Assembly: GCA_019448215.1 (NCBI GenBank) | Contig: CP080408.1 | Location: 1,178,001-1,242,000, forward strand | Reading direction: 5' to 3' | DNA: 64,000 nucleotides | Source: Thalassovita mediterranea | Lineage (GTDB): Bacteria; Pseudomonadota; Alphaproteobacteria; Caulobacterales; Hyphomonadaceae | Shown: one piece after another, positions 1-64,000 of the stretch | Layout: every line of letters starts with the position of its first letter | How positions within the stretch are numbered: the first letter of the stretch is position 1 | Program-made: the position numbers and the translations under genes | The notes under the pieces: model-generated | The model's input: the letters and a program-made list of their open reading frames with translations, nothing else | Told to the model about the DNA's origin: nothing | The model's database searches: none

Positions 1-312
1 CAGGAAGCCGCGGTCGAACGCTGCATTGTGCGCGACCAGTGTGGAGTCGCCGACAAACTCCAGAAACGCATCGACGATGCGCGGGTCTTCAAAGAAAGGT
101 TTGTCGACCAGCATCTCATCCGTGATGCCGGTAATTTCTACGGTCTTGGCAGACACAGACCGGCGCGGATTAATCCGCTCGTGAAAGGTGCGGCCCGTAG
201 CGACGTGATTGATGAGTTCGACGGCGCCAAGCTCAATGATCCGGTCCTCACCTGACCAGTCGAGACCGGTGGTTTCGGTATCGAAAGCAATCTCACGAAG
301 CGGCTGGCTCAT
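1..312 (-). CDS. dnaQ: DNA polymerase III epsilon subunit (partial, 5' part only)
   Basis: Proofreading 3'-5' exonuclease of the replicative polymerase. Only about 104 N-terminal codons are inside the window; the gene runs off the left edge. The visible protein begins [18 protein letters not shown], giving the Exo I motif with the metal-ligand pair D11/E13. The sequence HNAAFDRGF close to the edge supplies the Exo II aspartate. The ATG (310-312) overlaps the coaE stop by 4 nt (ATGA), so it is the last visible gene of the ppsR-maf-aroE-coaE-dnaQ chain. This order beside the origin matches Caulobacter. Identification is firm; the C-terminal polymerase-binding tail cannot be seen. Confidence 0.93.
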
Positions 313-914
313 CTCTCTTCCCTGTCCATTTTGGTCAGCAAGTGGATGATTGCGTTTACATGGGTTCGGGCGAAATCGAAACCGAAGGCTGTAGAAATGA
401 TGAAGTCGGCGCGGGCCCGCTTTTCCGCATCCGGGACCTGTTTGGCGACGATCTTTTCGAAGTCTGATTCAGACATTTCATTGCGCGCCATAACACGTTC
501 CCGCTGGACTTCTGGCGGCGCGGAAACCACCGCAACATAGTCGCAGCGCTTGTCGCCGCCTGTCTCATAAAGGAGCGGGATATCGAGCACGGCGAGCCCT
601 GCCCCGGACTTCAGCGCTGAGGTGCGAAATTCTATCTGGGTCTGGCCGACGAGCGGGTGGACGATGGCCTCCAGGTCTTTCATCGCATCGGGGTCTTCCA
701 TGACGATGTCGCGAAGACGCTGGCGGCTGACCGCGCCATCGACAATCACGCCCGGAAAGCGCTCACCGAGCGGTTCTACGGCAAGGCCGCCCTGCGCATA
801 GATGGAATGGACCGCCGCATCGGCATCATAGACCGGAACACCGCCATCCGCGAACATGGCGGCGGTGGCGCTCTTGCCCATGCCGATAGAGCCGGTCAGT
901 CCGAGGATGATCAT
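309..914 (-). CDS. coaE: Dephospho-CoA kinase
   Basis: Last step of coenzyme A synthesis: ATP-dependent phosphorylation of the 3'-OH of dephospho-CoA, in the cytosol. The protein (201 aa, normal for the family) starts [15 protein letters not shown], with the P-loop at about residues 5-15. I chose the ATG at 912-914 rather than the upstream in-frame ATG (941) because it makes the same 4-nt ATGA overlap with aroE that every other junction of this chain shows, and because the family starts just before the P-loop. The mid-protein segment [10 protein letters not shown] is the conserved CoA-substrate region. Translationally coupled to aroE and dnaQ. Confidence 0.93.
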
Positions 915-1732
915 GCGTTCTGCTCCAGCGATGTACGGCAAGCGGTGAGGGCGACTTCGATATCCGGGCGTACGCCGTCGAACCAGATGGAGAAGCTTTC
1001 CGCCGCCTGGCAGACCAGCATGCCGAGGCCGTCTTCGGTCTTCCAGCCTTGCACCTTGGCGTGGGCAAGCTGAGCTTCTGCAGGGGCGCCATAGCTCATA
1101 TCGTAAAATAGCCGGCCCTCGCCTGCGGGTAGCGGTATATGGGCACCGCCATGCCCGGCGCTGGTCGTATTGATAACGAGGTCGGCGCGTTCAGCATGAT
1201 CAGACAGGGCATCAAGCGGGCCTGAGAGATGTGGACGTGAGCAGCATTCGGTGAGGATCTGCTCGGCTTTCTCGACTGTCCGATTGAGCAGGATGATATC
1301 TGCCCCTGCCCTGTCGAGCGCGAAGAGACCGGCCCGGGCCGCGCCGCCTGCGCCAAGCATAAGGACCGTCTTGCCCGTAAATTCCGAGAGGCCGAGCCGG
1401 CCGAGCGCGGCGATGAGGCCCGGCGCGTCCGTATTGTCAGCGCGCCAGCCACCTGGTGGCAGCCGGGACAGCGTGTTCGCCGCGCCAATCGCATCTACCG
1501 CAGCAGATTTTTCCGACGCCTTGGGCAGTACCGCCTGCTTGTGCGGCAGGGTAACGTTGAGGCCCAGAAATTCCTGATATTCGAAATCATCAAGCGCGGC
1601 AGCGGTTTCACCTGCCGGAACGCGGATCGACTCGTAGGAGGCGTCGAGGCCGAGCGCGTCGATCCACGTCATGTGGATAAGCGGCGAGAGCGAGTGGCCG
1701 ACCGGGTCGCCAATGACTGCGAGGCGTCTCAT
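911..1732 (-). CDS. aroE: Shikimate dehydrogenase
   Basis: NADPH-dependent reduction of 3-dehydroshikimate to shikimate in aromatic amino-acid synthesis. 273 aa, typical length. The N-terminal substrate-binding segment is GHSLSPLIH (about residues 12-20). The catalytic lysine sits in NVTLPHK (about 60-66), the catalytic aspartate in NTDAPG, and the Rossmann nucleotide-binding loop is GAGGAARA. The usual H-N after SPxx is H-M here. The gene overlaps maf and coaE by 4 nt on each side, so all three are probably translated from one mRNA starting at ppsR. Confidence 0.95.
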
Positions 1733-2328
1733 GACTGCAGCACACCGCGTGTGCGGAGGTAATCAAGGAGCGGCAGAAGCGGCAGGCCGAGGATGGTGAA
1801 ATAATCTCCCTCGATCCGTGTGAAGAGCTGCGCGCCGAGATCTTCGAGCATGTAGGCGCCAACCGTTTTCAGAAGGCCCTCCCCGCTCTTGTCAAGATAG
1901 GATGCGATGAAGTCTTCACTGAGCGGGCGGACGGTCAGTTTGGGTGCCGCAAGATGGCGCCAGACCGGTTCGCCATTTTCGGCAATTACGATCGCCGTCT
2001 CCAGCCGGTGTGTCTTGCCGGAGAATTTGCGCAGGTGATTGCCCGCGTCCGCCATGTCTTTTGGCTTGTCGATCGGCTCGCCGTCGAGGTTCAGCATCTG
2101 GTCGCCGCCAATGACGAGGCCGGGCCGGCGCTGGGAGATTTTGATCGCTTTCAGTTCCGCAAGCTGCATTGCCTGGTCGGCAACGCGCATGCCCTTGGCG
2201 CGGAAGGTCGCCTTTGCCGCGTCTTCATCGACATTCGGGCGGACAGCTTCTGCCTCGACGCCAGCATTGGCGAGGAGACGCCGGCGGCTTTCGCTGCCGG
2301 AAGCGAGAATAACGGACGGCGCGCTCAT
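1729..2328 (-). CDS. maf: Maf family nucleoside-triphosphate pyrophosphatase
   Basis: House-cleaning pyrophosphatase that hydrolyses non-canonical or excess nucleoside triphosphates (dTTP/UTP or methylated NTPs depending on subfamily). 199 aa from the chosen ATG at 2326-2328, which begins MSAPSVILASGSESRRRLL and carries the Maf signature ASxSxxRR at residues 9-16. An in-frame ATG further upstream (2415) would place 29 unrelated residues before the signature and lie deep inside ppsR, so I rejected it. VIGGDQML is the conserved central motif with the catalytic aspartate. The start overlaps the ppsR stop as ATGA. The substrate subfamily cannot be decided by eye. Confidence 0.9.
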   Translation of the reverse strand: MSAPSVILASGSESRRRLLANAGVEAEAVRPNVDEDAAKATFRAKGMRVADQAMQLAELKAIKISQRRPGLVIGGDQMLNLDGEPIDKPKDMADAGNHLRKFSGKTHRLETAIVIAENGEPVWRHLAAPKLTVRPLSEDFIASYLDKSGEGLLKTVGAYMLEDLGAQLFTRIEGDYFTILGLPLLPLLDYLRTRGVLQS

Positions 2329-3158
2329 TCCTGGTCGTGCCTCTGATTGAGCTTGTTTAGGATGGCGGCAGCGGTTTCTTCCACACTGCGGCGGGAAACA
2401 TCGATCACGGCCCATTTGCGGCGCTGAAACAGGCGGCTCGCCTCCGTCACTTCGGCGCGCACGGCTTCCTCGTCGGTATAGTCGGTGATCGAGTTTTCAT
2501 TGAGGGCCATTAGACGCTGACTGCGGATCTGGACGAGGCGCTCCACCCCAATCTTGAGGCCGATCACCATCGGGCCGGTCTTGGGGTCAATTTCATCGAG
2601 CACGGGCGGCATCGGCATGCCGGGCACGAGCGGAATATTGCCCGCCTTCACGCCCCGGTTGGCAAGATACACACAGGTTGGCGTCTTCGATGTCCGGCTG
2701 ACACCCAGAAGGATGACGTCAGCGGCGAGAAGCCCCTGCAAATTCTGGCCATCATCATGGGCCAGCGCGAAGTTGATCGCCTCGATCCGCTCAAAATATT
2801 CGGCATTGAGCGCGTGCTGGCCGGCGACACGGTCACTCGCGGTCACGCCAAGGTGACGGCTGAGCATGTGGATGGACGGATCGAGCACGGCGAGTGTCGG
2901 GATGTGGCGCGCGCGGCAGAACTGTTCCAGCTTGAGGCGCAAATCCTCATCCGAAATGGTAAACCAGACAACGCCCGGCGCAGCCTCGATCTCTCGCATC
3001 ACACGTTCGAGCTGGCGTTCGGAGCGAACCAAGTAATAATTGTGTTCGAGCGGCGTGACGTTTTCGAACTGCGCGGCCGCCGCGCGCATCACTGCGTTCA
3101 ATGTCTCACCCGTCGAATCCGACACAAGATGGACATTGAAGAATATACTCGGGCGCAT
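2325..3158 (-). CDS. ppsR: Pyruvate,phosphate dikinase / PEP synthase regulatory protein (DUF299)
   Basis: Bifunctional serine/threonine kinase and Pi-dependent pyrophosphorylase that switches PEP synthase or pyruvate,phosphate dikinase off and on. 277 aa, family length. The N-terminus (FNVHLVSDSTGETLN) and the P-loop-like GVSRTSKTP segment (about residue 153) are family hallmarks. First gene of the leftward chain and the left flank of the probable origin. In Caulobacter the DUF299 gene is likewise the gene opposite hemE across the origin (established knowledge). Whether the target is PpsA or PpdK is not visible here. Confidence 0.93.
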   Translation of the reverse strand: MRPSIFFNVHLVSDSTGETLNAVMRAAAAQFENVTPLEHNYYLVRSERQLERVMREIEAAPGVVWFTISDEDLRLKLEQFCRARHIPTLAVLDPSIHMLSRHLGVTASDRVAGQHALNAEYFERIEAINFALAHDDGQNLQGLLAADVILLGVSRTSKTPTCVYLANRGVKAGNIPLVPGMPMPPVLDEIDPKTGPMVIGLKIGVERLVQIRSQRLMALNENSITDYTDEEAVRAEVTEASRLFQRRKWAVIDVSRRSVEETAAAILNKLNQRHDQE

Positions 3159-3231
3159 TGCGGCTCCGCTGATTGATGAACGGCCGGACCCTGCCGTGTC
3201 TTGAAAGAATCGACAACCCCTGTGGAGGAGC

Positions 3232-3240
3232 TGTGGATAG
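3232..3240 (-). promoter_or_regulatory. DnaA box (8 of 9 match)
   Basis: TGTGGATAG is the reverse complement of CTATCCACA, one mismatch from TTATCCACA. A weaker 7/9 copy in the same orientation begins 11 nt upstream (3221-3229), about one helical turn away, a spacing compatible with cooperative DnaA binding. Confidence 0.55.
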
Positions 3241-3338
3241 AGATTCCAGCCCGGCGGCTTTCACCACATTTCCACATTCGGCAAACGCCCACAGGCAGGA
3301 TTCACGAGCTGTTCTTTGGGCGTGAATGATCCAAATGG

Positions 3339-3353
3339 TTAACACTAAATTAA
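3339..3353. promoter_or_regulatory. CtrA binding site (TTAA-N7-TTAA)
   Basis: The sequence TTAACACTAAATTAA is a perfect match to the CtrA consensus TTAA-N7-TTAA. CtrA is the essential alphaproteobacterial cell-cycle regulator; in Caulobacter it binds several such boxes in the origin and represses initiation. Here it lies in the most A+T-rich part of the ppsR-hemE gap, next to a DnaA-like 9-mer at 3327-3335. A lone TTAA half site occurs at 3381-3384. Only one full box is visible, fewer than the five described at the Caulobacter origin. Confidence 0.75.
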
Positions 3354-3514
3354 TGGCGATTCCAAAAGGTTGACGAAAGGTTAACGCTGAACGCCTCCTA
3401 TGGACAGTCTGTGGAATTACTGGTGACAAAGCCGCCTGGGACTGATTGTCCACCGTATCCAGCGCTTAGTAATGATAAGAGCGCATTTTCATGCTGAAGG
3501 AAGAAGAGGACCAG

Positions 3515-4561
3515 ATGGCCCCCGTCCCGGAAAAACCGCTACTGAACGTGCTTAATGGCAAGCGTCAGGACCCTGTCCCCCTCTGGATGATGAGACAGGC
3601 TGGCAGGCACCTGCCTGAATATATGGAGCTGCGCGGACGGGCGAAGAACTTCCTGGATTTCTGCTACACGCCTTCGCTGGCTGTGGAAGCGACGCTTCAG
3701 CCGATTGAGCGCTATGGCATGGACGGTGCGATCTTGTTCGCAGACATCCTGCTGATCCTCGATGCCCTCGGTAGAGGTGTGCGGTTCGAGAAAGGTGTCG
3801 GCCCTATCGTGGAAGCGGTGGAAACTGGCGGCAGGCTGAACGAGGTCCCGGTCCAGACGGTCGTTGAGCGGCTGTCGCCTGTCTATGAGACCGTCTCTCG
3901 CGTGAAGTCACGTCTACCAGCCGAAACCACGCTGATCGGCTTTGCAGGTGCACCCTGGACGGTGGCGCTCTATGCCATCGAAGGACGCGGCGGGACGGAC
4001 AAGTCCACAGCTCGTCTCTGGGCTCACCAGCATCCAGCTGAGCTGGATCTCCTTCTGGATGATCTGGTTGAGGCAACAGCGCATTATATGGCCGCGCAGG
4101 CAGAAGCTGGCGCTGAAGCCCTCATGATGTTCGACTCGTGGGCTGAGGGGCTTCCAAACGATATTTTCGAGCAGATCATCATTCGTCCGAATCAGAAGCT
4201 GGTGAAGCGTCTGCGTGAGCTTGGTGTGACGGTGCCACTTATCGGCTTTCCACGCGGGGCTGGCGTCCAGCTCCCGGCATTCGCAGAGCAGACAGGTGTG
4301 AGCGCTGTCGGTCTCGACACGGCCGCCCTGCCCTCCTTTGTGAGCCGCGAGCTTCCCTCGGGCATGCCGGTGCAAGGCCATCTCGACCCGCTTCTCCTGA
4401 TGACGGGCGGCGATGCAATGGAACGGCGGATCATAGAGCTGCTCGAGGCCTACAAGGATCGCCCGCATATCTTCAATCTGGGGCACGGCGTGCTGCCGCA
4501 GACACCCATTCCGAATGTGGAGCGCGCCGTGCGTACGGTTCGCGAATGGAAGGCAAGTTAG
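3515..4561 (+). CDS. hemE: Uroporphyrinogen decarboxylase
   Basis: Converts uroporphyrinogen III to coproporphyrinogen III in haem synthesis (cytosol). From the chosen start the protein is 348 aa. The N-terminal signature RQAGRHLPEY (substrate arginines) is at about residues 29-38, and the second conserved block GFAGAPWTVALYAIEG lies near the middle. An in-frame ATG 24 nt upstream (3491) exists, but the codons between encode LKEEEDQ, which is simply the purine-rich ribosome binding site (AAGGAAGAAGAGG) read as protein; it sits 5 nt before the ATG at 3515. First gene to the right of the probable origin, followed by hemJ. Confidence 0.95.
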   Translation: MAPVPEKPLLNVLNGKRQDPVPLWMMRQAGRHLPEYMELRGRAKNFLDFCYTPSLAVEATLQPIERYGMDGAILFADILLILDALGRGVRFEKGVGPIVEAVETGGRLNEVPVQTVVERLSPVYETVSRVKSRLPAETTLIGFAGAPWTVALYAIEGRGGTDKSTARLWAHQHPAELDLLLDDLVEATAHYMAAQAEAGAEALMMFDSWAEGLPNDIFEQIIIRPNQKLVKRLRELGVTVPLIGFPRGAGVQLPAFAEQTGVSAVGLDTAALPSFVSRELPSGMPVQGHLDPLLLMTGGDAMERRIIELLEAYKDRPHIFNLGHGVLPQTPIPNVERAVRTVREWKAS

Positions 4562-4579
4562 ACAGTATACGGATCAATA

Positions 4580-5005
4580 ATGCTTTATCTTTGGGTCAAG
4601 TCGTTTCACCTCATCTTCGTCATCGCCTGGATGGCCGGGTTGCTCATCCTGCCGCGCTACAAGCTGCACCAGCTGACGTCGAAGCCGGGTGAGCCGCTGT
4701 TTGAGACGATGAAGTCTGCGTCGGCAAAGCTGCGCAAGATCATCCTGACGCCGAGCATCATTCTGGTCTGGGTGCTGGGGATCAGCCTCATCGTGATCAA
4801 TCCGGCGATCATGTCGGGCGGATGGCTGCACGCGAAGCTTCTGCTCGTCCTCCTCCTGTCCGGTCTGCACGGCTACTTCGTTGCGATGGGCAAAAAGATC
4901 GATCGCGGCGAGGATGTGCCGGCGAAAAGACTGAAGATGCTGAACGAAGTGCCGTTCATTCTTCTCATCATCATCGTTATCCTGGTGATCGTGAAACCGT
5001 TCTGA
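4580..5005 (+). CDS. hemJ: Protoporphyrinogen IX oxidase HemJ (CopD-like membrane protein)
   Basis: Membrane-bound, haem-dependent enzyme oxidising protoporphyrinogen IX to protoporphyrin IX. 141 aa, with four hydrophobic segments (about residues 3-24, 50-72, 80-99, 120-140). The conserved histidine of the first helix is in KSFHLIFVIAWMAGL. The second conserved motif WLHAKLLLVL (about residues 81-90) carries the lysine known to be essential in the family. It starts 18 nt after hemE, so the two haem genes are probably co-transcribed. The Shine-Dalgarno is weak. Confidence 0.9.
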   Translation: MLYLWVKSFHLIFVIAWMAGLLILPRYKLHQLTSKPGEPLFETMKSASAKLRKIILTPSIILVWVLGISLIVINPAIMSGGWLHAKLLLVLLLSGLHGYFVAMGKKIDRGEDVPAKRLKMLNEVPFILLIIIVILVIVKPF

Positions 5006-5020
5006 CGTGCTGGAAATCTC

Positions 5021-5049
5021 TTGACCTGCCGGGGAATTTGATCACATAA
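5021..5049 (+). promoter_or_regulatory. Possible sigma-70 promoter for rho
   Basis: TTGACC at 5021-5026 and ACATAA at 5044-5049, separated by 17 nt, resemble housekeeping -35 and -10 elements in the hemJ-rho gap. A transcript from here would carry a leader of about 95 nt before the rho start at 5153; a GGCCGC hairpin (about 5050-5070) lies in it. rho is often autoregulated through its leader, but nothing here shows that directly. Confidence 0.35.
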
Positions 5050-5152
5050 GCGGCCGGAAGAGGCCGCCATTCCTTGGCAGGCCGTGCTTTCCCAAGTCAA
5101 TCTATCGGTCGCGCATCTCCTCCCAGCGCACCTGCCACATCCAGAAGATTTC

Positions 5153-6472
5153 ATGTCAGACACCGAAACGCCCCTCGACCCGCAAGCGGTCTCCGGTTCA
5201 GAAGCGCCGAGCCACGTCTATCTGCGCGACCTGAAGGCCAAGAGCCCGACCCAGCTGCTCGCTTATGCAGAGAGCCTTGAAGTCGAGAACGCGTCTTCAC
5301 TCCGCACGCAGGACATGCTGTTTGCGATCCTTCGTGAGCTTGCGGAACGTGACATCGTCATTATCGGTCAAGGCGTTCTGGAAGTGCTCGTCGATGGCTT
5401 TGGTTTCCTCCGGTCGCCTGAATCCAACTACCTGCCGGGCCCGGACGACATCTATGTCAGCCCGAAAGTCATCAAGCAGGCCGGCCTCAAGACCGGTGAT
5501 ACGGTTGATGGCCCCATCAACGAGCCGGGCGAAGGCGAGCGGTATTTTGCGCTGAATAGCGTTAACTCGATCAATTTCGAGGATCCGGAGAAGGCGCGCC
5601 AGAAAGTCCACTTCGACAACCTGGTCCCGCTCTATCCAGAAGAGCGTCTCCACATGGAGAGCCAGGATCCGACGAAGAAAGACCGGTCCGGCCGGGTTAT
5701 CGACATCGTGTCGCCAATCGGTAAGGGCCAGCGCGCGCTGATCGTTGCGCCGCCTCGTACCGGTAAGACGGTCCTGCTGCAGAACATCGCAGCGTCGATC
5801 GAGGAAAATCACCCCGAATGCTATCTCATCGTGCTTCTGATCGATGAGCGTCCGGAAGAAGTCACCGACATGAAGCGCTCCGTGAAGGGTGAGGTTATTT
5901 CCTCGACCTTCGATGAGCCTGCGACACGTCACGTATCTGTCGCCGAAATGGTCATCGAGAAGGCAAAGCGCCTCGCTGAGCACGGCCGCGATGTTGTCAT
6001 CCTGCTCGACTCGATCACGCGTCTTGGCCGCGCTTACAACACGACCGTTCCAAGCTCCGGCAAGGTTCTGACCGGCGGTGTGGACGCGAACGCGCTGCAG
6101 CGCCCGAAGCGTTTCTTCGGCGCCGCGCGGAATATCGAGAATGGCGGCTCGCTGACCATTATCGCAACGGCGCTGATCGACACCGGCTCGCGTATGGACG
6201 AAGTCATCTTCGAAGAGTTCAAGGGTACCGGTAACTCGGAAATCGTGCTCGATCGCAAGATCGCAGACAAGCGCACCTTCCCGGCCATCGATATAATGAA
6301 GTCCGGCACGCGTAAGGAAGAGCTCATCACGCCGAAGGAACAGCTGCAGAAGATCTATATCCTCCGCCGCATCCTAAACCCGATGGGTACGTCCGATGCG
6401 GTCGACTTCCTGCTCGACAAGCTGCGTCAGACCAAGACGAATGACGAATTCTTCGAGGCAATGAAGAACTAG
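5153..6472 (+). CDS. rho: Transcription termination factor Rho
   Basis: Hexameric RNA-dependent ATPase/helicase that ends untranslated transcripts. 439 aa from the ATG at 5153 ([11 protein letters not shown]). An upstream in-frame ATG at 5084 would add 23 residues unlike Rho, so I rejected it. The RNA-binding cold-shock-like domain includes [21 protein letters not shown] (quoted in part: GFGFLRSPE, about residues 83-91). Walker A is PPRTGKT (about residue 200), followed by the catalytic LIDERPEEV, the Q-loop region and the R-loop GTGNSE. Immediately followed (2 nt gap) by mnmE. Confidence 0.97.
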
Positions 6473-6474
6473 GC

Positions 6475-7797
6475 ATGGCCGTGCAGCGCGATACGATCTG
6501 CGCGCTTGCCTCTGGTCCGCCGCCTTCGGCAATCGCTATTGTGAGGATCAGCGGACCCATGGTCCGCGAGATATGCAGGAGCGTGTTTGAAGCCGGCCTC
6601 CCTGCCCCGCGGCGGAGCGTGTTTGGCCGCTTTCTCGATGTGTCACGTGAAACAATCGATGAAGGGCTCGGCGTGTTCATGCCGGGCCCGCATTCGTATA
6701 CCGGCGAGGACACAGCAGAACTTTACCTGCATGGTGGCGCGGCTGTTATCGATCACGCCCTCGATACGCTTTGCGCTTTTGATAATGTACGACTTGCTGA
6801 ACCCGGAGAGTTTACGCGCCGTGCTTTCGAGAATGGGCGGCTCGATCTGGTTGAGGCCGAAGGGGTCGCAGACCTGATCGACGCGGAAACGCGTGCGCAG
6901 AAGTCCCTTGCATTAGACCAGCTGGGTGGATGCCTTTCGCAGGTCTATGAGGGTTGGCGCGCGGGGCTTCTTGAAGCCATGGCACTTCTTGAGGCGAGCA
7001 TCGACTTTCCCGATGAAGAGGACGCGCCGGGCGAAAGTACGGGGCCAGTGGCGGGGCTTCTGGGGCGTCTAGCCGGCGAACTCGAGACCGCAATCGACGA
7101 TGACGAGGTTGGCGAACGCATCCGCGACGGCTTTCGGGTGGCGATCATCGGCCCGCCAAATGCGGGCAAGTCATCCATTCTGAATCGTCTCGCCAGAAGA
7201 GAGGCGGCGATTGTTTCTGATATTCCAGGCACGACCCGCGATGTCGTCGAAGTTCGCCTGAAGATTGCCGGTCAGGTCGTTTGGCTCGCAGATACAGCTG
7301 GCCTCCGGGAAGCTGATGATGCCATCGAGGCAGAAGGTGTGCGCCGCGCTCTGGAGCGGGCCAAGGCGGCAGATTTGCGAATTCAGGTCCGCTCTCCTGA
7401 CACGTCATCCTCTTTTGAAAGCGCCGACCCTGAGGACATCTGCGTCTATAACAAGGCGGATATCGAGAAGAGCGAGCATGGTGCGGAGATCATTGTTCTA
7501 TCGGCGGAGACGGGCGGTGGGTTTTCCGCGCTTGAAGAGGCGCTCGGTGAAAGGATCACGAAGCTCTCTTCTTCAAGAACGGCGCCGCTCATCACCAGAC
7601 GACGTCATCGGGACGCACTCTCGACTGCTCTGTTTCACGTGAAACAAGCGAGAGCGGATCTGGAGCGCGGGTTTGGCGCCGAAATTGTTTCGGAAGATGT
7701 GCGCCTAGCGGCGCAGAAGCTTGGCGCATTGGTCGGCCGGATCGACGTTGAAGATATTCTTGGAGAAGTTTTCTCCAGCTTCTGTATCGGCAAATGA
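6475..7797 (+). CDS. mnmE: tRNA uridine-5-carboxymethylaminomethyl modification GTPase MnmE
   Basis: With MnmG it installs cmnm5 at U34 of several tRNAs. 440 aa. The N-terminal folate-binding domain starts AVQRDTICALASGPPPSAIAIVRISG. The inserted Ras-like G domain has G1 GPPNAGKSS (about residue 226), G3 DTAG and G4 NKAD. The protein ends in CIGK, the conserved C-terminal cysteine motif of the family. Starts 2 nt after the rho stop. Two parS sites lie in this coding sequence: 6639-6654, read as VSRET, and 7631-7646, read as FHVK. The gene therefore also serves as part of the centromere. Confidence 0.96.
   Translation: MAVQRDTICALASGPPPSAIAIVRISGPMVREICRSVFEAGLPAPRRSVFGRFLDVSRETIDEGLGVFMPGPHSYTGEDTAELYLHGGAAVIDHALDTLCAFDNVRLAEPGEFTRRAFENGRLDLVEAEGVADLIDAETRAQKSLALDQLGGCLSQVYEGWRAGLLEAMALLEASIDFPDEEDAPGESTGPVAGLLGRLAGELETAIDDDEVGERIRDGFRVAIIGPPNAGKSSILNRLARREAAIVSDIPGTTRDVVEVRLKIAGQVVWLADTAGLREADDAIEAEGVRRALERAKAADLRIQVRSPDTSSSFESADPEDICVYNKADIEKSEHGAEIIVLSAETGGGFSALEEALGERITKLSSSRTAPLITRRRHRDALSTALFHVKQARADLERGFGAEIVSEDVRLAAQKLGALVGRIDVEDILGEVFSSFCIGK
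6639..6654. other. parS: parS site 1 (15 of 16)
   Basis: TGTGTCACGTGAAACA, one mismatch (position 4) from the ParB-binding consensus TGTTTCACGTGAAACA. It lies inside mnmE, where it encodes V-S-R-E-T, and is about 3.3 kb from the probable origin. Confidence 0.85.
7631..7646. other. parS: parS site 2 (perfect 16-bp palindrome)
   Basis: TGTTTCACGTGAAACA, an exact match to the parS consensus. It lies near the 3' end of mnmE and is read as F-H-V-K. Perfect inverted symmetry, as needed for ParB dimer loading. Confidence 0.93.
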
Positions 7798-7880
7798 CTC
7801 ATCCCCCTGTGTTCGGGGGTGAAGATGCGCTATAGCCGCCCATATTCACAGAAATTACCAGAACCAGGGTGCGAGGAGTT

Positions 7881-9755
7881 ATGGCCTCAGCAAATGATTT
7901 CGATGTCATCGTCGTTGGCGGCGGACACGCCGGTTGCGAAGCCGCAGCTGCATCGGCGCGGCTTGGTGCGCGCACGGCGCTGATAACCCACAAGCGCGCA
8001 ACGATTGGCGAGATGTCATGTAATCCCGCGATTGGTGGCCTTGGAAAAGGACATCTGGTTCGGGAAATCGATGCTCTCGATGGGCTTATGGGCCGGATCG
8101 CTGACAAGGCGGGTATTCAGTATCGTCTGCTGAACCGGTCAAAAGGCCCTGCCGTCTGGGGCCCGCGCGCGCAGATGGACCGGAAGCTGTACCGCGAAGC
8201 GATGCAGGCCGAGCTGGTTGACTATCCCAATCTAACGATTGTCGAAGACGGCGTCGAAGACCTGACGACTGAAGACGGCTGTGTGACGGGCGTAATTGGG
8301 CTTTCGGGCGATAGCTGGAGTGCGGCCGCCGTTGTCATCACGACCGGGACCTTCCTGAAAGGCGTTATCCATCGCGGTGAAGAACGTATTCAGGCTGGCC
8401 GTGCCGGTGAAGCACCCGCAATCGGGCTTTCGGACCGTCTTTACGCGCTCGAGTTGCCGATGGGCCGGCTCAAAACGGGCACCCCTGCCCGGCTGGATGG
8501 AAAGACGATCGACTGGGATCGCCTAGAGACCCAGCCGGCCGACGACGAGCCTGTGCCCTTCTCTTTCATGAATTCGCGTGTCGATGTGCCTCAAATCGCT
8601 TGTGGCATTACGTATACGAGTGCACGTACGCATGAAATTATTGCGGAAAACCTCAACAAATCGGCTGTCTATTCAGGCGCGATCGCGGGCAAAGGGCCGC
8701 GCTATTGTCCATCCATCGAGGACAAGGTTCACCGCTTTGCCGATAAGGACCGTCACCAGATTTTCCTGGAGCCGGAAGGGCTGGACGACGATACGGTTTA
8801 TCCGAACGGGATATCGACCTCGCTCCCGACCGATGTGCAGGAAGCTTTTATCCGAACGATTGAAGGTCTGGAGAATGTCCGCATTATTCAGCCGGGCTAT
8901 GCGATTGAATACGACTATGTCGACCCGCGCGCGCTTTATCGCAGTCTGGAAGTGAAGGCGCTGAGCGGCCTTTATCTCGCTGGTCAGATCAATGGCACGA
9001 CGGGTTACGAAGAAGCTGGCGCCCAAGGTCTCGTGGCTGGCATGAATGCGGCGCGACGCGCCTTCGGCGAAGATGCTGTGCATTTTGACCGTGCCGAAGC
9101 CTATATTGGTGTCCTCGTGGATGACCTGACGACGCGCGGCGTGACGGAACCGTACCGGATGTTTACATCCCGCGCCGAATATCGTCTGGCGCTCCGCTCA
9201 GATAATGCCGACCAGCGCCTCACGCAGAAGGGTATCGAAATCGGACTTGTCTCTGGGTCTAGAAAAGAGATGTTTCACGTGAAACATCGCGCCCTGGAAT
9301 CTGGCCGTTCCTTGCTGAAATCGATTACTTTGACACCAAATGAGGCCGCTCAGCACGGCTGGAAGGTCAATCAGGACGGTCAGAAGCGTCGAGTCTGGGA
9401 TTATCTGGCGTACCCAGATATCTCCATGGCGGATATTGAAACAGTGTTCGATGAAGTGTCCGCGTTGGATCCAGCCACAAAGACCCAGCTAAGCATCGAA
9501 GCTCTTTATGCCGGGTATATCGAGCGGCAGCAGGCAGATGTAGACGCCCTGCGCCGGGACGAGACTTTGGACATACCTGCACGTTTTGACTACTCGGCTG
9601 TGGGTGGCCTCTCAAACGAGGTTCGCGGTAAGTTGGAAGCTGTCCGCCCCTCTACAATCGGCCAGGCGTCGAGGATTGAAGGCGTTACACCGGGGGCATT
9701 GGTTGCCCTGCTCGCTGCGGTGAAGCGCAGCCAGAAGCTGCGTGCGGTAAGCTAA
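7881..9755 (+). CDS. mnmG: tRNA uridine-5-carboxymethylaminomethyl modification enzyme MnmG (GidA)
   Basis: FAD- and NADH-dependent partner of MnmE in wobble-uridine modification. 624 aa. The N-terminal FAD-binding motif is [12 protein letters not shown] (about residues 11-22), followed by [22 protein letters not shown] second hallmark, [16 protein letters not shown], sits near residue 370. I chose the ATG at 7881 because GAGGAG lies 5-7 nt upstream; an in-frame GTG at 7869 lies before that site and would not use it. parS site 3 lies inside (9271-9286, read as FHVK). The stop overlaps the rsmG start (TAATG). Confidence 0.96.
9271..9286. other. parS: parS site 3 (perfect 16-bp palindrome)
   Basis: TGTTTCACGTGAAACA, an exact consensus match inside mnmG, read as M-F-H-V-K-H. 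The flanks extend the symmetry by one pair (A on the left, T on the right). Confidence 0.93.
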
Positions 9756-10372
9756 TGCAGCGTGCGATAGAGACGGCGCTCACCGACGCCGGGGTTTCAC
9801 GTGAAACATTGCCGCTTCTGGAAGGTTATGTCCGGCTTCTGGACGACTGGCGCCAGCGTATGAACCTTATCGGTCCACGCGAAATGGACACGATATGGGA
9901 GCGCCACGTCCTGGACAGCGCGCAAATGGCGGGCCTAACAACCGCAGAAAGCCGCATCGTTGATATCGGCTCAGGCGCCGGTTTTCCGGGTCTCGTGCTC
10001 GCTTGCGAGGCAAAAACCCGCGGCGGCGACGTCACGATGGTGGAAACGACCGGAAAAAAGTGTGCATTTCTTCAGGCTGTGATTTCCGAACTCAGTCTGC
10101 CCGCCAAGGTCGTCCAGTCGCGCATCGAAAACGCGAAGGCAGAACGCGTTGATTTTATTACGGCAAGGGCGCTGGCCCCGTTGCCGAAGCTGCTTGGCTA
10201 TGCGAATCCGTGGATGTCCAAGGGTGCGACCGCCCTCTTTTTCAAAGGTGAGCGCTGGCAGGAAGAATTGACGGATGCCTCGGATTACTGGACGTTGAGA
10301 CATGAAGCGATCCCTAGTCGTACGAGCGAACGGGGGGTCATACTCAAGATCGAGGAGGCGCATCGTGTCTAA
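9755..10372 (+). CDS. rsmG: 16S rRNA (guanine527-N7)-methyltransferase RsmG (GidB)
   Basis: SAM-dependent methyltransferase acting on G527 of 16S rRNA. 205 aa. The SAM-binding motif I is DIGSGAGFPGLVLA (about residues 69-82), and RHVLDSAQ just before it is a family block. The start codon overlaps the mnmG stop (TAATG), and the end overlaps parA by 8 nt. parS site 4 is at 9793-9808, read as GVSRET in the N-terminal part. Confidence 0.95.
   Translation: MQRAIETALTDAGVSRETLPLLEGYVRLLDDWRQRMNLIGPREMDTIWERHVLDSAQMAGLTTAESRIVDIGSGAGFPGLVLACEAKTRGGDVTMVETTGKKCAFLQAVISELSLPAKVVQSRIENAKAERVDFITARALAPLPKLLGYANPWMSKGATALFFKGERWQEELTDASDYWTLRHEAIPSRTSERGVILKIEEAHRV
9793..9808. other. parS: parS site 4 (15 of 16)
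   Basis: GGTTTCACGTGAAACA, one mismatch at the first base of the consensus. It lies near the 5' end of rsmG, read as V-S-R-E-T. It is the site closest to parAB, about 0.6 kb away. Confidence 0.88.
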
Positions 10373-11186
10373 GACTGGCACCCGGATCCTGGCAATCGCA
10401 AACCAGAAGGGCGGCGTTGGCAAGACGACCACGTCGATCAACCTTGGCACGGCGCTGGCGGCCGTCGGGCGGCGCGTGCTTGTGGTGGACTTCGATGCGC
10501 AAGGGAATGCCTCGACCGGACTCGGCATCAGCCGCGCCGATCGCAAGCTGACCAGCTATGATGTTGTCGTCGATGAGATCCCGCTTGAAGAAGCGATCCT
10601 GCCAACGCTTGTGCCGCGTCTGGAGATCGTGCCGGGCGATGAGAACCTCTCTGGTGTAGAAACAGAGCTCGCTGACAAGGCGCGCCGTTCATACCGGCTG
10701 CGCGATGCCATTCGTACGCACGTGGAAAAGTATGCGTTAGACGAAGACAAGCGCTACGATTTTATCCTGATCGATTGCCCGCCTTCGCTTTCATCACTCA
10801 CCATAAATGCGATGACCGCGGCCGATGCGCTGCTCGTGCCGCTGCAGTGTGAGTTCCTGGCGCTGGAAGGTCTCAGCCAGCTTCTGCGGACCGTCGAAGT
10901 CGTGCGGTCGGGCCTCAATCCTGATCTCGAAATCCAGGGCATCGTGCTGACCATGTATGACCGCCGCAACAATCTGTCTGATCAGGTGGCGGACGAAGTG
11001 CGTGAGGTGCTTGGCTCAAAGGTCTATAAGACGGTTATCCCGCGCAACGTACGTTTGTCCGAGGCGCCGAGCTTTGGCAAACCCGCCCTGCTCTATGATT
11101 ATCGTTGCCCGGGCAGCGAGGCCTATATCCGTCTGGCGTCCGAAGTTCTCCAGCGTGAGCGCGCGCGTGCGATGGAGCCGGCCTGA
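10365..11186 (+). CDS. parA: Chromosome partitioning ATPase ParA
   Basis: Walker-type ATPase that moves ParB-parS complexes to segregate origins. 273 aa from a GTG start at 10365 (VSKTGTRILAIANQKGG). GAGGAG at 10352-10357 is 7 nt upstream of this GTG, and the family begins just before the P-loop, so the in-frame upstream ATG (10302, inside rsmG) is rejected. The deviant Walker A is KGGVGKTTT with the signature lysine, Walker A' is VDFDAQGNAS, and Walker B lies in FILIDCPPSLSSL. The start lies inside the end of rsmG (8-nt overlap) and the stop overlaps parB (TGATG). Confidence 0.97.
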   Translation: MSKTGTRILAIANQKGGVGKTTTSINLGTALAAVGRRVLVVDFDAQGNASTGLGISRADRKLTSYDVVVDEIPLEEAILPTLVPRLEIVPGDENLSGVETELADKARRSYRLRDAIRTHVEKYALDEDKRYDFILIDCPPSLSSLTINAMTAADALLVPLQCEFLALEGLSQLLRTVEVVRSGLNPDLEIQGIVLTMYDRRNNLSDQVADEVREVLGSKVYKTVIPRNVRLSEAPSFGKPALLYDYRCPGSEAYIRLASEVLQRERARAMEPA

Positions 11187-12109
11187 TGAGCGGTGATTCA
11201 AAGCAGAAGCCAAGCCGTCTTGGGCGGGGCCTCTCCGCCTTGATTGGCGAGGTTGAGGGTGTCTCCTCATCTTCGGCTGGAGAGGAGCGGGGCCCTGAGG
11301 CCAAGACGGACGCCTCCACGCTGGCGATCAGTGATATCCGGCCAAACCCGCAGCAGCCGCGGCGCTATTTCGCTGAGGCGGATTTGAACGAGCTATCGGA
11401 ATCAATCCGCGCCAAGGGTGTCCTTCAGGCTATTCTTGTCCGACCAGACCCGAAAACGGCTGGAAAGTATCAGATTGTCGCTGGTGAACGTCGCTGGCGC
11501 GCGGCCAAACAGGCAGGCCTGACCGAAATCCCGGCCACGATCCGCCAGATGGATGAGCTTGAACTGCTCGAAATTGGCATCATCGAGAATGTCCAGCGCA
11601 CAGATCTCAATCCGATTGAAGAAGCAGAAGCTTATGGCGCCCTGATGAAGCGGTTTGGGCGCACGCAGGAAGGCCTCGCTGAAAGCGTCGGGAAAAGCCG
11701 CGCGCATATCGCTAACACGTTGAGATTACTGAACTTATCGGAAGTTGCGCGCGAGCATCTTCGCGAAGGCCGTATCTCTGCAGGCCACGCCCGCGCGGCG
11801 CTTGGTGCGCCGGACCCGGACGCGGTAATCGCCATGGCCGTGAACAAGGGCCTCAGCGTGCGTGAGGTCGAGAAGCTCTCTCGCTCGGCAAAGGATGATG
11901 GTGGCCTCGAAGCTGTTGCGGGCCGCGTTCGCCAGGCGGAAAAGGACGTCGACACCGAAGCGCTCGAAGCTGATCTGGCGCGCGCCCTTGGGCTGAGCGT
12001 CGATATTCGCCACAAGGGCGATAAAGGCGAAATGCGTATTAAATACAGTGACTTGGAGCAGCTGGACGACCTCTGTCGCCGTCTGACAGCCAAGCGCTCA
12101 GCGGGCTGA
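11186..12109 (+). CDS. parB: Chromosome partitioning protein ParB (CTP-dependent clamp)
   Basis: Binds parS, loads and slides as a CTP-gated clamp, and stimulates ParA. 307 aa. The N-terminal ParA-contact segment is RLGRGLSALIGE (about residues 11-22). The CTP-binding domain has NPQQPRRYF and the GERRWRA box (about residue 100). The central HTH is around KSRAHIANTLRLLNLS, followed by the arginine-rich dimerisation tail. Four matching parS sites lie 1.4-4.5 kb upstream. The 3' end overlaps holA (opposite strand) by 12 nt. Confidence 0.97.
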   Translation: MSGDSKQKPSRLGRGLSALIGEVEGVSSSSAGEERGPEAKTDASTLAISDIRPNPQQPRRYFAEADLNELSESIRAKGVLQAILVRPDPKTAGKYQIVAGERRWRAAKQAGLTEIPATIRQMDELELLEIGIIENVQRTDLNPIEEAEAYGALMKRFGRTQEGLAESVGKSRAHIANTLRLLNLSEVAREHLREGRISAGHARAALGAPDPDAVIAMAVNKGLSVREVEKLSRSAKDDGGLEAVAGRVRQAEKDVDTEALEADLARALGLSVDIRHKGDKGEMRIKYSDLEQLDDLCRRLTAKRSAG

Positions 12110-13135
12110 TCGCACCGAGGCTGATTTCACGATATTAAGCAGCAGGAGCCGTAGCGCCGGATCGGCGGCGGCTGCGGATGTTTTCGCCTGAATCTCAAGA
12201 TCGTGAATGGCAGCCAGCAGGCGCGTCAGCGACGCTGACGTCCAGAGATCAAGGCGCGCGCGGAAAGCGGGCCATTCTGAGCCCCAGACGGGTGGGCGTA
12301 GGCGTCGCCCGATATCACCGCCGGTTCCCATAAGTCCCCTCGCCTGCATCAGGCGCCGGATTTCCATCTCTAGGATGCGAAGCACGCTGATCGTGCTGGT
12401 GCCGCTTTCGATGACCCGGTCATATTCGGCCTGACAGCGCGCTGCGTCACCATCCAGCGCGGCATTTGCGAGATCGCGAGCACTGTCATCGGCGTCGGTG
12501 CGACAAACAGCGCGAACATCTGCAACGGATATGGGGCGACCGAGGCCGCGGCCGTAAAGAGAGAGCTTTTCACTTTCCTGATTGGCCAGTCCTCGATGGC
12601 CGGGAAGCAGGCTTACAAAGTCGTCGAGCGCGTCAGTCTCAATCTGGACGTCGAGCGCAGCAAGCTTTTCCTCCACGAGCGACTTCAAGGAATCGGCCGT
12701 ATCGGCATAGACCTGAATGGCGGCGGCTGTGCTCGACTGCTCGATCGTGGCGCGAAGCTTCGACCGCTTGTTCAGGCTACCATTGAGAACCAGAAGGCGG
12801 TTTGCGAAGCCGCTACCCATCTGGTCAGCGCGCTCAATCAGGTCCAGCACGGGCTTGGCAATCTTCTCGCCAGAGGTGCGTATGCGAACGATCTCAATAT
12901 CGCCGAGGAGTGATCCGATTTCGACCTTGTCGGAAAGTAGATGGGGCTCACGGCGGATATCATCATCGTCGAGGACGACCTGCCGCGCATTGCCGGCAGC
13001 CTTGCTCCAGCTCGCGGTGATCTGATCGGCGAGATCATTCACCACGCCTTCATCATCCCCGAAAACGAGGGCGCACCAAGGGCTGTTTTCTGAACTCTTG
13101 AACCGGCTGGAAACCTGACCGCTTTTAAGGATCAT
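12098..13135 (-). CDS. holA: DNA polymerase III delta subunit
   Basis: Clamp-loader subunit that opens the beta clamp. 345 aa, beginning [14 protein letters not shown] and continuing with CALVFGDDEGVVNDLA, the degenerate nucleotide-binding start of the delta AAA-like fold. LLPGHRGLANQESEKLSLY (part: HRGLANQESEKL) in domain II is typical of alphaproteobacterial HolA. The start overlaps the lptE stop (ATGA), placing it at the end of leuS>lptE>holA. The 3' end overlaps parB convergently. The C-terminus is divergent, as usual. Confidence 0.88.
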   Translation of the reverse strand: MILKSGQVSSRFKSSENSPWCALVFGDDEGVVNDLADQITASWSKAAGNARQVVLDDDDIRREPHLLSDKVEIGSLLGDIEIVRIRTSGEKIAKPVLDLIERADQMGSGFANRLLVLNGSLNKRSKLRATIEQSSTAAAIQVYADTADSLKSLVEEKLAALDVQIETDALDDFVSLLPGHRGLANQESEKLSLYGRGLGRPISVADVRAVCRTDADDSARDLANAALDGDAARCQAEYDRVIESGTSTISVLRILEMEIRRLMQARGLMGTGGDIGRRLRPPVWGSEWPAFRARLDLWTSASLTRLLAAIHDLEIQAKTSAAAADPALRLLLLNIVKSASVRSAR

Positions 13136-13614
13136 TGGGCCGCTTCAAGCTGCAGACGAAGGTCGTCTACAATCTTGCGGGCCAGGTCGCGCATGCCGCG
13201 CGCAGAGGATTCGGTCTGCGCGGCCACGTCACCGAAAGGCGACTGTGTGGCCGAGATCGGAATCTGCACCTGGGCGTCTCCATTAAAGGCCTGCCCGCCT
13301 TCCGTTGTGAGCGTGAACGCCGCATCGCCTTCGAGGAAAGACCGCGACACGCTGCCATCATTCAGCAGGGTGATACGCTCAAGCTCTTCCTCGAGCGTGA
13401 CTTTCAGATTTGCTGGTCCGTTCAGCCCGGGAAGGCCAATCGCAAGCTCTTTCAGAAGTTCGCGGCGAAGAAGGTAGCCCGACCGGCCATCAATCTCATC
13501 GACGCGGATCATCCCTTCGCCAGCCTGATTGAAGGAAGCGTCGGCATAGAGCGGGCGAAAACCACAGCCAGCCAGCATCAGGGCGGCAAAGGAAGCGAGG
13601 AGCAAATTCTTCAT
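13132..13614 (-). CDS. lptE: LPS-assembly lipoprotein LptE
   Basis: Outer-membrane lipoprotein that plugs the LptD barrel and assists lipopolysaccharide insertion. 160 aa. The N-terminus [23 protein letters not shown] is a lipoprotein signal with lipobox LAGC; the mature protein begins CGFRPLYA, a hallmark of alphaproteobacterial LptE. Low sequence conservation beyond this makes the context important: leuS-lptE-holA is a conserved order, here with ATGA overlaps on both sides. Confidence 0.88.
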
Positions 13615-16172
13615 GACGCCACGATATTCACGATACGGCCGGGAACCACAATGATTTTCTTGACCTCGACGCCGTCGAGGAAGCTCGCAAGCTCAGGAAG
13701 CTGGAGAGCCTGTTGCTCGATCTCGTCCTTGCTGGCATCGCGCGCAACCTGGATTTCCGCACGGCGCTTGCCATTGACCTGAATGGGAAGCGTGATCGTG
13801 TTTTCGACCATGAGCTCCGGGTCGGACACCGGCCAGGCAGCGTCGGAAATGAAACCTTCTTCCCCAAGCACGCTCCAGCACTCCTCAGCGAGGTGAGGCA
13901 TGAACGGCGTCAGGCAGATTGCCAGCATGCGCGCGCTTTCATGGCGCGATGCAGACGTCTCGTCGTCGGCGCCTTCTGCCTTCTTGAGCGTGTTCACCCA
14001 GTCATGGCAAAGCGCGATCGCTGCGTTCAGCCTGAATTCGGAGATGGCCTTGTTGATCTCGGCGGCTGCGCGGTGTGAGAAGCGCAAGAGCGGCGTTGGC
14101 TCAGCTTTGCCTGACGGCCTTTCTGCGCCATCAAGGCCAGCAAAGATCGACCAGACGCGCTGGACAAAGCGGGCTGCGCCCTCGGCGCCGGCCTGCGACC
14201 ACTCAACATCTCGTTCAGGCGGACTATCTGACAGCACAAACCAGCGGGCAACATCCGCACCAAACGAGACGATAATCTGGTCCGGATCGACCACATTCTT
14301 GCGGGACTTCGACATCTTCTCGACGGGGCCTGCCGTCACTGACAGATCCGTGCCCCGCACAAACAGGCCGCCATCCCGGCGTTCAATATCCGCCGGCTCG
14401 ACCCATTTGCCCTCACTGTTCTTGTAGGTCTCATGCGTGACCATGCCCTGGGTGAAGAGGCCGAGGAATGGCTCGCCCTTCGGCAGATCCAGCTCCCCAA
14501 CATCGCGCAGCGCGCGTGAAATGAAGCGGGCATAGAGAAGGTGCAGCACGGCGTGCTCGACACCGCCGATATACTGATCAACCGGCATCCAGTAGGCGCG
14601 TTCGGCCTTGTCCTTGATCCCTGCAAAACGTGCGAAATACCAGGACGAGTCGACAAAAGTATCGAGCGTATCTGTTTCCCGCGTGCCTTCGCCGCCGCAT
14701 TTCGGACAGCTTGTTTTCTTCCAGGTCGGATGGTGCGCGAGCGGATTGCCCGGCTTGTCGAAGCTCACATCCTCTGGAAGCGTGACCGGCAGATCGGCGT
14801 CAGGCACCGGAACGGCGCCGCAGCTCTCACAGTGGATGATCGGGATCGGACAGCCCCAATAGCGCTGACGCGACACACCCCAGTCGCGAAGACGGTAGTT
14901 GATCGTTCCTTCACCCAGACCGAGCGTTTCCAGCTTCTCGATCGCGGCGGAGATTGCCGCTTCGGTCGCGAGACCGTCGAGGAAGTCGGAATTATAGATC
15001 GTGCCAGGGCCGGTGTAGGCGGTGTCGGTGATCTCGTGATCGTCCGCGCTGGTGTCCGGTGGCAGGACCACAGGCTGAACCGGCAGATCGTATTTGCGCG
15101 CAAAATCGAGGTCACGCTGGTCGCCGGCCGGGGAGCCAAAGATGGCGCCGGTGCCATAACCAGACAGGACAAAGTTCGCCGTCCAGACAGGAATTGTCCA
15201 GCTTGGATCAAACGGATGCTGAACGCGGAGTCCAAGATCAACACCCAGCTTTGGCGCTTTCTCGATAGCCTCTTCAGACGTGCCGATTTTTGCGGCTTCT
15301 GTAATGAAGTCGCGGATGTCGGGGCGGTCTTCCGCGAGTGCACGCGTGATTGGATGGTCTGGTGCCAGCGCTATGAAACTCGCGCCGTACAGCGTATCGG
15401 GACGGGTCGTGTAGACCTCGATATGCTTTCCGAACTCTGCGGGTTGCTCACCGTCGATCACCCAGCGGACAGTGGCGCCCTTGGATTTACCAATCCAGTT
15501 GGCCTGCATCAGGCGGACCTTGTCCGGCCAGTTCTCCAGCCCGTCCAGACCTTCCAGAAGCTGGTCTGCATAGGCGGTGATGCGGAAGAACCACTGCGTC
15601 AGTTCACGCTGTTCGACCGGCGCGCCAGTGCGCCAGCCCTTGCCATCGATGACCTGCTCATTTGCAAGCACCGTATTGTCGACAGGGTCCCAGTTGACCT
15701 TGCTGGCCTTGCGATAGGCGAGACCGGCCTCGAGAAGTTTGAGGAACAGGCGCTGCTGCTCGCCATAATAGTCGGTGTCGCAGGTCGCGAATTCGCGGCT
15801 CCAGTCGAGGGTCAGGCCAAGCTTTTCCAGCTGGGCGCGCATGGTCGCGATATTCTGATAGGTCCATTCACCGGGATGAACATTGCGCTCGATCGCGGCA
15901 TTCTCTGCCGGCAGGCCGAACGCGTCCCAGCCCATAGGGTGAAGCACATTGTGGCCGAGCGCGCGGCGGTGACGCGCGACGACGTCGCCCATCGCATAGT
16001 TGCGCACATGCCCCATGTGGAGTTTGCCCGATGGATATGGAAACATTTCAAGGACGTAGGACTTGTCCTGTCCTTTCGCCTCATCCGGCGTTTTTGTTTT
16101 GAATATACCGGCATCCGCCCAGGCTTTACGCCACTTGGCTTCCGCGGTTTGCGGATCATAGCGAGACGTCAC
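13611..16172 (-). CDS. leuS: Leucyl-tRNA synthetase
   Basis: Class Ia aminoacyl-tRNA synthetase charging tRNA-Leu. 853 aa, full length. The HIGH-type motif is HMGH at residues 52-55 in [14 protein letters not shown], and KMSKS is at about residues 618-622 (EKMSKSRKN). A CP1 editing domain lies between, and a Zn-type CxxC pair (HCESCG ... CPKCG) sits near residues 450-500. First gene of leuS>lptE>holA. Confidence 0.97.
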
Positions 16173-16213
16173 GGCGTCCCTCCTGCAATTCGGTGAGCTG
16201 GCTTTTTACGCGC

Positions 16214-16645
16214 CTAGCTGAGTTCTGAAGATTTGAGAACGCGTGCCCGGGTCAGGATTGCATTCTCGAGCTGGATCCCGGTGGAGACATCGACGGGCGC
16301 GTCAGTCCACTGGCCGTTTTCCTGAATCTGACGGAAGACGGAAACTTTCACACCGTCGGCCCGTAGTCGCGAATCGAGGATGTAGACAGTCGCGCGGATA
16401 CGCTCGTCCTGTGCATCGGGAAACGACTTCCAGTCATAATTGATGATGCCGCCAACCGGATCAGCCGTCGTAAGTGGGAGCGTGTTCAGAGTATCAAGGC
16501 TAGCGCGCCATAGATAAGGGTTCACCCCACCTTCGAAGTTCTCGGCAACGCTGATGTTCTGAGCACCGCCATTGCCCGAAAACAGGCAGCCTGAGAGAGC
16601 GAACACCCCGAAAAGGGCAGCGGCGATCTTTGTGGAAGCCTTCAT
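16214..16645 (-). CDS. DUF3576 lipoprotein
   Basis: 143 aa from the ATG at 16643-16645. The N-terminus MKASTKIAAALFGVFALSGC is a lipoprotein signal with lipobox LSGC; an in-frame ATG 51 nt upstream would bury the signal, so it is rejected. The body has VNPYLWRASLDTL and GGIINYDWKS, characteristic of the DUF3576 family found next to leuS in many Alphaproteobacteria. The function is not established; export to the outer membrane and the link to lptE/leuS suggest an envelope role (inference). Divergent from the porin at 16762, so the approximately 115 bp between hold two promoters. Confidence 0.83.
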   Translation of the reverse strand: MKASTKIAAALFGVFALSGCLFSGNGGAQNISVAENFEGGVNPYLWRASLDTLNTLPLTTADPVGGIINYDWKSFPDAQDERIRATVYILDSRLRADGVKVSVFRQIQENGQWTDAPVDVSTGIQLENAILTRARVLKSSELS

Positions 16646-16761
16646 TACGAATATCCTGTCGGCAATATCTTCTTCATTCGCCGATCTGTATATCATCTGA
16701 GACCGGTCGGGCCAGTGCTGATATGTGCTCGGCGAGAAGCAATCTATTGGATGACCTCCAG

Positions 16762-17916
16762 ATGAGATCAGCCCTACCCTTATTCATTGCGATTTCGCTG
16801 GCTGCACCCCTGCCGCAGGCGCTTGCCCTGCCCCTCGATGTCGAGAGCGATATTGAAGCGGCCACAGTCGTTTCGTTGCTGGATGACACCCGCGCCGACA
16901 GCGAAGCGGTGCTATATGAGATCAGCTTTGATACAGAGGCCGAGACCATCCTCCAAAACGGGACCGAACTTGGCGCCCGGCTGACATTGCGGGGCCAGAG
17001 AGACCATCCGCTCCGCCCCGGTTTTGCCGGAGACTTCGGGACGGGTCTGCCAATTGCCGGGGCCTATAGCGGCCTGTCCGGCGGTCCGATTGGAGACGAG
17101 ACAGGCGCGCGCGGCCGCCTCGAAGCAGCATATCTTCGCGCCGATGGCGGGTATGGCGAACTTCGCATCGGCAAGGACCGGGGCGTCGCAGCGCGATTTT
17201 TCGAAGGCGCCGCAAGCGCCCTCACCTATTCGTCTGTCGCAAATCCATATCTTGATCCTACCGGTCTCAAGATAAACCGCACCAATCACGATGTGACCGG
17301 GCCGTCCGCAAAGCTGAGCTATGCTAGCCCGCGTATCCTTGGCCTGCGCGCGGGCATTTCCTATACGCCGGACGCCGATGGACAGAATCTTGATCGCAGC
17401 CTGTCAGATGCCATCGGCCAGCCCGGGCTTTCCAATGTTGTTGAGGTAGCGGCGAATTTATCCCGCACACTTCGCTCTTCAGGAACGCGCATCGAGGCTT
17501 CGCTCGCCTGGTCGAGCGCTGAGCCGGATGATTTTGCGGGCCTGACCCGCGACCGGATGGAAACCTGGTCACTGGGCGCAAATGTCGAGCGCGATGGGAC
17601 CGAGTTCGGACTTTCCTGCCTGCAGAGCGACAATGGCTTTGGCGGCGCCGACTATTCGGCCTGGGAGGCTGGTGTGGCTCGCGAGTTTGGCGAGACGCGG
17701 GTCTCTTTGAACTATGGCGAGGCTGAGGATGACCTCGCGCAGCTTTCCTCGGAAGGCTTCAGCCTTGCGGCCAGTCGGGAACTTTCGGACGGCTTCGACG
17801 TCGCTCTCTCATATCAGAATGAGCGTCTGGACACGCCCGGCGGTAACCGCACCAGCAGGGGAGTTGTGGTAGAAATCACACTCCAAGCCGATTTTTTCCG
17901 TATGAGCAGGAATTAA
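16762..17916 (+). CDS. Outer-membrane porin (general porin type)
   Basis: 384 aa. The ATG at 16762 gives a clean Sec signal (MRSALPLFIAISLAAPLPQALA) with cleavage near residue 22; longer in-frame starts upstream would bury it. The rest is rich in alternating polar/aromatic strands with Gly, Asp and Ser turns (for example ELRIGKDRGVAARFFEG and VSLNYGEAEDDLAQL), as in 16-strand porins of Alphaproteobacteria. The last residues are ADFFRMSRN, so the usual C-terminal Phe beta-signal is not the final residue. It is the one gene here that I do not expect between the DUF3576 and ntrZ-like genes from Caulobacter order. Substrate unknown. Confidence 0.75.
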   Translation: MRSALPLFIAISLAAPLPQALALPLDVESDIEAATVVSLLDDTRADSEAVLYEISFDTEAETILQNGTELGARLTLRGQRDHPLRPGFAGDFGTGLPIAGAYSGLSGGPIGDETGARGRLEAAYLRADGGYGELRIGKDRGVAARFFEGAASALTYSSVANPYLDPTGLKINRTNHDVTGPSAKLSYASPRILGLRAGISYTPDADGQNLDRSLSDAIGQPGLSNVVEVAANLSRTLRSSGTRIEASLAWSSAEPDDFAGLTRDRMETWSLGANVERDGTEFGLSCLQSDNGFGGADYSAWEAGVAREFGETRVSLNYGEAEDDLAQLSSEGFSLAASRELSDGFDVALSYQNERLDTPGGNRTSRGVVVEITLQADFFRMSRN

Positions 17917-17968
17917 TGTTCAATTCGCGCGTTCGTTTGATTAAGTAGCCTCGTAACAAAGGTGGCAA

Positions 17969-18406
17969 ATGAAGTATTCTGTAACAGCTCTTGCAGCGTT
18001 CGGCGTGTTCGCGGCCCTTCCGGCCACGGCACAGTCTGAGCCTATTGAGCTGTCGCCGCCGACCGTATCCGAGACTGAGAAGGCCCAGCCGGACTGGTAC
18101 CGCCAGTTCACGCTGAGCTCGCCATCTGATGCGACGCCGATCTGGCAGGGTGCGCCGAACAAGGAAGTTCGTCTCGCCTGGATCAAGGGCGACCGCTGGC
18201 AGCTGAGCGTTGATATGACGTCGCGTCCGGACGACTCTCCGCTTGCACGTGAAGAGATGCGTGCTGGTGCTGAGTTCCGCATTACGCCTCGCATCAGTGT
18301 CGGCGGTGAGTTGACGCTTGGCGCAACTGAGCTTGATGAGCTTCAGCAGCTGCAGAACGAGACGATTGAGACGGGTATCCGTCTGCGCTCTGCTTTCAAG
18401 TTTTAG
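17969..18406 (+). CDS. NtrZ-like periplasmic protein
   Basis: 145 aa with a Sec signal (MKYSVTALAAFGVFAALPATA, about 21 residues) and no lipobox. The mature protein includes FTLSSPSDATPIWQGAP and ends in a beta-rich tail, ITPRISVGGELTLG to SAFKF. In Caulobacter NtrZ is a small periplasmic protein that restrains the sensor kinase NtrY, and its gene lies a few genes from parB beside leuS; position and size match here. The assignment rests on synteny and general features, not on a motif I can prove. A good ribosome binding site (AAAGGTGG) precedes the ATG. Confidence 0.55.
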   Translation: MKYSVTALAAFGVFAALPATAQSEPIELSPPTVSETEKAQPDWYRQFTLSSPSDATPIWQGAPNKEVRLAWIKGDRWQLSVDMTSRPDDSPLAREEMRAGAEFRITPRISVGGELTLGATELDELQQLQNETIETGIRLRSAFKF

Positions 18407-18409
18407 CTT

Positions 18410-19024
18410 TTAAAGAAGCGCTTCAAACGCCGAAACGCTTGCAAAGCCGCCGAACCGGGCGGCTTTTTCCACATTTGCGGCCGATATTCCACCCAGCGCA
18501 TAGAGCGGGACGGGCGAGTTGGATGCCGTTGCTGCGAAGCGCGAGAGTCCGATAGGCGTACCTGCGCTCGGGCTGGCGGAAGGAAATACGGTCGAATAGA
18601 TCAGCGCATCGACCGGAAAGGCGCGCGCGGCGCGCAGTTCGGCCGGTGAGTGGACGCTCATTGTGTGGAGCAGACCGAGACTCTGGTTGTGGCGTTGAAG
18701 ATCCTTTCGCATGCGAAATGGCCAGTGGACGCCGTCGGCGCCGGTTGCGAGCGCGAGGTCCGGATCAGCCCCGATCAGCACAATGCGCCCTGCTCTCTGA
18801 CAGTCGCTGACGATATCGAAGGCGTCTTCCATCGCATCTGCCTGCCCGAAATGCCGGATGATGACGCCAATCCCGTCAGGCAGACGGGATGCCACGGCGC
18901 GCGCATCCTTTACCCGAGCCGGATCTGTCAGGAAAAAGCCGCCCGGCAGCAGGGGGCCGGTATTCGCCTGCGCGAGATGCGCGGCGTTTCGGAACTTGCG
19001 GGAGACGGCTGCGGCGTGCTTCAT
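18410..19024 (-). CDS. Thiamine-phosphate synthase family protein
   Basis: 204 aa TIM-barrel protein of the ThiE/TenI family. Visible family blocks are IGADPDLALATGADGVH (about residues 82-98), SVHSPAEL, VFPSASPSAGTPIGL (the phosphate-binding FPTxTK-like loop) and ALGGI near the end. The usual HLGQ after DGVH is HWPF and the conserved TxTK is altered, so it may be a divergent ThiE or a TenI-like paralogue rather than the main thiamine enzyme. Divergent from yggS, with only 6 nt between the two start codons. No thi genes nearby. Confidence 0.68.
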   Translation of the reverse strand: MKHAAAVSRKFRNAAHLAQANTGPLLPGGFFLTDPARVKDARAVASRLPDGIGVIIRHFGQADAMEDAFDIVSDCQRAGRIVLIGADPDLALATGADGVHWPFRMRKDLQRHNQSLGLLHTMSVHSPAELRAARAFPVDALIYSTVFPSASPSAGTPIGLSRFAATASNSPVPLYALGGISAANVEKAARFGGFASVSAFEALL

Positions 19025-19030
19025 CCCGCC

Positions 19031-19699
19031 ATGCCTAGCACTGACCTATCAAACGACATAGCCGCCAGCCGGGACGGCATCCTGAAGCAGCTCGCTTCGG
19101 CAGCGGACCATCCGGTTGAACTTGTTGCCGTCTCAAAGAAGCAGCCCGATGAGCGCCTTCAGGCGGCGCTCGATTGCGGCCAGCGTGTCTTTGGTGAGAA
19201 CCGGGTCCAGGAAGCGCAGGAACACTGGCAGCACCGGCGGGACATTGAGGGTCTGACCCTTCACCTGATCGGTCCGCTTCAGAGCAACAAGTCCGAAGAT
19301 GCGGTTGCACTTTTCGATGTGATCCAGACGGTCGACCGCAAGAAGATTGTTCGCACGCTGAGTGAGGCGGCTGAGAAACTGAACCGGTTTCCGCATCTCC
19401 TCATTCAGGTAAATACGGGCGAGGAAGACCAGAAGTCAGGCGTGCTTCCAGCCGATCTGGAAGAGTTGATCGATTACACCCGTCAGACCTACCCCGGAGA
19501 GCTGAAAGGGCTGATGGCCATCCCGCCTGTCGATGAACCTGCGGGGCCGCACTTTGCGCTTCTGAAGAAACTTGCAGACCGGGCGGGCCTGCCCTGGGTT
19601 TCGATGGGGATGAGCGCCGATTATGAGCTTGGCGCAAAGCTCGGTGCCACGCATGTCCGCGTTGGTAGCGCCTTCTTTGGCGAGCGCAAAACCGCCTAG
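19031..19699 (+). CDS. yggS: Pyridoxal-phosphate homeostasis protein (YggS/PROSC family)
   Basis: PLP-carrying single-domain protein thought to buffer free PLP. 222 aa from the ATG at 19031 (MPSTDLSNDIAASRDG). The PLP lysine lies in LVAVSKKQP, and GENRVQEA, HLIGPLQSNK and LMAIPP are family blocks, with SMGMSADYELG near the C-terminus. I chose this start because it sits just before the first family helix; longer in-frame versions run antisense through the thiE-like gene. The stop is shared with the convergent L,D-transpeptidase through one CTAG (19696-19699). Confidence 0.92.
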   Translation: MPSTDLSNDIAASRDGILKQLASAADHPVELVAVSKKQPDERLQAALDCGQRVFGENRVQEAQEHWQHRRDIEGLTLHLIGPLQSNKSEDAVALFDVIQTVDRKKIVRTLSEAAEKLNRFPHLLIQVNTGEEDQKSGVLPADLEELIDYTRQTYPGELKGLMAIPPVDEPAGPHFALLKKLADRAGLPWVSMGMSADYELGAKLGATHVRVGSAFFGERKTA

Positions 19700-20211
19700 C
19701 TGGCGCGCAGGATCTCTATGCCCGTGTCCTTGTCGCAATGGGCAAGGAGCAACTGGAGGTCGTCGAAAGCGAGCGCGATGCAGCCTTCGGTCGGCGAATA
19801 GTCGGGCTTGGCGATATGCATGAAGATGGCGCTGCCCTTGCCGGGAACGACCGGGTCAGTGTTGTGATCAAGCTGGACGACGATGTCGTAAAGATCATCC
19901 TCGCGCCACATGACTTCGTGGCTGGCCGGATACGGGCGTTTGACCGCGCAATTATAGAGCGGATCGTCCGGTTCATCACACCAGCCATCATCGGGGTGAA
20001 GCGGCGTTGCGGGGAGCACGGTCTTCGGCCGGTCGAACTTGTCGGCGCGCCAGAAAACCCGTTTGATTTTCCAGAGACCGATGGGCGAAGCACCATCGCC
20101 CTCGGTTTTCTTCGCGGCGTCCACCATGCCGCCCTTGCCGATCGCGCACTGGAAAGTCAGGCCCTGCCCAATAATTTTCCTGTCTGGGGTTACCCGGAAA
20201 CGTGTCGGCAT
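19696..20211 (-). CDS. L,D-transpeptidase catalytic (YkuD) domain protein
   Basis: 171 aa. The C-terminal half has the YkuD motif: a His in IFMHIAKPDY, then about 9 residues later SPTEGCIALAFDDL with the catalytic Cys. The N-terminal part has IGKGGMVDAAKKTEGDGASP, a segment typical of short alphaproteobacterial members. Expected role: 3-3 peptidoglycan cross-linking or lipoprotein attachment. No signal peptide or membrane segment is visible, odd for a periplasmic enzyme. An alternative start further upstream would not add one. It converges on yggS and shares its CTAG stop. Confidence 0.85.
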   Translation of the reverse strand: MPTRFRVTPDRKIIGQGLTFQCAIGKGGMVDAAKKTEGDGASPIGLWKIKRVFWRADKFDRPKTVLPATPLHPDDGWCDEPDDPLYNCAVKRPYPASHEVMWREDDLYDIVVQLDHNTDPVVPGKGSAIFMHIAKPDYSPTEGCIALAFDDLQLLLAHCDKDTGIEILRAS

Positions 20212-20311
20212 CTGGCCGCTCCCAAAATCGTGATCATCTAGTTATTCGACGGCGAGTCGGTGTTATGTGTATCGCGTCCCGCCAACAGCCAGCAACCCGG
20301 CATCGCTTTAC

Positions 20312-21001
20312 ATGATCAGCACAAAGACACTTCTTCTTGTCGATGATGACGACGAACTTCGCGGCGCGCTCGCAGAGCAGTTCAACCTGCATGACGGCTT
20401 CGAGGCGATGGAGGCAGCCAATGCCTCCGAAGCGCTGAAGCTGATTGAGACGCAGCGGTTTGACCTCGTCCTGCTCGATGTCGACATGCCGGACATGGAC
20501 GGGCGCGAAGCCTGCAAACTGATGCGCCAGCGGGGCCTTCGCGCGCCTGTTGTGATGCTGACGGGTCAGGATAGCGACGCCGACACCATTCTTGGGCTCG
20601 AATCCGGCGCGAACGATTATGTGACCAAGCCTTTCCGGTTTTCCGTCCTGCTTGCCCGTGTGCGCGCCCACCTTCGCAGCTTTGAGCAGAGCGAGGACGC
20701 GACCTTCACCCTCGGTCCTTATGAGTTTCAGCCGGCGATGAAGCTTCTCGTCACTTCAAGCGACCAGAAGGTGCGGCTGACCGAGAAGGAAACCAATATC
20801 CTCAAATATCTCTACAGGGCTGGCGGTAAGGCCGTGGCCCGCGAGGAGCTGCTCGCAGAGGTCTGGGGATATAATGCCGCCGTGACGACGCACACGCTGG
20901 AGACGCATGTCTACCGGCTGCGCCAGAAGATAGAGCCTGATCCGGCAAATGCCCGCATTCTGATTACCGAAGCCGGTGGATACAGGCTGCAGGCGGGTTA
21001 G
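20312..21001 (+). CDS. OmpR/PhoB-type response regulator, CenR-like
   Basis: 229 aa: an N-terminal receiver domain with the acidic pair in LLVDDDDELR, phospho-acceptor Asp in LVLLDVDMPDMDG (about residue 54), switch Thr (VVMLTGQD) and Lys (YVTKPF), then a winged-helix DNA-binding domain ending ARILITEAGGYRLQAG. I chose the ATG at 20312 (MISTKTLLLVDDD); the longer in-frame start gives 15 extra residues absent from the family. CenR, the essential envelope regulator of Caulobacter, is encoded in the same neighbourhood, without an adjacent kinase gene, as here. CenR identity is by synteny. Confidence 0.82.
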   Translation: MISTKTLLLVDDDDELRGALAEQFNLHDGFEAMEAANASEALKLIETQRFDLVLLDVDMPDMDGREACKLMRQRGLRAPVVMLTGQDSDADTILGLESGANDYVTKPFRFSVLLARVRAHLRSFEQSEDATFTLGPYEFQPAMKLLVTSSDQKVRLTEKETNILKYLYRAGGKAVAREELLAEVWGYNAAVTTHTLETHVYRLRQKIEPDPANARILITEAGGYRLQAG

Positions 21002-21010
21002 GCTCGCTAC

Positions 21011-21823
21011 CTAGAAATGGAATGTCGTGCTGACCGGCGCGTGATCGGACGGCTTCCAGCCGCCGCGCCAGCCAAGATGGATGCTATAGCTCTGAAGGTC
21101 TGCCCCGGCCATGGCGGCATCATTCGCCCAGATATGGTCGAGACGACGGCCACGGTTTGAGGCTGCCCAGTCCTTCGCCCGGTAAGACCACCAGGTATAG
21201 AGCTTCTGGCCGTCGGCGTGACGCGTACGCGCGATGTCGGTGAACCCGCCCGCCTTGCGCGCCTTCTCCAGCGCCTTCGTCTCAACCGGTGTGTGCGAGA
21301 CGATCTTCAGAAGCTGCTTGTGCGACCAGACATCGTTTTCGTGCGGCGCAACGTTGAGGTCGCCGACGAGAATATGAGGCTCTGGCGCATTGGCCGAGGA
21401 CGCAAAGTCACGCGCCATGCATTCCAGGAAGTCCAGCTTGTGGGCGAACTTGTCGTTCTTGACTGGGTCCGGCTCATCGCCGCCTGCGGGCAGGTAGATA
21501 TTGTGGATCAGCGCGCCATTGATGCGCGCGGTCTGTACGCGGGCATGGCCTTCGCGGCAGAGTGGATGCGCATCGACCGGTTCAATCGGGTGGCGTGAGA
21601 CAATCGCGACGCCGTGATGGCCACCGGACTGGCCGAGGATCTGGAAGTGATTGTACCCGATCTCGCGGAAGGCTTTCTGCGGGAACTGGTCGGTCTGGCA
21701 CTTGATCTCCTGCAGGCAGAGAACGTCAGAGCCTTCCTCTTTCAGGAAAGCCTGCACGTTCGGTGCCCTCAGGCGGACCGAGTTGATGTTCCAGGTGGTG
21801 AGTTTGAGCGGCTGCGCTGGCAT
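21011..21823 (-). CDS. xthA: Exodeoxyribonuclease III
   Basis: Mg-dependent AP endonuclease and 3'-5' exonuclease of base-excision repair. 270 aa from the ATG at 21821-21823 (MPAQPLKLTTWNINSVRLR); a further in-frame ATG upstream adds 12 residues with no family counterpart. Motifs: WNINSVR (Asn), LQEIKCQ (metal-binding Glu), VGDLNVAP (catalytic Asp-Asn) and SDHAPVSTTF (His) at the end. Its stop lies 9 nt from the end of the cenR-like gene, convergent. Confidence 0.94.
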   Translation of the reverse strand: MPAQPLKLTTWNINSVRLRAPNVQAFLKEEGSDVLCLQEIKCQTDQFPQKAFREIGYNHFQILGQSGGHHGVAIVSRHPIEPVDAHPLCREGHARVQTARINGALIHNIYLPAGGDEPDPVKNDKFAHKLDFLECMARDFASSANAPEPHILVGDLNVAPHENDVWSHKQLLKIVSHTPVETKALEKARKAGGFTDIARTRHADGQKLYTWWSYRAKDWAASNRGRRLDHIWANDAAMAGADLQSYSIHLGWRGGWKPSDHAPVSTTFHF

Positions 21824-21871
21824 GTCGCTCGCCTTAGCCGCGCTGCCCGGACCGGTCAACGCGGCGACTGG

Positions 21872-22747
21872 CTAACCTTCGTTGGATGGCTCAGGGATCG
21901 GCTCATAGCGAAGCTTTGAGACCTGCAGCGTGACCGACCCGATTGCGTCTGTGTCAGCCTGGATCTTCACCGGCATGTAGGTGCCGTTATCCATCGGAGC
22001 CATCCACATGCGGAGCGGGCCTTCAATGCCGGTCAGTGTCTCTTTCGCGTTGATCTCGTCAGCGTCGTAGCCAGCGATCTTGTCCATGGAGACATGACAC
22101 TCATATGCCTGCCCGCGATAGGCATCGGTCTTTACCTGTTTGAGACCTGCATTCTCAAAGGTGAGATGGGTCAGCTGGCGGCCGTCGAAAATCTTCATCG
22201 GGCCACCGCATGGGTTGCCGTCTGCAGGGCGCGGCGTGAAAGCGTGGCCGAGGAAGGCCGTCAGCGGGTCAGCGGCTTCCAGCTTTTGCGCTGGCGTGGC
22301 AGGCGGCTCACCAAGATTGCCGAAGGCCGGCGTCGCCGTCATTGCGACATCGCTCGCACCATAAGTCATCTCAACGCGGCGGTTCTTCTTGCCGTCGCGG
22401 TTCTGCGAGACGTAGGCGTATGGCTCTAGGTGGTCGTCGCGCACATAGCCGCTGGCGGCAAGGCGCATGTCATAATTGACCAGAATGTCAGCGAGACCCG
22501 TCGTCTTCACCACGCCATTGATGGAATAGGTGTCGGGTTGAAGGTCCATGCGGAAATTGGCGCGGCCCGTGATCGGAATGAACAGCGCCCATGCGGTCGC
22601 CTTCACCTCATAGACAAGACGCATCGGTTCTCCGGCCCGAACTTCTCCAAGTGGAGACACTGTGGCCGCAGCGGATGTAGACTGGGCCGAAGACAGACCT
22701 GCGGTCGCAAGCGCAACAAGGCTCGTGGCGGCGATCATCTTTTTCAT
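21872..22747 (-). CDS. DUF3108 domain-containing exported protein
   Basis: 291 aa, with a Sec signal (MKKMIAATSLVALATAGLSSAQS). The body matches the DUF3108 pattern: an N-terminal strand set MRLVYEVKATAWALFIPITG, a middle Asp/Pro-rich part and a C-terminal PMDNGTYMPVKIQ block describing a beta-rich lipid-binding-like fold. Function unknown; a lipocalin-like envelope role is a guess. It starts about 49 nt upstream of xthA on the same strand, so both may share the promoter in the approximately 205 bp gap before rpmB. Confidence 0.78.
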   Translation of the reverse strand: MKKMIAATSLVALATAGLSSAQSTSAAATVSPLGEVRAGEPMRLVYEVKATAWALFIPITGRANFRMDLQPDTYSINGVVKTTGLADILVNYDMRLAASGYVRDDHLEPYAYVSQNRDGKKNRRVEMTYGASDVAMTATPAFGNLGEPPATPAQKLEAADPLTAFLGHAFTPRPADGNPCGGPMKIFDGRQLTHLTFENAGLKQVKTDAYRGQAYECHVSMDKIAGYDADEINAKETLTGIEGPLRMWMAPMDNGTYMPVKIQADTDAIGSVTLQVSKLRYEPIPEPSNEG

Positions 22748-22884
22748 GTAGGAAAGTCCTTAATTCGAGACGTTGGCTCTCACCGTATATAAGTGCATAC
22801 CAGAACGGCAGCTGAACAGGGGCAACCTGACTTCGCCGCTATAATACCTCAATTTGGCCGTGTGTAACCGGCTGAGCGTGACGG

Positions 22885-22913
22885 TTGACGTTTGCCTGGC
22901 TGGCGCGTATGAG
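22885..22913 (+). promoter_or_regulatory. Sigma-70 type promoter for rpmB
   Basis: TTGACG at 22885-22890 and TATGAG at 22908-22913 with a 17-nt spacer. A start near 22920 would give a leader of about 36 nt to the rpmB ATG at 22956, sensible for a ribosomal protein gene. Confidence 0.5.
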
Positions 22914-22955
22914 CGCCGCTTCGGATTTGATCTAACACTATTAAGCGAGCGCCCC

Positions 22956-23249
22956 ATGGCACGCCAATGCGAACTTTCAGGCGTCAAGCCGATCGTCGGC
23001 CACAAAGTGAGCCACTCGAATGTAAAGACCAAGCGCCGGTTCCTTCCGAACCTGGTGAACGTGACCCTGCGGTCTGAAGCCCTCGGCCGGGACGTGTCCC
23101 TGCGCATTGCGGCAAAGACCCTGCGTACGGTCGACAAGCATGGCGGCCTCGACGGCTACCTTGCAAAGTCGAAGGACGACACGCTTTCTGCGAAGGCCCT
23201 CAAGATCAAGCGGGACATCGAGAAGCAGGCTGCTGAAGCAAGCGCCTAG
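22956..23249 (+). CDS. rpmB: 50S ribosomal protein L28
   Basis: 97 aa, the usual alphaproteobacterial length. It starts [21 protein letters not shown], followed by [12 protein letters not shown], the L28 signature. The ATG at 22956 is taken because the family begins at MARxC; an in-frame ATG 102 nt upstream has no support. No zinc-binding CxxC pair is present, so it is the zinc-free form. Flanked by a clear promoter upstream and a strong terminator downstream, making it a single-gene unit. Confidence 0.97.
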
Positions 23250-23274
23250 GATCTCCTGATCTTCGACAGACTTT

Positions 23275-23305
23275 AAAAAACGCGCTCCAGACGGGGCGCG
23301 TTTTT
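23275..23305 (+). terminator. Rho-independent terminator of rpmB
   Basis: Stem CGCGCTCC (23281-23288) pairs with GGGGCGCG (23293-23300) around a 4-nt loop, followed by TTTTT and preceded by six A residues that extend the stem. The A-tract also allows termination on the other strand. Confidence 0.9.
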
Positions 23306-23365
23306 GTTTGCGTTGATCGCACATATGGGCCAGCCAGAGACAAACCTTCTTTGAGGAGTCCGTCC

Positions 23366-25054
23366 ATGCTGCGACCTGCCGCTATCCTGTCCGCCCTTCT
23401 GCTTGCAGCCTGTACGCAGCCTTCACCGACGCCGCCAGCAGCAGATGCGACGGGGCCAAGCGAAGCCGACCGCCCGAGCGCGGCGCGGATTTTCTCAAGC
23501 GGCACGATCTATACCGGTATTGCTGGCGAGACGGTGGACACGGTGGCCGTTGGCGGCGATGGCCGCATCGTCTGGACGGGCTCCGTCGATGACCTCGACG
23601 CCGAGGTCGATATCGAAAACGCTGAGTTTGTCTGGCTGAACAACAATTTCATGTATCCGGGTTTCACCGACGCCCACGCGCACCTGATCGGGATTGGGCA
23701 GAGAGAGCTGTCCTTGGACCTGACAGGCACAGCGTCTGTGGACGAGCTTGTCACGCGGATCGAGGCAGAGGCCGACGGTCTCGCTGAGGACGCCATCATC
23801 GTCGGGCGCGGCTGGATCGAGACGGGCTGGCCTGAAGGTCGTATGCCGACGGCTGCCGATCTCGACGCCGTCGTGGGCGACCGTGTCGTCATTCTCGGCC
23901 GGTCGGACGGCCACGCCCTTGTGGCGAGCTCGGCGGCGCTTCGTGCTGCTGGCATTGATGACACCACGCCAGATGTCGAAGGCGGCAAGATCGAACGCGA
24001 TGAGGACGGCAAGGCCACAGGTATCCTGATTGATAACGCGATGACGCCTGTCTGGGGTCTTGTCGCCGCGCCGACGGAGGAAGATGTTCGACGGGCCTAT
24101 GCTGAAGGTGCCGGCGTCTATGCCGAACGTGGCTGGACGGGCCTGCACAATATGAGCGTCCCCCCGGCGCATGCAGAGGTCATGGCAACGCTGGACGAGC
24201 GCGGCGAGCTGCCGATCCGCATCTATAACGCCTTCACAGAAGACGGTTTCGACATTGCCGAGGCCCACGCCTTTGAAACTGACACCATCACGAACCGGGC
24301 CGTGAAGCTTTACATGGATGGCGCCCTCGGCTCTCGCGGCGCGCTCCTGATCGAACCTTATTCTGACCGCCCGGACATAAGCGGGCTATCCCTGCTAGAC
24401 CCCGAAGCGCTCGAAGTCCTGATGATGCGGGCCGAGGAAGATGGGGTGCAGCTTGCCATTCATGCCATTGGTGACCTTGCGAACCGGCGCATCCTGGATG
24501 TCTATGAAGAGCTTTCACTGGACGGCGACCTTCGCTGGCGCATTGAGCATACGCAGATTGTCCATCCGAGCGATATTGCCCGCATACCGGAACTTGGCCT
24601 GATCGCGTCGATGCAGCCATCCCACGCGATTGGTGACCTCAAATTCGCGCCTGCGCGCCTCGGGCCTGATCGTCTGGACGGGGCCTATGCGTGGCAGGAT
24701 TTGCTGGATGCAGGCGCGGTGATCGCAGGCGGGTCTGACGCGCCGGTTGAGGTTGGCTCGCCACTGATCGAGTTCTATGCAGCGGTCGCTCGCAAGGACC
24801 TTGAAGGCAATTCGGGTGCTGGCTGGCATCCAGAGCAGGCGCTTTCACGACAAGACGCGCTCGCGCTGTTTACCTCGTCCGCCGCTTACGCCGCCTTCAT
24901 GGAAGACGATCTTGGCACTATCGAGCCGGGCAAGATCGCTGATTTTTCCGTCTTCGACCGCGATCTGATGAGCGTGCCGGAAGCTGAAATTCTGAATGCA
25001 AATGCAGTGATGACAGTCGTTGGTGGTGAAATCGTCTGGTCTGCGGCGGAGTGA
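23366..25054 (+). CDS. Lipoprotein amidohydrolase (YtcJ-like metal-dependent hydrolase)
   Basis: 562 aa from the ATG at 23366, which has GAGGAG about 8 nt upstream (an in-frame TTG at 23351 overlaps that site). The N-terminus MLRPAAILSALLLAACTQP is a lipoprotein signal with lipobox LAAC. The metal-binding HxH is in GFTDAHAHLIG (about residues 98-108). Further amidohydrolase-3 blocks are KLYMDGALGSRGALL, HAIGDLANR, RIEHTQIVHP and AGGSDAPVE. The C-terminal segment GTIEPGKIADFSVFDRDL is typical. Probable outer- or periplasm-facing hydrolase; substrate unknown. Confidence 0.87.
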   Translation: MLRPAAILSALLLAACTQPSPTPPAADATGPSEADRPSAARIFSSGTIYTGIAGETVDTVAVGGDGRIVWTGSVDDLDAEVDIENAEFVWLNNNFMYPGFTDAHAHLIGIGQRELSLDLTGTASVDELVTRIEAEADGLAEDAIIVGRGWIETGWPEGRMPTAADLDAVVGDRVVILGRSDGHALVASSAALRAAGIDDTTPDVEGGKIERDEDGKATGILIDNAMTPVWGLVAAPTEEDVRRAYAEGAGVYAERGWTGLHNMSVPPAHAEVMATLDERGELPIRIYNAFTEDGFDIAEAHAFETDTITNRAVKLYMDGALGSRGALLIEPYSDRPDISGLSLLDPEALEVLMMRAEEDGVQLAIHAIGDLANRRILDVYEELSLDGDLRWRIEHTQIVHPSDIARIPELGLIASMQPSHAIGDLKFAPARLGPDRLDGAYAWQDLLDAGAVIAGGSDAPVEVGSPLIEFYAAVARKDLEGNSGAGWHPEQALSRQDALALFTSSAAYAAFMEDDLGTIEPGKIADFSVFDRDLMSVPEAEILNANAVMTVVGGEIVWSAAE

Positions 25055-25143
25055 CCTTTACCTCACGTCGCACTAGGCGCATGTCATTCGCGTGCTAGAA
25101 CCCCTTCGTGAGACCCGCGAGACCAATTCGAGGACGATAGTTT

Positions 25144-26127
25144 ATGAGCCTGACCAGCGATACCGATGTTCTGACCGAGCTTGAGCCGACCGTAGAGATC
25201 AAGGTCCGTGATGTCTTCGGCATCGACACCGACATGGTCGTGCACGGCTTCGAAACGAAGACCGAATACGTGCCGGAAATCGACGAGGCCTATCGCTTCG
25301 ATCCTCAGACGACGCTCGCCATCCTGGCGGGTTTTGAGCACAATCGCCGCGTCATGGTGCAGGGCTATCACGGCACCGGTAAATCGACGCATATCGAACA
25401 GGTCGCCGCGCGCCTCAACTGGCCGATGATCCGCATCAACCTCGACAGCCATGTCAGCCGGATCGACATGGTCGGGAAGGATGCGATCGTTCTCAAGGAA
25501 GGCGTTCAGGTCACCGAATTCCGCGAAGGCATCCTGCCATGGGCGCTGCAACGCCCGGTCGCGATCACCTTTGACGAATATGACGCTGGCCGTCCGGACG
25601 TGATGTTCGTGATCCAGCGCGTGCTGGAGGCCTCTGGCCGCCTCACGCTGCTCGACCAGAACCGAGTCATCTCGCCGAACCCGTATTTCCGCCTGTTTGC
25701 GACGACCAACACGGTCGGCCTCGGCGACACGACGGGCCTCTATCACGGCACCCAGCAGCTCAACCAGGGCCAGATGGACCGCTGGAGCATTGTCACGACG
25801 CTCAACTATCTTGAGCATGATGCCGAAGTGGAGATCGTCTCGACAAAGGCGACCGATCTCGACAAGGAGCTCCTGTCCAAGATGGTCCGCCTTGCGGACC
25901 TCACGCGGAACGCCTTCATGAACGGCGATATCTCGACCGTGATGAGCCCGCGTACCGTGATCACCTGGGCGGAGAACTACCGCATCTTCGGCGATCTTGG
26001 CCATTCCTTCCGGATGACCTTCCTCAACAAGTGCGACGAACTCGAACGCCCGCTCGTGGCAGAGATGTACCAGCGCTGTTTCGGTGAAGACCTGCCGGAA
26101 AGCGCGCTTATGGTGCGCGTCGCCTGA
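25144..26127 (+). CDS. cobS: Cobaltochelatase CobS-type AAA+ ATPase
   Basis: AAA+ subunit which, with CobT and CobN, inserts Co into hydrogenobyrinate a,c-diamide in aerobic cobalamin synthesis. 327 aa. Walker A is GYHGTGKST (about residues 75-83), Walker B is [10 protein letters not shown], sensor region [15 protein letters not shown]. No cobN or other cob gene is in the window and no cobalamin riboswitch precedes it. CobS/CobT pairs occur near the origin in many Alphaproteobacteria; a moonlighting MoxR/VWA-type role is possible (inference). Followed by cobT after 71 nt. Confidence 0.93.
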
Positions 26128-26198
26128 AGCTGATTGGCGGGCTGCAGCCCGCCTGCAAAACCCTTCGCAACTGCGATAGCGGGCGCTAAGTGAGGACC

Positions 26199-28202
26199 AT
26201 GTCTAACAAGGACGATACGCCCTACGAACTCTTCAAGCAGGCCCTTGCCGCCACGGCGAAGGCCATGAGCCAGACGCGCGACGTAGAGACGAGCTTTGTC
26301 TCTGAAGCGGGCCGGACTGAAGAGAAGAGGCTGGTCCTGCAGGCGCCGCCGCGTGAGCTTTCCAAAGAGCAGGCGGCCCGCGCCCGTGGCGAGGCTGATG
26401 CTCTTTCCCTACGCATGGCCCACCATGATGCCGCCGCCCACCTCGCTGAGCGTCCCAGCGGTGAGATGGCCCGTCAGGTCTATGAAGCCGCAGAGCGCGC
26501 CCGTATCGAATCCATCGGCGCCAATGCCATGGATGGCACCGCTGCCAATCTCGACGCTGCCCTCGCGGCGCGCTGTGAGAAGGCGGGCTATACCCGCATG
26601 CAGGACCGCACCGAGGCACCGATTGCGCCAGCGATCGAGTTCCTGCTGCGTGAAAAGCTGACCGGCCGCAAACTGCCGCCAGAGGCCGAAGGCATCGCCT
26701 CCATCTGGCGCGATGAAGTGACCGAACGCGGCGGCAATGCACTGGATGAGCTGCTGACGCAGCTCAATGACCAGCGCGCCTTTGCCAAAACCGTTCAGCG
26801 CCTGATCAAGGACCTCACCGAAGGCGATGAGGCGGGCGACGAGCAGGAAGACGAGAGTGAGACCGAAAGCGAGGAGGAATCCGAGCAGCACGAAACCTCC
26901 AGCGACGACTCCGAACAGGGTGATGAGACCGAAGGCTCCTCCACAGAGGAGATGGAAGCTGGCGAAAGCGACGATGTAGAAGGCGAAGAAACCAACGTCT
27001 CCGTCGATGCTGACGCCGAAGCTGAGGGTGAGGACGACTACGAAGAGAGCGATGATGGCTCCAAGCCGCTTCGCCCGAACTTCCGCGACGGCGATGACCG
27101 GCAGGACTTCTCCTACCGCGTCTTCACCACGGCGCATGATGAGGTGGCCAAAGCCGCTGACCTCTGCGACCCGGAAGAGCTGACACGGCTTCGCGCCTAT
27201 CTCGACCACCAGCTGCAATCGCTGCAGGGCGCTGTGTCCAAACTGGCCAACCGCCTTCAGCGCCGCCTGATGGCGCAGCAGAACCGGTCCTGGTCGTTCG
27301 ATCTCGAAGAAGGCGTTCTGGATACGGCTCGCCTTACCCGTGTCATCACCGACCCGACGGCGCCGCTTTCCTTCAAACAGGAAGACGACTCCGAATTCCG
27401 CGACACCGTCGTCACGTTGCTGCTCGATAATTCCGGCTCCATGCGCGGGCGCCCGATCATGATCGCAGCGCTCTGCGCCGACATTCTCGCGCGCACGCTG
27501 GAACGTTGCGGCGTGAAGGTGGAAATCCTTGGCTTCACAACGAAGGCCTGGAAGGGTGGACTTGCCCGTGAGGACTGGGTGAAGGCGAACAAGCCTGCGG
27601 GCCCGGGCCGTCTCAATGATCTGCGCCACATCATCTACAAGTCTGCCGACGCCCCATGGCGCCGCGCACGGAAGAATCTCGGCCTGATGATGCGTGAAGG
27701 CCTGCTGAAAGAGAATATCGACGGCGAGGCGCTTCTCTGGGCGCATGACCGCCTGCTAGGCCGGCCTGAGCAGCGCAAGATCATGATGGTCATCTCTGAC
27801 GGCGCCCCGGTCGACGATTCCACGCTGAGCGTGAATGTCGGCAACTATCTGGAACGACACCTCCGTCAGGTCATCGCCGAAATCGAGAATCGCAGCCCGG
27901 TGGAGCTGATCGCCATCGGCATCGGGCATGATGTGACGCGTTACTACAAGCGTGCTGTAACGCTGGTGGACGCCGAACAGCTTGGCGGTGCGATAACGGA
28001 GCAGCTGGCGAGCCTTTTCGACGAGAAGGACAATCTGCCAGATCAGAAAGCGATGGCCGTGCAGACCCCTGGTGGCAGCAGCAGTGGCCGGGCCATGTCC
28101 AGCGGTGTGTCAGAAACAGCTCGGGGTGGTCCGCGCTATGGCTCGCGTGATGTCAAAGTGACATCAATGCAGGATATTGCTCGCAAGGCCTCCAAAAGCT
28201 GA
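26199..28202 (+). CDS. cobT: Cobaltochelatase CobT-type VWA protein
   Basis: 667 aa partner of CobS. Order of parts: helical N-terminal domain (to about residue 205), a very acidic Glu/Asp/Ser linker (about 207-300), then a C-terminal VWA domain with the MIDAS motif DNSGS in [13 protein letters not shown] (about residue 408) and the second metal block [10 protein letters not shown] took the ATG at 26199 because TGAGGACC directly upstream is its ribosome binding site; the GTG at 26190 lies within that site. The last about 60 residues are Ser/Gly-rich. Context as for cobS. Confidence 0.93.
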
Positions 28203-28222
28203 TTTCCAGCAGGACGTTAGAC

Positions 28223-29290
28223 ATGATCCGGACGTTTCCTCTCGCTGCCAGCCTGCTGGCGCTGGGCCTTTCTGGCTGTAGCTCCGGCACACCAGAAGCG
28301 CCCGCTTCGCCGCCGGCGGACCCATGGGTGTTCGATGCGGACAGCAGTGATCTCGCAGACCGTTCCTGCACAGAAGGAGGGGGCGAAGGTTTCGCGATGT
28401 CCTTCGTGATGCAGGCCGAGCCCGTCGACCTCGGCCCCGAAGACGCCATTGCCCGCGCATTTACGGGCGTCGAATTCGTGTCTGGCTGGGCACTCGACGC
28501 GCCGCTTGCCTCCTTTGGTGGCCTCTCGGGCATGGATATCCTGCCGGATGGTGACCTGCTCGCTGTTTCCGATGCGGGCGCGCTGGTTCGTATTCCCTTC
28601 GACCAGACGAGACTTGCGCCGCAAGGGCAGGCGACGCTCACCTATCTTCGCGGCGCGGACGGAGAGATCCTGACAGGCAAGTCAGAGGCTGACGCAGAAG
28701 GCCTGCACGTCGAGGGCGGCATCGCCTTCATCAGCTTTGAGCGCGATCACCGGGTCGAGGCCTTCGCTTATGAGCGTTGCGGCGGCAATGCGCGCGCGGT
28801 CCCTGTGGCCAGCATGAACTCGCACCCGACAGGCCTTGGCCGGTCCATCAGCGACAATTCGGGGGCAGAAGGCCTCGTCCTGCGTGAAGGGAAACTGTTG
28901 CCCGGTCTCGAGACACTGGCAGGCGGCGATGGCCCGCTCGGTGTCGTGACCGAAGATGGCGGCGTCTCCTTTGCGGGGGAACCGTGGGTGAAGGCGGACG
29001 GCACGCCACTTGTCGGCCTCGACGCTGTCGGGCCCGAGCTCTACAGCCTGCACCGCGCCTACAATCCGCTGACCCGGCAGAACGCAATTGGCATTCGCGT
29101 GCGAGGTGCTGACGGCGAGACGACAACGCTCGCCTTCATGGCCGCGCCGCTCACCCTTGATAATTTCGAGGCGATCGCCGTCCTGCCGCTGGACGACGGC
29201 CGCAAGCGCATCTTCATCCTGTCAGATGACAATTTCAGCGATAATCAGCGCACGCTGCTCTACGTTTTCGAGACGACAGACCCGGCCTAG
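28223..29290 (+). CDS. Esterase-like activity of phytase family lipoprotein
   Basis: 355 aa. The N-terminus MIRTFPLAASLLALGLSGCSS is a lipoprotein signal with lipobox LSGC. The body has the blocks of the phytase-like beta-propeller family (PF13449 type): FGGLSGMDILPDGDLLAVSD, then SNSGAEGL-like DNSGAEGLVLR, and near the end DNFEAIAVLP with FILSDDNFSDNQRTLL. Substrate unknown; the name comes from the domain, not from shown activity. The stop is a CTAG shared with the convergent TlpA-like gene (29287-29290). Confidence 0.85.
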   Translation: MIRTFPLAASLLALGLSGCSSGTPEAPASPPADPWVFDADSSDLADRSCTEGGGEGFAMSFVMQAEPVDLGPEDAIARAFTGVEFVSGWALDAPLASFGGLSGMDILPDGDLLAVSDAGALVRIPFDQTRLAPQGQATLTYLRGADGEILTGKSEADAEGLHVEGGIAFISFERDHRVEAFAYERCGGNARAVPVASMNSHPTGLGRSISDNSGAEGLVLREGKLLPGLETLAGGDGPLGVVTEDGGVSFAGEPWVKADGTPLVGLDAVGPELYSLHRAYNPLTRQNAIGIRVRGADGETTTLAFMAAPLTLDNFEAIAVLPLDDGRKRIFILSDDNFSDNQRTLLYVFETTDPA

Positions 29291-29877
29291 TTCTTGATCG
29301 CTTCGATGAGGGCGATCGCCTCATAGGAATCCCATGCCGCCTCGCCGGACAGGCGGGCGATCTCCGACCCGGTCTCGTCATAGATCACGGTGGTCGGGAA
29401 GCCGCGGGCGCCGCTGTCATAGACGACCTCCCAGCGCTCTGGCGGCACGAAGTAGAAATCAATGACGCCGCCGGTCAGCTCCTGCAGGCGCTGGCGGGCA
29501 TAGTCGCGGTCTTCCGCAGCATCCACGCTGATGGCAACGACCTGAAAATTCTCGTCGCCCTTCGCCGTCTGCAGCGCGGCGAGCGACGGCATTTCGCGCT
29601 CGCACGGCCCGCACCAGGTGGCCCAGAAGTTCACCAGAATGTTGCGGCCTTCAAAGTCGGCCAGCGTGACTGCTTCACCGTCCGGCCCGTCAAACGCAGC
29701 CGTTGAGACAGGCTCTCCGCGCTTGGATACGTCCAGTGCGGCAATCGACCCTGTGGCCAGATTGGCGATCTCGTCCTTACTTCCGCCCTTGGAAGTTGCC
29801 TGAAGCAATGTCAAAGACACCACGACGAGCCCGATCACGATCAGGGCCGGAATAGCGAATTTTACAAGGCGGGACAT
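29287..29877 (-). CDS. TlpA-family thioredoxin-like membrane-anchored protein
   Basis: 196 aa. One N-terminal membrane segment (about residues 6-26, FAIPALIVIGLVVVSLTLL) anchors a periplasmic thioredoxin fold. The redox motif is WCGPC in VNFWATWCGPCEREM (about residues 86-90), and the cis-Pro is in GARGFPTTVIYD. Likely role: disulfide reduction in the periplasm, as for TlpA/ResA. No cytochrome c maturation genes are nearby. Divergent from argH by 35 nt and shares its stop with the phytase-like gene. Confidence 0.9.
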   Translation of the reverse strand: MSRLVKFAIPALIVIGLVVVSLTLLQATSKGGSKDEIANLATGSIAALDVSKRGEPVSTAAFDGPDGEAVTLADFEGRNILVNFWATWCGPCEREMPSLAALQTAKGDENFQVVAISVDAAEDRDYARQRLQELTGGVIDFYFVPPERWEVVYDSGARGFPTTVIYDETGSEIARLSGEAAWDSYEAIALIEAIKN

Positions 29878-29911
29878 GCCGAACCCCTCTTAAGTATCCA
29901 GGATGCAGGAC

Positions 29912-31324
29912 ATGGTAGATAATCCCTCGAAAGGCCAGCAGATGTGGGGAGGACGCTTTGCCGCGCAACCGTCCGACATCATGCAGTCGATCAACGCGTC
30001 GATCGATGTCGACCGGCGCATGGTGCTGCAGGATATCGCAGGCAGCCGGGCCCATGCCGATATGCTGGCAGAGACAGGCATCATCTCTGAAGAGGACAAT
30101 GTCGCCATTCAGGATGGCCTCGATCAGGTCCTCGACGAGGTAAAGGCCGGCACCTTCCCTTACCGGGTCGAGCTTGAAGACATTCACATGAACATCGAGG
30201 CGCGCCTGAAAGAGCTGATCGGCGCACCGGCCGGTCGCCTGCACACCGCCCGCTCACGCAATGATCAGGTCGTCACAGGCTTCCGTCTCTGGACGCGCGG
30301 CGCCATCGGCGAGGCGGCACGTGCCCTCAGCGCGCTCCAGCGTATCCTGCTGACCCGCGCGGGCGAGCATGCCGACACGATCATGCCCGGCTTTACCCAC
30401 CTGCAGACGGCCCAGCCGGTCACGCTCGGCCATCACCTGTTGGCCTATGTGGAGATGATCGAGCGCGACAAGGCCCGCCTGCTCGGCGCGGCGTCTCGCG
30501 CAAATGAATCGCCGCTGGGCGCAGCTGCGCTTGCGGGGACGGGCTTTCCGATCGACCGGGACATGACGGCAGAAGCCCTTGGTTTCGACCGGCCAATGGC
30601 AAACTCTCTCGATGCGGTATCGGCCCGCGACTTTGCGCTGGAAGCGCTGGCGGCGCTGTCGATTGCGGCAACGCACCTCTCGCGTCTGGCGGAGGAAATT
30701 GTTCTCTGGACCAGCGCCCAGTTTGGCTTTGCGCGGCTTTCCGATGAGTGGTCGACCGGCTCGTCCATCATGCCGCAAAAGCGCAATCCGGATGCGGCAG
30801 AGCTGATCCGCGCCAAGGCAGCGCTGATCGCCGGGCAATTCGCAAGCCTGCAGGGCGCGGTGAAGGCACTCCCGCTCGCCTACGCCAAGGACCTTCAGGA
30901 CGACAAACGCCTGACCTTCGAGGCCTTCGACACGTTCGACCTCTGCGCCCGCGCGATGGCCGGGATGATGGAGACGATTGCTTTCGACAAGGCGAACATG
31001 CGCGCAGCGGCCGCGAAAGGCTATTCTACGGCGACCGACCTTGCCGACTGGCTGGTGCGTGAACTGAAGTTGCCTTTCCGCGATGCGCACCACGTCACGG
31101 GGCGTATCGTTGCCATGGCAGAAGCAGATGGTATCGGCCTCGAGGCGCTTTCCTTAAATTCCATGCAGGAAGTCGAACCGCGCCTTACGGACGCCGTCTT
31201 TTCCGTGCTAAGCGTCGAAGCGTCTGCCGCAAGCCGTGAAAGCTATGGCGGCACTGCACCTGTCCGCGTGAAGGAGCAGATTGAGCTTTGGAACAAACGT
31301 CTGGGCCTGGAGGCCACATCATGA
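29912..31324 (+). CDS. argH: Argininosuccinate lyase
   Basis: Final step of arginine synthesis: argininosuccinate to arginine plus fumarate. 470 aa. The fumarase-superfamily signature [16 protein letters not shown] is at about residue 285, and TARSRNDQV, the substrate-binding block, near 113. Starts exist at 29903 and 29912; I prefer 29912 because AGGATG lies about 8 nt upstream of it whereas nothing precedes 29903. The stop overlaps the lptM-like start as ATGA. The argH-lipoprotein-lysA order is widely conserved. Confidence 0.95.
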
Positions 31325-31599
31325 TGAAACGACTGACCACGATTGGCCTGTTTGCTGTCGCCGCTGGCGTCCTCAGTGGCTGCGGCGTTCGCGGCGACCT
31401 GGATCGCCCGCCGCCAATCTTTTCTTCGCCGCCTGACGAAGAGGCCCGCCAGCCTGTCGCGTCGACTGTCGAGGTTGCTGCTGCGCCAGCACGCTCGGAA
31501 GACCAGGCCTATTATAACGGCCTCGGTGGCGAGATCCCGAAAGCAGACCCAGAGGCCGATATTGGCGAATCTGGTCTTGGTGAAGTTTCGCCGGGCTAA
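31321..31599 (+). CDS. lptM: LptM-like small lipoprotein (LPS translocon maturation chaperone family)
   Basis: 92 aa. The N-terminus [21 protein letters not shown] is a lipoprotein signal with lipobox LSGC, followed at once by [11 protein letters not shown], the short conserved Cys-Gly-x-x-Gly-x-Leu pattern of LptM/YifL. The remainder is Pro/Ala/Glu-rich and low-complexity, longer than the enterobacterial protein. LptM helps oxidative maturation of the LptD-LptE complex in E. coli (established knowledge); here lptE is also in the window. Start codon overlaps argH; two adjacent ATGs (31321, 31324) are possible. Confidence 0.82.
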
Positions 31600-31610
31600 G
31601 GACCAGCCTT

Positions 31611-32876
31611 TTGCATCACTTCAGTTACAAGAATGGCCGCCTCCACTGTGAGGATGTGGCGCTGGACACAATTGCCGACGATGTTGGCACGCCGGTCTAT
31701 GTCTACTCGGCCGCGACCCTACGCCGTCATGCACGCGTGATTGCGGACGCGTTTGATGGGATGAGCTGCCTGATCGCCTATTCCGTAAAAGCGAACGGCA
31801 ATCTTGGCGTGCTGAAGACACTGGCCGCTGAAGGGTGCGGCGCTGATGTCGTCAGCGGTGGAGAGCTGATGCGCGCCCGCAAGGCTGGCATCGCGGCCAG
31901 CAAAATCGTCTTTTCGGGCGTCGGCAAGACACGGGCCGAGATGCGTCTGGCGCTCGAAGAAGGCATCCACCAGTTCAACATCGAAAGCTCAGCTGAGCTC
32001 GGCGTTCTGGCCAAGGTCGCAAAATCTGTCGGCAAGACGGCAAGGGTTGCTGTCCGGGTCAATCCTGACGTGGCCGCCGGTGGGCATCCGAACATTTCTA
32101 CTGGCAAGGCGGGCGACAAGTTTGGTGTGCCCTGGAATGAGGCGCGCAAAGCCTATGCGCAGATCGCCGAAACCGACAGTGTCGAAGCGGTCGGCGTCGA
32201 TGTGCATATCGGCTCGCAGATCGACGACATCGCGCCGATGCGCGCAGCCTTCGAAAAGGTCATGACGCTGGTTAAGGATCTGCGCAATGACGGCCACGAT
32301 ATCCGCCGTGTCGATCTCGGCGGCGGGCTCGGTATCCCTTACAAATCAACGGACAATCCGCCGCCGCCATCTGCCTATGCGCAGATGATCCGCGAAGTGA
32401 CTGAAGGGATGGGTCTCGAAGTCATACTTGAGCCAGGCCGGGTCATTGCTGGCAATGCAGGCGTGCTTGTGACTGAGGCGCTGTTCGTCAAACCAGCGCC
32501 GCAGCGTAACTTCCTGATGGTCGATGCCGGCATGAACGACCTTATGCGCCCTGCCCTCTATCAGGCGCATCACGACATCCTGCCAGTACGAGAGCGCGGC
32601 GCGGATGATGAGAAGGTGCGCTACGACATTGTCGGGCCGATCTGCGAGTCCACCGACAAGTTTGCTGCAGAGCGTGACATGCCGCGCATTGAAGGGGGCG
32701 ACCGTCTGGCTGTAATGTCGGCGGGCGCCTACGGTGCCGTGCTTTCGTCGCAATACAATGCGAGACCTCTTGTCCCGGAAGTCTTGGTCGATGGAGACCG
32801 CTACGCCGTCATCCGCAGGCGACCTGACTTCGATGAGATGATCGCACTGGAGAGCATGCCCGATTGGCTGAGCTGA
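31611..32876 (+). CDS. lysA: Diaminopimelate decarboxylase
   Basis: PLP enzyme converting meso-diaminopimelate to lysine. 421 aa from a TTG start at 31611, giving HHFSYKNGRLHCEDV, the normal beginning of the family; TAAGGA lies about 9 nt upstream, and no ATG fits. The PLP lysine is in AYSVKANGNL (about residues 56-65), and HIGSQI, DLGGGLGIPY, EPGRVIAGNAG and GPICESTD are family blocks. Last of the argH-lptM-lysA group; the next gene starts inside its end (13-nt overlap). Confidence 0.95.
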   Translation: MHHFSYKNGRLHCEDVALDTIADDVGTPVYVYSAATLRRHARVIADAFDGMSCLIAYSVKANGNLGVLKTLAAEGCGADVVSGGELMRARKAGIAASKIVFSGVGKTRAEMRLALEEGIHQFNIESSAELGVLAKVAKSVGKTARVAVRVNPDVAAGGHPNISTGKAGDKFGVPWNEARKAYAQIAETDSVEAVGVDVHIGSQIDDIAPMRAAFEKVMTLVKDLRNDGHDIRRVDLGGGLGIPYKSTDNPPPPSAYAQMIREVTEGMGLEVILEPGRVIAGNAGVLVTEALFVKPAPQRNFLMVDAGMNDLMRPALYQAHHDILPVRERGADDEKVRYDIVGPICESTDKFAAERDMPRIEGGDRLAVMSAGAYGAVLSSQYNARPLVPEVLVDGDRYAVIRRRPDFDEMIALESMPDWLS

Positions 32877-35509
32877 AACGGATCCCCGGACTTGAGCCGA
32901 AGATCGCCCGGACCCAAGCGGCGCTCTGGCGGCTGAGTGCGGCCCGCGCATTCTGGCCTCTCGCTGTTTTTGTTACGATTTTCTTCGCCATGGTGCTGAC
33001 CGGGCTGATCGACGCTGCCAGCGATCAGGTCGCTTCCATTGCGCTTATCATCTTTCTCGCTGGGCTTCTGCCGCTCGTCTGGCTGGGCGCAGCCCGCTAC
33101 CGCGCACCCGAGCGCGGCGAAGCCATCCGCCTGCTCGACCGCCAATCAGAGCTGCGTCCGCTTACTGCACTTCAGGATCGCCCTGCCCGCCCGGATGCGA
33201 GCGGCGTGGCGCTGTGGCGTGCCCATGAAACAGACCTGACCGACGCCGCGCGCCGCCTGAATGTCCCCGATTTTGGCGCAGAATGGCGCGCCTCGGACCC
33301 GCTTTATCTTCGCTTTATCCTGCCAGCCTTGCTGGCCCTTGCTGCTTTCCTATCGCTCTCAGTCGCAGGTGAGCGCCTCTCACGCGCCTTCAGCCCGGAT
33401 ATTGGCAGTCTGTTCGGCGCTGAAAATATCCGCATCGAAGCGTGGATCACGCCGCCAGAGCATACTGGTAAGCCGCCCGTCTTCCTCGCGTCTGATGCCG
33501 CGCCGGTCCGCGTTCCTGCCGGATCTGAACTGACGGTCCGGGCGCAGGCCCCGTCAGCGCCCAATCTCATTATTGAGGGCGAAGAGGGCCGAGAGCGGGT
33601 CCGTTTCAGCAAAACCCCGGAAGGTGCTTACGAAGCGCGCACGATCATCACAGCCGATAGCGAGCTGCGTGTGAGCTGGTGGGGTGAGCGGGCGAGCTGG
33701 CGCGTCGAAGCCTCACCAGACGACCCGCCGGCCGTGGAATGGGTCTCCGCGCCAGAGGTCACGCCCACCGACAAGACCGAGTTCTCATGGAAGGCGAGTG
33801 ACGATTACGGCATCGAGCGCCTCGAACTCGTCCTCTACCGCGTCGATGAGGGCGGCGATGCGCGCGAAGACGCCATCATCGTCCAGCTTCCCGGCCTGTC
33901 GCCGAAGGAAGCCGAAGAGACGACCTCGATTGACCTGACCCGGCACCGCTGGGCGGGCCTCGAACTGCGCGGCTTCCTGCGCGCGACCGACGGGGCGGGT
34001 CAGTCCACGATGAGCGAGGCACAAGTCTTCATCCTCCCGGAAAAGCTGCTGCTCCAGCCACTGGCACGGGCCATACAGGACATCCGCGTCACCATCCTGC
34101 GCGAGGATGGCGAATATGAAGTGGTCGAGGCGGCAAATCGCGAAAGCCTGGCTCAGGACAAAGTGTTCACCGAAGCGACGCAGCGTATTTCCCGCGCCCC
34201 TGCCGGTATCCAGCGCGCGTCCCTGATGATTGATGCCGTGACCTACAAACCTGAGCGCTATTTCGAGGATGTCAGCGTCTATTTCGGCTTGAGCCATGCC
34301 GGGTCCATCCTGCAGGCGGCGAGCTCCACAGATGAAGCCGACGAGACAGAGCCGCTTCTCTGGTCTCTGGCGCTGCGTGCAGAATATGGCAGCGCCGCCG
34401 ATGCCCTTCGCGCCTTGCAGGCTGCCCGTCAGGCACTTGAAGAAGCATTGCGGGACGGTGCCTCCGAAGCTGAAATCCAGCGGCGTATGGAAGCGTTCAA
34501 ACAGGCGGCGCAAAACTATCTCGCCGCCCGTATGGCTGAGGCGCTCGCGAACGGCCTCGATAGCCCGCCGAGCGATACGGACAGCGCGCAAGGCGGCGGG
34601 TCTGGCATGGGCGGCAGCGATTTTGCCGATATGCTCGATGCGCTGTCTGACCTGACCGAAACCGGCGCTACCGATCAGGCGCGCCAGCTGCTCGCCGACA
34701 TCACGAATATGCTCGAGAACCTCCAGTTCCAGCAGGGCGATGGCAGCGGCGAAGGCTTTCCGGGCATGCCGGGCGAGCAGGGTGAGAATGACGAGGACAT
34801 GCCTGACGAAGAGCGAGAGCTTTCCGAGACCCTGCAGGAGCTGTCCGACCTGCTTCGCGAACAGCGCGACCTCAATGACGACACGCTGGCCGAGCAGCGC
34901 GGCGAACGGCGCAATCAGCCCGGCCAGCAGCCCGGAAACCAGCAACAGGGCGAGCAGGGTGAGTCCGGCTCCCAGCCCGGCGAGCAAGAGGGTGAGGATG
35001 GCAGCTCAAGCCGAGGCGGTACGCTGACCGAACGCCAGGCCCGTCTGGGTGACCTTGTCGAAGAGCTCGCCCGTCGGCGCGGACGCGACGGCGGAAGCAG
35101 CGAGGATGGGACTGGGGCTGGCGGTACGGTTGATGAGGAAACTCTCGAAGCCATTGAGCGGGCCCAGCGCCGCGCCGCTGAAGCGCTCGAAGACGGCAAT
35201 AATTTCCGCGCCATCCGCAATCAGGATGATGCCACCGACCAGATACGCGAGCTTGCCGAGACACTTGCCGGAGAGCTGGATGATCTCAAGCGTGAGCGCC
35301 TTGGCGAGGAATATGGCAATGGCGGCGATCAGGTCGACCCGTTCGGCCGTCCGATGGGCGGTACGTCCGACAGCCGCGACGTGAACATTCCTGACGAGGC
35401 TGAACGCCAGAGGGCGAAGGATATTCTGGAAGAACTCCGCCGCCGCTATGGCGACCCCGCCGACGAGGAAGAGCGTAACTACCTCGAGCGCCTGCTCGAC
35501 CGCTTCTGA
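32864..35509 (+). CDS. DUF4175 / TIGR02302-type membrane protein
   Basis: 881 aa from a TTG start at 32864 inside the end of lysA. Three membrane segments lie near residues 29-50, 57-78 and 148-168. A long periplasmic-like beta/alpha region follows, then a Gln/Gly/Glu-rich low-complexity part (about residues 615-745, with runs such as PGQQPGNQQQGEQ) and a charged helical C-terminus. This layout matches the TIGR02302/DUF4175 family found after lysA in Alphaproteobacteria. Function not known; surface or secretion roles are guesses. The TTG is supported only by the absence of other early starts. Confidence 0.83.
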   Translation: MAELKRIPGLEPKIARTQAALWRLSAARAFWPLAVFVTIFFAMVLTGLIDAASDQVASIALIIFLAGLLPLVWLGAARYRAPERGEAIRLLDRQSELRPLTALQDRPARPDASGVALWRAHETDLTDAARRLNVPDFGAEWRASDPLYLRFILPALLALAAFLSLSVAGERLSRAFSPDIGSLFGAENIRIEAWITPPEHTGKPPVFLASDAAPVRVPAGSELTVRAQAPSAPNLIIEGEEGRERVRFSKTPEGAYEARTIITADSELRVSWWGERASWRVEASPDDPPAVEWVSAPEVTPTDKTEFSWKASDDYGIERLELVLYRVDEGGDAREDAIIVQLPGLSPKEAEETTSIDLTRHRWAGLELRGFLRATDGAGQSTMSEAQVFILPEKLLLQPLARAIQDIRVTILREDGEYEVVEAANRESLAQDKVFTEATQRISRAPAGIQRASLMIDAVTYKPERYFEDVSVYFGLSHAGSILQAASSTDEADETEPLLWSLALRAEYGSAADALRALQAARQALEEALRDGASEAEIQRRMEAFKQAAQNYLAARMAEALANGLDSPPSDTDSAQGGGSGMGGSDFADMLDALSDLTETGATDQARQLLADITNMLENLQFQQGDGSGEGFPGMPGEQGENDEDMPDEERELSETLQELSDLLREQRDLNDDTLAEQRGERRNQPGQQPGNQQQGEQGESGSQPGEQEGEDGSSSRGGTLTERQARLGDLVEELARRRGRDGGSSEDGTGAGGTVDEETLEAIERAQRRAAEALEDGNNFRAIRNQDDATDQIRELAETLAGELDDLKRERLGEEYGNGGDQVDPFGRPMGGTSDSRDVNIPDEAERQRAKDILEELRRRYGDPADEEERNYLERLLDRF

Positions 35510-35535
35510 TCGTTCTACGCTGAGCTTGGGCGCCG

Positions 35536-35619
35536 CCCCGTCCTTCTGCTTCGCTCAGGATGGGGGGCTATTGGTAAGTTCCCTTGCCCGCATGGTGAGC
35601 GAAGTCGACCCACGCGGGC
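35536..35619. repeat. Palindromic intergenic element (two hairpins)
   Basis: In the gap between the convergent DUF4175 and fthC genes. Hairpin one: CCCCGTCCT (35536-35544ish) pairs with AGGATGGGG (35557-35565). Hairpin two: GCCCGC (35586-35591) pairs with GCGGGC (35614-35619) and encloses TGAGCGAAGTCGA. The arm sequences around CTTCGCTCAGGATG are of a kind repeated in many alphaproteobacterial genomes. It may act as a bidirectional terminator or RNA stabiliser. Confidence 0.5.
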
Positions 35620-35649
35620 GTAGAGTGCCTCAATTCGCACATCGCCCTG

Positions 35650-36273
35650 TCAGGCCGCGCCGGGCCCATCATCGCCGCTGCCATCACCCTTGAAGGTCCG
35701 CATCATGAAGATGGGAACAGAGCCGCGCTCGGTCACTGCCCAGTCCAGCGGCTGGTCATGCGGTTCGGCGGGCAGCTCGTCGAGCATTTGCGCATGAAAG
35801 CCAAGACCGCAGGCAAAGACACGGCCGTTCTCTCGCAGGCCGGCCAGCGTGCGGTCATAATGGCCTTTGCCATAGCCAAGGCGCACGCCCATGCCATCAA
35901 AGGCAAGGAGTGGCATTAGCACCAGCGTCGGATAGACCGTATCCGCGCCCTCCAAAGGCTGGCGCAGGCCCATGGGCCCGTCCTCAAGGCCCGCCCCTTG
36001 CGACCAGGCTCGAAATGTCATCGAGCCATCTGCCTCAAGACGCGGCAGGGCAAGCTTTGCGCCTTCCCCCTCAAGCCGTTCCATGAGGGGCAATGGATCA
36101 ATCTCGCTCCCGATCGGCAGGTAGCCCGCAACCACGGGGCCGTAGCGCTCAAGCAGCTTGAGCGGAAACTTGGATGCGAGTGTTTCGCCCGCGTCAGGGT
36201 CACGCGCATGGGCTTCTTCGCGCAGGGTCTTCAGCTCACGCCGGAGGGCAGCTTTCTTGTTCCCGGCGCTCAA
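35650..36273 (-). CDS. fthC: 5-formyltetrahydrofolate cyclo-ligase
   Basis: ATP-dependent return of 5-formyl-THF to 5,10-methenyl-THF. 207 aa. N-terminal KKAALRRELKTLR, the basic helix of the family; central YLPIGSEIDPLPLM; and the C-terminal signature LAFDGMGVRLGYGKGHYDR with its ATP/Mg-binding GYGKGHYD. The start overlaps the ftsY stop by 4 nt. The product would be about 20 residues longer at the C-terminus than the core family, ending in a Gly/Asp-rich tail. Confidence 0.92.
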   Translation of the reverse strand: MSAGNKKAALRRELKTLREEAHARDPDAGETLASKFPLKLLERYGPVVAGYLPIGSEIDPLPLMERLEGEGAKLALPRLEADGSMTFRAWSQGAGLEDGPMGLRQPLEGADTVYPTLVLMPLLAFDGMGVRLGYGKGHYDRTLAGLRENGRVFACGLGFHAQMLDELPAEPHDQPLDWAVTERGSVPIFMMRTFKGDGSGDDGPGAA

Positions 36274-37613
36274 ACCGTTTCTTCCTGGCCAAGGCCAACC
36301 AGCGCCTTTGCATAGGCGGCGGCGCTGAAGGGTTGCAGGTCTTCGGCCTTCTCGCCAACACCGACAAAGTGGATCGGCAAAGCATGTGCTTCGGCAACGG
36401 CAACGAGCACGCCGCCCTTGGCCGTGCCATCGAGCTTCGTCATCACGATGCCCGACACTTCAGCCGTATGGCGGAAGGCTTCGACCTGGCTCAGCGCGTT
36501 CTGGCCGACCGTCGCATCAAGGACGAGGATCACGTCATGCGGCGCATCCGGGTCGAGCTTGCGCGTCACGCGGACGATCTTGGCGAGCTCTGACATGAGC
36601 TCGGCCTTGTTCTGCAGGCGGCCCGCCGTATCGACGAGGACGAGGTCGAGATCTTCGCGCTGCGCCTTTTCAATGGCCTCATAGACGAGGCCGGCAGCAT
36701 CAGCGCCTGTCGGCTTGGAGAGAACCGGAATACCGGCCCGCTCACCCCAGACGGTCAGTTGCTCAATGGCGGCGGCGCGGAATGTGTCACCGGCGACCAG
36801 CAGCGCCTTGGCGCCCTGCTCTTTCAGCTTTGATGCGATCTTGCCGATTGTCGTGGTCTTGCCAGACCCGTTCACGCCGACAAACAGGACGACGCGCGGG
36901 CGTGGCCCATCAGCGAAATCAACAACCTGCTCGCGCGGCTTCATGATCGCTTCGATTTCAGAGGCGAGCGCAATGCGGATTTCGTCGTCGCTGATATCCT
37001 TGTCGAACCGCGTCTTTGCGAGGTTCGAGGTAATCTTCGCAGACACTTTCGCGCCCATATCCGACATGATCAGCAGGTCTTCGAGGTCTTCCAGCGCGTC
37101 ATCGTCGAGCTTGCGGCCGCCAAACATGCCTGTGAGGCTGGTGCCAAGCTTGGAGGAGGACTTGGAGAGCCCGCCCGACAGCTTGTCGAAAAAGCCCGGG
37201 TCGCGAATTTCAGCATAGGGATCAGGCTCGCCGCGGGCGATGGCGGCCTGGCGCTCTTCTTCCTTGCGGCGGGCTTCCTCGCGGGCGGCCTCGGCGCGGC
37301 GGCGCTCTTCAAGGATCTTGAGTTCATTCTCAGCCTTCTGGCGGGCCGCTTCGTCTTCGGCCTCAACGGCTTCGCGCTTCTGACGCTCTTCCCAGGCCTT
37401 ATTGGCTTCGGCGATTGCGGCGTCGATCTTGGCCTGTTCAGCAGCTTTGCGTTCTGCCTCGGCAGCCTCTTCTGCCGCCTTACGCTCAGCTTCTGCCTTC
37501 TCGGCAGCCTCTTTCGCGGCCAGCTCTTCGGCCGACAGTTCCGGCTCGCGCATTTGCGCGCCGGCGTCTTCCAGCTCGTCTTTTTTCTTTTTCTTTCCGA
37601 ACCAGAGGATCAT
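36270..37613 (-). CDS. ftsY: Signal recognition particle receptor FtsY
   Basis: SRP receptor GTPase targeting ribosomes to the inner membrane. 447 aa. Residues 1-10 (MILWFGKKKK) form a hydrophobic/basic membrane-binding start. The A domain to about residue 125 is Ala/Glu/Lys/Arg-rich coiled coil (EAAEKAEAERKAAEEA-type). The NG domain has G1 GVNGSGKTTT, ALLVAGDTFRAAA, DTAGR and TKLDGTAKGG. It overlaps mtaB and fthC by 4 nt each. Confidence 0.95.
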   Translation of the reverse strand: MILWFGKKKKKDELEDAGAQMREPELSAEELAAKEAAEKAEAERKAAEEAAEAERKAAEQAKIDAAIAEANKAWEERQKREAVEAEDEAARQKAENELKILEERRRAEAAREEARRKEEERQAAIARGEPDPYAEIRDPGFFDKLSGGLSKSSSKLGTSLTGMFGGRKLDDDALEDLEDLLIMSDMGAKVSAKITSNLAKTRFDKDISDDEIRIALASEIEAIMKPREQVVDFADGPRPRVVLFVGVNGSGKTTTIGKIASKLKEQGAKALLVAGDTFRAAAIEQLTVWGERAGIPVLSKPTGADAAGLVYEAIEKAQREDLDLVLVDTAGRLQNKAELMSELAKIVRVTRKLDPDAPHDVILVLDATVGQNALSQVEAFRHTAEVSGIVMTKLDGTAKGGVLVAVAEAHALPIHFVGVGEKAEDLQPFSAAAYAKALVGLGQEETV

Positions 37614-38905
37614 GCAGGCTCCGCGATCAGTTTCTGTCCATCCTGAGCGACTATCCGCGCGGGAACGGGGCGTCCAGCCTCAAGCGTGGCAAAACCCGTC
37701 AGCGCAACGCGTGAGAAATCGGAAAGTCGCCCGTCACTTTCCTGCTCGACCAGAACATCCCGCACTGCGCCAACATGCGTGTCGAGGTGACGGGCGAGGG
37801 CACGCTCACCGACATCGCGCAGGCGTGCGGCGCGCTCCTTGATGAGAGCCTTTTCAAGCTGCGGCATGCGCGCGGCAGGCGTGCCGGGGCGCGGGCTGTA
37901 GGGAAAGACGTGCAGGAAAGCGAGGTTGCAGTCCTCAACGAGGCGAACCGAATTCTCGAACGCGCTTTCCGTCTCTGTCGGAAAGCCGGCGATGATGTCC
38001 GCGCCAAGCGCGATGTCAGGGCGGATGGCGCGCAGCTTTTGCGCCAGCTCAATTGCATCCTCCCGCGAATGACGCCGCTTCATCCGCTTCAGCATGAGAT
38101 TGTCACCATGCTGAAGCGAGAGATGCATGAAGGGCGCAAGGCGCGGGTCGCCAATCGCCTCGAACAGCGCGTCATCCATTTCAATGGCATCAATGGAAGA
38201 GATGCGTAGCTGCTGCAGCTCCGGCACCAGTTTCAGGATACGCTGGACGAGGTTGCCAAGCTGCGGCTGACCGGGAAGGTCCGCGCCCCAGCTCGTCAAA
38301 TCTACGCCCGTCAGCACGACTTCATAATGGCCGGTCTCGACAAGACGTCTGACCATCTGGACGACATCGCCCGCCGGCACCGACCGCGAATTCCCTCGGC
38401 CATACGGAATGATGCAGAAGGTGCAGCGATGATCGCAGCCATTCTGGACCTGCACATAGGCGCGGGCCCGGCCTTCCATTCCATCAATAAGGTGCGCGGC
38501 GGTTTCCTTTACCGACATGATGTCGTTGACGAGGATCTTCTCGCGGCCCTCATTCAGGGCAGGTGAGACCCAGGTTTCGGCCTGCATCTTCTCATGATTG
38601 CCGATGACCCGGTCGACTTCGGTCATGGCGGCAAACTCGTCCGGATTGATCTGCGCGGCGCAGCCCGTCACCAGGATGCGGGCGCCCGGATTGTCTTTTT
38701 TGGCACGGCGGATCGTCTGGCGGGCGCTTCGTACGGCCTCGGACGTCACCGCGCACGTATTGACGATGATGACGTCTTCCAGGCCTGCAGCGTCGGCATG
38801 CCCGCGCATCACCTCACTCTCGTAGGAGTTGAGGCGGCAGCCGAGCGTAATCACGCGGGCGCGCGAGGCCGAAGCCGTCGGTTTGGGATCTTTCGTTGCC
38901 GTCAT
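37610..38905 (-). CDS. mtaB: tRNA t6A37 methylthiotransferase MtaB
   Basis: Radical-SAM enzyme converting t6A37 to ms2t6A37 in tRNA. 431 aa. The N-terminal UPF0004 domain carries three cysteines for the auxiliary Fe-S cluster (TLGCRLNSYE, VNTCAVTSEA, TGCAAQ). The radical-SAM triad is CDHRCTFC at about residues 156-163. A short TRAM-like end follows. MtaB rather than MiaB is indicated by LGCRLNSYESE and by the single compact C-terminus. First of the overlapping mtaB>ftsY>fthC chain; dapF lies 93 nt upstream. Confidence 0.92.
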   Translation of the reverse strand: MTATKDPKPTASASRARVITLGCRLNSYESEVMRGHADAAGLEDVIIVNTCAVTSEAVRSARQTIRRAKKDNPGARILVTGCAAQINPDEFAAMTEVDRVIGNHEKMQAETWVSPALNEGREKILVNDIMSVKETAAHLIDGMEGRARAYVQVQNGCDHRCTFCIIPYGRGNSRSVPAGDVVQMVRRLVETGHYEVVLTGVDLTSWGADLPGQPQLGNLVQRILKLVPELQQLRISSIDAIEMDDALFEAIGDPRLAPFMHLSLQHGDNLMLKRMKRRHSREDAIELAQKLRAIRPDIALGADIIAGFPTETESAFENSVRLVEDCNLAFLHVFPYSPRPGTPAARMPQLEKALIKERAARLRDVGERALARHLDTHVGAVRDVLVEQESDGRLSDFSRVALTGFATLEAGRPVPARIVAQDGQKLIAEPA

Positions 38906-38998
38906 TGCCAGAATGCCTGTCCAGACCCCGCCACATCGCGCCGAATGCCCAGTAAATCAAGGTTTCGCGGGCAGGCACGGCCTCTTGGAGGCGGCGGC

Positions 38999-39808
38999 CT
39001 ACAGGTCGAAACTCATCTCGACTTCCACAGGGCCCGTCATCATGACGCGATTGTCGCTTTCCCGCCATTCAATGATGAGGTCGCCGCCATCAAGGATCAT
39101 GCGCGCCTTGCGCTCTGTCTTCCCGGCCCGCGCGGCGCAGACCAGCGCAGCGCATGCGCCCGTACCGCACGCCTTGGTCAGACCGGCGCCCCGCTCCCAG
39201 ACACGCAGCCGTATCGTTTCGCGGTCGATGACCTGCGCAAAGCCGACATTGGTGCCTTCAGGAAATAGCGGGTGCCATTCAACCAGTGGGCCGATCTGGG
39301 GGATGTTGTAGGCGTCGACATCTTCGACGAAGAAGACCGCATGCGGATTGCCCATCGACACGACGGCAGGCTTTGAGAGGTATGGGTTATCCATCGGCCC
39401 GATACGCACATCGACGCCGCGCACATCCATCTTCTCCGATAGCGGGATCTCTTCCCAGCCCATGCGCGGCTGGCCCATATCGACGGTGACGAGGCCATTC
39501 TCGGCGCGCATGCCTTTCAGAAGGTCTGCGGCCGTGCGGATCGAGACGGTATTGGCGCCAGCCTCTTCGAGCAGTAGGTGGGCGACCGCGCGCGTACCAT
39601 TGCCGCAAGCGCCAACCTCTTCGCCGGAAGAATTCCAGATACGTAGGAAAGCGTCCGATGAAGCATCCTTCTCGATCGCCATGACCTGATCCGCCTTCAT
39701 CTCTGCGGCAATGCTGCGGATCTTGTCTGTATCTGGCGCAAAGGCTTGCTGACGCGCGTCAAAGACCGCGAACGCATTGCCTGCCCCATTCATCTTCCAG
39801 ACTTTCAT
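38999..39808 (-). CDS. dapF: Diaminopimelate epimerase
   Basis: Cofactor-free epimerase making meso-diaminopimelate for lysine and peptidoglycan. 269 aa. It starts MKVWKMNGAGNAFAVFD. The two catalytic cysteines lie in VGACGNGTRAVAHLL (about residue 75) and TKACGTGACAALV (about residue 221). Works upstream of lysA (31611), which is in this window on the other strand. Probably heads a transcript continuing into mtaB. Confidence 0.95.
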   Translation of the reverse strand: MKVWKMNGAGNAFAVFDARQQAFAPDTDKIRSIAAEMKADQVMAIEKDASSDAFLRIWNSSGEEVGACGNGTRAVAHLLLEEAGANTVSIRTAADLLKGMRAENGLVTVDMGQPRMGWEEIPLSEKMDVRGVDVRIGPMDNPYLSKPAVVSMGNPHAVFFVEDVDAYNIPQIGPLVEWHPLFPEGTNVGFAQVIDRETIRLRVWERGAGLTKACGTGACAALVCAARAGKTERKARMILDGGDLIIEWRESDNRVMMTGPVEVEMSFDL

Positions 39809-39860
39809 GGCCCGCTATGTAGGCGCGAAAGCCGCGAAGCGAAAGCGCCTGATTTATCGC

Positions 39861-40301
39861 CTAGACCTGCCTTGGTAGCTGGTAAGCTAGCACCCAGCCA
39901 GAAATCTGGGCCAGTGCGGCCGTAATCACGAGTCCATCCATCAGCGCGTGCTGCCAGAAGAAGGACAGGAAGACGACGCCCATACAGGCCCAGTCGACCC
40001 GGTCGTCACTGATGAGATAGCCGGGAAAGCGCCGCTCGCGCTGGATCTGTTTCAAGGTGATACCCTGCCACATGCGGTTCATGGTGGGCGGGCCGAACAC
40101 ATCCTGCAGGATGCGCGGGTCCTGAATACCCGTCAGCTCACAAAGGATGGCCGCATCCACGACGCCGCCCTCGACCTGCTGTTTGCGGGTCATCGTGCTC
40201 AGCAGGCTGGCGAGCGCAGACAGCAGGATGGCAATGGCGGTCGCGACATAGGCGACGCCATCGAAGCCGGGAACGCCGCCCATATCAGGCCCCTCGCTCA
40301 A
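39861..40301 (-). CDS. Small membrane protein of unknown function
   Basis: 146 aa, not recognised. A hydrophobic segment at about residues 14-34 (YVATAIAILLSALASLLSTM) and one or two more at about 104-140 (CMGVVFLSFFWQHAL onward) flank a charged loop with LTGIQDPRILQDVFGPP. An N-out or N-in two- to three-helix topology is likely. It is followed 52 nt later by dapF on the same strand. Coding is supported by an intact frame filling the gap between dapF and mch; there is no strong ribosome binding site. Confidence 0.6.
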   Translation of the reverse strand: MSEGPDMGGVPGFDGVAYVATAIAILLSALASLLSTMTRKQQVEGGVVDAAILCELTGIQDPRILQDVFGPPTMNRMWQGITLKQIQRERRFPGYLISDDRVDWACMGVVFLSFFWQHALMDGLVITAALAQISGWVLAYQLPRQV

Positions 40302-40341
40302 TGTTTTGTGGTGTGCAGAGGGGTGATCCGGTCATGGCTGC

Positions 40342-41376
40342 CTATCTGGGGATCGCGGCCCAGTAATCAAAGTCCAGAAGGACATCGGCGTGATACTTGC
40401 CGTCCTCACCCTTGAGCGGGAAGTCACTGCATGGGTGGTTCTTGGTCGCGACGAGGCGCAGGCGAAGTGCGCCGGTGCCGTCGGAGAGCTCTGCCTTGTC
40501 GAGGACTTCCGACCACGCATAGACCGTGTCGCCCGCAAATAGCGGGCCCGCATGGGTGCCGGCATTGATCGCCAGCATCTGGGCGGCGCTTTCGAGGCCA
40601 TTGAACGACAGCGCGCGCGCAATCGAGATTACGACACCGCCATAGATGAGACGCTTGCCAAAGCGGCTGCCCGCCTGCGCATGCGCGTCGAAATGGACCT
40701 TCGCGGTGTTCTGGTAGAGGCGCGTGGCGGTCTGGTGCTCGGCTTCTTCAACCGTCATGCCGTCGACATGGTCGATCTTCTCGCCGACCTGATAGTCGTA
40801 ATACCGCCAGCTGGATCCGGCAAGCGCACTGTTCCAGCCCTTGTAGTCCGGTGCGACTAGGTCAGTTGCGGCGACAGCGTCCGGAAGGTCTGGTGCTGTA
40901 ACGTCTGGTGCAGGATTGGATGGGTCCTTTTTGTGGACCATGACCCAGCGCACATAGGAGAGGACCGTTTCGCCGCGCTGGTTTTCACCGCGCGTGCGTA
41001 CCCAGACCACGCCGGTCTTGCCGTTGGAGTTTTCCTTGACGCCGATGACTTCGGAAATCGCCGTCAGCGTATCGCCGGGATAGACCGTCTTCAGGAACTT
41101 GCCGTCGGCATAGCCAAGATTGGCGACCGCATTGAGGGAAATGTCCGGCACCGTCTTGCCGAAAACGACATGGAAAGCGAGCAGCGGATCGATCGGCAGG
41201 GCGTCAAAGCCGTTCGCCGTCGCGAAGGTCTCTGCCGAATAGAGCGCGTGGCGGCTGCCGGTGAGGGCGCGATAGAGCGAGATGTCGCCGGTCGAGACAG
41301 TCAGCGGGGTCGCATGGACAAGCTCCATGCCTGGCTTGAAGTCTTCGAAATAGTGGCCCGGATTCGATTTGGTCAT
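40342..41376 (-). CDS. mch: Mesaconyl-CoA hydratase (double MaoC domain)
   Basis: Hydrates mesaconyl-C1-CoA to beta-methylmalyl-CoA in the ethylmalonyl-CoA pathway. 344 aa from the ATG at 41374-41376 (MTKSNPGHYFEDFKPGME). Two hot-dog/MaoC halves are visible: the first with GDISLYRALTGSRHALY and PIDPLLAFHVVFGKTV, the second with NTAKVHFDAHAQAG and KRLIYGGVVISIARALS. Length and order match Mch of Rhodobacter type. A malyl/methylmalyl-CoA lyase-like gene lies 0.8 kb upstream, supporting the assignment; a plain enoyl-CoA hydratase of the MaoC family is the alternative. Confidence 0.85.
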   Translation of the reverse strand: MTKSNPGHYFEDFKPGMELVHATPLTVSTGDISLYRALTGSRHALYSAETFATANGFDALPIDPLLAFHVVFGKTVPDISLNAVANLGYADGKFLKTVYPGDTLTAISEVIGVKENSNGKTGVVWVRTRGENQRGETVLSYVRWVMVHKKDPSNPAPDVTAPDLPDAVAATDLVAPDYKGWNSALAGSSWRYYDYQVGEKIDHVDGMTVEEAEHQTATRLYQNTAKVHFDAHAQAGSRFGKRLIYGGVVISIARALSFNGLESAAQMLAINAGTHAGPLFAGDTVYAWSEVLDKAELSDGTGALRLRLVATKNHPCSDFPLKGEDGKYHADVLLDFDYWAAIPR

Positions 41377-41466
41377 GTCGCCCTCTAAGCTTTGCTGAGG
41401 GCGCAGCGGCGCGCAGTGCACGCCTGTTCTGGCCCAGTCAATTCATGCGGGGACCAGTTGCACCGG

Positions 41467-41682
41467 CTAGACCCTTGAGATCAAGGCCGGATCTTGTCCC
41501 GGAAGAAGGATGGCGAGAATAATCGCGCCAACCAGGAACAGGCTGATCATCCGGGCATCGCCGCGGCGGATCAGATCGCGAAAGCCATCTGGGCCATAAG
41601 TGATGAAGTGCGGCCCGAAGAACAGGGCACCGGCGAGGGCGAGAAACGCGAAAGCGATCAGAATGAGGAAGCTCATAGCCAT
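41467..41682 (-). CDS. Possible small membrane protein
   Basis: 71 aa with two hydrophobic segments (about residues 3-25 and 46-62) joined by FITYGPDGFRDLIRRGDAR. The start could also be the third codon. No clear ribosome binding site and no recognised family, so this is a plausible but unproven gene filling the space between mch and the arsC-like gene on the same strand. Confidence 0.45.
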   Translation of the reverse strand: MAMSFLILIAFAFLALAGALFFGPHFITYGPDGFRDLIRRGDARMISLFLVGAIILAILLPGQDPALISRV

Positions 41683-41740
41683 GGTTCATACCGCAGCTGT
41701 TTGAACATCCGGCTCCCGGATTAGATCAAATTTTATCTAA

Positions 41741-42088
41741 TCAGGTAATCTCGAGGAGCTTTTCATTCGGACGGCCAAGCACGGCCTTGTCGCCATTGAT
41801 GCCGATGGGACGCTGAATAAGCTTCGGATTCTCGGCCATTGCCTCGAACAGCTCTTCGTCACCCATGGTCGCCGGGATATCGAATTTGGCGGCGTCCTTG
41901 TCGCGCAGGAATTCGCGTGGTGACACGCCGCCCATCTTCTTCGCGATGCCTTTCAGCTCATCGACGGAGAGGCGCTCGCCCGCATTCATATATTTGCGGA
42001 CCTCCGGCTCAACGCCGTTTTCCTGCAGCAGGGCGAGGCCCTTCTTGGAGGAGCCGCAGCCCGGATTGTGGATCAGGATATAGGTCAT
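41741..42088 (-). CDS. ArsC/Spx-family reductase
   Basis: 115 aa thioredoxin-fold protein. The N-terminal HNPGCGSSKKGLALL has the family cysteine at residue 11 in the CGSSKKG loop, and IQRPIGINGDKAVLGRP carries the conserved RPI/RP block. Arsenate reductase (glutaredoxin-linked) is the standard name, but no ars genes are near, so it could be an uncharacterised YffB-like reductase. Confidence 0.88.
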   Translation of the reverse strand: MTYILIHNPGCGSSKKGLALLQENGVEPEVRKYMNAGERLSVDELKGIAKKMGGVSPREFLRDKDAAKFDIPATMGDEELFEAMAENPKLIQRPIGINGDKAVLGRPNEKLLEIT

Positions 42089-42139
42089 GGCCTTGCCCTT
42101 TGTCTGGTCAGCGCTGATCTGGGATGCCCGGCGTGGACG

Positions 42140-43024
42140 TCAAGCGCTCTCCATCGCCTTGATTGCCTCATTAACTGCGACGATGCGCTTCGCTTCTTCA
42201 AGATGCAGAAGCTCGGTCATCTTGCCATTAACCTTGAGAACGCCCTTGCCCTTGTTGGCCGGGTCGGCAAACGCATCGATCACGTCTTTCGCTTGCGCGA
42301 CATCGGCTTCGGCGGGCGCGAAGATCTCATTCGTGACCTCAATCTGGCTCGGATGGATCAGTGTCTTGCCGTCAAAGCCGAGTAGGCGGCCCTGGCGCAC
42401 TTCGGCTTCGAGGCCTTCAGCGTTCGAAATGTCATTATAGACGCCGTCGATGGCGATGATGTCATAAGCACGGGCCGCAGCCAGAGTCAGGCCGAAGAAA
42501 GTCTGGAAGGCCGTGCGCTGAGGGTCGTTCACAGCGCGCAGTTCCTTGGCGATGTCATTGGTGCCCATGACAAAGGCGGAAAGGCGCGTGCGGCCTGCCG
42601 CTTCGGCGATATCCTTAATGTTGAGGATGGCCTTCGGCATCTCGATCATGACCCAGAGGCCTAGATCCTCGGGGGCGCCAGCGCGTGAAAGCGCATCGTC
42701 CAGCCGGTCGATATCACCGCCATCGATGACTTTCGGGGCCAGAATTGCGTCAGGGCCAGCCTCGACGGCCGCTTTCAGATCATCAAGGCCCCATTCGGTG
42801 TCGAGCCCATTGATACGGATCACAACCTCGCGCGCGCCATAGCCGCCAGCGTTCACCGCGTCACAGACGGTCTTGCGCGCTTCAAGCTTTGCGTCCGGAG
42901 CGACGGCGTCCTCAAGGTCGAGGATGACCGCGTCTGCGGCGAGCGACTTTGCCTTCTCGAGCGCGCGGGCATTGGCGCCCGGCATATAGAGACAGGAGCG
43001 GCGGGGACGATTGGCGCTGGACAT
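42140..43024 (-). CDS. HpcH/HpaI aldolase family CoA lyase (malyl/beta-methylmalyl-CoA lyase type)
   Basis: 294 aa from the ATG at 43022-43024 (MSSANRPRRSCLYMPGANAR); a longer in-frame start has a Cys-rich leader foreign to the family. CitE-like blocks: CLYMPGANARALEKA, VILDLEDAVAP (metal-binding Glu/Asp), VIRINGLDT (substrate Arg), MIEMPKAI and GFDGKTLIHPSQI. Expected reaction: cleavage of beta-methylmalyl-CoA to glyoxylate and propionyl-CoA, or the related malyl-CoA reaction. Its product pairing with mch favours an ethylmalonyl-CoA pathway role, though CitE-like proteins of other specificity look similar. Confidence 0.83.
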   Translation of the reverse strand: MSSANRPRRSCLYMPGANARALEKAKSLAADAVILDLEDAVAPDAKLEARKTVCDAVNAGGYGAREVVIRINGLDTEWGLDDLKAAVEAGPDAILAPKVIDGGDIDRLDDALSRAGAPEDLGLWVMIEMPKAILNIKDIAEAAGRTRLSAFVMGTNDIAKELRAVNDPQRTAFQTFFGLTLAAARAYDIIAIDGVYNDISNAEGLEAEVRQGRLLGFDGKTLIHPSQIEVTNEIFAPAEADVAQAKDVIDAFADPANKGKGVLKVNGKMTELLHLEEAKRIVAVNEAIKAMESA

Positions 43025-43120
43025 GGAAAGGCTCCGGATAGATTTCACTGGAGGCCGCTTGTACAGGCTGCAACATCGACATGACAACCAGTTGCGGGCT
43101 TGGCGCAGCCTGCTGTCGGA

Positions 43121-43621
43121 CTAGCCTGTCGCTTCAGCGACAATGCCGAACAGCGTTTCTTCGATCCTGGCGGCATTCACGCTTTTTGGATCCAGCCCGT
43201 ACTGGCTCACGAGCGCGCTGATGTCCTGACGAAGGACATGGACGCCGCTGCCTGTCTCGATGACCAGGATCTTCATTGGCAGTTCGATCCCGAGCGCTGG
43301 GTTGGCCTGCATCAGGGGTGTCCCGGCTTGGGGATTGCCAAAGATGAACAGCGTCGATGGCGAGAGCTCCAGACCCGCCTCGCCCGCACCTTCTGCATGG
43401 TCGACCATGGCGAAGATGGTGAGGGGCCGCTTCTCAAGCGCTGCTCGAAGCTTTGAAACTGTGGTCACGAAATCATTCGCGCTGTCTGCGGCAATGAGGG
43501 CCTGCGCAGCTGGCTGTTCGGCAAGTTCGGGATCAATCACCGGGCCTTGCAGCGCGCCGGTCTGGCAGGCGCTGAGCGAGACGGCGGCAATGGCGGCGGC
43601 GGCCAGAAGCGGTTGTTTCAT
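43121..43621 (-). CDS. DUF302 domain lipoprotein
   Basis: 166 aa from the ATG at 43619-43621, preceded by GGGACTT. The N-terminus MKQPLLAAAAIAAVSLSACQ is a lipoprotein signal with lipobox LSAC. The body has the DUF302 pattern: TVSKLRAALEKRPLTIFAMVDHAEGA, STLFIFGNPQAGTPLM and ELPMKILVIE. Fold known, function not. Divergent from the beta-lactamase-fold gene at 43709, with only 87 bp for both promoters. Confidence 0.85.
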   Translation of the reverse strand: MKQPLLAAAAIAAVSLSACQTGALQGPVIDPELAEQPAAQALIAADSANDFVTTVSKLRAALEKRPLTIFAMVDHAEGAGEAGLELSPSTLFIFGNPQAGTPLMQANPALGIELPMKILVIETGSGVHVLRQDISALVSQYGLDPKSVNAARIEETLFGIVAEATG

Positions 43622-43708
43622 TTGAAGTCCCTGTTTTCCATCTTGAAACCTCGCAACGCGCGGCGGAGTGCTTACGTTCAGCGCTAATTGGACGAAGAGG
43701 AGCAGGCA

Positions 43709-44827
43709 ATGAGCGATATCCGGGGCCATGTGGCGAGCGGGTTTGAGCCTGTCCGTGAGGTTTTCGCAGAGACGTTCGAGGCTGGCGAGGAGCTCGGCGC
43801 TGGCTTTTGCGCCATTCTGGACGGCGAGGTGATTGTCGACATTCAGGGCGGGAGAACCTCCCGCGCGCGCGACAAGGACTGGGACGAGACGACAATTGTT
43901 CCTGTCTATTCAACGACCAAGGGCGTGTCGGCGCTCGTGATCGCGTCGATTATCGGCGATCTGAACGAGGGCTATGAGACCCCTGTCGCCGAGGTCTGGC
44001 CGGAATTCGCCGCCGCCGGGAAAGGCGATGTCACGATCGGGCAGCTGCTGTCCCACCAGGCCGGTCTCGTCGGGTTCGCGGAGCCGATTGACCCAGACCT
44101 CTGGCTAAATCCGGACGGGCTCGCTGCTGCGCTGGCAGAGCTGGAGCCGCTCTGGGAACCGGGGACGGCGCATGGCTATCACCCGTCCACATGGGGGTAT
44201 CTGGCGGGAGAAATCGTCAAGCGGATCACCGGTCGAACGCTGGGGACCATATTGAAAGAGGATTTCTGCGGGCCAGCTGGCGTTGATTTCCAGATTGGCC
44301 TGCCGCCTGAGGATGATGACCGCGTCGCCGAGATCCAGCGCCCGCGCGAAATGCCAAAACTCGGTGAAATCAATGAGTTCAGGAAGGTCGCCTTCCTGAC
44401 CAAATGGTCCTCGCCGAGCCGGACAGGCGGTGAGTGGCGCCGCATGGAGCAGCCAGCCGCCAATGGGCATGGCACCGCCAGGGCGGTTGCGCAGCTCTAT
44501 GGGATCTATGCTAATGGCGGGAAGCTTGGCGACAAGCAGTTGATTTCAGAAGACTCTTTCCGGGAGCTGACACGCCGCCGGGTGATCGGCGATGACTTAG
44601 TGCTGCCCTTCGTGACGGAGTTCGCGGCCGGGGTAATGCGCAATAATCTCGGCATCTATGGCCCGAACCCCGAAACCCTTGCCCATTCGGGCTGGGGCGG
44701 GTCGCTCGCGCTTGGGGATCCGGACCGTCATCTCTCGGCCGCCTATGTCATGAACAGGCAATCGAGCTATCTGCAGGGCGATCCGCGGGCGCGGCGTCTG
44801 GTCGACGCACTGTATGGCTGCCTGTAG
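43709..44827 (+). CDS. Serine hydrolase of the beta-lactamase / EstB family
   Basis: 372 aa from the ATG at 43709, with GAGGAG about 6 nt upstream. The SxxK nucleophile motif is STTK at about residues 72-75, and the Tyr of the YxN-like motif is in GYHPSTWGYLAGE. No signal peptide is seen, which argues for a cytoplasmic esterase rather than a resistance beta-lactamase. C-terminal HSGWGGSLALGDP provides the third active-site element (HxG-like). Substrate unknown. Confidence 0.87.
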   Translation: MSDIRGHVASGFEPVREVFAETFEAGEELGAGFCAILDGEVIVDIQGGRTSRARDKDWDETTIVPVYSTTKGVSALVIASIIGDLNEGYETPVAEVWPEFAAAGKGDVTIGQLLSHQAGLVGFAEPIDPDLWLNPDGLAAALAELEPLWEPGTAHGYHPSTWGYLAGEIVKRITGRTLGTILKEDFCGPAGVDFQIGLPPEDDDRVAEIQRPREMPKLGEINEFRKVAFLTKWSSPSRTGGEWRRMEQPAANGHGTARAVAQLYGIYANGGKLGDKQLISEDSFRELTRRRVIGDDLVLPFVTEFAAGVMRNNLGIYGPNPETLAHSGWGGSLALGDPDRHLSAAYVMNRQSSYLQGDPRARRLVDALYGCL

Positions 44828-44932
44828 GAAACTGACGGGTTTTCCCCCATGTTACACGGTGCACTCATGGTGCATGGGCGGTGTTTTTCGGGGTGTTTTT
44901 GAGAGCGCCGCAAAAATAGCCGGGGACAAGAC

Positions 44933-45550
44933 ATGTTGAGCGAGATGAACTGGCTCGCCTTTCTGGGCGCGATGGCTCTGGTTGAGCTGACCCCCGGCCC
45001 GAATATGGGCTGGCTGACCGCGCTCGCTGCGCAGCAGGGCCGCCGGGTCGGTTTCATGGCGGTGGTCGGCATCACATTGGGCCTCGCGGTGCAGCTGGTA
45101 CTGGCAGCGACGGGCTTTTCTGCCTTTATCGCGGGCAACCCTCTCGTCTACGAAGTGCTGCGCTGGGCGGGTATCGCCTTCATGCTCTACCTCGCACTAG
45201 AGGCCTGGCGTGAAACGGGAGAGGCCTCGCCCGGTCAGGCAAAGGCGCTGGAGGGCTTCCGGCGCGGCTTCATCGCCAATCTGCTGAACCCCAAAGCGCT
45301 GGTTTTCTATATCGCGGTCGTCACGCAATTTGCGGGCAGGGGCGGTGAGGTGCCATCAGCTGGCGCAATCCTGATATTGGGCAGCTTGCACATACTCGTC
45401 GCCATTCTGGTACATGTCTGTCTCGTTCTGGCAGGGTCCCGGCTTGGCGAACAGATCGCCCATTATCGCCAGTCGCGATGGGTGCGGGCCGCGTTTGCCC
45501 TTGCCCTTATTGGGATCGCGGTCTGGATGGCGATTTCAACGCAGCGCTAG
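44933..45550 (+). CDS. LysE/RhtB family amino-acid exporter
   Basis: 205 aa inner-membrane protein with about six hydrophobic segments. The N-terminal signature LVELTPGPNMGWLTALAA (about residues 16-33) is typical of LysE/RhtB exporters, and the NLLNPKALVFYIAVV block follows near residue 120. CCGGGGACAAGAC precedes the ATG. Just downstream lies a sigma-54 promoter sequence and a terminator that may be its own or belong to a small RNA. Confidence 0.9.
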   Translation: MLSEMNWLAFLGAMALVELTPGPNMGWLTALAAQQGRRVGFMAVVGITLGLAVQLVLAATGFSAFIAGNPLVYEVLRWAGIAFMLYLALEAWRETGEASPGQAKALEGFRRGFIANLLNPKALVFYIAVVTQFAGRGGEVPSAGAILILGSLHILVAILVHVCLVLAGSRLGEQIAHYRQSRWVRAAFALALIGIAVWMAISTQR

Positions 45551-45568
45551 GCTCGCCTGAGACACGAA

Positions 45569-45585
45569 TTGGCACGGGAATTGCT
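45569..45585 (+). promoter_or_regulatory. Sigma-54 (RpoN) promoter, -24/-12 type
   Basis: TTGGCACGGGAATTGCT fits the consensus YTGGCACG-N4-TTGCW at every fixed position, with GG and GC correctly spaced. It begins 18 nt after the lysE stop and points into a gap with no plus-strand gene, so it cannot drive a protein; a terminator follows within 90 nt. Needs an RpoN activator; no activator site was identified. Confidence 0.65.
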
Positions 45586-45595
45586 AGCGTCTCGC

Positions 45596-45672
45596 GCGAA
45601 CCGGACCTCCATTCTGATTCACATGCATCACTCCTGACCGGCGGCTCATTTTGGGTCAGCCGGTCTTTTTTT
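45596..45672 (+). ncRNA. Candidate sigma-54-dependent small RNA (about 77 nt)
   Basis: Predicted from a sigma-54 promoter at 45569-45585 (start about 12 nt after its GC) and a Rho-independent terminator ending in seven T at 45666-45672. The first 40 nt appear single-stranded and contain ACCTCC (45605-45610) and CTCCT (45631-45635), complementary to Shine-Dalgarno sequences. No ORF with a ribosome binding site lies inside. It sits between the convergent lysE and rarD genes. No expression evidence; the alternative is that the hairpin just ends lysE. Confidence 0.5.
45636..45672 (+). terminator. Rho-independent terminator after lysE / small RNA
   Basis: GACCGGC (45636-45642) pairs with GCCGGTC (45659-45665) around a 16-nt loop, followed by seven T (45666-45672 including the stem-end T). 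The T-run is on the plus strand only, so it serves lysE or the small RNA, not rarD. Confidence 0.8.
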
Positions 45673-45673
45673 G

Positions 45674-46585
45674 CTACTCAGCGAGGCGGGCCGCGCGGGC
45701 AAGGCGGCGGGCCTTGCGTTCGCCCAGGACACTATCGACCGTAAAGACGGCAAGCGCGGTCCAGATGAGGCCGAAAGCGACCGCGTCGACTGGACCGAAC
45801 GGCTCGCGGAAAATCAGGACAGCGATCAGGAATTGCAGCGTCGGCGTCAGATACTGCATCATGCCAATGGTCGCGAGCTTGAGCCGTTTGGCGGCGAGCG
45901 CGAAGAGGATCAGCGGCACGGCCGTGATGGGTCCAGCAAGTGGAATGAGCCAGTCGAGCGCAATACCATCGCCCATCCAGCCACCGTCCGGCGTCTGCTG
46001 AAACCAGCTGAGCCAGATGAAAGCGACTGGGAAGAGAAGCGCAGTCTCAATTGCGAACCCAATGCGGCTATCGACACTGACGGTCTTTCGCACGGCGCCA
46101 TAGGCGGCAAAGCTGAAACAGAGAACAAGTGACACCCAGGGCAAACGTCCAAGCTCCCAGGTGAGAACAGCAACGCCGCACGTCGCGATGGCAATTGCGA
46201 TCCACTGCGCGCGGCGCAGCGTCTCTGAAAAGAAGATCATCCCCAGAAGCACGCTCACGAGCGGGTTGATGAAATAGCCAAGGCTTGCCTCTGTGACGCG
46301 CTCGGCCGACACGGCCCAGATATAGAGCAGCCAGTTGGTCGCGATCAGCCCGGCCGAAATGGAGAGGTAGAGCATGCGCCGAGGCGTGAGCGCGCCGCGC
46401 AAGTCCCGCCAGCGCCGGGCAATGGCGATGAAGATCAGCGCGGTTGGCAGGCCCCAGAGAATGCGATGAGCCAGCATTTCGAACGGGCCGACATGATCGA
46501 GCAGCCGGAAATAGAGCGGCAGCCCACCCCAGATGAGGTAGGCGCCGAATCCGCAAGTCAGGCCAAGGCGCAGTTCGCTCGTCAT
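45674..46585 (-). CDS. rarD: RarD-type EamA transporter
   Basis: 303 aa from the ATG at 46583-46585 (MTSELRLGLTCGFGAYLIWG), an in-frame longer start adding about 13 residues. About ten hydrophobic segments in two EamA repeats. RarD blocks: YLIWGGLPLYFRLL, HRILWGLP, NWLLYIWAV and SLGYFINPL, with FIAVLIFREPF near the end. The family is annotated as drug/metabolite or chloramphenicol-sensitivity transporters; real substrate unknown. No clear ribosome binding site at either start. Confidence 0.9.
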   Translation of the reverse strand: MTSELRLGLTCGFGAYLIWGGLPLYFRLLDHVGPFEMLAHRILWGLPTALIFIAIARRWRDLRGALTPRRMLYLSISAGLIATNWLLYIWAVSAERVTEASLGYFINPLVSVLLGMIFFSETLRRAQWIAIAIATCGVAVLTWELGRLPWVSLVLCFSFAAYGAVRKTVSVDSRIGFAIETALLFPVAFIWLSWFQQTPDGGWMGDGIALDWLIPLAGPITAVPLILFALAAKRLKLATIGMMQYLTPTLQFLIAVLIFREPFGPVDAVAFGLIWTALAVFTVDSVLGERKARRLARAARLAE

Positions 46586-46662
46586 TCGCGGCAGGTAATA
46601 CCGGCGCGGACCAATAGCCATCAAATTCTGGGCATAGCTGCTATGGAACAGGTCCGCTTTGC

Positions 46663-47949
46663 ATGCGTCGGGAAGAGATGACCGAAGCGGGCATTAAAAC
46701 TAGTGCAGACCAAAGCCTCCGGGCGTCAGAAGAGGCCCAGCAGGAAAAGGCCAATGTCGGTACCTATCACCGCGTCTGGAAGAGCGAGACAGCCTTCATC
46801 GTCGCAACCGCGGCGGCAGCCATTGGTCTCGGCAATCTCTGGCGTTTTCCTTATTTGCTTGGCGAACAGGGCGGCGGTGCGTTCCTGATTGCGTATCTTG
46901 TATGCCTCATTGTGGTGGCGCTTCCCATTGCCGTTATAGAGCTTGCAGCGGGTAGGCGTACGCGAAGCGGGGTGTTGGGCGCGTTCAGCATGACGGGGCC
47001 ACGTCGCCGATATTTCGGCTATGTGGTTCTTTTCCTGATCTTCCTCATCACCAGCTATTATCTTGTGCTGACCGGTTGGACATTCAGCTACGCTTTCGAT
47101 TCCCTTGATGGCAGCTTCCAGGCATTTGAGGATTATCAGCAAGGCTGGGGGTCGCTTTTAGCTTTCCTGGCCGTGCTGATTCTTTCCTGTGCGCCGCTTT
47201 TTCTGGGCGTTGGCGCCATTGAAAAGGTCGCTTTTGTCGCTGCGCCGACCCTTCTTGTCGTGCTCGCGGCCATCGGTACCTATGCCTACCTCGACAGCGA
47301 CGGGTGGGGCCAGTCGGTCGATTTCCTGACGGGTTTCGAAGGTGCCGATTTGCTGGATGCCTCCATTTGGTACACGGCGCTCGGCCAATCCTTCTACAGC
47401 CTGATGATCGGCCAAGGTTACCTGCTTACTTATGGCCGGCACGTCGCAGCGGGCACAAACCTGCCACGCGCTGCAGGTATAATCGCTTTCGTGAATGCAG
47501 GCGCGGGGATTACGGCAGGGTTTGTCCTGTTCCCGTTTGTATTTGCCTCTGGCGCCGATCCGGCGCAGGGGCCAGAGCTCATCTTTGCGGTGTTGCCGCA
47601 GGCCATCAGCGAAATTCCGTTCGGCTATGTCGTAGGTATTTCCCTGTTTGCAGCCTTCTTCCTGGCAGCCTTCACATCTTGCGTCGCGTCCCTGAAAACG
47701 ATCGTGGATGGCATTTTCGGTATGCGGGTCTGCTCGTACCGGCGCGCAATGCTCATCGCCTTGGTCGCCCTTCTGATCGCCGGACTGCCTTCGGCCCTGA
47801 GCTATACAGGCCTCGATTTGAGCATCGGTAACGATGCCGTGCTGGACTGGGTCGATGACCTGACAGGATCGGCGCTGGTCATCTTCGCAGGTATTGTTGG
47901 CGCTTGCCTCCTTTTCGGGGCAGGGCGCCACCGCAGACCACCCAGCTAA
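46663..47949 (+). CDS. Sodium-dependent transporter of the NSS family
   Basis: 428 aa. After a charged cytoplasmic start of about 40 residues, the first helix shows GLGNLWRFPY (residues about 57-66), the signature of neurotransmitter:sodium symporters. About eleven hydrophobic segments follow, and ALGQSFYSL (helix VI) and SCVASLKTIVDG are typical. The start may be 46663 or 46678; the sequence GGGAAGAG touches the second ATG too closely to decide. Likely imports amino acids with Na+. Divergent from rarD. Confidence 0.9.
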   Translation: MRREEMTEAGIKTSADQSLRASEEAQQEKANVGTYHRVWKSETAFIVATAAAAIGLGNLWRFPYLLGEQGGGAFLIAYLVCLIVVALPIAVIELAAGRRTRSGVLGAFSMTGPRRRYFGYVVLFLIFLITSYYLVLTGWTFSYAFDSLDGSFQAFEDYQQGWGSLLAFLAVLILSCAPLFLGVGAIEKVAFVAAPTLLVVLAAIGTYAYLDSDGWGQSVDFLTGFEGADLLDASIWYTALGQSFYSLMIGQGYLLTYGRHVAAGTNLPRAAGIIAFVNAGAGITAGFVLFPFVFASGADPAQGPELIFAVLPQAISEIPFGYVVGISLFAAFFLAAFTSCVASLKTIVDGIFGMRVCSYRRAMLIALVALLIAGLPSALSYTGLDLSIGNDAVLDWVDDLTGSALVIFAGIVGACLLFGAGRHRRPPS

Positions 47950-47983
47950 ACCAGTTCAGCGGGCGGTCTGCTAGTTGTATCGC

Positions 47984-49618
47984 CTATTCCCCGCCTTCTG
48001 CGAACATATCGCCGAAGAAGTCGCCTTCATTCCAGCTTGGACGTTCTTCCATGTTTGCGACGCTGCGGGCGATGTCGGCCTTTACGCCTGCAAAGCGGGC
48101 GAGCGCGTTGAAGTTCAGCTGGTCGGCCTCATCGGATGGGCGGTGATAGTCCTCGGCGAGGAATTTTGCCTGTGCTTCAGCGCCGCCATTGGCGTGGCCG
48201 GGCACCAGATAGGTCGCCGGGACGCCCTGTTTCACCCAGCTATAGTGGTCTGAGCGCGTGAAGAGGCCGAGATTCGGGTTCGGGTCCGGGCTGAGCGTCA
48301 GGCCAGCACCTTCGACGGCGGCTTTCACCGGCTCATAAAGGCTGGAGCGTTCGGTGCCGAAGGCGACAACGTCTTCGAACTCATAGGTCATGATCGGCAT
48401 GTCGAGATTGACGTTGGCGACCACGCCTTCGGCCGGGACGGTCGGGAAGCGGGCATAATAGTCAGAGCCGACGAGGCCTTTTTCTTCCGCCGTTACCGCA
48501 ACGAAGACGACGCTGCGCTTTGGCGGGTCAAGCGAGAGGAGGCGCGCGACTTCCAGAAGGGCCGAGGTGCCGGAGGCATTGTCCATGGCACCGTTGAAGA
48601 GCGTGTCCTCGTTCGGGTTGAAGCTTGGCTTCACCCCTTCATGGTCGAGGTGGGCCGAGAGGACGACATATTCACCGGCGAGAGTTTCATCCGTGCCGGG
48701 CAGGATGGCGGCGACGTTCGGGCTGGTGATCTCTTCATGCGTGCTGTTGGCTTCGATGCGGAGGGTTAGGCCAAGCTCAAATGGCTCGGTGCCGGTGACG
48801 GTTTCCTCAACGAGGGCGTCATAGTCGCGGCCAGCGGCCTCGATCAGCTTCTTTGCGCCTTCAATGCTCATCGTGGCGCCGGCTTGCAGGTTCGGAGCGG
48901 TTGAATGGGCGTTGCCGTCGGCATCGACCCACGTCATCGAGGCGCGGCCCATACGGTCCATCGCGGCGCGGCGTTCGAAGGAATACCGCTCCTGCGCCAC
49001 AGGATGGTAGAGGGTCACGACGCCAACTGCGCCAGCTTCAGACAGGCGCTGATAGCTGGTCGAGGAATAGTGGGCGCGTTCCTCGGTGTTGAGGTCGCTT
49101 GGCGCGTCGCGGAAAATGACGGCGATCTTGCCTTCGAGGTCGACGCCGTCGAAGTCATTCCGGCTACCATCAGGGGCGATGAAGCCATAGCCAACGAAGA
49201 CGGTCGGCGCTTCGACGAGGCCCTGTTCGACCTGCGAGGAAGCGGAGATCAGGTAATCGCTGCCAAGCTCCAGCGGGAGGTCTGCGCCCTCTGTTACGGT
49301 CAGGCTTTGCGGGGCGGCCTGGTCGAGCTGATAGCGAAAGAGCGGGACTTGCTGCATGTAGCTGTCTTCATCGCCGCCTGGCTGAAGGCCATAGGCGCGG
49401 AACTGTTCAGCGACATAGAGCGCGGCAATGTCATAGCCGCGTGTGCCGGCCTCGCGCCCTTCCAGAAGGTCATCGGCAAGGAAGCGGACATGGGCCTCTA
49501 CCTTTTCGGCGGACGCGGATTCCGGCGCGGTGGCGGCATGCGCCTCTTCGGGAATGCTTGGATTGCAGGCGGTAAGCGCGAGCGCGGCCAGAAGGCCGGT
49601 GGCGGCAACAATTCTCAT
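47984..49618 (-). CDS. Lipoprotein M28-family metallopeptidase with PA domain
   Basis: 544 aa. The N-terminus MRIVAATGLLAALALTACNPS is a lipoprotein signal with lipobox LTAC. A PA (protease-associated) domain lies at about residues 140-270 (FVGYGFIAPDG). The M28 zinc site follows: SAHLDHEG (His), FNGAMDNASGTSALLE (bridging Asp), AVTAEEKGLVGSDYY (catalytic Glu), NLDMP and the last His near DHYSW. The start codon lies 2 nt after the U-tract of the terminator at 49621-49671, with no ribosome binding site. Confidence 0.9.
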   Translation of the reverse strand: MRIVAATGLLAALALTACNPSIPEEAHAATAPESASAEKVEAHVRFLADDLLEGREAGTRGYDIAALYVAEQFRAYGLQPGGDEDSYMQQVPLFRYQLDQAAPQSLTVTEGADLPLELGSDYLISASSQVEQGLVEAPTVFVGYGFIAPDGSRNDFDGVDLEGKIAVIFRDAPSDLNTEERAHYSSTSYQRLSEAGAVGVVTLYHPVAQERYSFERRAAMDRMGRASMTWVDADGNAHSTAPNLQAGATMSIEGAKKLIEAAGRDYDALVEETVTGTEPFELGLTLRIEANSTHEEITSPNVAAILPGTDETLAGEYVVLSAHLDHEGVKPSFNPNEDTLFNGAMDNASGTSALLEVARLLSLDPPKRSVVFVAVTAEEKGLVGSDYYARFPTVPAEGVVANVNLDMPIMTYEFEDVVAFGTERSSLYEPVKAAVEGAGLTLSPDPNPNLGLFTRSDHYSWVKQGVPATYLVPGHANGGAEAQAKFLAEDYHRPSDEADQLNFNALARFAGVKADIARSVANMEERPSWNEGDFFGDMFAEGGE

Positions 49619-49620
49619 GA

Positions 49621-49671
49621 AAAAACCCCAGCTTTGTCAGATCGCTGAAGGATCGAACAAAGCCGGGGTTT
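49621..49671 (-). terminator. Long terminator hairpin of asd, abutting the M28 start codon
   Basis: AAACCCCAGCTTTGT (from 49622) pairs with ACAAAGCCGGGGTTT (ending 49671) around a loop of about 20 nt, with one A-C mismatch. Read on the minus strand the second arm is followed by TTTTTT and then, after a C, the ATG of the M28 peptidase. It thus closes the asd transcript and forms the 5' edge of the next gene. Confidence 0.85.
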
Positions 49672-49714
49672 AGGCAAGCTGTCAGCGGCAAAAGCCGCAT
49701 GACTGAGGTGTCGT

Positions 49715-50734
49715 CTAGGCGGCGAGGACGCCGCGCTTGATCAGCTCTTCAGCGATCTGGACCGTATTGAGGGCTGCACCCTTGCGGAGGTTGTCAGCAA
49801 CCACCCAGAGCGACAGGCCGTGCTCGACCGTATTGTCGACGCGGATGCGGGAAACGAAGGTGTCCCACTCGCCCTTGCACTCGACCGGCGTGATGTACTG
49901 GTCTTCTTCAGGGTTATCGATGACCTGGACGCCATCGAAATTGCGGAGCGCCTCGCGCGCCTGTTCTGGCGTAATCGCCTCTTCAAACTCAATGTTCACG
50001 CTTTCGGAGTGACCGACAAAGACCGGCACGCGCACGCAGGTGACCGTGAGCTTGATGTTCGGGTCGATCATCTTGTGGGTCTCATTCCACATCTTGGCTT
50101 CCTCGTCGGTGAAGCCGTCTTCGCGGAAAGAGCCGATCATCGGGATCGCGTTGAAGGCGATCTGGCGCGGATATTCTTCAGGCTCTGGCGCATCGTTCAC
50201 GAAGATGCCCTTGGTCTGGTTCCAGAGCTCATCCATGCCGGCTTTGCCCGAGCCGGACACCGACTGATAGGTCGAGACGACGACGCGTTTGATCTTCGCG
50301 GCATCGTGCAGTGGCTTCAGCGCCATGACGAGCTGCGCCGTGGAGCAGTTCGGGTTGGCAATGATCATCTTCTTGTCATAGCCGAGGACGTCTTCGCCGT
50401 TCACTTCTGGCACGACGAGCGGAACGTCAGGGTCCATGCGCCAGGCCGACGAGTTGTCGATGACGATCGCGCCCTGCTTGCCGATCTTCTCGGCCCATTC
50501 TTTCGACAGGGTGCCGCCAGCGGACATCAGGACCACATCGACTTTGGAGAAGTCGAAATCGTCCAGCACTTCGCATTTCAGGGTCTTGTCGCCATAGCTC
50601 ACTTCGCGGCCTTTCGAGCGGCGCGAGGCGAGGGCATAGACTTCAGCAGCGGGGAAATCGCGCTCGTCCATGATGTTGAGAAGTTCGCGGCCCACATTAC
50701 CGGTGGCGCCAACGATTGCGACTTTGATAGCCAT
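49715..50734 (-). CDS. asd: Aspartate-semialdehyde dehydrogenase
   Basis: NADPH-dependent reduction of aspartyl phosphate in the lysine/threonine/methionine and diaminopimelate pathway. 339 aa. The N-terminal Rossmann loop is VAIVGATGNVGRELL (residues 4-18), and the catalytic cysteine is in IIANPNCSTAQLV (about residue 132). SSAWRMDPDVPLVVPEVN and VPVFVGHSE are family blocks. It feeds dapF and lysA, also in this window. Ends in the hairpin at 49621-49671. Confidence 0.95.
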   Translation of the reverse strand: MAIKVAIVGATGNVGRELLNIMDERDFPAAEVYALASRRSKGREVSYGDKTLKCEVLDDFDFSKVDVVLMSAGGTLSKEWAEKIGKQGAIVIDNSSAWRMDPDVPLVVPEVNGEDVLGYDKKMIIANPNCSTAQLVMALKPLHDAAKIKRVVVSTYQSVSGSGKAGMDELWNQTKGIFVNDAPEPEEYPRQIAFNAIPMIGSFREDGFTDEEAKMWNETHKMIDPNIKLTVTCVRVPVFVGHSESVNIEFEEAITPEQAREALRNFDGVQVIDNPEEDQYITPVECKGEWDTFVSRIRVDNTVEHGLSLWVVADNLRKGAALNTVQIAEELIKRGVLAA

Positions 50735-50931
50735 AGTTTTTCCTTTCGCGATGCCCGCTCATTTAACGCCAAGCGAGCTTTCGTCCAATCAGATGATTGA
50801 CCGCTGGACGGATCACAGCAATTCGAAGGAAAGAGCGCCCCGCCAGCCTTGATTTGAAAGGCATGTAGTGCACGACTGGGGCGGATTCAGGGTGGGAGCT
50901 GCAATCACTCTGTGATGAGAGGTGAAACACC

Positions 50932-51303
50932 GTGATCGAAGACCTGATCGGCCAGTATATCCGCAGCTATAATGCGCGTGATATCGAGGGCATGCTCGAC
51001 TGCGTCACCGAAGACGTGGTGTTTGAGAACATTTCCAATTACGGCCAGACCATGAAATTCGAAGGCCGCGACAAGATGCGTGAGGTCGCCGAGCTGTCTG
51101 GCCGGGCTTTCTCTTATCGCCGTCAGAAGCTGATCAGCCTCGTCATCGGGGATGGGCGGGCGGCGGCCGAGATCGAGTTTGAGGGCAAGGCTGCGGTGGA
51201 TCTGCCAAATGGATGCAAGGCAGGCGAGACGATCAAAATCCGCGGTGCGAGCTTCTTTGAGTTTCGCGGCCAGCTGTTGTGCCGGATTGCGGATTATAGT
51301 TGA
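50932..51303 (+). CDS. NTF2-like (SnoaL-type) domain protein
   Basis: 123 aa from a GTG start at 50932, preceded at good distance by GAGAGGTG. The sequence MIEDLIGQYIRSYNARDIEGML, CVTEDVVFENISNYG and the strands FSYRRQKLISLVIGDG and AAAEIEFEGKAAV match the small cone-shaped NTF2/SnoaL fold. No catalytic residue set can be named and the ligand is unknown. It stands alone between asd and the leu genes and ends before a hairpin-rich element. Confidence 0.75.
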   Translation: MIEDLIGQYIRSYNARDIEGMLDCVTEDVVFENISNYGQTMKFEGRDKMREVAELSGRAFSYRRQKLISLVIGDGRAAAEIEFEGKAAVDLPNGCKAGETIKIRGASFFEFRGQLLCRIADYS

Positions 51304-51330
51304 GTGGGTGGGTGCCCTCCCACATCCGTC

Positions 51331-51449
51331 ATCCCCGATGGCTTCAGCCATCTGGGGATCCAGCTCCAACGGCCTGCGGGTGAGTGGAAAGGTCGGAAGC
51401 TGGACTCTCAGATGAGCTGCGCTCATCGAGAGTGACGCCCCTTGGGGCG
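51331..51449. repeat. Hairpin-rich palindromic element
   Basis: Between the convergent NTF2-like gene and leuB. Hairpin A: ATCCCC (51331-51336) with GGGGAT (51354-51359), enclosing ATGGCT/AGCCAT. An outer arm TCCAGCT (51359-51365) pairs with AGCTGGA (51398-51404). Hairpin B: ACTCTC-GATGAGC with GCTCATC-GAGAGT (51404-51433), stem of 13 bp with one bulge. Hairpin C: CGCCCC with GGGGCG (51436-51449). The TCATCCCCG...GGGGATCCAG core is the common alphaproteobacterial palindromic repeat type; probably dispersed in this genome. Confidence 0.6.
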
Positions 51450-51460
51450 CCCTACACGAC

Positions 51461-52516
51461 CTAAAGACAGTCGATGATCGCGTCCGTCATGGCGGTGGTG
51501 GAGAGGTCACCGCCGAGGTCGCGTGTGCGGGCACCGGCCTCGAGCGCGCGGCCCACGGCCGCCATGATCCGGTCTGCGGCATCCGGGCGGGCGAGCGACC
51601 AGCGTAGCGCCATCTCGAGCGACAGGATCGCGGCGCATGGATTAGCGATGCCCTGGCCTGCAATATCCGGCGCCGACCCGTGCACGGGCTCAAACAGGCC
51701 TGGCGTGCCTTCTGTCCCGAGGCTTGCAGACGGCAGCATGCCGATCGAACCCGTCAGCATGGCGGCGGCGTCAGATAGAAGATCGCCGAACAGATTGTCG
51801 GCCAGGATGACGTCGAACTGTTTCGGGGCGCGCACCAGCTCCATGGCGCAGGCGTCGGCTAGCATGTGGGACAGCTCCACGCCGTCTCCATGCGTTTTAT
51901 GGACTGTGGTGACTTCCTCGCGCCAGAACTGGCCGCTTTCCATCACATTGGCCTTGTCGACCGAACAGACCCGTCCGGCACGGCCGCGGGCGATCTCCAG
52001 CGCGACGCGCGTGACGCGTTCAACTTCCGGCGCTGTGTAGACCGACATGTCGAAGCCACGGCGCACACCATCTGCGTCGGTTTCGATACCGCGCGGTTCG
52101 CCGAAATAGACGCCGGAGGTCAGCTCTCGCACGATCATGATGTCGAGGCCTTCGACGCGGTCGCGCTTCAGGCTTGAGGCATCGACGAGAGCGCCGAAAC
52201 AGTAGGCGGGGCGCAGGTTTGCGAAGACGTCGAGGCCCTTGCGTAGACCCAGAAGTCCAGCTTCCGGGCGATTGTCGCGGGCGACATCAGACCACTTAGG
52301 TCCACCGACTGCACCGAGGAGGATGGCGTCGACAGATTTGGCGCGTTCAAGTGCAGCGCCGGTAAGCGGTACGCCGTGCTTGTCGATGGAAGCGCCGCCG
52401 ACAAGATCCTCTTCAATCGCGACGTCCGGCGCGACGAGCTGGCAGATGCGTTGGGCTGCAGCAGTTACTTCGGGGCCGATGCCATCGCCGGGTAAGAGAA
52501 GCAGGGTCTGTTTCAT
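51461..52516 (-). CDS. leuB: 3-isopropylmalate dehydrogenase
   Basis: Third step of leucine synthesis: oxidative decarboxylation of 3-isopropylmalate with NAD. 351 aa. [11 protein letters not shown] at the start, REANCOVER-like block [14 protein letters not shown] (about residues 132-145), the substrate Lys/Asp region [11 protein letters not shown] and [14 protein letters not shown] are the family signatures. It lies 53 nt after leuD on the same strand. Confidence 0.96.
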
Positions 52517-52569
52517 GGATCGTCTCCATAGGCCGCAGATGCGGTCAGATTACGTAATTTCAGGAAGGC

Positions 52570-53202
52570 TCAGGCGCGCGAGCGTGGCAGCCAGGGTGTC
52601 TCGTGTGAGCGGCGCGCCTCGAAGGCATCGATGGACGGTGCGGCTTGAAGCGTCTGGCCGATATCATCAAGTCCTTCCAAAAGACTCTGCTTCCGGCCGG
52701 GCTCAATATTGAAGTAGATCTCGGCCCCATCCGGCGTCGTGATGACCTGCTGGGCGAGATCGACAGTGAAACGGTGATTGGCGCCGCCCGTCTGGGCCGC
52801 GAGCGCCTCACAGACCTCAATCGGCAGGGCTATGGGCAGGATGCCGTTCTTGTAACAGTTATTGTGAAAGATATCGGCAAAGGAGGGCGCGATGACGCAG
52901 GTGATGCCCTGGTCGAGCAGTGCCCATGGTGCGTGCTCGCGCGATGAGCCGCAGCCGAAATTATCGCCCGCAACCAGGATGCCCGCATTCTGGTGCGCAG
53001 GCTGGTTGAGGACGAAGTCAGGATCAGGGCTGCCGTCTGCCTTGGTCTTGAGTTCGTAAAACAGACCCGTGGACAGACCCTCGCGTTCCGTGGTCTTCAG
53101 GAACTGCTTCGGAATGATCATGTCCGTGTCGACATTCGCCATGAGCCGTCCCTTGTCAGTAAGGGCCGCAGCGGTCGAGGTGAGCGTGGTGAAAGCTTTC
53201 AT
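52570..53202 (-). CDS. leuD: 3-isopropylmalate dehydratase small subunit
   Basis: With LeuC isomerises 2- to 3-isopropylmalate. 210 aa. [14 protein letters not shown] at about residues 24-37 and [15 protein letters not shown] (about 80-94) are diagnostic of the small subunit, and [13 protein letters not shown] follows. Separated from leuC by a VOC-protein gene and a secreted-protein gene, all on the minus strand. The C-terminal about 30 residues (from SIDAFE on) are beyond the usual family end. Confidence 0.95.
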
Positions 53203-53211
53203 GCGCCTGTT

Positions 53212-54066
53212 CTAATCGCTGGAATGGGCAATGAACAAGGTGGGGACGCCCAGAGTCTTGACCTTTACCGTGAAGACTTGCGTTCCGGGCTTGCGGCCTT
53301 TGCGCACGTCAGAGGTTTGGATGCCAGCTTTGGCGAGACGCGCATGCGCCGCTTCGATATCGCGGACCGTCCAGGTGAGGCCCCAGATATGGTCATTTTC
53401 AGCAGGGTCTGCTGTCTCGTCCAGCCGGTTGATAATTTCGAGCGTCAGGCCGCCCGTTCGGAAGAAGAGAAAGCGCGTCTTCCATTGCTCGGCCGTCCGG
53501 TCGAGGCGAAGGTCGAGACCGAGGCGCGCACCATAATTGGCGACGGCGCGGTCCGGGTTGGGTGTGTTGATCACCACATGGTCCAGAGAGTGGACGCAAG
53601 AGTCCTCAACGCTCGTAACCGGGCTTTCGGACTCCGGTTCGATGATGAAAGTCTTGATGCCAGCCATGGCGTCGTCGCTGCAGCGAAACCGCTGCCAGTT
53701 CCGGTGTGCTCCAGTTTCCAGATGTGTGCTCTCCCCGGGCTGGATGGCATCGGGTTGGAGGCCGCGCCGGCTAAAAAGCCTGTGCGCTTCTGCGATGTTA
53801 TCTGTACGGAAGGCCAGGCTGGTGAGGGTGGCCCCGCTGGAAATCAGCTCTCGCAGGCGCGGGGCGGCGGCCGCGTCGCCATCGGGGGCCATGAGTTCAA
53901 GTGCGGTATTATCGACGTGAAAAAGGGAGGTCGCTGCGCCGCCTGAGGTGGCGCGCCAGTCTGGCGCGCGTCCGAGAAGGTTTGTGTAGGCTTTGGTGCC
54001 GGCCTCTATGTCATCGCAAAGAAGGACCAGATGGTCGATTGCGGTCAGTAGGCCGGCACCAGACAC
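53212..54066 (-). CDS. VOC-superfamily (glyoxalase-like) protein
   Basis: 284 aa from a GTG start at 54064-54066, with AGGCG about 7 nt upstream. Two or more glyoxalase/bleomycin-resistance beta-alpha-beta modules are seen: LTAIDHLVLLCDDIEAGTKAY at the N-terminus and SLDHVVINTPNPDRAVANYGARLG (part) near residue 140, matching the dimeric VOC pattern in one chain. Metal-ligand identity (the usual His/Glu set) is uncertain. It lies 9 nt from leuD and 8 nt after the secreted protein, so it is co-transcribed with the leu genes; a role in leucine synthesis is not implied by its family. Confidence 0.8.
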   Translation of the reverse strand: MSGAGLLTAIDHLVLLCDDIEAGTKAYTNLLGRAPDWRATSGGAATSLFHVDNTALELMAPDGDAAAAPRLRELISSGATLTSLAFRTDNIAEAHRLFSRRGLQPDAIQPGESTHLETGAHRNWQRFRCSDDAMAGIKTFIIEPESESPVTSVEDSCVHSLDHVVINTPNPDRAVANYGARLGLDLRLDRTAEQWKTRFLFFRTGGLTLEIINRLDETADPAENDHIWGLTWTVRDIEAAHARLAKAGIQTSDVRKGRKPGTQVFTVKVKTLGVPTLFIAHSSD

Positions 54067-54074
54067 GGGTTCGC

Positions 54075-54395
54075 CTAGTTCTCTACCGCAATTACGGTTG
54101 CGGTGCCGCTTGCACCATTGTCGCCAGTATAGGTCGTCGAATGACCGACCTCGCTTTTGGGGTCATCGAAAATCAGACATCCATTATAGGCGTCGCTCTC
54201 AATGCACATTTTTGTTGTCGCTTCGTCGTAGGTGTAGGTGCCATTACCGGCGGCAGACGTCATCGTCCCGTCGTCGTAGAATACAGCCTGTTGGTCGTTT
54301 CCACTGTCGCTGTCGAACTTGAGCGTGATGGATGCGGCGAAGGCCGGGGCTGCGCAGATAGACAGGGCAGCAAATGCAAGTGCAGTACGTTTCAT
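54075..54395 (-). CDS. Small secreted protein of unknown function
   Basis: 106 aa with a Sec signal (MKRTALAFAALSICAAPAFA, cleavage near residue 21) and a strong ribosome binding site (GGAGG, 5 nt from the ATG). The mature part is beta-rich (ITLKFDSDSGNDQQAVFYDDG) with two cysteines (MCIESD and GCLIFD) that may form a disulfide. Not recognised. Placed between leuC and the VOC gene on the same strand. Confidence 0.75.
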   Translation of the reverse strand: MKRTALAFAALSICAAPAFAASITLKFDSDSGNDQQAVFYDDGTMTSAAGNGTYTYDEATTKMCIESDAYNGCLIFDDPKSEVGHSTTYTGDNGASGTATVIAVEN

Positions 54396-54498
54396 GTTTT
54401 CCTCCGAAGTTATGAGCTTATTCTTACTCTATTAACCAAGAGGGGTAAGCTCACGCTGCGGCAAGCGCAAGAAAAAGCGCGCGATGTCGGGCTCTTTT

Positions 54499-55896
54499 CT
54501 ATCCGATGACTCCGGTAATTGCGGCGCGGGCGGCGAGGGTGGGGCTCATCAGATGTGTGCGCCCGCCCCGGCCCTGGCGGCCTTCGAAGTTGCGGTTCGA
54601 GGTCGAGGCGCAGCGTTCGCCCGGGGCGAGGATGTCCGGGTTCATGCCGAGACACATGGAGCAGCCCGGCTCGCGCCATTCAAAGCCGGCCTCGATGAAG
54701 ACGCGGTCGAGGCCTTCCGCTTCAGCTTGGGCCCGTACAAGACCAGAGCCCGGAACGACCATGGCGCGAACGCCGTCGGCGACCTTCGATCCGGACGCGA
54801 CGCGCGCGGCTTCGCGCAGGTCTTCGATGCGCGAATTGGTGCACGAGCCGATAAAGACGCGCTGTACTGGAGTCCCAGCGATCGGCGCACCCGGGGCAAG
54901 GTCCATATAATGGAGTGCGCGTTCGATGGCAGCTTTTCGAACGGGATCTGTAATGATGGCGGGGTCCGGCGTCCTGCCCGAGAGGGGAATGGCTTGTTCA
55001 GGACTGGTGCCCCAGGTGACGGTTGGCTCCACGTCTTCGCCGCGAATTTCGACGATTCGGTCCCACTGGGCGTCGTCATCGGAATAGAGGGTCTCCCAAT
55101 AAGACTTAGCCACATCCCATGCACCTGCCTTGGGGGCTGCGGGCCGACCTTTCATGTAGGCGTACGTGGTGTCATCTGGCGCGATCAGACCAGCGCGTGC
55201 GCCGCCCTCAATCGAGAGGTTGCAGAGTGTCATCCGCCCTTCCATGGAGAGCGCACGAACCGCTTCGCCGCGATACTCCATGACGTGGCCGGTGCCGCCC
55301 GCCGTACCGATAATTGAGATGAGATGGAGGGCGAGATCCTTGGCCGTCACGCCCTCTCGCAGCTGGCCGCTGACCTCAATAGCCATGTTACGGGACTTCT
55401 GGGTGCGGAGCGTTTGCGTTGCGAGGACATGCTCGACCTCTGATGTGCCAATGCCATGGGCGAGTGCGCCGAAAGCGCCATGCGTTGAGGTGTGGCTGTC
55501 GCCGCAGACGATCGTCATACCGGGCTGGGTGCGTCCCTGCTCAGGGCCGACAACGTGCACGATGCCGTTTCGGACATCGCCCATCGGGAAGAATTCGATG
55601 CCATGCTCGGCGACGTTGCGCGAGAGCGCGGAGAGCTGGTTACGGGCGGCTTCATCGCGCACACCTTCCAGACCGGCCGCCTGATTTTCCGTCGGCGTAT
55701 TGTGATCTGCGACCGCGAGGGTGAGTTCAGGCCTGCGCACCTTGCGCCCATTTGCCTTCAGGCCGGAGAAGGCCTGCGGGGTCGTCACCTCATGAATGAG
55801 GTGGAGATCGATATAGATGAGCGCGTCGCCACTCGCGGCGTCGGTGTCCACGAGGTGGGCGTCCCAGATCTTGTCGTAAAGTGTCTTGCCCGGCAT
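54499..55896 (-). CDS. leuC: 3-isopropylmalate dehydratase large subunit
   Basis: Fe-S aconitase-type subunit. 465 aa from the ATG at 55894-55896 ([16 protein letters not shown]), with GGAGG about 11 nt upstream; a longer in-frame start lacks family support. The [4Fe-4S] cysteines are in [14 protein letters not shown] (about residue 349) and GCSMCLGMN (about 407-415). [18 protein letters not shown] is the other hallmark. leuC heads the minus-strand group leuC-secreted-VOC-leuD-leuB. Its promoter must lie in the 99 bp shared with the downstream terminator of the next gene. Confidence 0.95.
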
Positions 55897-55993
55897 GTCA
55901 GAGCGGCCTCCTGCTGCGCTGCAAAAGACCATGCAGTGGTGGCGCTGACAAGACCATCCGCCGCGTCCACCCTTTGAAACAACAGGCAAAAGA

Positions 55994-56022
55994 AAAGGGC
56001 CAGCTCATCGAGCTGGCCCTTT
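55994..56022 (-). terminator. Rho-independent terminator of the repeat-protein gene
   Basis: A perfect 13-bp stem, AAAGGGCCAGCTC (55994-56006) with GAGCTGGCCCTTT (56010-56022), around a 3-nt loop. On the minus strand it is followed by TTTTCTTTTG, so it ends the 56049-57449 gene, about 27 nt past its stop. Confidence 0.92.
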
Positions 56023-56048
56023 CCGGGTGTTTCTGGTTCAGGCTTGAC

Positions 56049-57449
56049 CTAGCAAGGGCAACCTGGGCCGACGTTCAGGACCACCAGAGAAGCGCGCTGC
56101 GTCTCGTAGCGGGTCGGTGCGACGACGGTTTCCGTCGTGCCGCGAACGCGGCGGTACTCGATCGGCTGGACGATACGACGCTCGACCGGCTGGATCACGT
56201 TACGCTGGGTCACCGCTTCGAAGTAGGATTCGGTGTACTCTTCGCGATATTCCTCGGTGACCTGCGGGATGTAGTTCACTTGGGTCTGCGGGATCGGCTC
56301 AGCTTCGACGCGGCCCGGCAGGTACTCTTCCTGATAGATCGTGTCGCGGACGATGGTTTCGGTCTGCGGACGAAGCACGCGGCGCTCGATTGGCTGGATC
56401 GTCGTCACGACAACCGGCTGGACCACATTGCGGGTAACCTGATCGACATAGACGTCTTCAACTTCGAGGACGGTACGCTCGGTGACCTGCGGAATGATCT
56501 GCTCGGTGACCTGAGGTGCCTGCTCGGTTTCAACACGAACCGGAAGACGCTCTTCCTCGTAGCGGGTCGCAGCGGTGACGGTTTCGGTCGTACCGCGAAG
56601 GATACGGCGCTCAACCGGCTGGATCATCGTGCGGACAACTGGCTGGTACACGTCGCGGCGGGTGACAGCATCGACATAGGTGTCGGTGTACTCATCGCGG
56701 GTGACTTCCGTCACGTCCTGAACAACGTTCTCGATGACCTGCGGGACTTCGTCCTGCTCAACGCGAACCGGTGCGCGGACCGTTTCATAACGGGTGTCAG
56801 CGGTAACCGTCTCGGTGCGAGGACGCGTGATGCGGCGCTGGACTGGAACGATCGTGGTGCGTTCGATCGGCTGGGTGATCTCACGGCGGGTCACGACGTC
56901 GTAATAGGTCTCGGTTGCTTCCTCGACATATTCTTCCGTCACGTCCGTGGTGACATTCTCCTGGACGGCAGGAACTTCATCCTGCTCGACGCGGACTGGA
57001 AGGTATTCTTCTTCGTAGACCGTGTCTTCGGTAACTTCTTCAACACGTGGGCGCACAATGCGGCGTTCGATCGGCTGGATGAGCGTGCGCTCGACCGGCT
57101 GGACGATTTCGCGGCGGGTCACGGCGTCAAAATAGGTTGTGGTTTCCTCGAACTCGGTGTTCTCGGTCACGCGCTCTTCGACGTTTTCACAGCAGAGAAC
57201 GCTGTCGATCGCTTGCTGCTCACCACCAAGGTAGCGAACGTCAGCGCCGCCGGAGGTGCCGCTTTGTTGAATGATTTCACGAACCTGAGCATCTGTGAGG
57301 ACGCGTTCGTCGGTTGCGGAACCAGCTGAAGAATAACGCTCTCCAACCGCTTCATTGTCCCATGTGCCCGCTTCGCCATCGGCGTGGGCAGCGAGGGGGA
57401 GTGCAGCCAAGGCAACGACACCCACCATCAGTTTCTTGCTAAGTTTCAT
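56049..57449 (-). CDS. Exported charged-repeat protein, unknown family
   Basis: 466 aa. A Sec signal, MKLSKKLMVGVVALAALPLA, with cleavage near AHA-DG (residue 23), and no lipobox. A linker to residue 105 holds a CC pair (C86, C87). From residue 106 come five tandem units: 106-181, 182-257, 258-333, 334-408 and a shorter 409-466 ending GCPC. Each starts Y-x-D/E-x-V-T-R, continues with QPVER-type steps of about 9 residues and RPxxExVT, then a P-V-R-V-E segment. Rich in Glu, Arg, Val, Thr, Pro and Gln, with no transmembrane or known domain. GGGGAAGGTGGA precedes the ATG. It looks like an elongated periplasmic or surface structural protein (inference). Confidence 0.85.
   Translation of the reverse strand: MKLSKKLMVGVVALAALPLAAHADGEAGTWDNEAVGERYSSAGSATDERVLTDAQVREIIQQSGTSGGADVRYLGGEQQAIDSVLCCENVEERVTENTEFEETTTYFDAVTRREIVQPVERTLIQPIERRIVRPRVEEVTEDTVYEEEYLPVRVEQDEVPAVQENVTTDVTEEYVEEATETYYDVVTRREITQPIERTTIVPVQRRITRPRTETVTADTRYETVRAPVRVEQDEVPQVIENVVQDVTEVTRDEYTDTYVDAVTRRDVYQPVVRTMIQPVERRILRGTTETVTAATRYEEERLPVRVETEQAPQVTEQIIPQVTERTVLEVEDVYVDQVTRNVVQPVVVTTIQPIERRVLRPQTETIVRDTIYQEEYLPGRVEAEPIPQTQVNYIPQVTEEYREEYTESYFEAVTQRNVIQPVERRIVQPIEYRRVRGTTETVVAPTRYETQRASLVVLNVGPGCPC
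56052..57134 (-). repeat. Five tandem protein repeats (about 228 bp each)
   Basis: Unit boundaries in protein: 106-181, 182-257, 258-333, 334-408, 409-466. Three units are exactly 76 residues and one is 75, so period is about 228 bp; copies are diverged rather than identical, meaning an old duplication kept by selection and not recent DNA slippage. Conserved columns: T-R near the start, Q-P, R-R, T-E-T-V, R-Y/Y-E and P-x-R-V-E. Confidence 0.85.
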
Positions 57450-57735
57450 TCCACCTTCCCCATTTCTGACCCCAACCGGCCAACTAAAGGATATTCAAGT
57501 TGCCCGAATGCCCTCGGGACCGTTGTTGATACACCAGAAATACTGGCGTCGCTCATTTCGTATACGAAACGGTAATCTTGAAACCAACTAGATTCCCTTC
57601 GCACGCGAGCAAGTCCTTGAAAAACGCTGTCCCAGAAGGGGAAATATCGGCTTTCGCGGCCTGCTTGCCCCTGCTCTGCAAGCCATATGCCGTAGTGAAA
57701 TCGGGGTATACGCGAAAAGTGTTGCAGTCAGAACA
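57450..57735. other. Gene-free stretch upstream of the repeat-protein gene
   Basis: About 290 bp between the repeat-protein start and the rplS terminator. It must hold the repeat gene's promoter and leader. A 14-bp perfect palindrome lies at 57556-57569; a related GTATACGCGAAA occurs at about 57704-57715. Small ORFs on both strands (60-66 codons) have no ribosome binding site or family and look spurious. No RNA gene recognised. Confidence 0.5.
57556..57569. promoter_or_regulatory. 14-bp perfect palindrome, possible operator
   Basis: TTTCGTATACGAAA is fully self-complementary and lies about 107 bp upstream of the repeat-protein ATG. A partial copy is 140 bp further upstream, near 57704. Possible dimeric repressor/activator site; no regulator identified. 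Confidence 0.35.
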
Positions 57736-57740
57736 CAAAA

Positions 57741-57764
57741 ACCCCGCAACTTTCGTTGCGGGGT
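57741..57764 (-). terminator. Rho-independent terminator of rplS
   Basis: ACCCCGCAAC (57741-57750) pairs with GTTGCGGGGT (57755-57764) around TTTC. Read on the minus strand it is followed by five T, which suits the end of trmD-rplS; the plus-strand side also has an A/T-rich flank. Confidence 0.92.
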
Positions 57765-57791
57765 CAAAAAATTACTAAATTTTAGGAAATT

Positions 57792-58370
57792 CTACTGCTC
57801 GGAGGTGCTTTCGCCCTCTGCAGCCTCGTTTTCGGCGGCTGCAGCTTCTGCCTCGGCGGCCGCTGCTTCAGCTTCTGCGGCCTTGCGCTTGGCTTCTTCC
57901 GCCTCGACGCGATCCTTTGCAGCCTGCTCGCGGCGGGCAGCTTTCTGCTCGACGCGCTGACGCTTGCGCTCGGTCTTGGACACGGTGACCTCGGTGGTCT
58001 CCATGCCGTGGCCGGAGGTACGCTCTGCGATACGTGCAGACTTACCGCGCAGGTTGCGCAGGTAGTAAAGCTTCGCACGGCGCACGCGGCCCTTGCGCTT
58101 GACTTCAATGCTCTCGATCATCGGGGAGACGACCGGGAAAACGCGCTCGACACCTTCACCGAAGGAAATCTTGCGGACCGTGAAGTTCTCGTTCACGCCT
58201 TTGCCGGCGCGTGCGATGCAGACGCCTTCGAAACGCTGGACGCGTTCACGGTCGCCTTCGCGAATGCGCACATTCACAGACACGGTATCGCCAGGAGAGA
58301 AATCCGGGATTTCCTTGCCTGAAGTGACGCGTGCCACTTCTTCAGCTTCGAGCTGTTCAATCATGTTCAT
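57792..58370 (-). CDS. rplS: 50S ribosomal protein L19 with long C-terminal tail
   Basis: 192 aa against about 115-130 in most bacteria. The core (residues about 1-125) is normal: [56 protein letters not shown] and [17 protein letters not shown]. From about residue 130 there is a basic helix and then an Ala/Glu-rich acidic run ([20 protein letters not shown]). The start overlaps the trmD stop by 14 nt. Confidence 0.95.
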
Positions 58371-59085
58371 CGTCCGTCTCCGACGCTCGTATTCTATGCC
58401 CGTTGAGGTAAGCGGCCCATAAATCGGGACGGCGCCCTTCTGTCAACAGTTTACTGCGGTTGAGCCGCCATTGGTCGACCTTGCTGTGATCACCCGACAA
58501 AAGTACGTCCGGCGTCGGCTGGCCCTCCCATGTCCGCGGCAGTGTATATTGCGGGTATTCAAGCAGCCCGGCCGAGAAACTCTCATCCTCGATCGAGGTT
58601 TCATTGCCGGCTACACCCGGCAGCAGCCGGAGTGTTGCTTCTATAATAGCCTGCGCTGCGACTTCCCCGCCTGCGAGAACGAAATCGCCGAGCGACACTT
58701 CTCTCATGCGGCGCTGGGTGATGACGCGCTCGTCCAGTCCCTCGAAGCGGCCGCAGAAGCAGATGAGGCCCGGCCCGCTCGCAAATTCATGGGCGAGCTT
58801 CTGTGAGAAAGGCTCCCCGCGCGGGCTGAGATAGATGAGCTCGCGGCCCTTGCGATCGATACTGTCGATTGCGGCAGCCGCCACATCGGGCCGGATGACG
58901 AGACCAGCGCCGCCGCCCGCGGGCTTGTCATCGACCTGGCGATGCTTGCCGAGGCCGAAGCTGCGAAGGTCCGTCGTTTCCAGTGACCAGATGCCCTGCT
59001 CACGCGCGCGCCCAAGTATAGAGACATCGAGCATGCCCGGAAACGCTTCCGGAAAGAGCGTTATTATAGAGACGTCGAAGGCCAT
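58357..59085 (-). CDS. trmD: tRNA (guanine37-N1)-methyltransferase
   Basis: SPOUT methyltransferase that methylates G37 next to anticodons reading G36-starting codons. 242 aa. [18 protein letters not shown] at the N-terminus, [12 protein letters not shown] (about residues 57-68), [14 protein letters not shown] and the deep-knot block [10 protein letters not shown] match the family, ending with [13 protein letters not shown]. The rplS start lies inside its 3' end. No rimM or rpsP is visible upstream in the usual order. Confidence 0.95.
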
Positions 59086-59112
59086 GACTGGGTTCTGGAG
59101 GCCCGGCGTCGC

Positions 59113-59733
59113 CTAGGCCTTCATCATGCCGGCCGCCTTGAGCGTCTTGCCGGCGCGAAGGACGCGGGCAAGCATGTGCTCAGTCGAACGGTCGCCGCCA
59201 TTGGAATCCGGGTGGAACTTGCGGATGTATTCGCTGTAGCGCACGCGGATCTCGCTGGCCGTTGCGCCAGCCTCGAGATCAAGCTCAGCGAGGGCTTGCG
59301 CGGTAACGCCAGCCGACTGCTGTTCCTTGCGGCGGGCCTGACGGGCCTCGGCATTCTCCTCGAAGAATTCCTTGCCACGCCAGCGGCGCGGATCGTGCGC
59401 AGCAGCGGCCTTGCCCTTGCCCATCGGTCCGGTGCCGAATTTCCAGGTTTTCTGGAAACCGTGACGGGCCATCTCGTTGAAGGCTTCGAGCTCGGCATCG
59501 GACATGCCGGCAAAGAAGTCATAGTTGCGGTTATATTCACCCGCATGCTTCTGGCAGAACCAGTAGACGCCCTCGAGGCCTCTCGGCTTCGGCGCGGGGT
59601 GATCACCTGCCAGGTCGCAGTCGTCGCGATGACACTCACGCGTCTCGACGGCTTTCTGGCGCTCTTGCTCCTCCTTCGGAGGCTTCACCCTTATGTCGGT
59701 GAACTTGACGCGGTATGAAAATGCATCTGCCAT
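59113..59733 (-). CDS. J-domain protein (DnaJ-like, C-terminal J domain)
   Basis: 206 aa. The N-terminal half is a Cys/His-containing module typical of alphaproteobacterial J proteins (ECHRDDCDLAG, YWFCQKHAGEYNRNYDFF; possibly zinc binding), and the J domain is at the C-terminus (from about residue 148, ELDLEAGATASEIRVRYSEY) with HPD in KFHPDSNGGDRS. Expected to stimulate DnaK ATPase. Divergent from bolA by 41 bp. Confidence 0.88.
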   Translation of the reverse strand: MADAFSYRVKFTDIRVKPPKEEQERQKAVETRECHRDDCDLAGDHPAPKPRGLEGVYWFCQKHAGEYNRNYDFFAGMSDAELEAFNEMARHGFQKTWKFGTGPMGKGKAAAAHDPRRWRGKEFFEENAEARQARRKEQQSAGVTAQALAELDLEAGATASEIRVRYSEYIRKFHPDSNGGDRSTEHMLARVLRAGKTLKAAGMMKA

Positions 59734-59774
59734 GGGTCAGGCAACATAGGTCGAACGAGTTAACGAGGCCAGAA

Positions 59775-60038
59775 TTGACAAACAGATCAGAGCGGATTCG
59801 CGCGAGATTGACGCAGCTTTTTGCACCTAGTGAGCTGCATGTCCGCGATGACAGTGCGAAACATGCAGGCCATGCGGGCGCCCGCCCGGAAGGCGAGACT
59901 CATTATAAGGTGGAGATTGTCTCACCCGCCTTTGAAGGAAAGAGCCGGGTGGAGATGCAGCGCGAAGTGAATTCTGCGCTGAAAGATGAGTTCGATAGCG
60001 GGCTGCATGCCCTGTCGATAAAGGCGCGGGCGGGCTGA
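59775..60038 (+). CDS. bolA: BolA family protein
   Basis: 87 aa from a TTG start at 59775, with GAGG about 7 nt upstream; the in-frame ATG at 59715 lies inside the J-protein gene, and its first 20 residues do not resemble BolA. Family blocks: HVRDDSAKHAGHAGARPEGETHYKVEIVS (in part: SAKHAGHAGA, THYKVEIVS), SRVEMQREVN. BolA/IbaG proteins bind Fe-S glutaredoxins and act in iron/cell-shape control; no grx gene adjoins. Confidence 0.88.
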   Translation: MTNRSERIRARLTQLFAPSELHVRDDSAKHAGHAGARPEGETHYKVEIVSPAFEGKSRVEMQREVNSALKDEFDSGLHALSIKARAG

Positions 60039-60118
60039 CAGGAAGGCGCCGCGGGGCCTTCGCCCGGTATCGAAATTGCAAATCGTCCAGGACCGGCACA
60101 GAAAGTGGTCTGAAGACG

Positions 60119-60502
60119 ATGTTCCTTGCAATAGCGCCAAATCCTCACAAGAACGGAGCGCCGACGCGCATCGCCAAGCTTGCCAAGCGTGGCGGCCCGG
60201 TCTGGGCCATCGACGCAGAAGCGCTGCACCGCAATCCAGAGCTGCTCGCGCCTTTCGGGCGGAATGCACCAATCTGGATCAAGCTCGCCGATGCAATGTC
60301 GGTCGTATTTGTGATGCTGGCCGTGATGGGAAGCTTCCTCATCGGCTGGTGGATGTTCCTGCCGGGTATGGCGCTCAGCCTCGCGCTTGGCGCGGTCGCG
60401 CGCTGGCTGGCAGCCCATGTGGCGCGCACGGCAGCGAAAAAGTCCTATGAGGCGCTACTGCGTCTCCATTCGATGCAGCTGATGTGGCTGATTTCAAACT
60501 AG
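60119..60502 (+). CDS. Small membrane protein, unknown
   Basis: 127 aa, not recognised. Two adjacent hydrophobic segments lie at about residues 58-80 (ADAMSVVFVMLAVMGSFLIGWWM) and 81-100, flanked by basic residues, so it is probably an inner-membrane hairpin. Shares a CTAG as stop with the convergent gene after it (60499-60502). The coding evidence is the intact frame, adequate composition and exact CTAG junction. Confidence 0.6.
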   Translation: MFLAIAPNPHKNGAPTRIAKLAKRGGPVWAIDAEALHRNPELLAPFGRNAPIWIKLADAMSVVFVMLAVMGSFLIGWWMFLPGMALSLALGAVARWLAAHVARTAAKKSYEALLRLHSMQLMWLISN

Positions 60503-60924
60503 AGCCGCTGCACCGCGAAAATCATCGCAATCAAGATTGCCAGCATGAAGACGAGGGTCAGGCCGACCGCGATGATGCGGCGGGCTTGTCTGCGGTCTCT
60601 GACGCGACCTTCGGTCGAGCGTCTCGACAGGACGAGCCGGTTTGAGACGAAGCCGACAGCGGCAATGACAGCGAAAAGCGCCGACATATAATAGGCGATG
60701 AGCGCTGCGAGTGCTGCGGCAAGCAGGAGAACCACGGCGATTTGCGCCGATGCCGTGCGCAGTAGCGCGCGGATATGCGTATCGGCGCGCGCCGGGTCGA
60801 GCTTGTCATAGGAGGTATTGGGTGAGGCGATCGCTGCAATCCATGCGCCGCCCGCACCGAGGCCATACATATAGATGACGATCGCCCGTACGAGCTCATG
60901 ATATTCAAACGGCAGGAGCGGCAT
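60499..60924 (-). CDS. Small membrane protein linked to ruvCAB, unknown
   Basis: 141 aa from the ATG at 60922-60924 (MPLLPFEYHELVRAIVIYMYG), 7 nt after ruvB and so likely the last gene of the ruvC-ruvA-ruvB group. Hydrophobic segments near residues 12-32, 62-84 and 119-138, and a basic loop (RRSTEGRVRDRRQARR) between. Not recognised. Shares its CTAG stop with the convergent gene. Confidence 0.65.
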   Translation of the reverse strand: MPLLPFEYHELVRAIVIYMYGLGAGGAWIAAIASPNTSYDKLDPARADTHIRALLRTASAQIAVVLLLAAALAALIAYYMSALFAVIAAVGFVSNRLVLSRRSTEGRVRDRRQARRIIAVGLTLVFMLAILIAMIFAVQRL

Positions 60925-60931
60925 GTTCCGA

Positions 60932-61963
60932 TCAGTCCCCGTTGAACAGTCCGGTCTGCTGACCGCTGTCTGGCGGCGACAGGCCGAGCCGCTCATAGGC
61001 GAGCGGGGCGGCGATGCGTCCGCGCGGCGTGCGGGCGATGTAGCCCTTCTGCATGAGGAAAGGCTCGATCATGTCCTCGACGGCATCGCGCGCCTCTGAA
61101 AGGGCCGCTGCAAGCGTATCTGCGCCGACCGGACCGCCCGCATAAGTGCGCACCAGGGCTTCAAGGTAGCGCCGATCGAGCGCGTCGAGCCCGTCCTGGT
61201 CGATTTCGAGACGCGAAAGCGCGCGCGACGCGGCGGCCTTGTCGATGGACGTGCCCTCGGCTTCAGCAAAGTCGCGCACACGTCGTAATAGCCGGATCGC
61301 AATTCGCGGCGTGCCCCGGGCGCGCGTTGCGATTTCCAGCGCGCCGTCTTCTGAAATGTTCGCTGACAGCTTGCGTGCCGCCGCCATGATGATGCGGGAG
61401 AGGTGCTCCGGGCTGTAGAAGTCGAGGCGCATCGGAATGCCGAACCGGTCCCGAAGCGGATTGGCGAGGAGGCCGGCCCGGGTGGTCGCGCCAACGAGGG
61501 TGAAGGGCGCAAGATCGAGCCGGACCGACCGCGCCGATGGGCCTTCGCCGATCACGATGTCGAGCGCGTAGTCCTCCATGGCGGGATAGAGGATCTCTTC
61601 TACGGCGGGTGGCAGGCGGTGGATCTCATCAATGAACAGGACATCATTGGCTTCGAGATTGGTCAGGATGGCTGCGAGGTCACCCGCTTTTGCGATGACC
61701 GGTCCTGACGTGGATCTGAAACCCACACCCAGCTCTTTCGAGACGATCTGGGCAAGCGTTGTCTTGCCGAGCCCCGGCGGGCCAAAGAGCAGGACATGGT
61801 CGAGCGCTTCGCCGCGCGCCTTTGCGGCATCGACATAGACTTTCAGGTTCGACTTGATGGCGTCCTGGCCGACATAGTCTTCGAAAGACTGCGGGCGTAG
61901 GGCGCGATCCAGCGCCTCGCCAGACTGGCGTTCAGGATCTGTGAGGCTTCCGTCCCGGCTCAT
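60932..61963 (-). CDS. ruvB: Holliday junction branch migration helicase RuvB
   Basis: 343 aa AAA+ motor working with RuvA and RuvC at recombination intermediates. Walker [10 protein letters not shown] (about residues 64-72), Walker B with [22 protein letters not shown] at the N-terminus and the GATTRAG sensor/arginine-finger block. The start overlaps ruvA by 4 nt. Confidence 0.97.
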
Positions 61964-62586
61964 GAGGGTGCAAGCTCTTTCAGGCCGGCGCGAATGAGGG
62001 CGGAGGTGTCAGCCTCAGGATTATTTCTGGACGCAGCCAGTACCGCCTTGGATGCATCGGCTTGCGCGTAGCCAAGATTGACGAGAGCCGAGACGGCCTC
62101 GCTGCGGCTGCCTACGGCGGCTGGCGCCTGGGTCTCAGTTTCTTTTGTGGATGTATGCGGCGCGAAGGCGCCAAACCGGCCCATTGGCGGTGGTTTGCCT
62201 GAGAGCTCGCCAATAATGCGTTCGGCGAGTTTCTTGCCGACACCCTTGGCGCGGGAGATGGTTGCGGCATCGCCCATGGCGAGCGCGTCCATCAGTTCGG
62301 CTGGCGAGACGGCATCCATGATGGCCATAGCCGATTTACCGGCGACGCCCGGTACATCCTGCAGGCGCACGAACCATGCGCGCGCCTCATCGCTTTCGAA
62401 TGCGAACAGCGTGATCGAGCTTTCGGTGACCCGGGTCTCAATATGCAACTCAGCCTTGTCGCCTGGTGAAAGTCGAGAGAGCAGCCGCGCCCCCGCCAGC
62501 GCGACATAGCCGACGCCGCCAATATCGATCATGACGCTGTCGGTCCCAACCGTCGCAATCTCACCCCTGAGCCGTCCGATTATCAT
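61960..62586 (-). CDS. ruvA: Holliday junction DNA-binding protein RuvA
   Basis: 208 aa. The N-terminal OB-fold begins [27 protein letters not shown]. Helix-hairpin-helix motifs around [13 protein letters not shown] and [12 protein letters not shown] follow, with a Pro/Thr linker and a C-terminal domain that contacts RuvB ([14 protein letters not shown]). Overlaps ruvB and ruvC by 4 nt each (ATGA). Confidence 0.96.
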
Positions 62587-63095
62587 GCCGCCCCCCTTGC
62601 GCGCAGCTGGGCTGGCATCCGTGCGTGGTGTGCGGTGCAGATGGCGCAGGCGAGCGCGTCGGCCGCATCAGATGGCAGCTTGCCAGCTTTTGGCAGCAGC
62701 CGCGCAACCATGAAGCCGACCTGCGTCTTGTCGGCGGCGCCAGTGCCGACGACGGCAAGCTTGATCGTGCGCGGCGAGAATTCGAAGACTTCAAGGCCCG
62801 CGCCATGCAGTGCCGCCATGGCAACGCCGCGCGCCTGACCGAGCTTCAGCGCAGAGCGGGGGTTGGCATTGACCAGCGTCTCTTCAACGCCGCCAATTTG
62901 CGGTCGGTATTCTGCGGCAAGCAGATTGATGGATTCAAAGATGCCGCCAAGCCGGGCCGCGAGGCTCAAGGCCGGATCGATGCGGATGACGCCATGCGCG
63001 ATATGGCTGAGCCGGGAGCCTGTCTGTTCGATCACACCCCAGCCTGTATGGCGAAGGCCGGGATCGATACCGAGGATGCGAAGGGTTTCGGACAT
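62583..63095 (-). CDS. ruvC: Holliday junction resolvase RuvC
   Basis: 170 aa from the ATG at 63093-63095 (MSETLRILGIDPGLRHTGWG); a longer in-frame start would add 23 residues with no family counterpart. GIDPG carries the first catalytic aspartate. Further acidic residues are in GGVEETLVN and the C-terminal DAADALACAICTAHH. NPRSALKLGQARGVA is conserved. First gene of ruvC>ruvA>ruvB. Confidence 0.96.
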   Translation of the reverse strand: MSETLRILGIDPGLRHTGWGVIEQTGSRLSHIAHGVIRIDPALSLAARLGGIFESINLLAAEYRPQIGGVEETLVNANPRSALKLGQARGVAMAALHGAGLEVFEFSPRTIKLAVVGTGAADKTQVGFMVARLLPKAGKLPSDAADALACAICTAHHARMPAQLRARGAA

Positions 63096-63188
63096 AGGAG
63101 GCGAAAAACAACCATTCGGGTTAACAGGCTCTTCCTGTTTTCCTGATTTGTTCCGCCCCGGCAAGGGAGAGTTTGCGTTCGCCTGTGA

Positions 63189-63941
63189 TCAGGCGAAGAT
63201 AAATTCGGGTGTCGTGACCCCGGGCGCGAACACGCCTGCAGTCAGTCGCCCGCCATAGACTGCGCCCGTGTCGAGGTTGAAACGGCAGGGTGGGTCGCCC
63301 GCAAGTTCGGGTGACGCATCGTCTGTTGGCGTGTGGCCATGGATGACCGTCCAGCCTTCGAGCGGGCTTTCTGACCATTCTTCAGGATCGAAGAAGCGCC
63401 TTGAGCGCGTCCACATATGGGTCTGTGCTCCGCAATGCGGGAAGGTGGACGGGTCCACGCCGCCATGCACAAAGACAAGATGGCGATCTTCTTCCAGGTG
63501 AAGGGTCGGCAGGTTGCGGATCCATTCAATATGCTCTTCGGGCGGGTTGTTCGTGCCGCGATTAATATAGCTGTGCAGGGTGGCATCGCCGCCATTGCTG
63601 AGCCAGTGCAGGCGCGAGTCGCCATATCTTTCATCGGCGGCGTCCAGCATCATCTGCTCATGATTGCCGCGCAGGTTCACGACGATGATGTTCGTGCGCT
63701 CTTCCAGCTCACGAAGCAGATCGATTACGCCTGCGCTATCCGGGCCGCGATCGACATAGTCGCCGAGGTGGACAAGCTTCAGCCACTTGTCGGCATGGTT
63801 TTTCAGGTGATGGTCGACGATCTTCTGATGCAGGGCTTCCAGCCGCGCCAGCTCGCCATGGACGTCGCCAATTGCGTAGATGACAGACTGATCAGCCAAT
63901 GGATACCTCGCCGGTTCCAGTTCTTGCGCTACTGTTTTCAA
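63189..63941 (-). CDS. Metallophosphoesterase (PPP-type Ser/Thr phosphatase / ApaH-like)
   Basis: 250 aa. The metal-binding motifs of the PPP superfamily are in order: GDVHG (about residues 26-30), GDYVDRG (about 61-67), LRGNHEQM (about 95-102), HGGVDP and HGHTP near residue 206. The MPPs of this size include PrpA-like serine/threonine phosphatases and Ap4A-type hydrolases; which one cannot be told. It is 93 nt from ruvC on the same strand. Confidence 0.85.
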   Translation of the reverse strand: MKTVAQELEPARYPLADQSVIYAIGDVHGELARLEALHQKIVDHHLKNHADKWLKLVHLGDYVDRGPDSAGVIDLLRELEERTNIIVVNLRGNHEQMMLDAADERYGDSRLHWLSNGGDATLHSYINRGTNNPPEEHIEWIRNLPTLHLEEDRHLVFVHGGVDPSTFPHCGAQTHMWTRSRRFFDPEEWSESPLEGWTVIHGHTPTDDASPELAGDPPCRFNLDTGAVYGGRLTAGVFAPGVTTPEFIFA

Positions 63942-64000
63942 CGTCCCGCCTCCGGATAAGTTGAGGACATTCTACAGGCGGGGGGAATCCAGACTTGCGA

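Follow-up and report, generated by a model that had tools for sequence, protein, structure and literature searches.

We found that a 466-residue exported protein carries five homologous repeat units of 75 to 76 residues, and that this array is bracketed by two invariant cysteine pairs placed at one and the same repeat boundary. Its gene lies in the window, meaning the whole 64,000-nucleotide stretch of DNA that was analysed. In the source genome, its codons are as adapted as those of ribosomal-protein genes, which predicts that the protein is abundant. We tentatively suggest that it may be an abundant structural rod of the periplasm, with the cysteine caps joining the subunits end to end.

The gene had been proposed in a sequence-only reading, and on re-check the ORF, strand, length, and ATG start all matched (Table 1). 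Against six homologues of 64 to 98% protein identity, dN/dS was 0.05 to 0.25; dS exceeded 1 for the two most distant of the six, where the ratio is rough. The ORF is a real gene under purifying selection. It is present as a single copy in the source genome and stands alone, with rplS-trmD upstream and leuC downstream; leuC and trmD were identified by Pfam, and rplS via homologues. A consensus scan for intrinsic terminators returned 4 sites, compared with 2.1 ± 1.6 in shuffled sequence. The two that flank the gene, both on its strand, have stems of 15 and 11 pairs. The gene is thus a unit of its own, with an upstream region of about 290 bp, as the sequence-only reading had held. Between leuC and a glyoxalase-domain gene, a 106-residue protein with no Pfam match over the cut-off (window positions 54075 to 54395, minus strand) has a signal peptide-like start.

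TABLE 1 Features of the repeat-protein gene and its flanks, in window positions. A1 and A2 are homologue alignments of 17 and 13 rows
Feature	Position	Strand	Basis
CDS, exported repeat protein, 466 residues	56049..57449	-	ORF and translation, dN/dS
Predicted Sec signal peptide, residues 1-23, cleavage after A-H-A	57381..57449	-	AxA motif, rule of thumb
N-terminal segment, residues 24-85, conserved LTDxxIRxII and DVRYxGG	57195..57380	-	Alignments A1, A2; AlphaFold
N-terminal cysteine cap, C86-C87	57189..57194	-	Invariant in A1, A2; CC in 28/28 genomes
Repeat unit 1, residues 88-162	56964..57188	-	Homologue unit alignment
Repeat unit 2, residues 163-238	56736..56963	-	Homologue unit alignment
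Repeat unit 3, residues 239-314	56508..56735	-	Homologue unit alignment
Repeat unit 4, residues 315-389	56283..56507	-	Homologue unit alignment
Repeat unit 5, residues 390-464	56058..56282	-	Homologue unit alignment
C-terminal cysteine cap, C464-P-C466	56052..56060	-	C-x-C invariant in A1, A2; 28/28 genomes
Intrinsic terminator of the repeat gene, 15-pair stem, just past the stop	55992..56024	-	Consensus scan
Intrinsic terminator ending the upstream rplS unit, 11-pair stem	57740..57765	-	Consensus scan
Palindrome TTTCGTATACGAAA, 107-120 nt upstream of the ATG, GAATC starting 26 nt before	57556..57569	.	Conservation
Conserved block GAATC-N21-TTTCGTATACGAAA, upstream of the repeat gene	57556-57599		

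The N terminus was read as a signal peptide from the start, and the homologues agree. In a regular-expression scan, all 21 began with basic residues followed by a hydrophobic run and carried an AxA motif. A sequence scan of the window protein found no lipobox cysteine. In the N-terminal segment that follows, AlphaFold placed a helix at residues 53 to 62 and a strand at residues 69 to 74.

The repeats begin directly after the first cysteine pair. The self-similarity of residues 89 to 466 was highest at an offset of 76 (z = 16.8 versus 300 shuffles), and five full units fit when the first starts just behind C87 and the last ends at C464, so the five units of about 76 residues that had been claimed are there. 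The next offsets were 151, 152, and then 8 (z = 7.6), whereas offset 9 reached only z = 2.5. Therefore, the fine step is 8 residues and not the step of about 9 residues given earlier. The units contain much Val, Thr, Glu, Arg, and Pro, and the charged fraction of 32% agrees with the charged nature ascribed to them. We split 21 homologues into units, the window protein included; the other 7 of the 28 genomes with the gene hold near-copies, incomplete copies, or a four-unit form. The unit lengths were 75-76-76-75-75 in 20 of the 21, and unit 5 of the G113 protein is one residue longer. The border of units 1 and 2 in the G095 protein fell in an alignment gap and was placed by offset. Prolines 32 and 40 are constant in all 105 units (21 × 5), and R27, Q31, and Y59 are each kept in 103. 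Averaged over the units, the hydrophobic columns have a period of about 4.2, not 2 (2/1,000 column shuffles were as strong), and the charged columns have a period of 4 (0/1,000); 14 periods were tried for each, and these figures are uncorrected.

The number of units can change, but their phase does not. Counted from the position that follows CC up to and including the first C-x-C cysteine, the array has 377 residues in 26 of the 28 genomes, 378 in G113, and 301 in G018. The G018 homologue (L084, positions 6198 to 7373, plus strand) has four units, in phase, and keeps both cysteine caps. Its pieces best match units 1/3, 4/1, 2, and 5 of L012, in that order, which marks it as recombined; one piece, 25 residues long, could be assigned to either unit 3 or unit 4. 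The fixed phase and this four-unit form argue for modularity. When the window units were paired with those of seven homologues, every window unit had its counterpart by position as best partner in five homologues, and four of the five units did in the other two (L011 and L045). Therefore, the unit duplications are older than the genera.

The earlier reading had noted cysteine pairs at both ends of the protein. C86-C87 and C464-x-C466 are invariant in both alignments, and they do not simply lie near the ends: they enclose the array where units meet. Numbered by unit column, C87 and C466 share column 1, whereas C86 is at column 76 and C464 at column 75. Therefore, both ends of the array are capped at one repeat boundary, and the array fills precisely the stretch between the two cysteine pairs. 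These four are the only cysteines of the mature protein in 20 of the 21 homologues. The G095 protein has one additional cysteine, in a C-terminal extension, and the additional cysteine of the G113 protein sits inside the signal peptide.

We used AlphaFold to model the array. The full protein (17 rows) gave a pLDDT of 72.5 and a pTM of 0.29, with each unit modeled as one strand of 53 to 59 residues plus two short strands. Three units alone (51 rows) came out worse than the whole protein, with a pLDDT of 48.0 and a pTM of 0.21. Both runs give low confidence in how the parts are arranged, too low to establish the beta-solenoid or fibre raised in the sequence-only reading. From the composition and the first of these models, a beta structure of the array is likely. 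A Foldseek search of the PDB and BFVD with this low-pTM model returned nothing at an E value of ≤0.001.

To estimate expression, we took as codon reference 15 ribosomal-protein and elongation-factor genes of the source genome, all 15 confirmed by Pfam. The window was represented by 56 ORFs of at least 150 residues, which were picked mechanically and may include some that are not genes. The repeat gene had an adaptation index of 0.782, third of the 56, below rplS (0.808) and a semialdehyde dehydrogenase (0.802). None of 500 recodings of the protein with window-average codons reached 0.782 (mean, 0.588), and after a recoding-based correction for amino acid content the gene again ranked third of 56. 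With the same table, the homologue ranked 1st of 11 ORFs in the G113 stretch, 1st of 7 in G095, and 2nd of 17 in G018. In the genus g3 stretches it ranked 3rd of 14 (G109), 3rd of 15 (G108), and 7th of 14 (G107). Its index was above that of trmD in all eight other genomes and above that of rplS in one of the eight. However, trmD is a lenient control, because among the 56 window ORFs it ranks only 54th. The indices in G001, G022, and G107 were just 0.49 to 0.55, with a table that comes from another genome. Since codon usage at the level of ribosomal proteins predicts an abundant protein, high abundance is well predicted in the source genome and in most, though not all, relatives. Codon usage near that of ribosomal proteins was also seen in the window for the semialdehyde dehydrogenase (49715 to 50734, minus strand) and for a CobS-like AAA protein (25144 to 26127, plus strand).

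We suggest the following scenario for the tentatively preferred periplasmic rod. The signal peptide, on which the case for export rests, would send the protein through Sec to the periplasm. There, the mature protein would consist of a small N-terminal segment and an extended rod of the five units. Because the caps sit at the same repeat phase, molecules placed head to tail would continue the repeat almost unbroken, and the CC of one would lie beside the C-x-C of the next. From this cap position, we infer that the periplasmic disulfide machinery, of which the genome encodes DsbB, may link the CC of one molecule to the C-x-C of another. The resulting covalent fibre or mesh would have a mechanical role, stiffening or spacing the envelope. 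Three points speak against a rod, namely, the pTM values of both AlphaFold models, the Foldseek null result, and the hydrophobic period, which is not the period of 2 of a simple beta strand. The rank of the gene in G107 likewise tells against predicted abundance. In addition, 10 of the 29 Henriciella genomes are without the gene, so any such skeleton would be dispensable.

Closure within one molecule fits nearly as well as end-to-end linkage. In this alternative, which is possible but which we consider doubtful, the product would be a monomeric abundant exported protein. The caps would bond to each other within the molecule, giving a ring or hairpin, or each pair would close on itself and stabilise the ends of a spacer rod. 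A ring closure needs its cysteines at one boundary, and columns 76/1 and 75/1 supply exactly that; all of the evidence for abundance counts equally here. However, a closed ring would tolerate the change from five units to four in G018 less easily than a rod, and AlphaFold gave no confident compact domain for the full protein.

We then asked how widely the gene is distributed. With a single-protein query, 20 of 61 relatives carried it. A profile search found it in 28 of 105 genomes of the family Hyphomonadaceae, covering 4 of 10 genera. In the order, 24 of the 398 genomes sampled had it, every one from that same family. The only positive among 385 sampled genomes of the class was the source genome itself, and the 3 among 349 of the phylum were two Henriciella genomes and one match that we rejected; these family, order, class, and phylum sets overlap. 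The rejected match (G844; E = 2e-4 over 32 columns) lies in a frame that is HemX-like by eye and has a VQPVVQTIVQPVV stretch. Plasmids, phages, and viral contigs had no homologues. Within Henriciella, the genus to which we assign the source genome, 19 of 29 genomes have the gene. The homologues outside it come from three other genera of the family, two of which are represented by one genome each (G095, 74% complete; G113, 80% complete).

All five other Henriciella loci with the gene that were examined at rplS (G001, G009, G012, G018, and G022) share the arrangement of the window, with the gene downstream of rplS. In 7 of the 10 Henriciella genomes without it, leuC is within 1.5 kb of rplS and the repeat gene is missing between them. 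Other ORFs lie between rplS and leuC in G028, and leuC is outside the flank examined in G016 and G024. This fixed location suggests that the gene was inherited in Henriciella with repeated loss. In a TrmD-RplS tree of 27 chosen genomes, the presence/absence label changes 7 times, which is not clearly below shuffled labels (mean, 8.3 for "absent"; 104/500 as low). In all three loci read from genus g3 (G107, G108, and G109; loci L079, L080, and L083), the gene is preceded on its own strand by ahpC and ahpF, and a LysR-type gene is divergent. These neighbours were checked by Pfam in G107 (L079) only, where a GNAT gene intervenes. The ahpC/ahpF neighbourhood is a possible link to oxidative stress. 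In G095, the divergent neighbour is a glycosyltransferase-like gene.

These neighbourhoods bear on two further explanations. The first is a surface or secreted protein (an adhesin, a matrix component, or a particle attachment factor) that would leave the periplasm and use the repeats as a stalk. The signal peptide, the repeats, the predicted high expression, the patchy presence in the genus, and the glycosyltransferase-like gene adjoining in G095 are all consistent with it. We consider it unlikely, given that the protein has no lipobox and that Pfam, NCBIfam, and PDB searches found no known adhesin or sorting domain; the annotation of neighbouring genes, among which export genes might lie, covered part of them. 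The second, which we think quite unlikely, is a redox- or metal-responsive envelope protein in which the repeats would be a scaffold and the four conserved cysteines would bind metal or act as a thiol switch. The ahpC-ahpF and LysR-type neighbours of the g3 genomes point in this direction, but the gene is downstream of rplS in Henriciella instead. Moreover, Pfam found no catalytic or metal-binding domain in the query and the 13 members scanned, and ribosome-level codon usage would be unusual for a sensor.

Searches with the repeat protein gave no credible match in Pfam, NCBIfam, PHROGs, or the PDB sequences, in keeping with the earlier statement that no family was recognised. The 13 members scanned against these libraries include the query. 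The strongest Pfam name was WH_DRP, which we take to be a plant winged-helix family; it matched 5 of the 13 members (best E = 3.3e-06) and was rejected as compositional. Its match to L081 scored 27.3 bits against a cut-off of 27 and covers 27 residues, and no stretch passes alone. Because it is just over the cut-off there, the L081 repeat protein (6839 to 8326, plus strand) is a possible source of false annotation. AceK_regulatory, which matched 8 of the 13 (best E = 0.0057), was set aside as compositional as well, and so were the PHROGs matches, of which the best was to phrog_28104 (3 of 13, E = 0.00046; no function). In the literature on Henriciella repeat proteins and genomes, Hyphomonadaceae secretomes, and periplasmic disulfide fibres, the gene was absent from the titles among the matches listed. 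The protein family is new to the four libraries; exported repetitive structural envelope proteins are an already known kind.

Two such kinds invite comparison. The functional amyloid solenoids FapC and CsgA are exported, repetitive, and beta-rich. FapC was the top Foldseek row for the low-pTM model (E = 0.029, probability 0.03), which is not significant. In contrast to these solenoids, the window protein has charged, proline-containing units with cysteine caps. The G5-E repeats of SasG and Aap form extended, charged, single-layer beta rods, rich in Pro, Thr, and Val, in wall proteins of Gram-positive bacteria. However, Pfam G5 had no match in the query or the 13 members scanned.

The sequence-only reading had likened the repeats, in style only, to those of eukaryotic alveolins, and it recognised no bacterial family for such Val/Pro/charged repeats. 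The library searches agree with the latter, but the order does hold a precedent, since "articulins" of Caulobacter have been published (PMC6212826, available text). The likeness to protist alveolins, articulins, and epiplastins lies in charged repeats with Val/Ile and Pro, in little Gly, and perhaps in predicted beta and coil. According to the available text of PMC6212826, the epiplastin acid-base-dyad domain has V+I 33 ± 7, charged residues 35 ± 6, K 9 ± 4, T 3 ± 2, A 1 ± 1, and G 0.4 ± 0.7. The query has V+I 23.3, charged residues 31.8, K 0, T 14.3, A 3.4, and G 1.3; its charged fraction fits and V+I is 1.4 SD low, whereas T, K, and A do not fit. The same text gives the articulin subclass more than 3 VPV modules; we counted 1 in the query and 0 to 2 in the 21 homologues. 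Alveolins have a 12-residue period in the available text of PMC4303705, and here offsets 76 and 8 dominate, with 12 outside the 25 highest. With regard to the strand and coil of alveolins, AlphaFold calls the array strand, but its confidence collapses on three units. The protist proteins also form skeletons on the inner face of the plasma membrane, whereas the window protein has a bacterial signal peptide. Thus, the likeness is indeed one of style.

We next looked for the alveolin family itself. Pfam IMCp (PF12314) had no match in the query, in the 13 A2 members, or in the whole genome. Among 299 genomes sampled from the order, it matched in two, both from genus g18; the control, Caulobacter vibrioides, was positive. 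By eye, the two IMCp-positive proteins (L087 and L088) begin with a signal peptide. They also carry VYVDRPVEKK-type repeats, and their cysteine-rich tail ends in CSGCGGKRH. Their signal peptide and tail speak against reading them as a cytoplasmic skeleton. These proteins, taken here as examples of the Caulobacter articulin-like kind, resemble the window protein in their order, their signal peptide, their tandem Val/Pro/charged repeats, and their cysteines past the repeats. They differ in having short Lys-rich repeats, many cysteines, a Gly-rich tail, and the IMCp match. Homology of the repeats was not detectable in the one protein compared, L088. There, hhalign aligned 18 signal-peptide columns only, at 1.5% probability, with the limited power of a single sequence against a shallow profile. 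The best blastp E value was 0.012 without and 1.3 with a low-complexity filter. That the protein is a bacterial epiplastin, sharing ancestry with the Caulobacter "articulins" of PMC6212826, is therefore very improbable: the charged Val/Pro-containing repeats, the published Caulobacter cases, and the signal peptides of the IMCp-positive proteins favour it, but the Thr, Lys, and VPV counts, the IMCp and offset-12 results, and the hhalign alignment do not, and composition has already mostly refuted it.

A bolder form of the preferred periplasmic rod is a skeleton of a kind not yet described. It would be an abundant covalent polymer with a whole number of 76-residue units per subunit and the repeat kept in phase across subunits, and it would be a convergent, exported counterpart of the alveolin networks of protists. 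We regard this as somewhat unlikely. Caps at a matching repeat phase would nevertheless be a simple rule for building a covalent periplasmic fibre. If the protein is as abundant as predicted, it would be a major envelope component of several marine Hyphomonadaceae that has no name in the family libraries searched. A signal peptide opens the proteins of this family as well as the two IMCp-positive ones, which makes a role in the envelope likelier than one in the cytoplasm. This bears on the suggestion, made in the available text of PMC6212826, of articulin-like skeletal proteins in bacteria of the order.

Finally, we examined the region upstream of the gene. An Rfam scan of window positions 55000 to 59000 gave no match. 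The six gene copies from other genera have no TTTCGTATACGAAA within 2 mismatches; L042 and L045 match it with 3 mismatches, like L014, and the remaining four match it with 5. The GAATC element was considered as a site of the cell-cycle system of CcrM and GcrA. However, the extended motif that the available text of PMC7987155 quotes for that system, YGAKTCK, is not matched by it, and we keep it as a lead only. Across the 19 Henriciella copies, the 14-base palindrome starts 70 to 126 nt upstream of the ATG, and it is exact in 11, with one mismatch in 6, two in 1, and three in 1. GAATC begins 25 to 26 nt before it in 17 of the 19, and TTTCGTATACGAAA is unique in the source genome within 1 mismatch. 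The gene had also been called a regulated unit, and this block, conserved in the genus, lends that some support as a candidate element.
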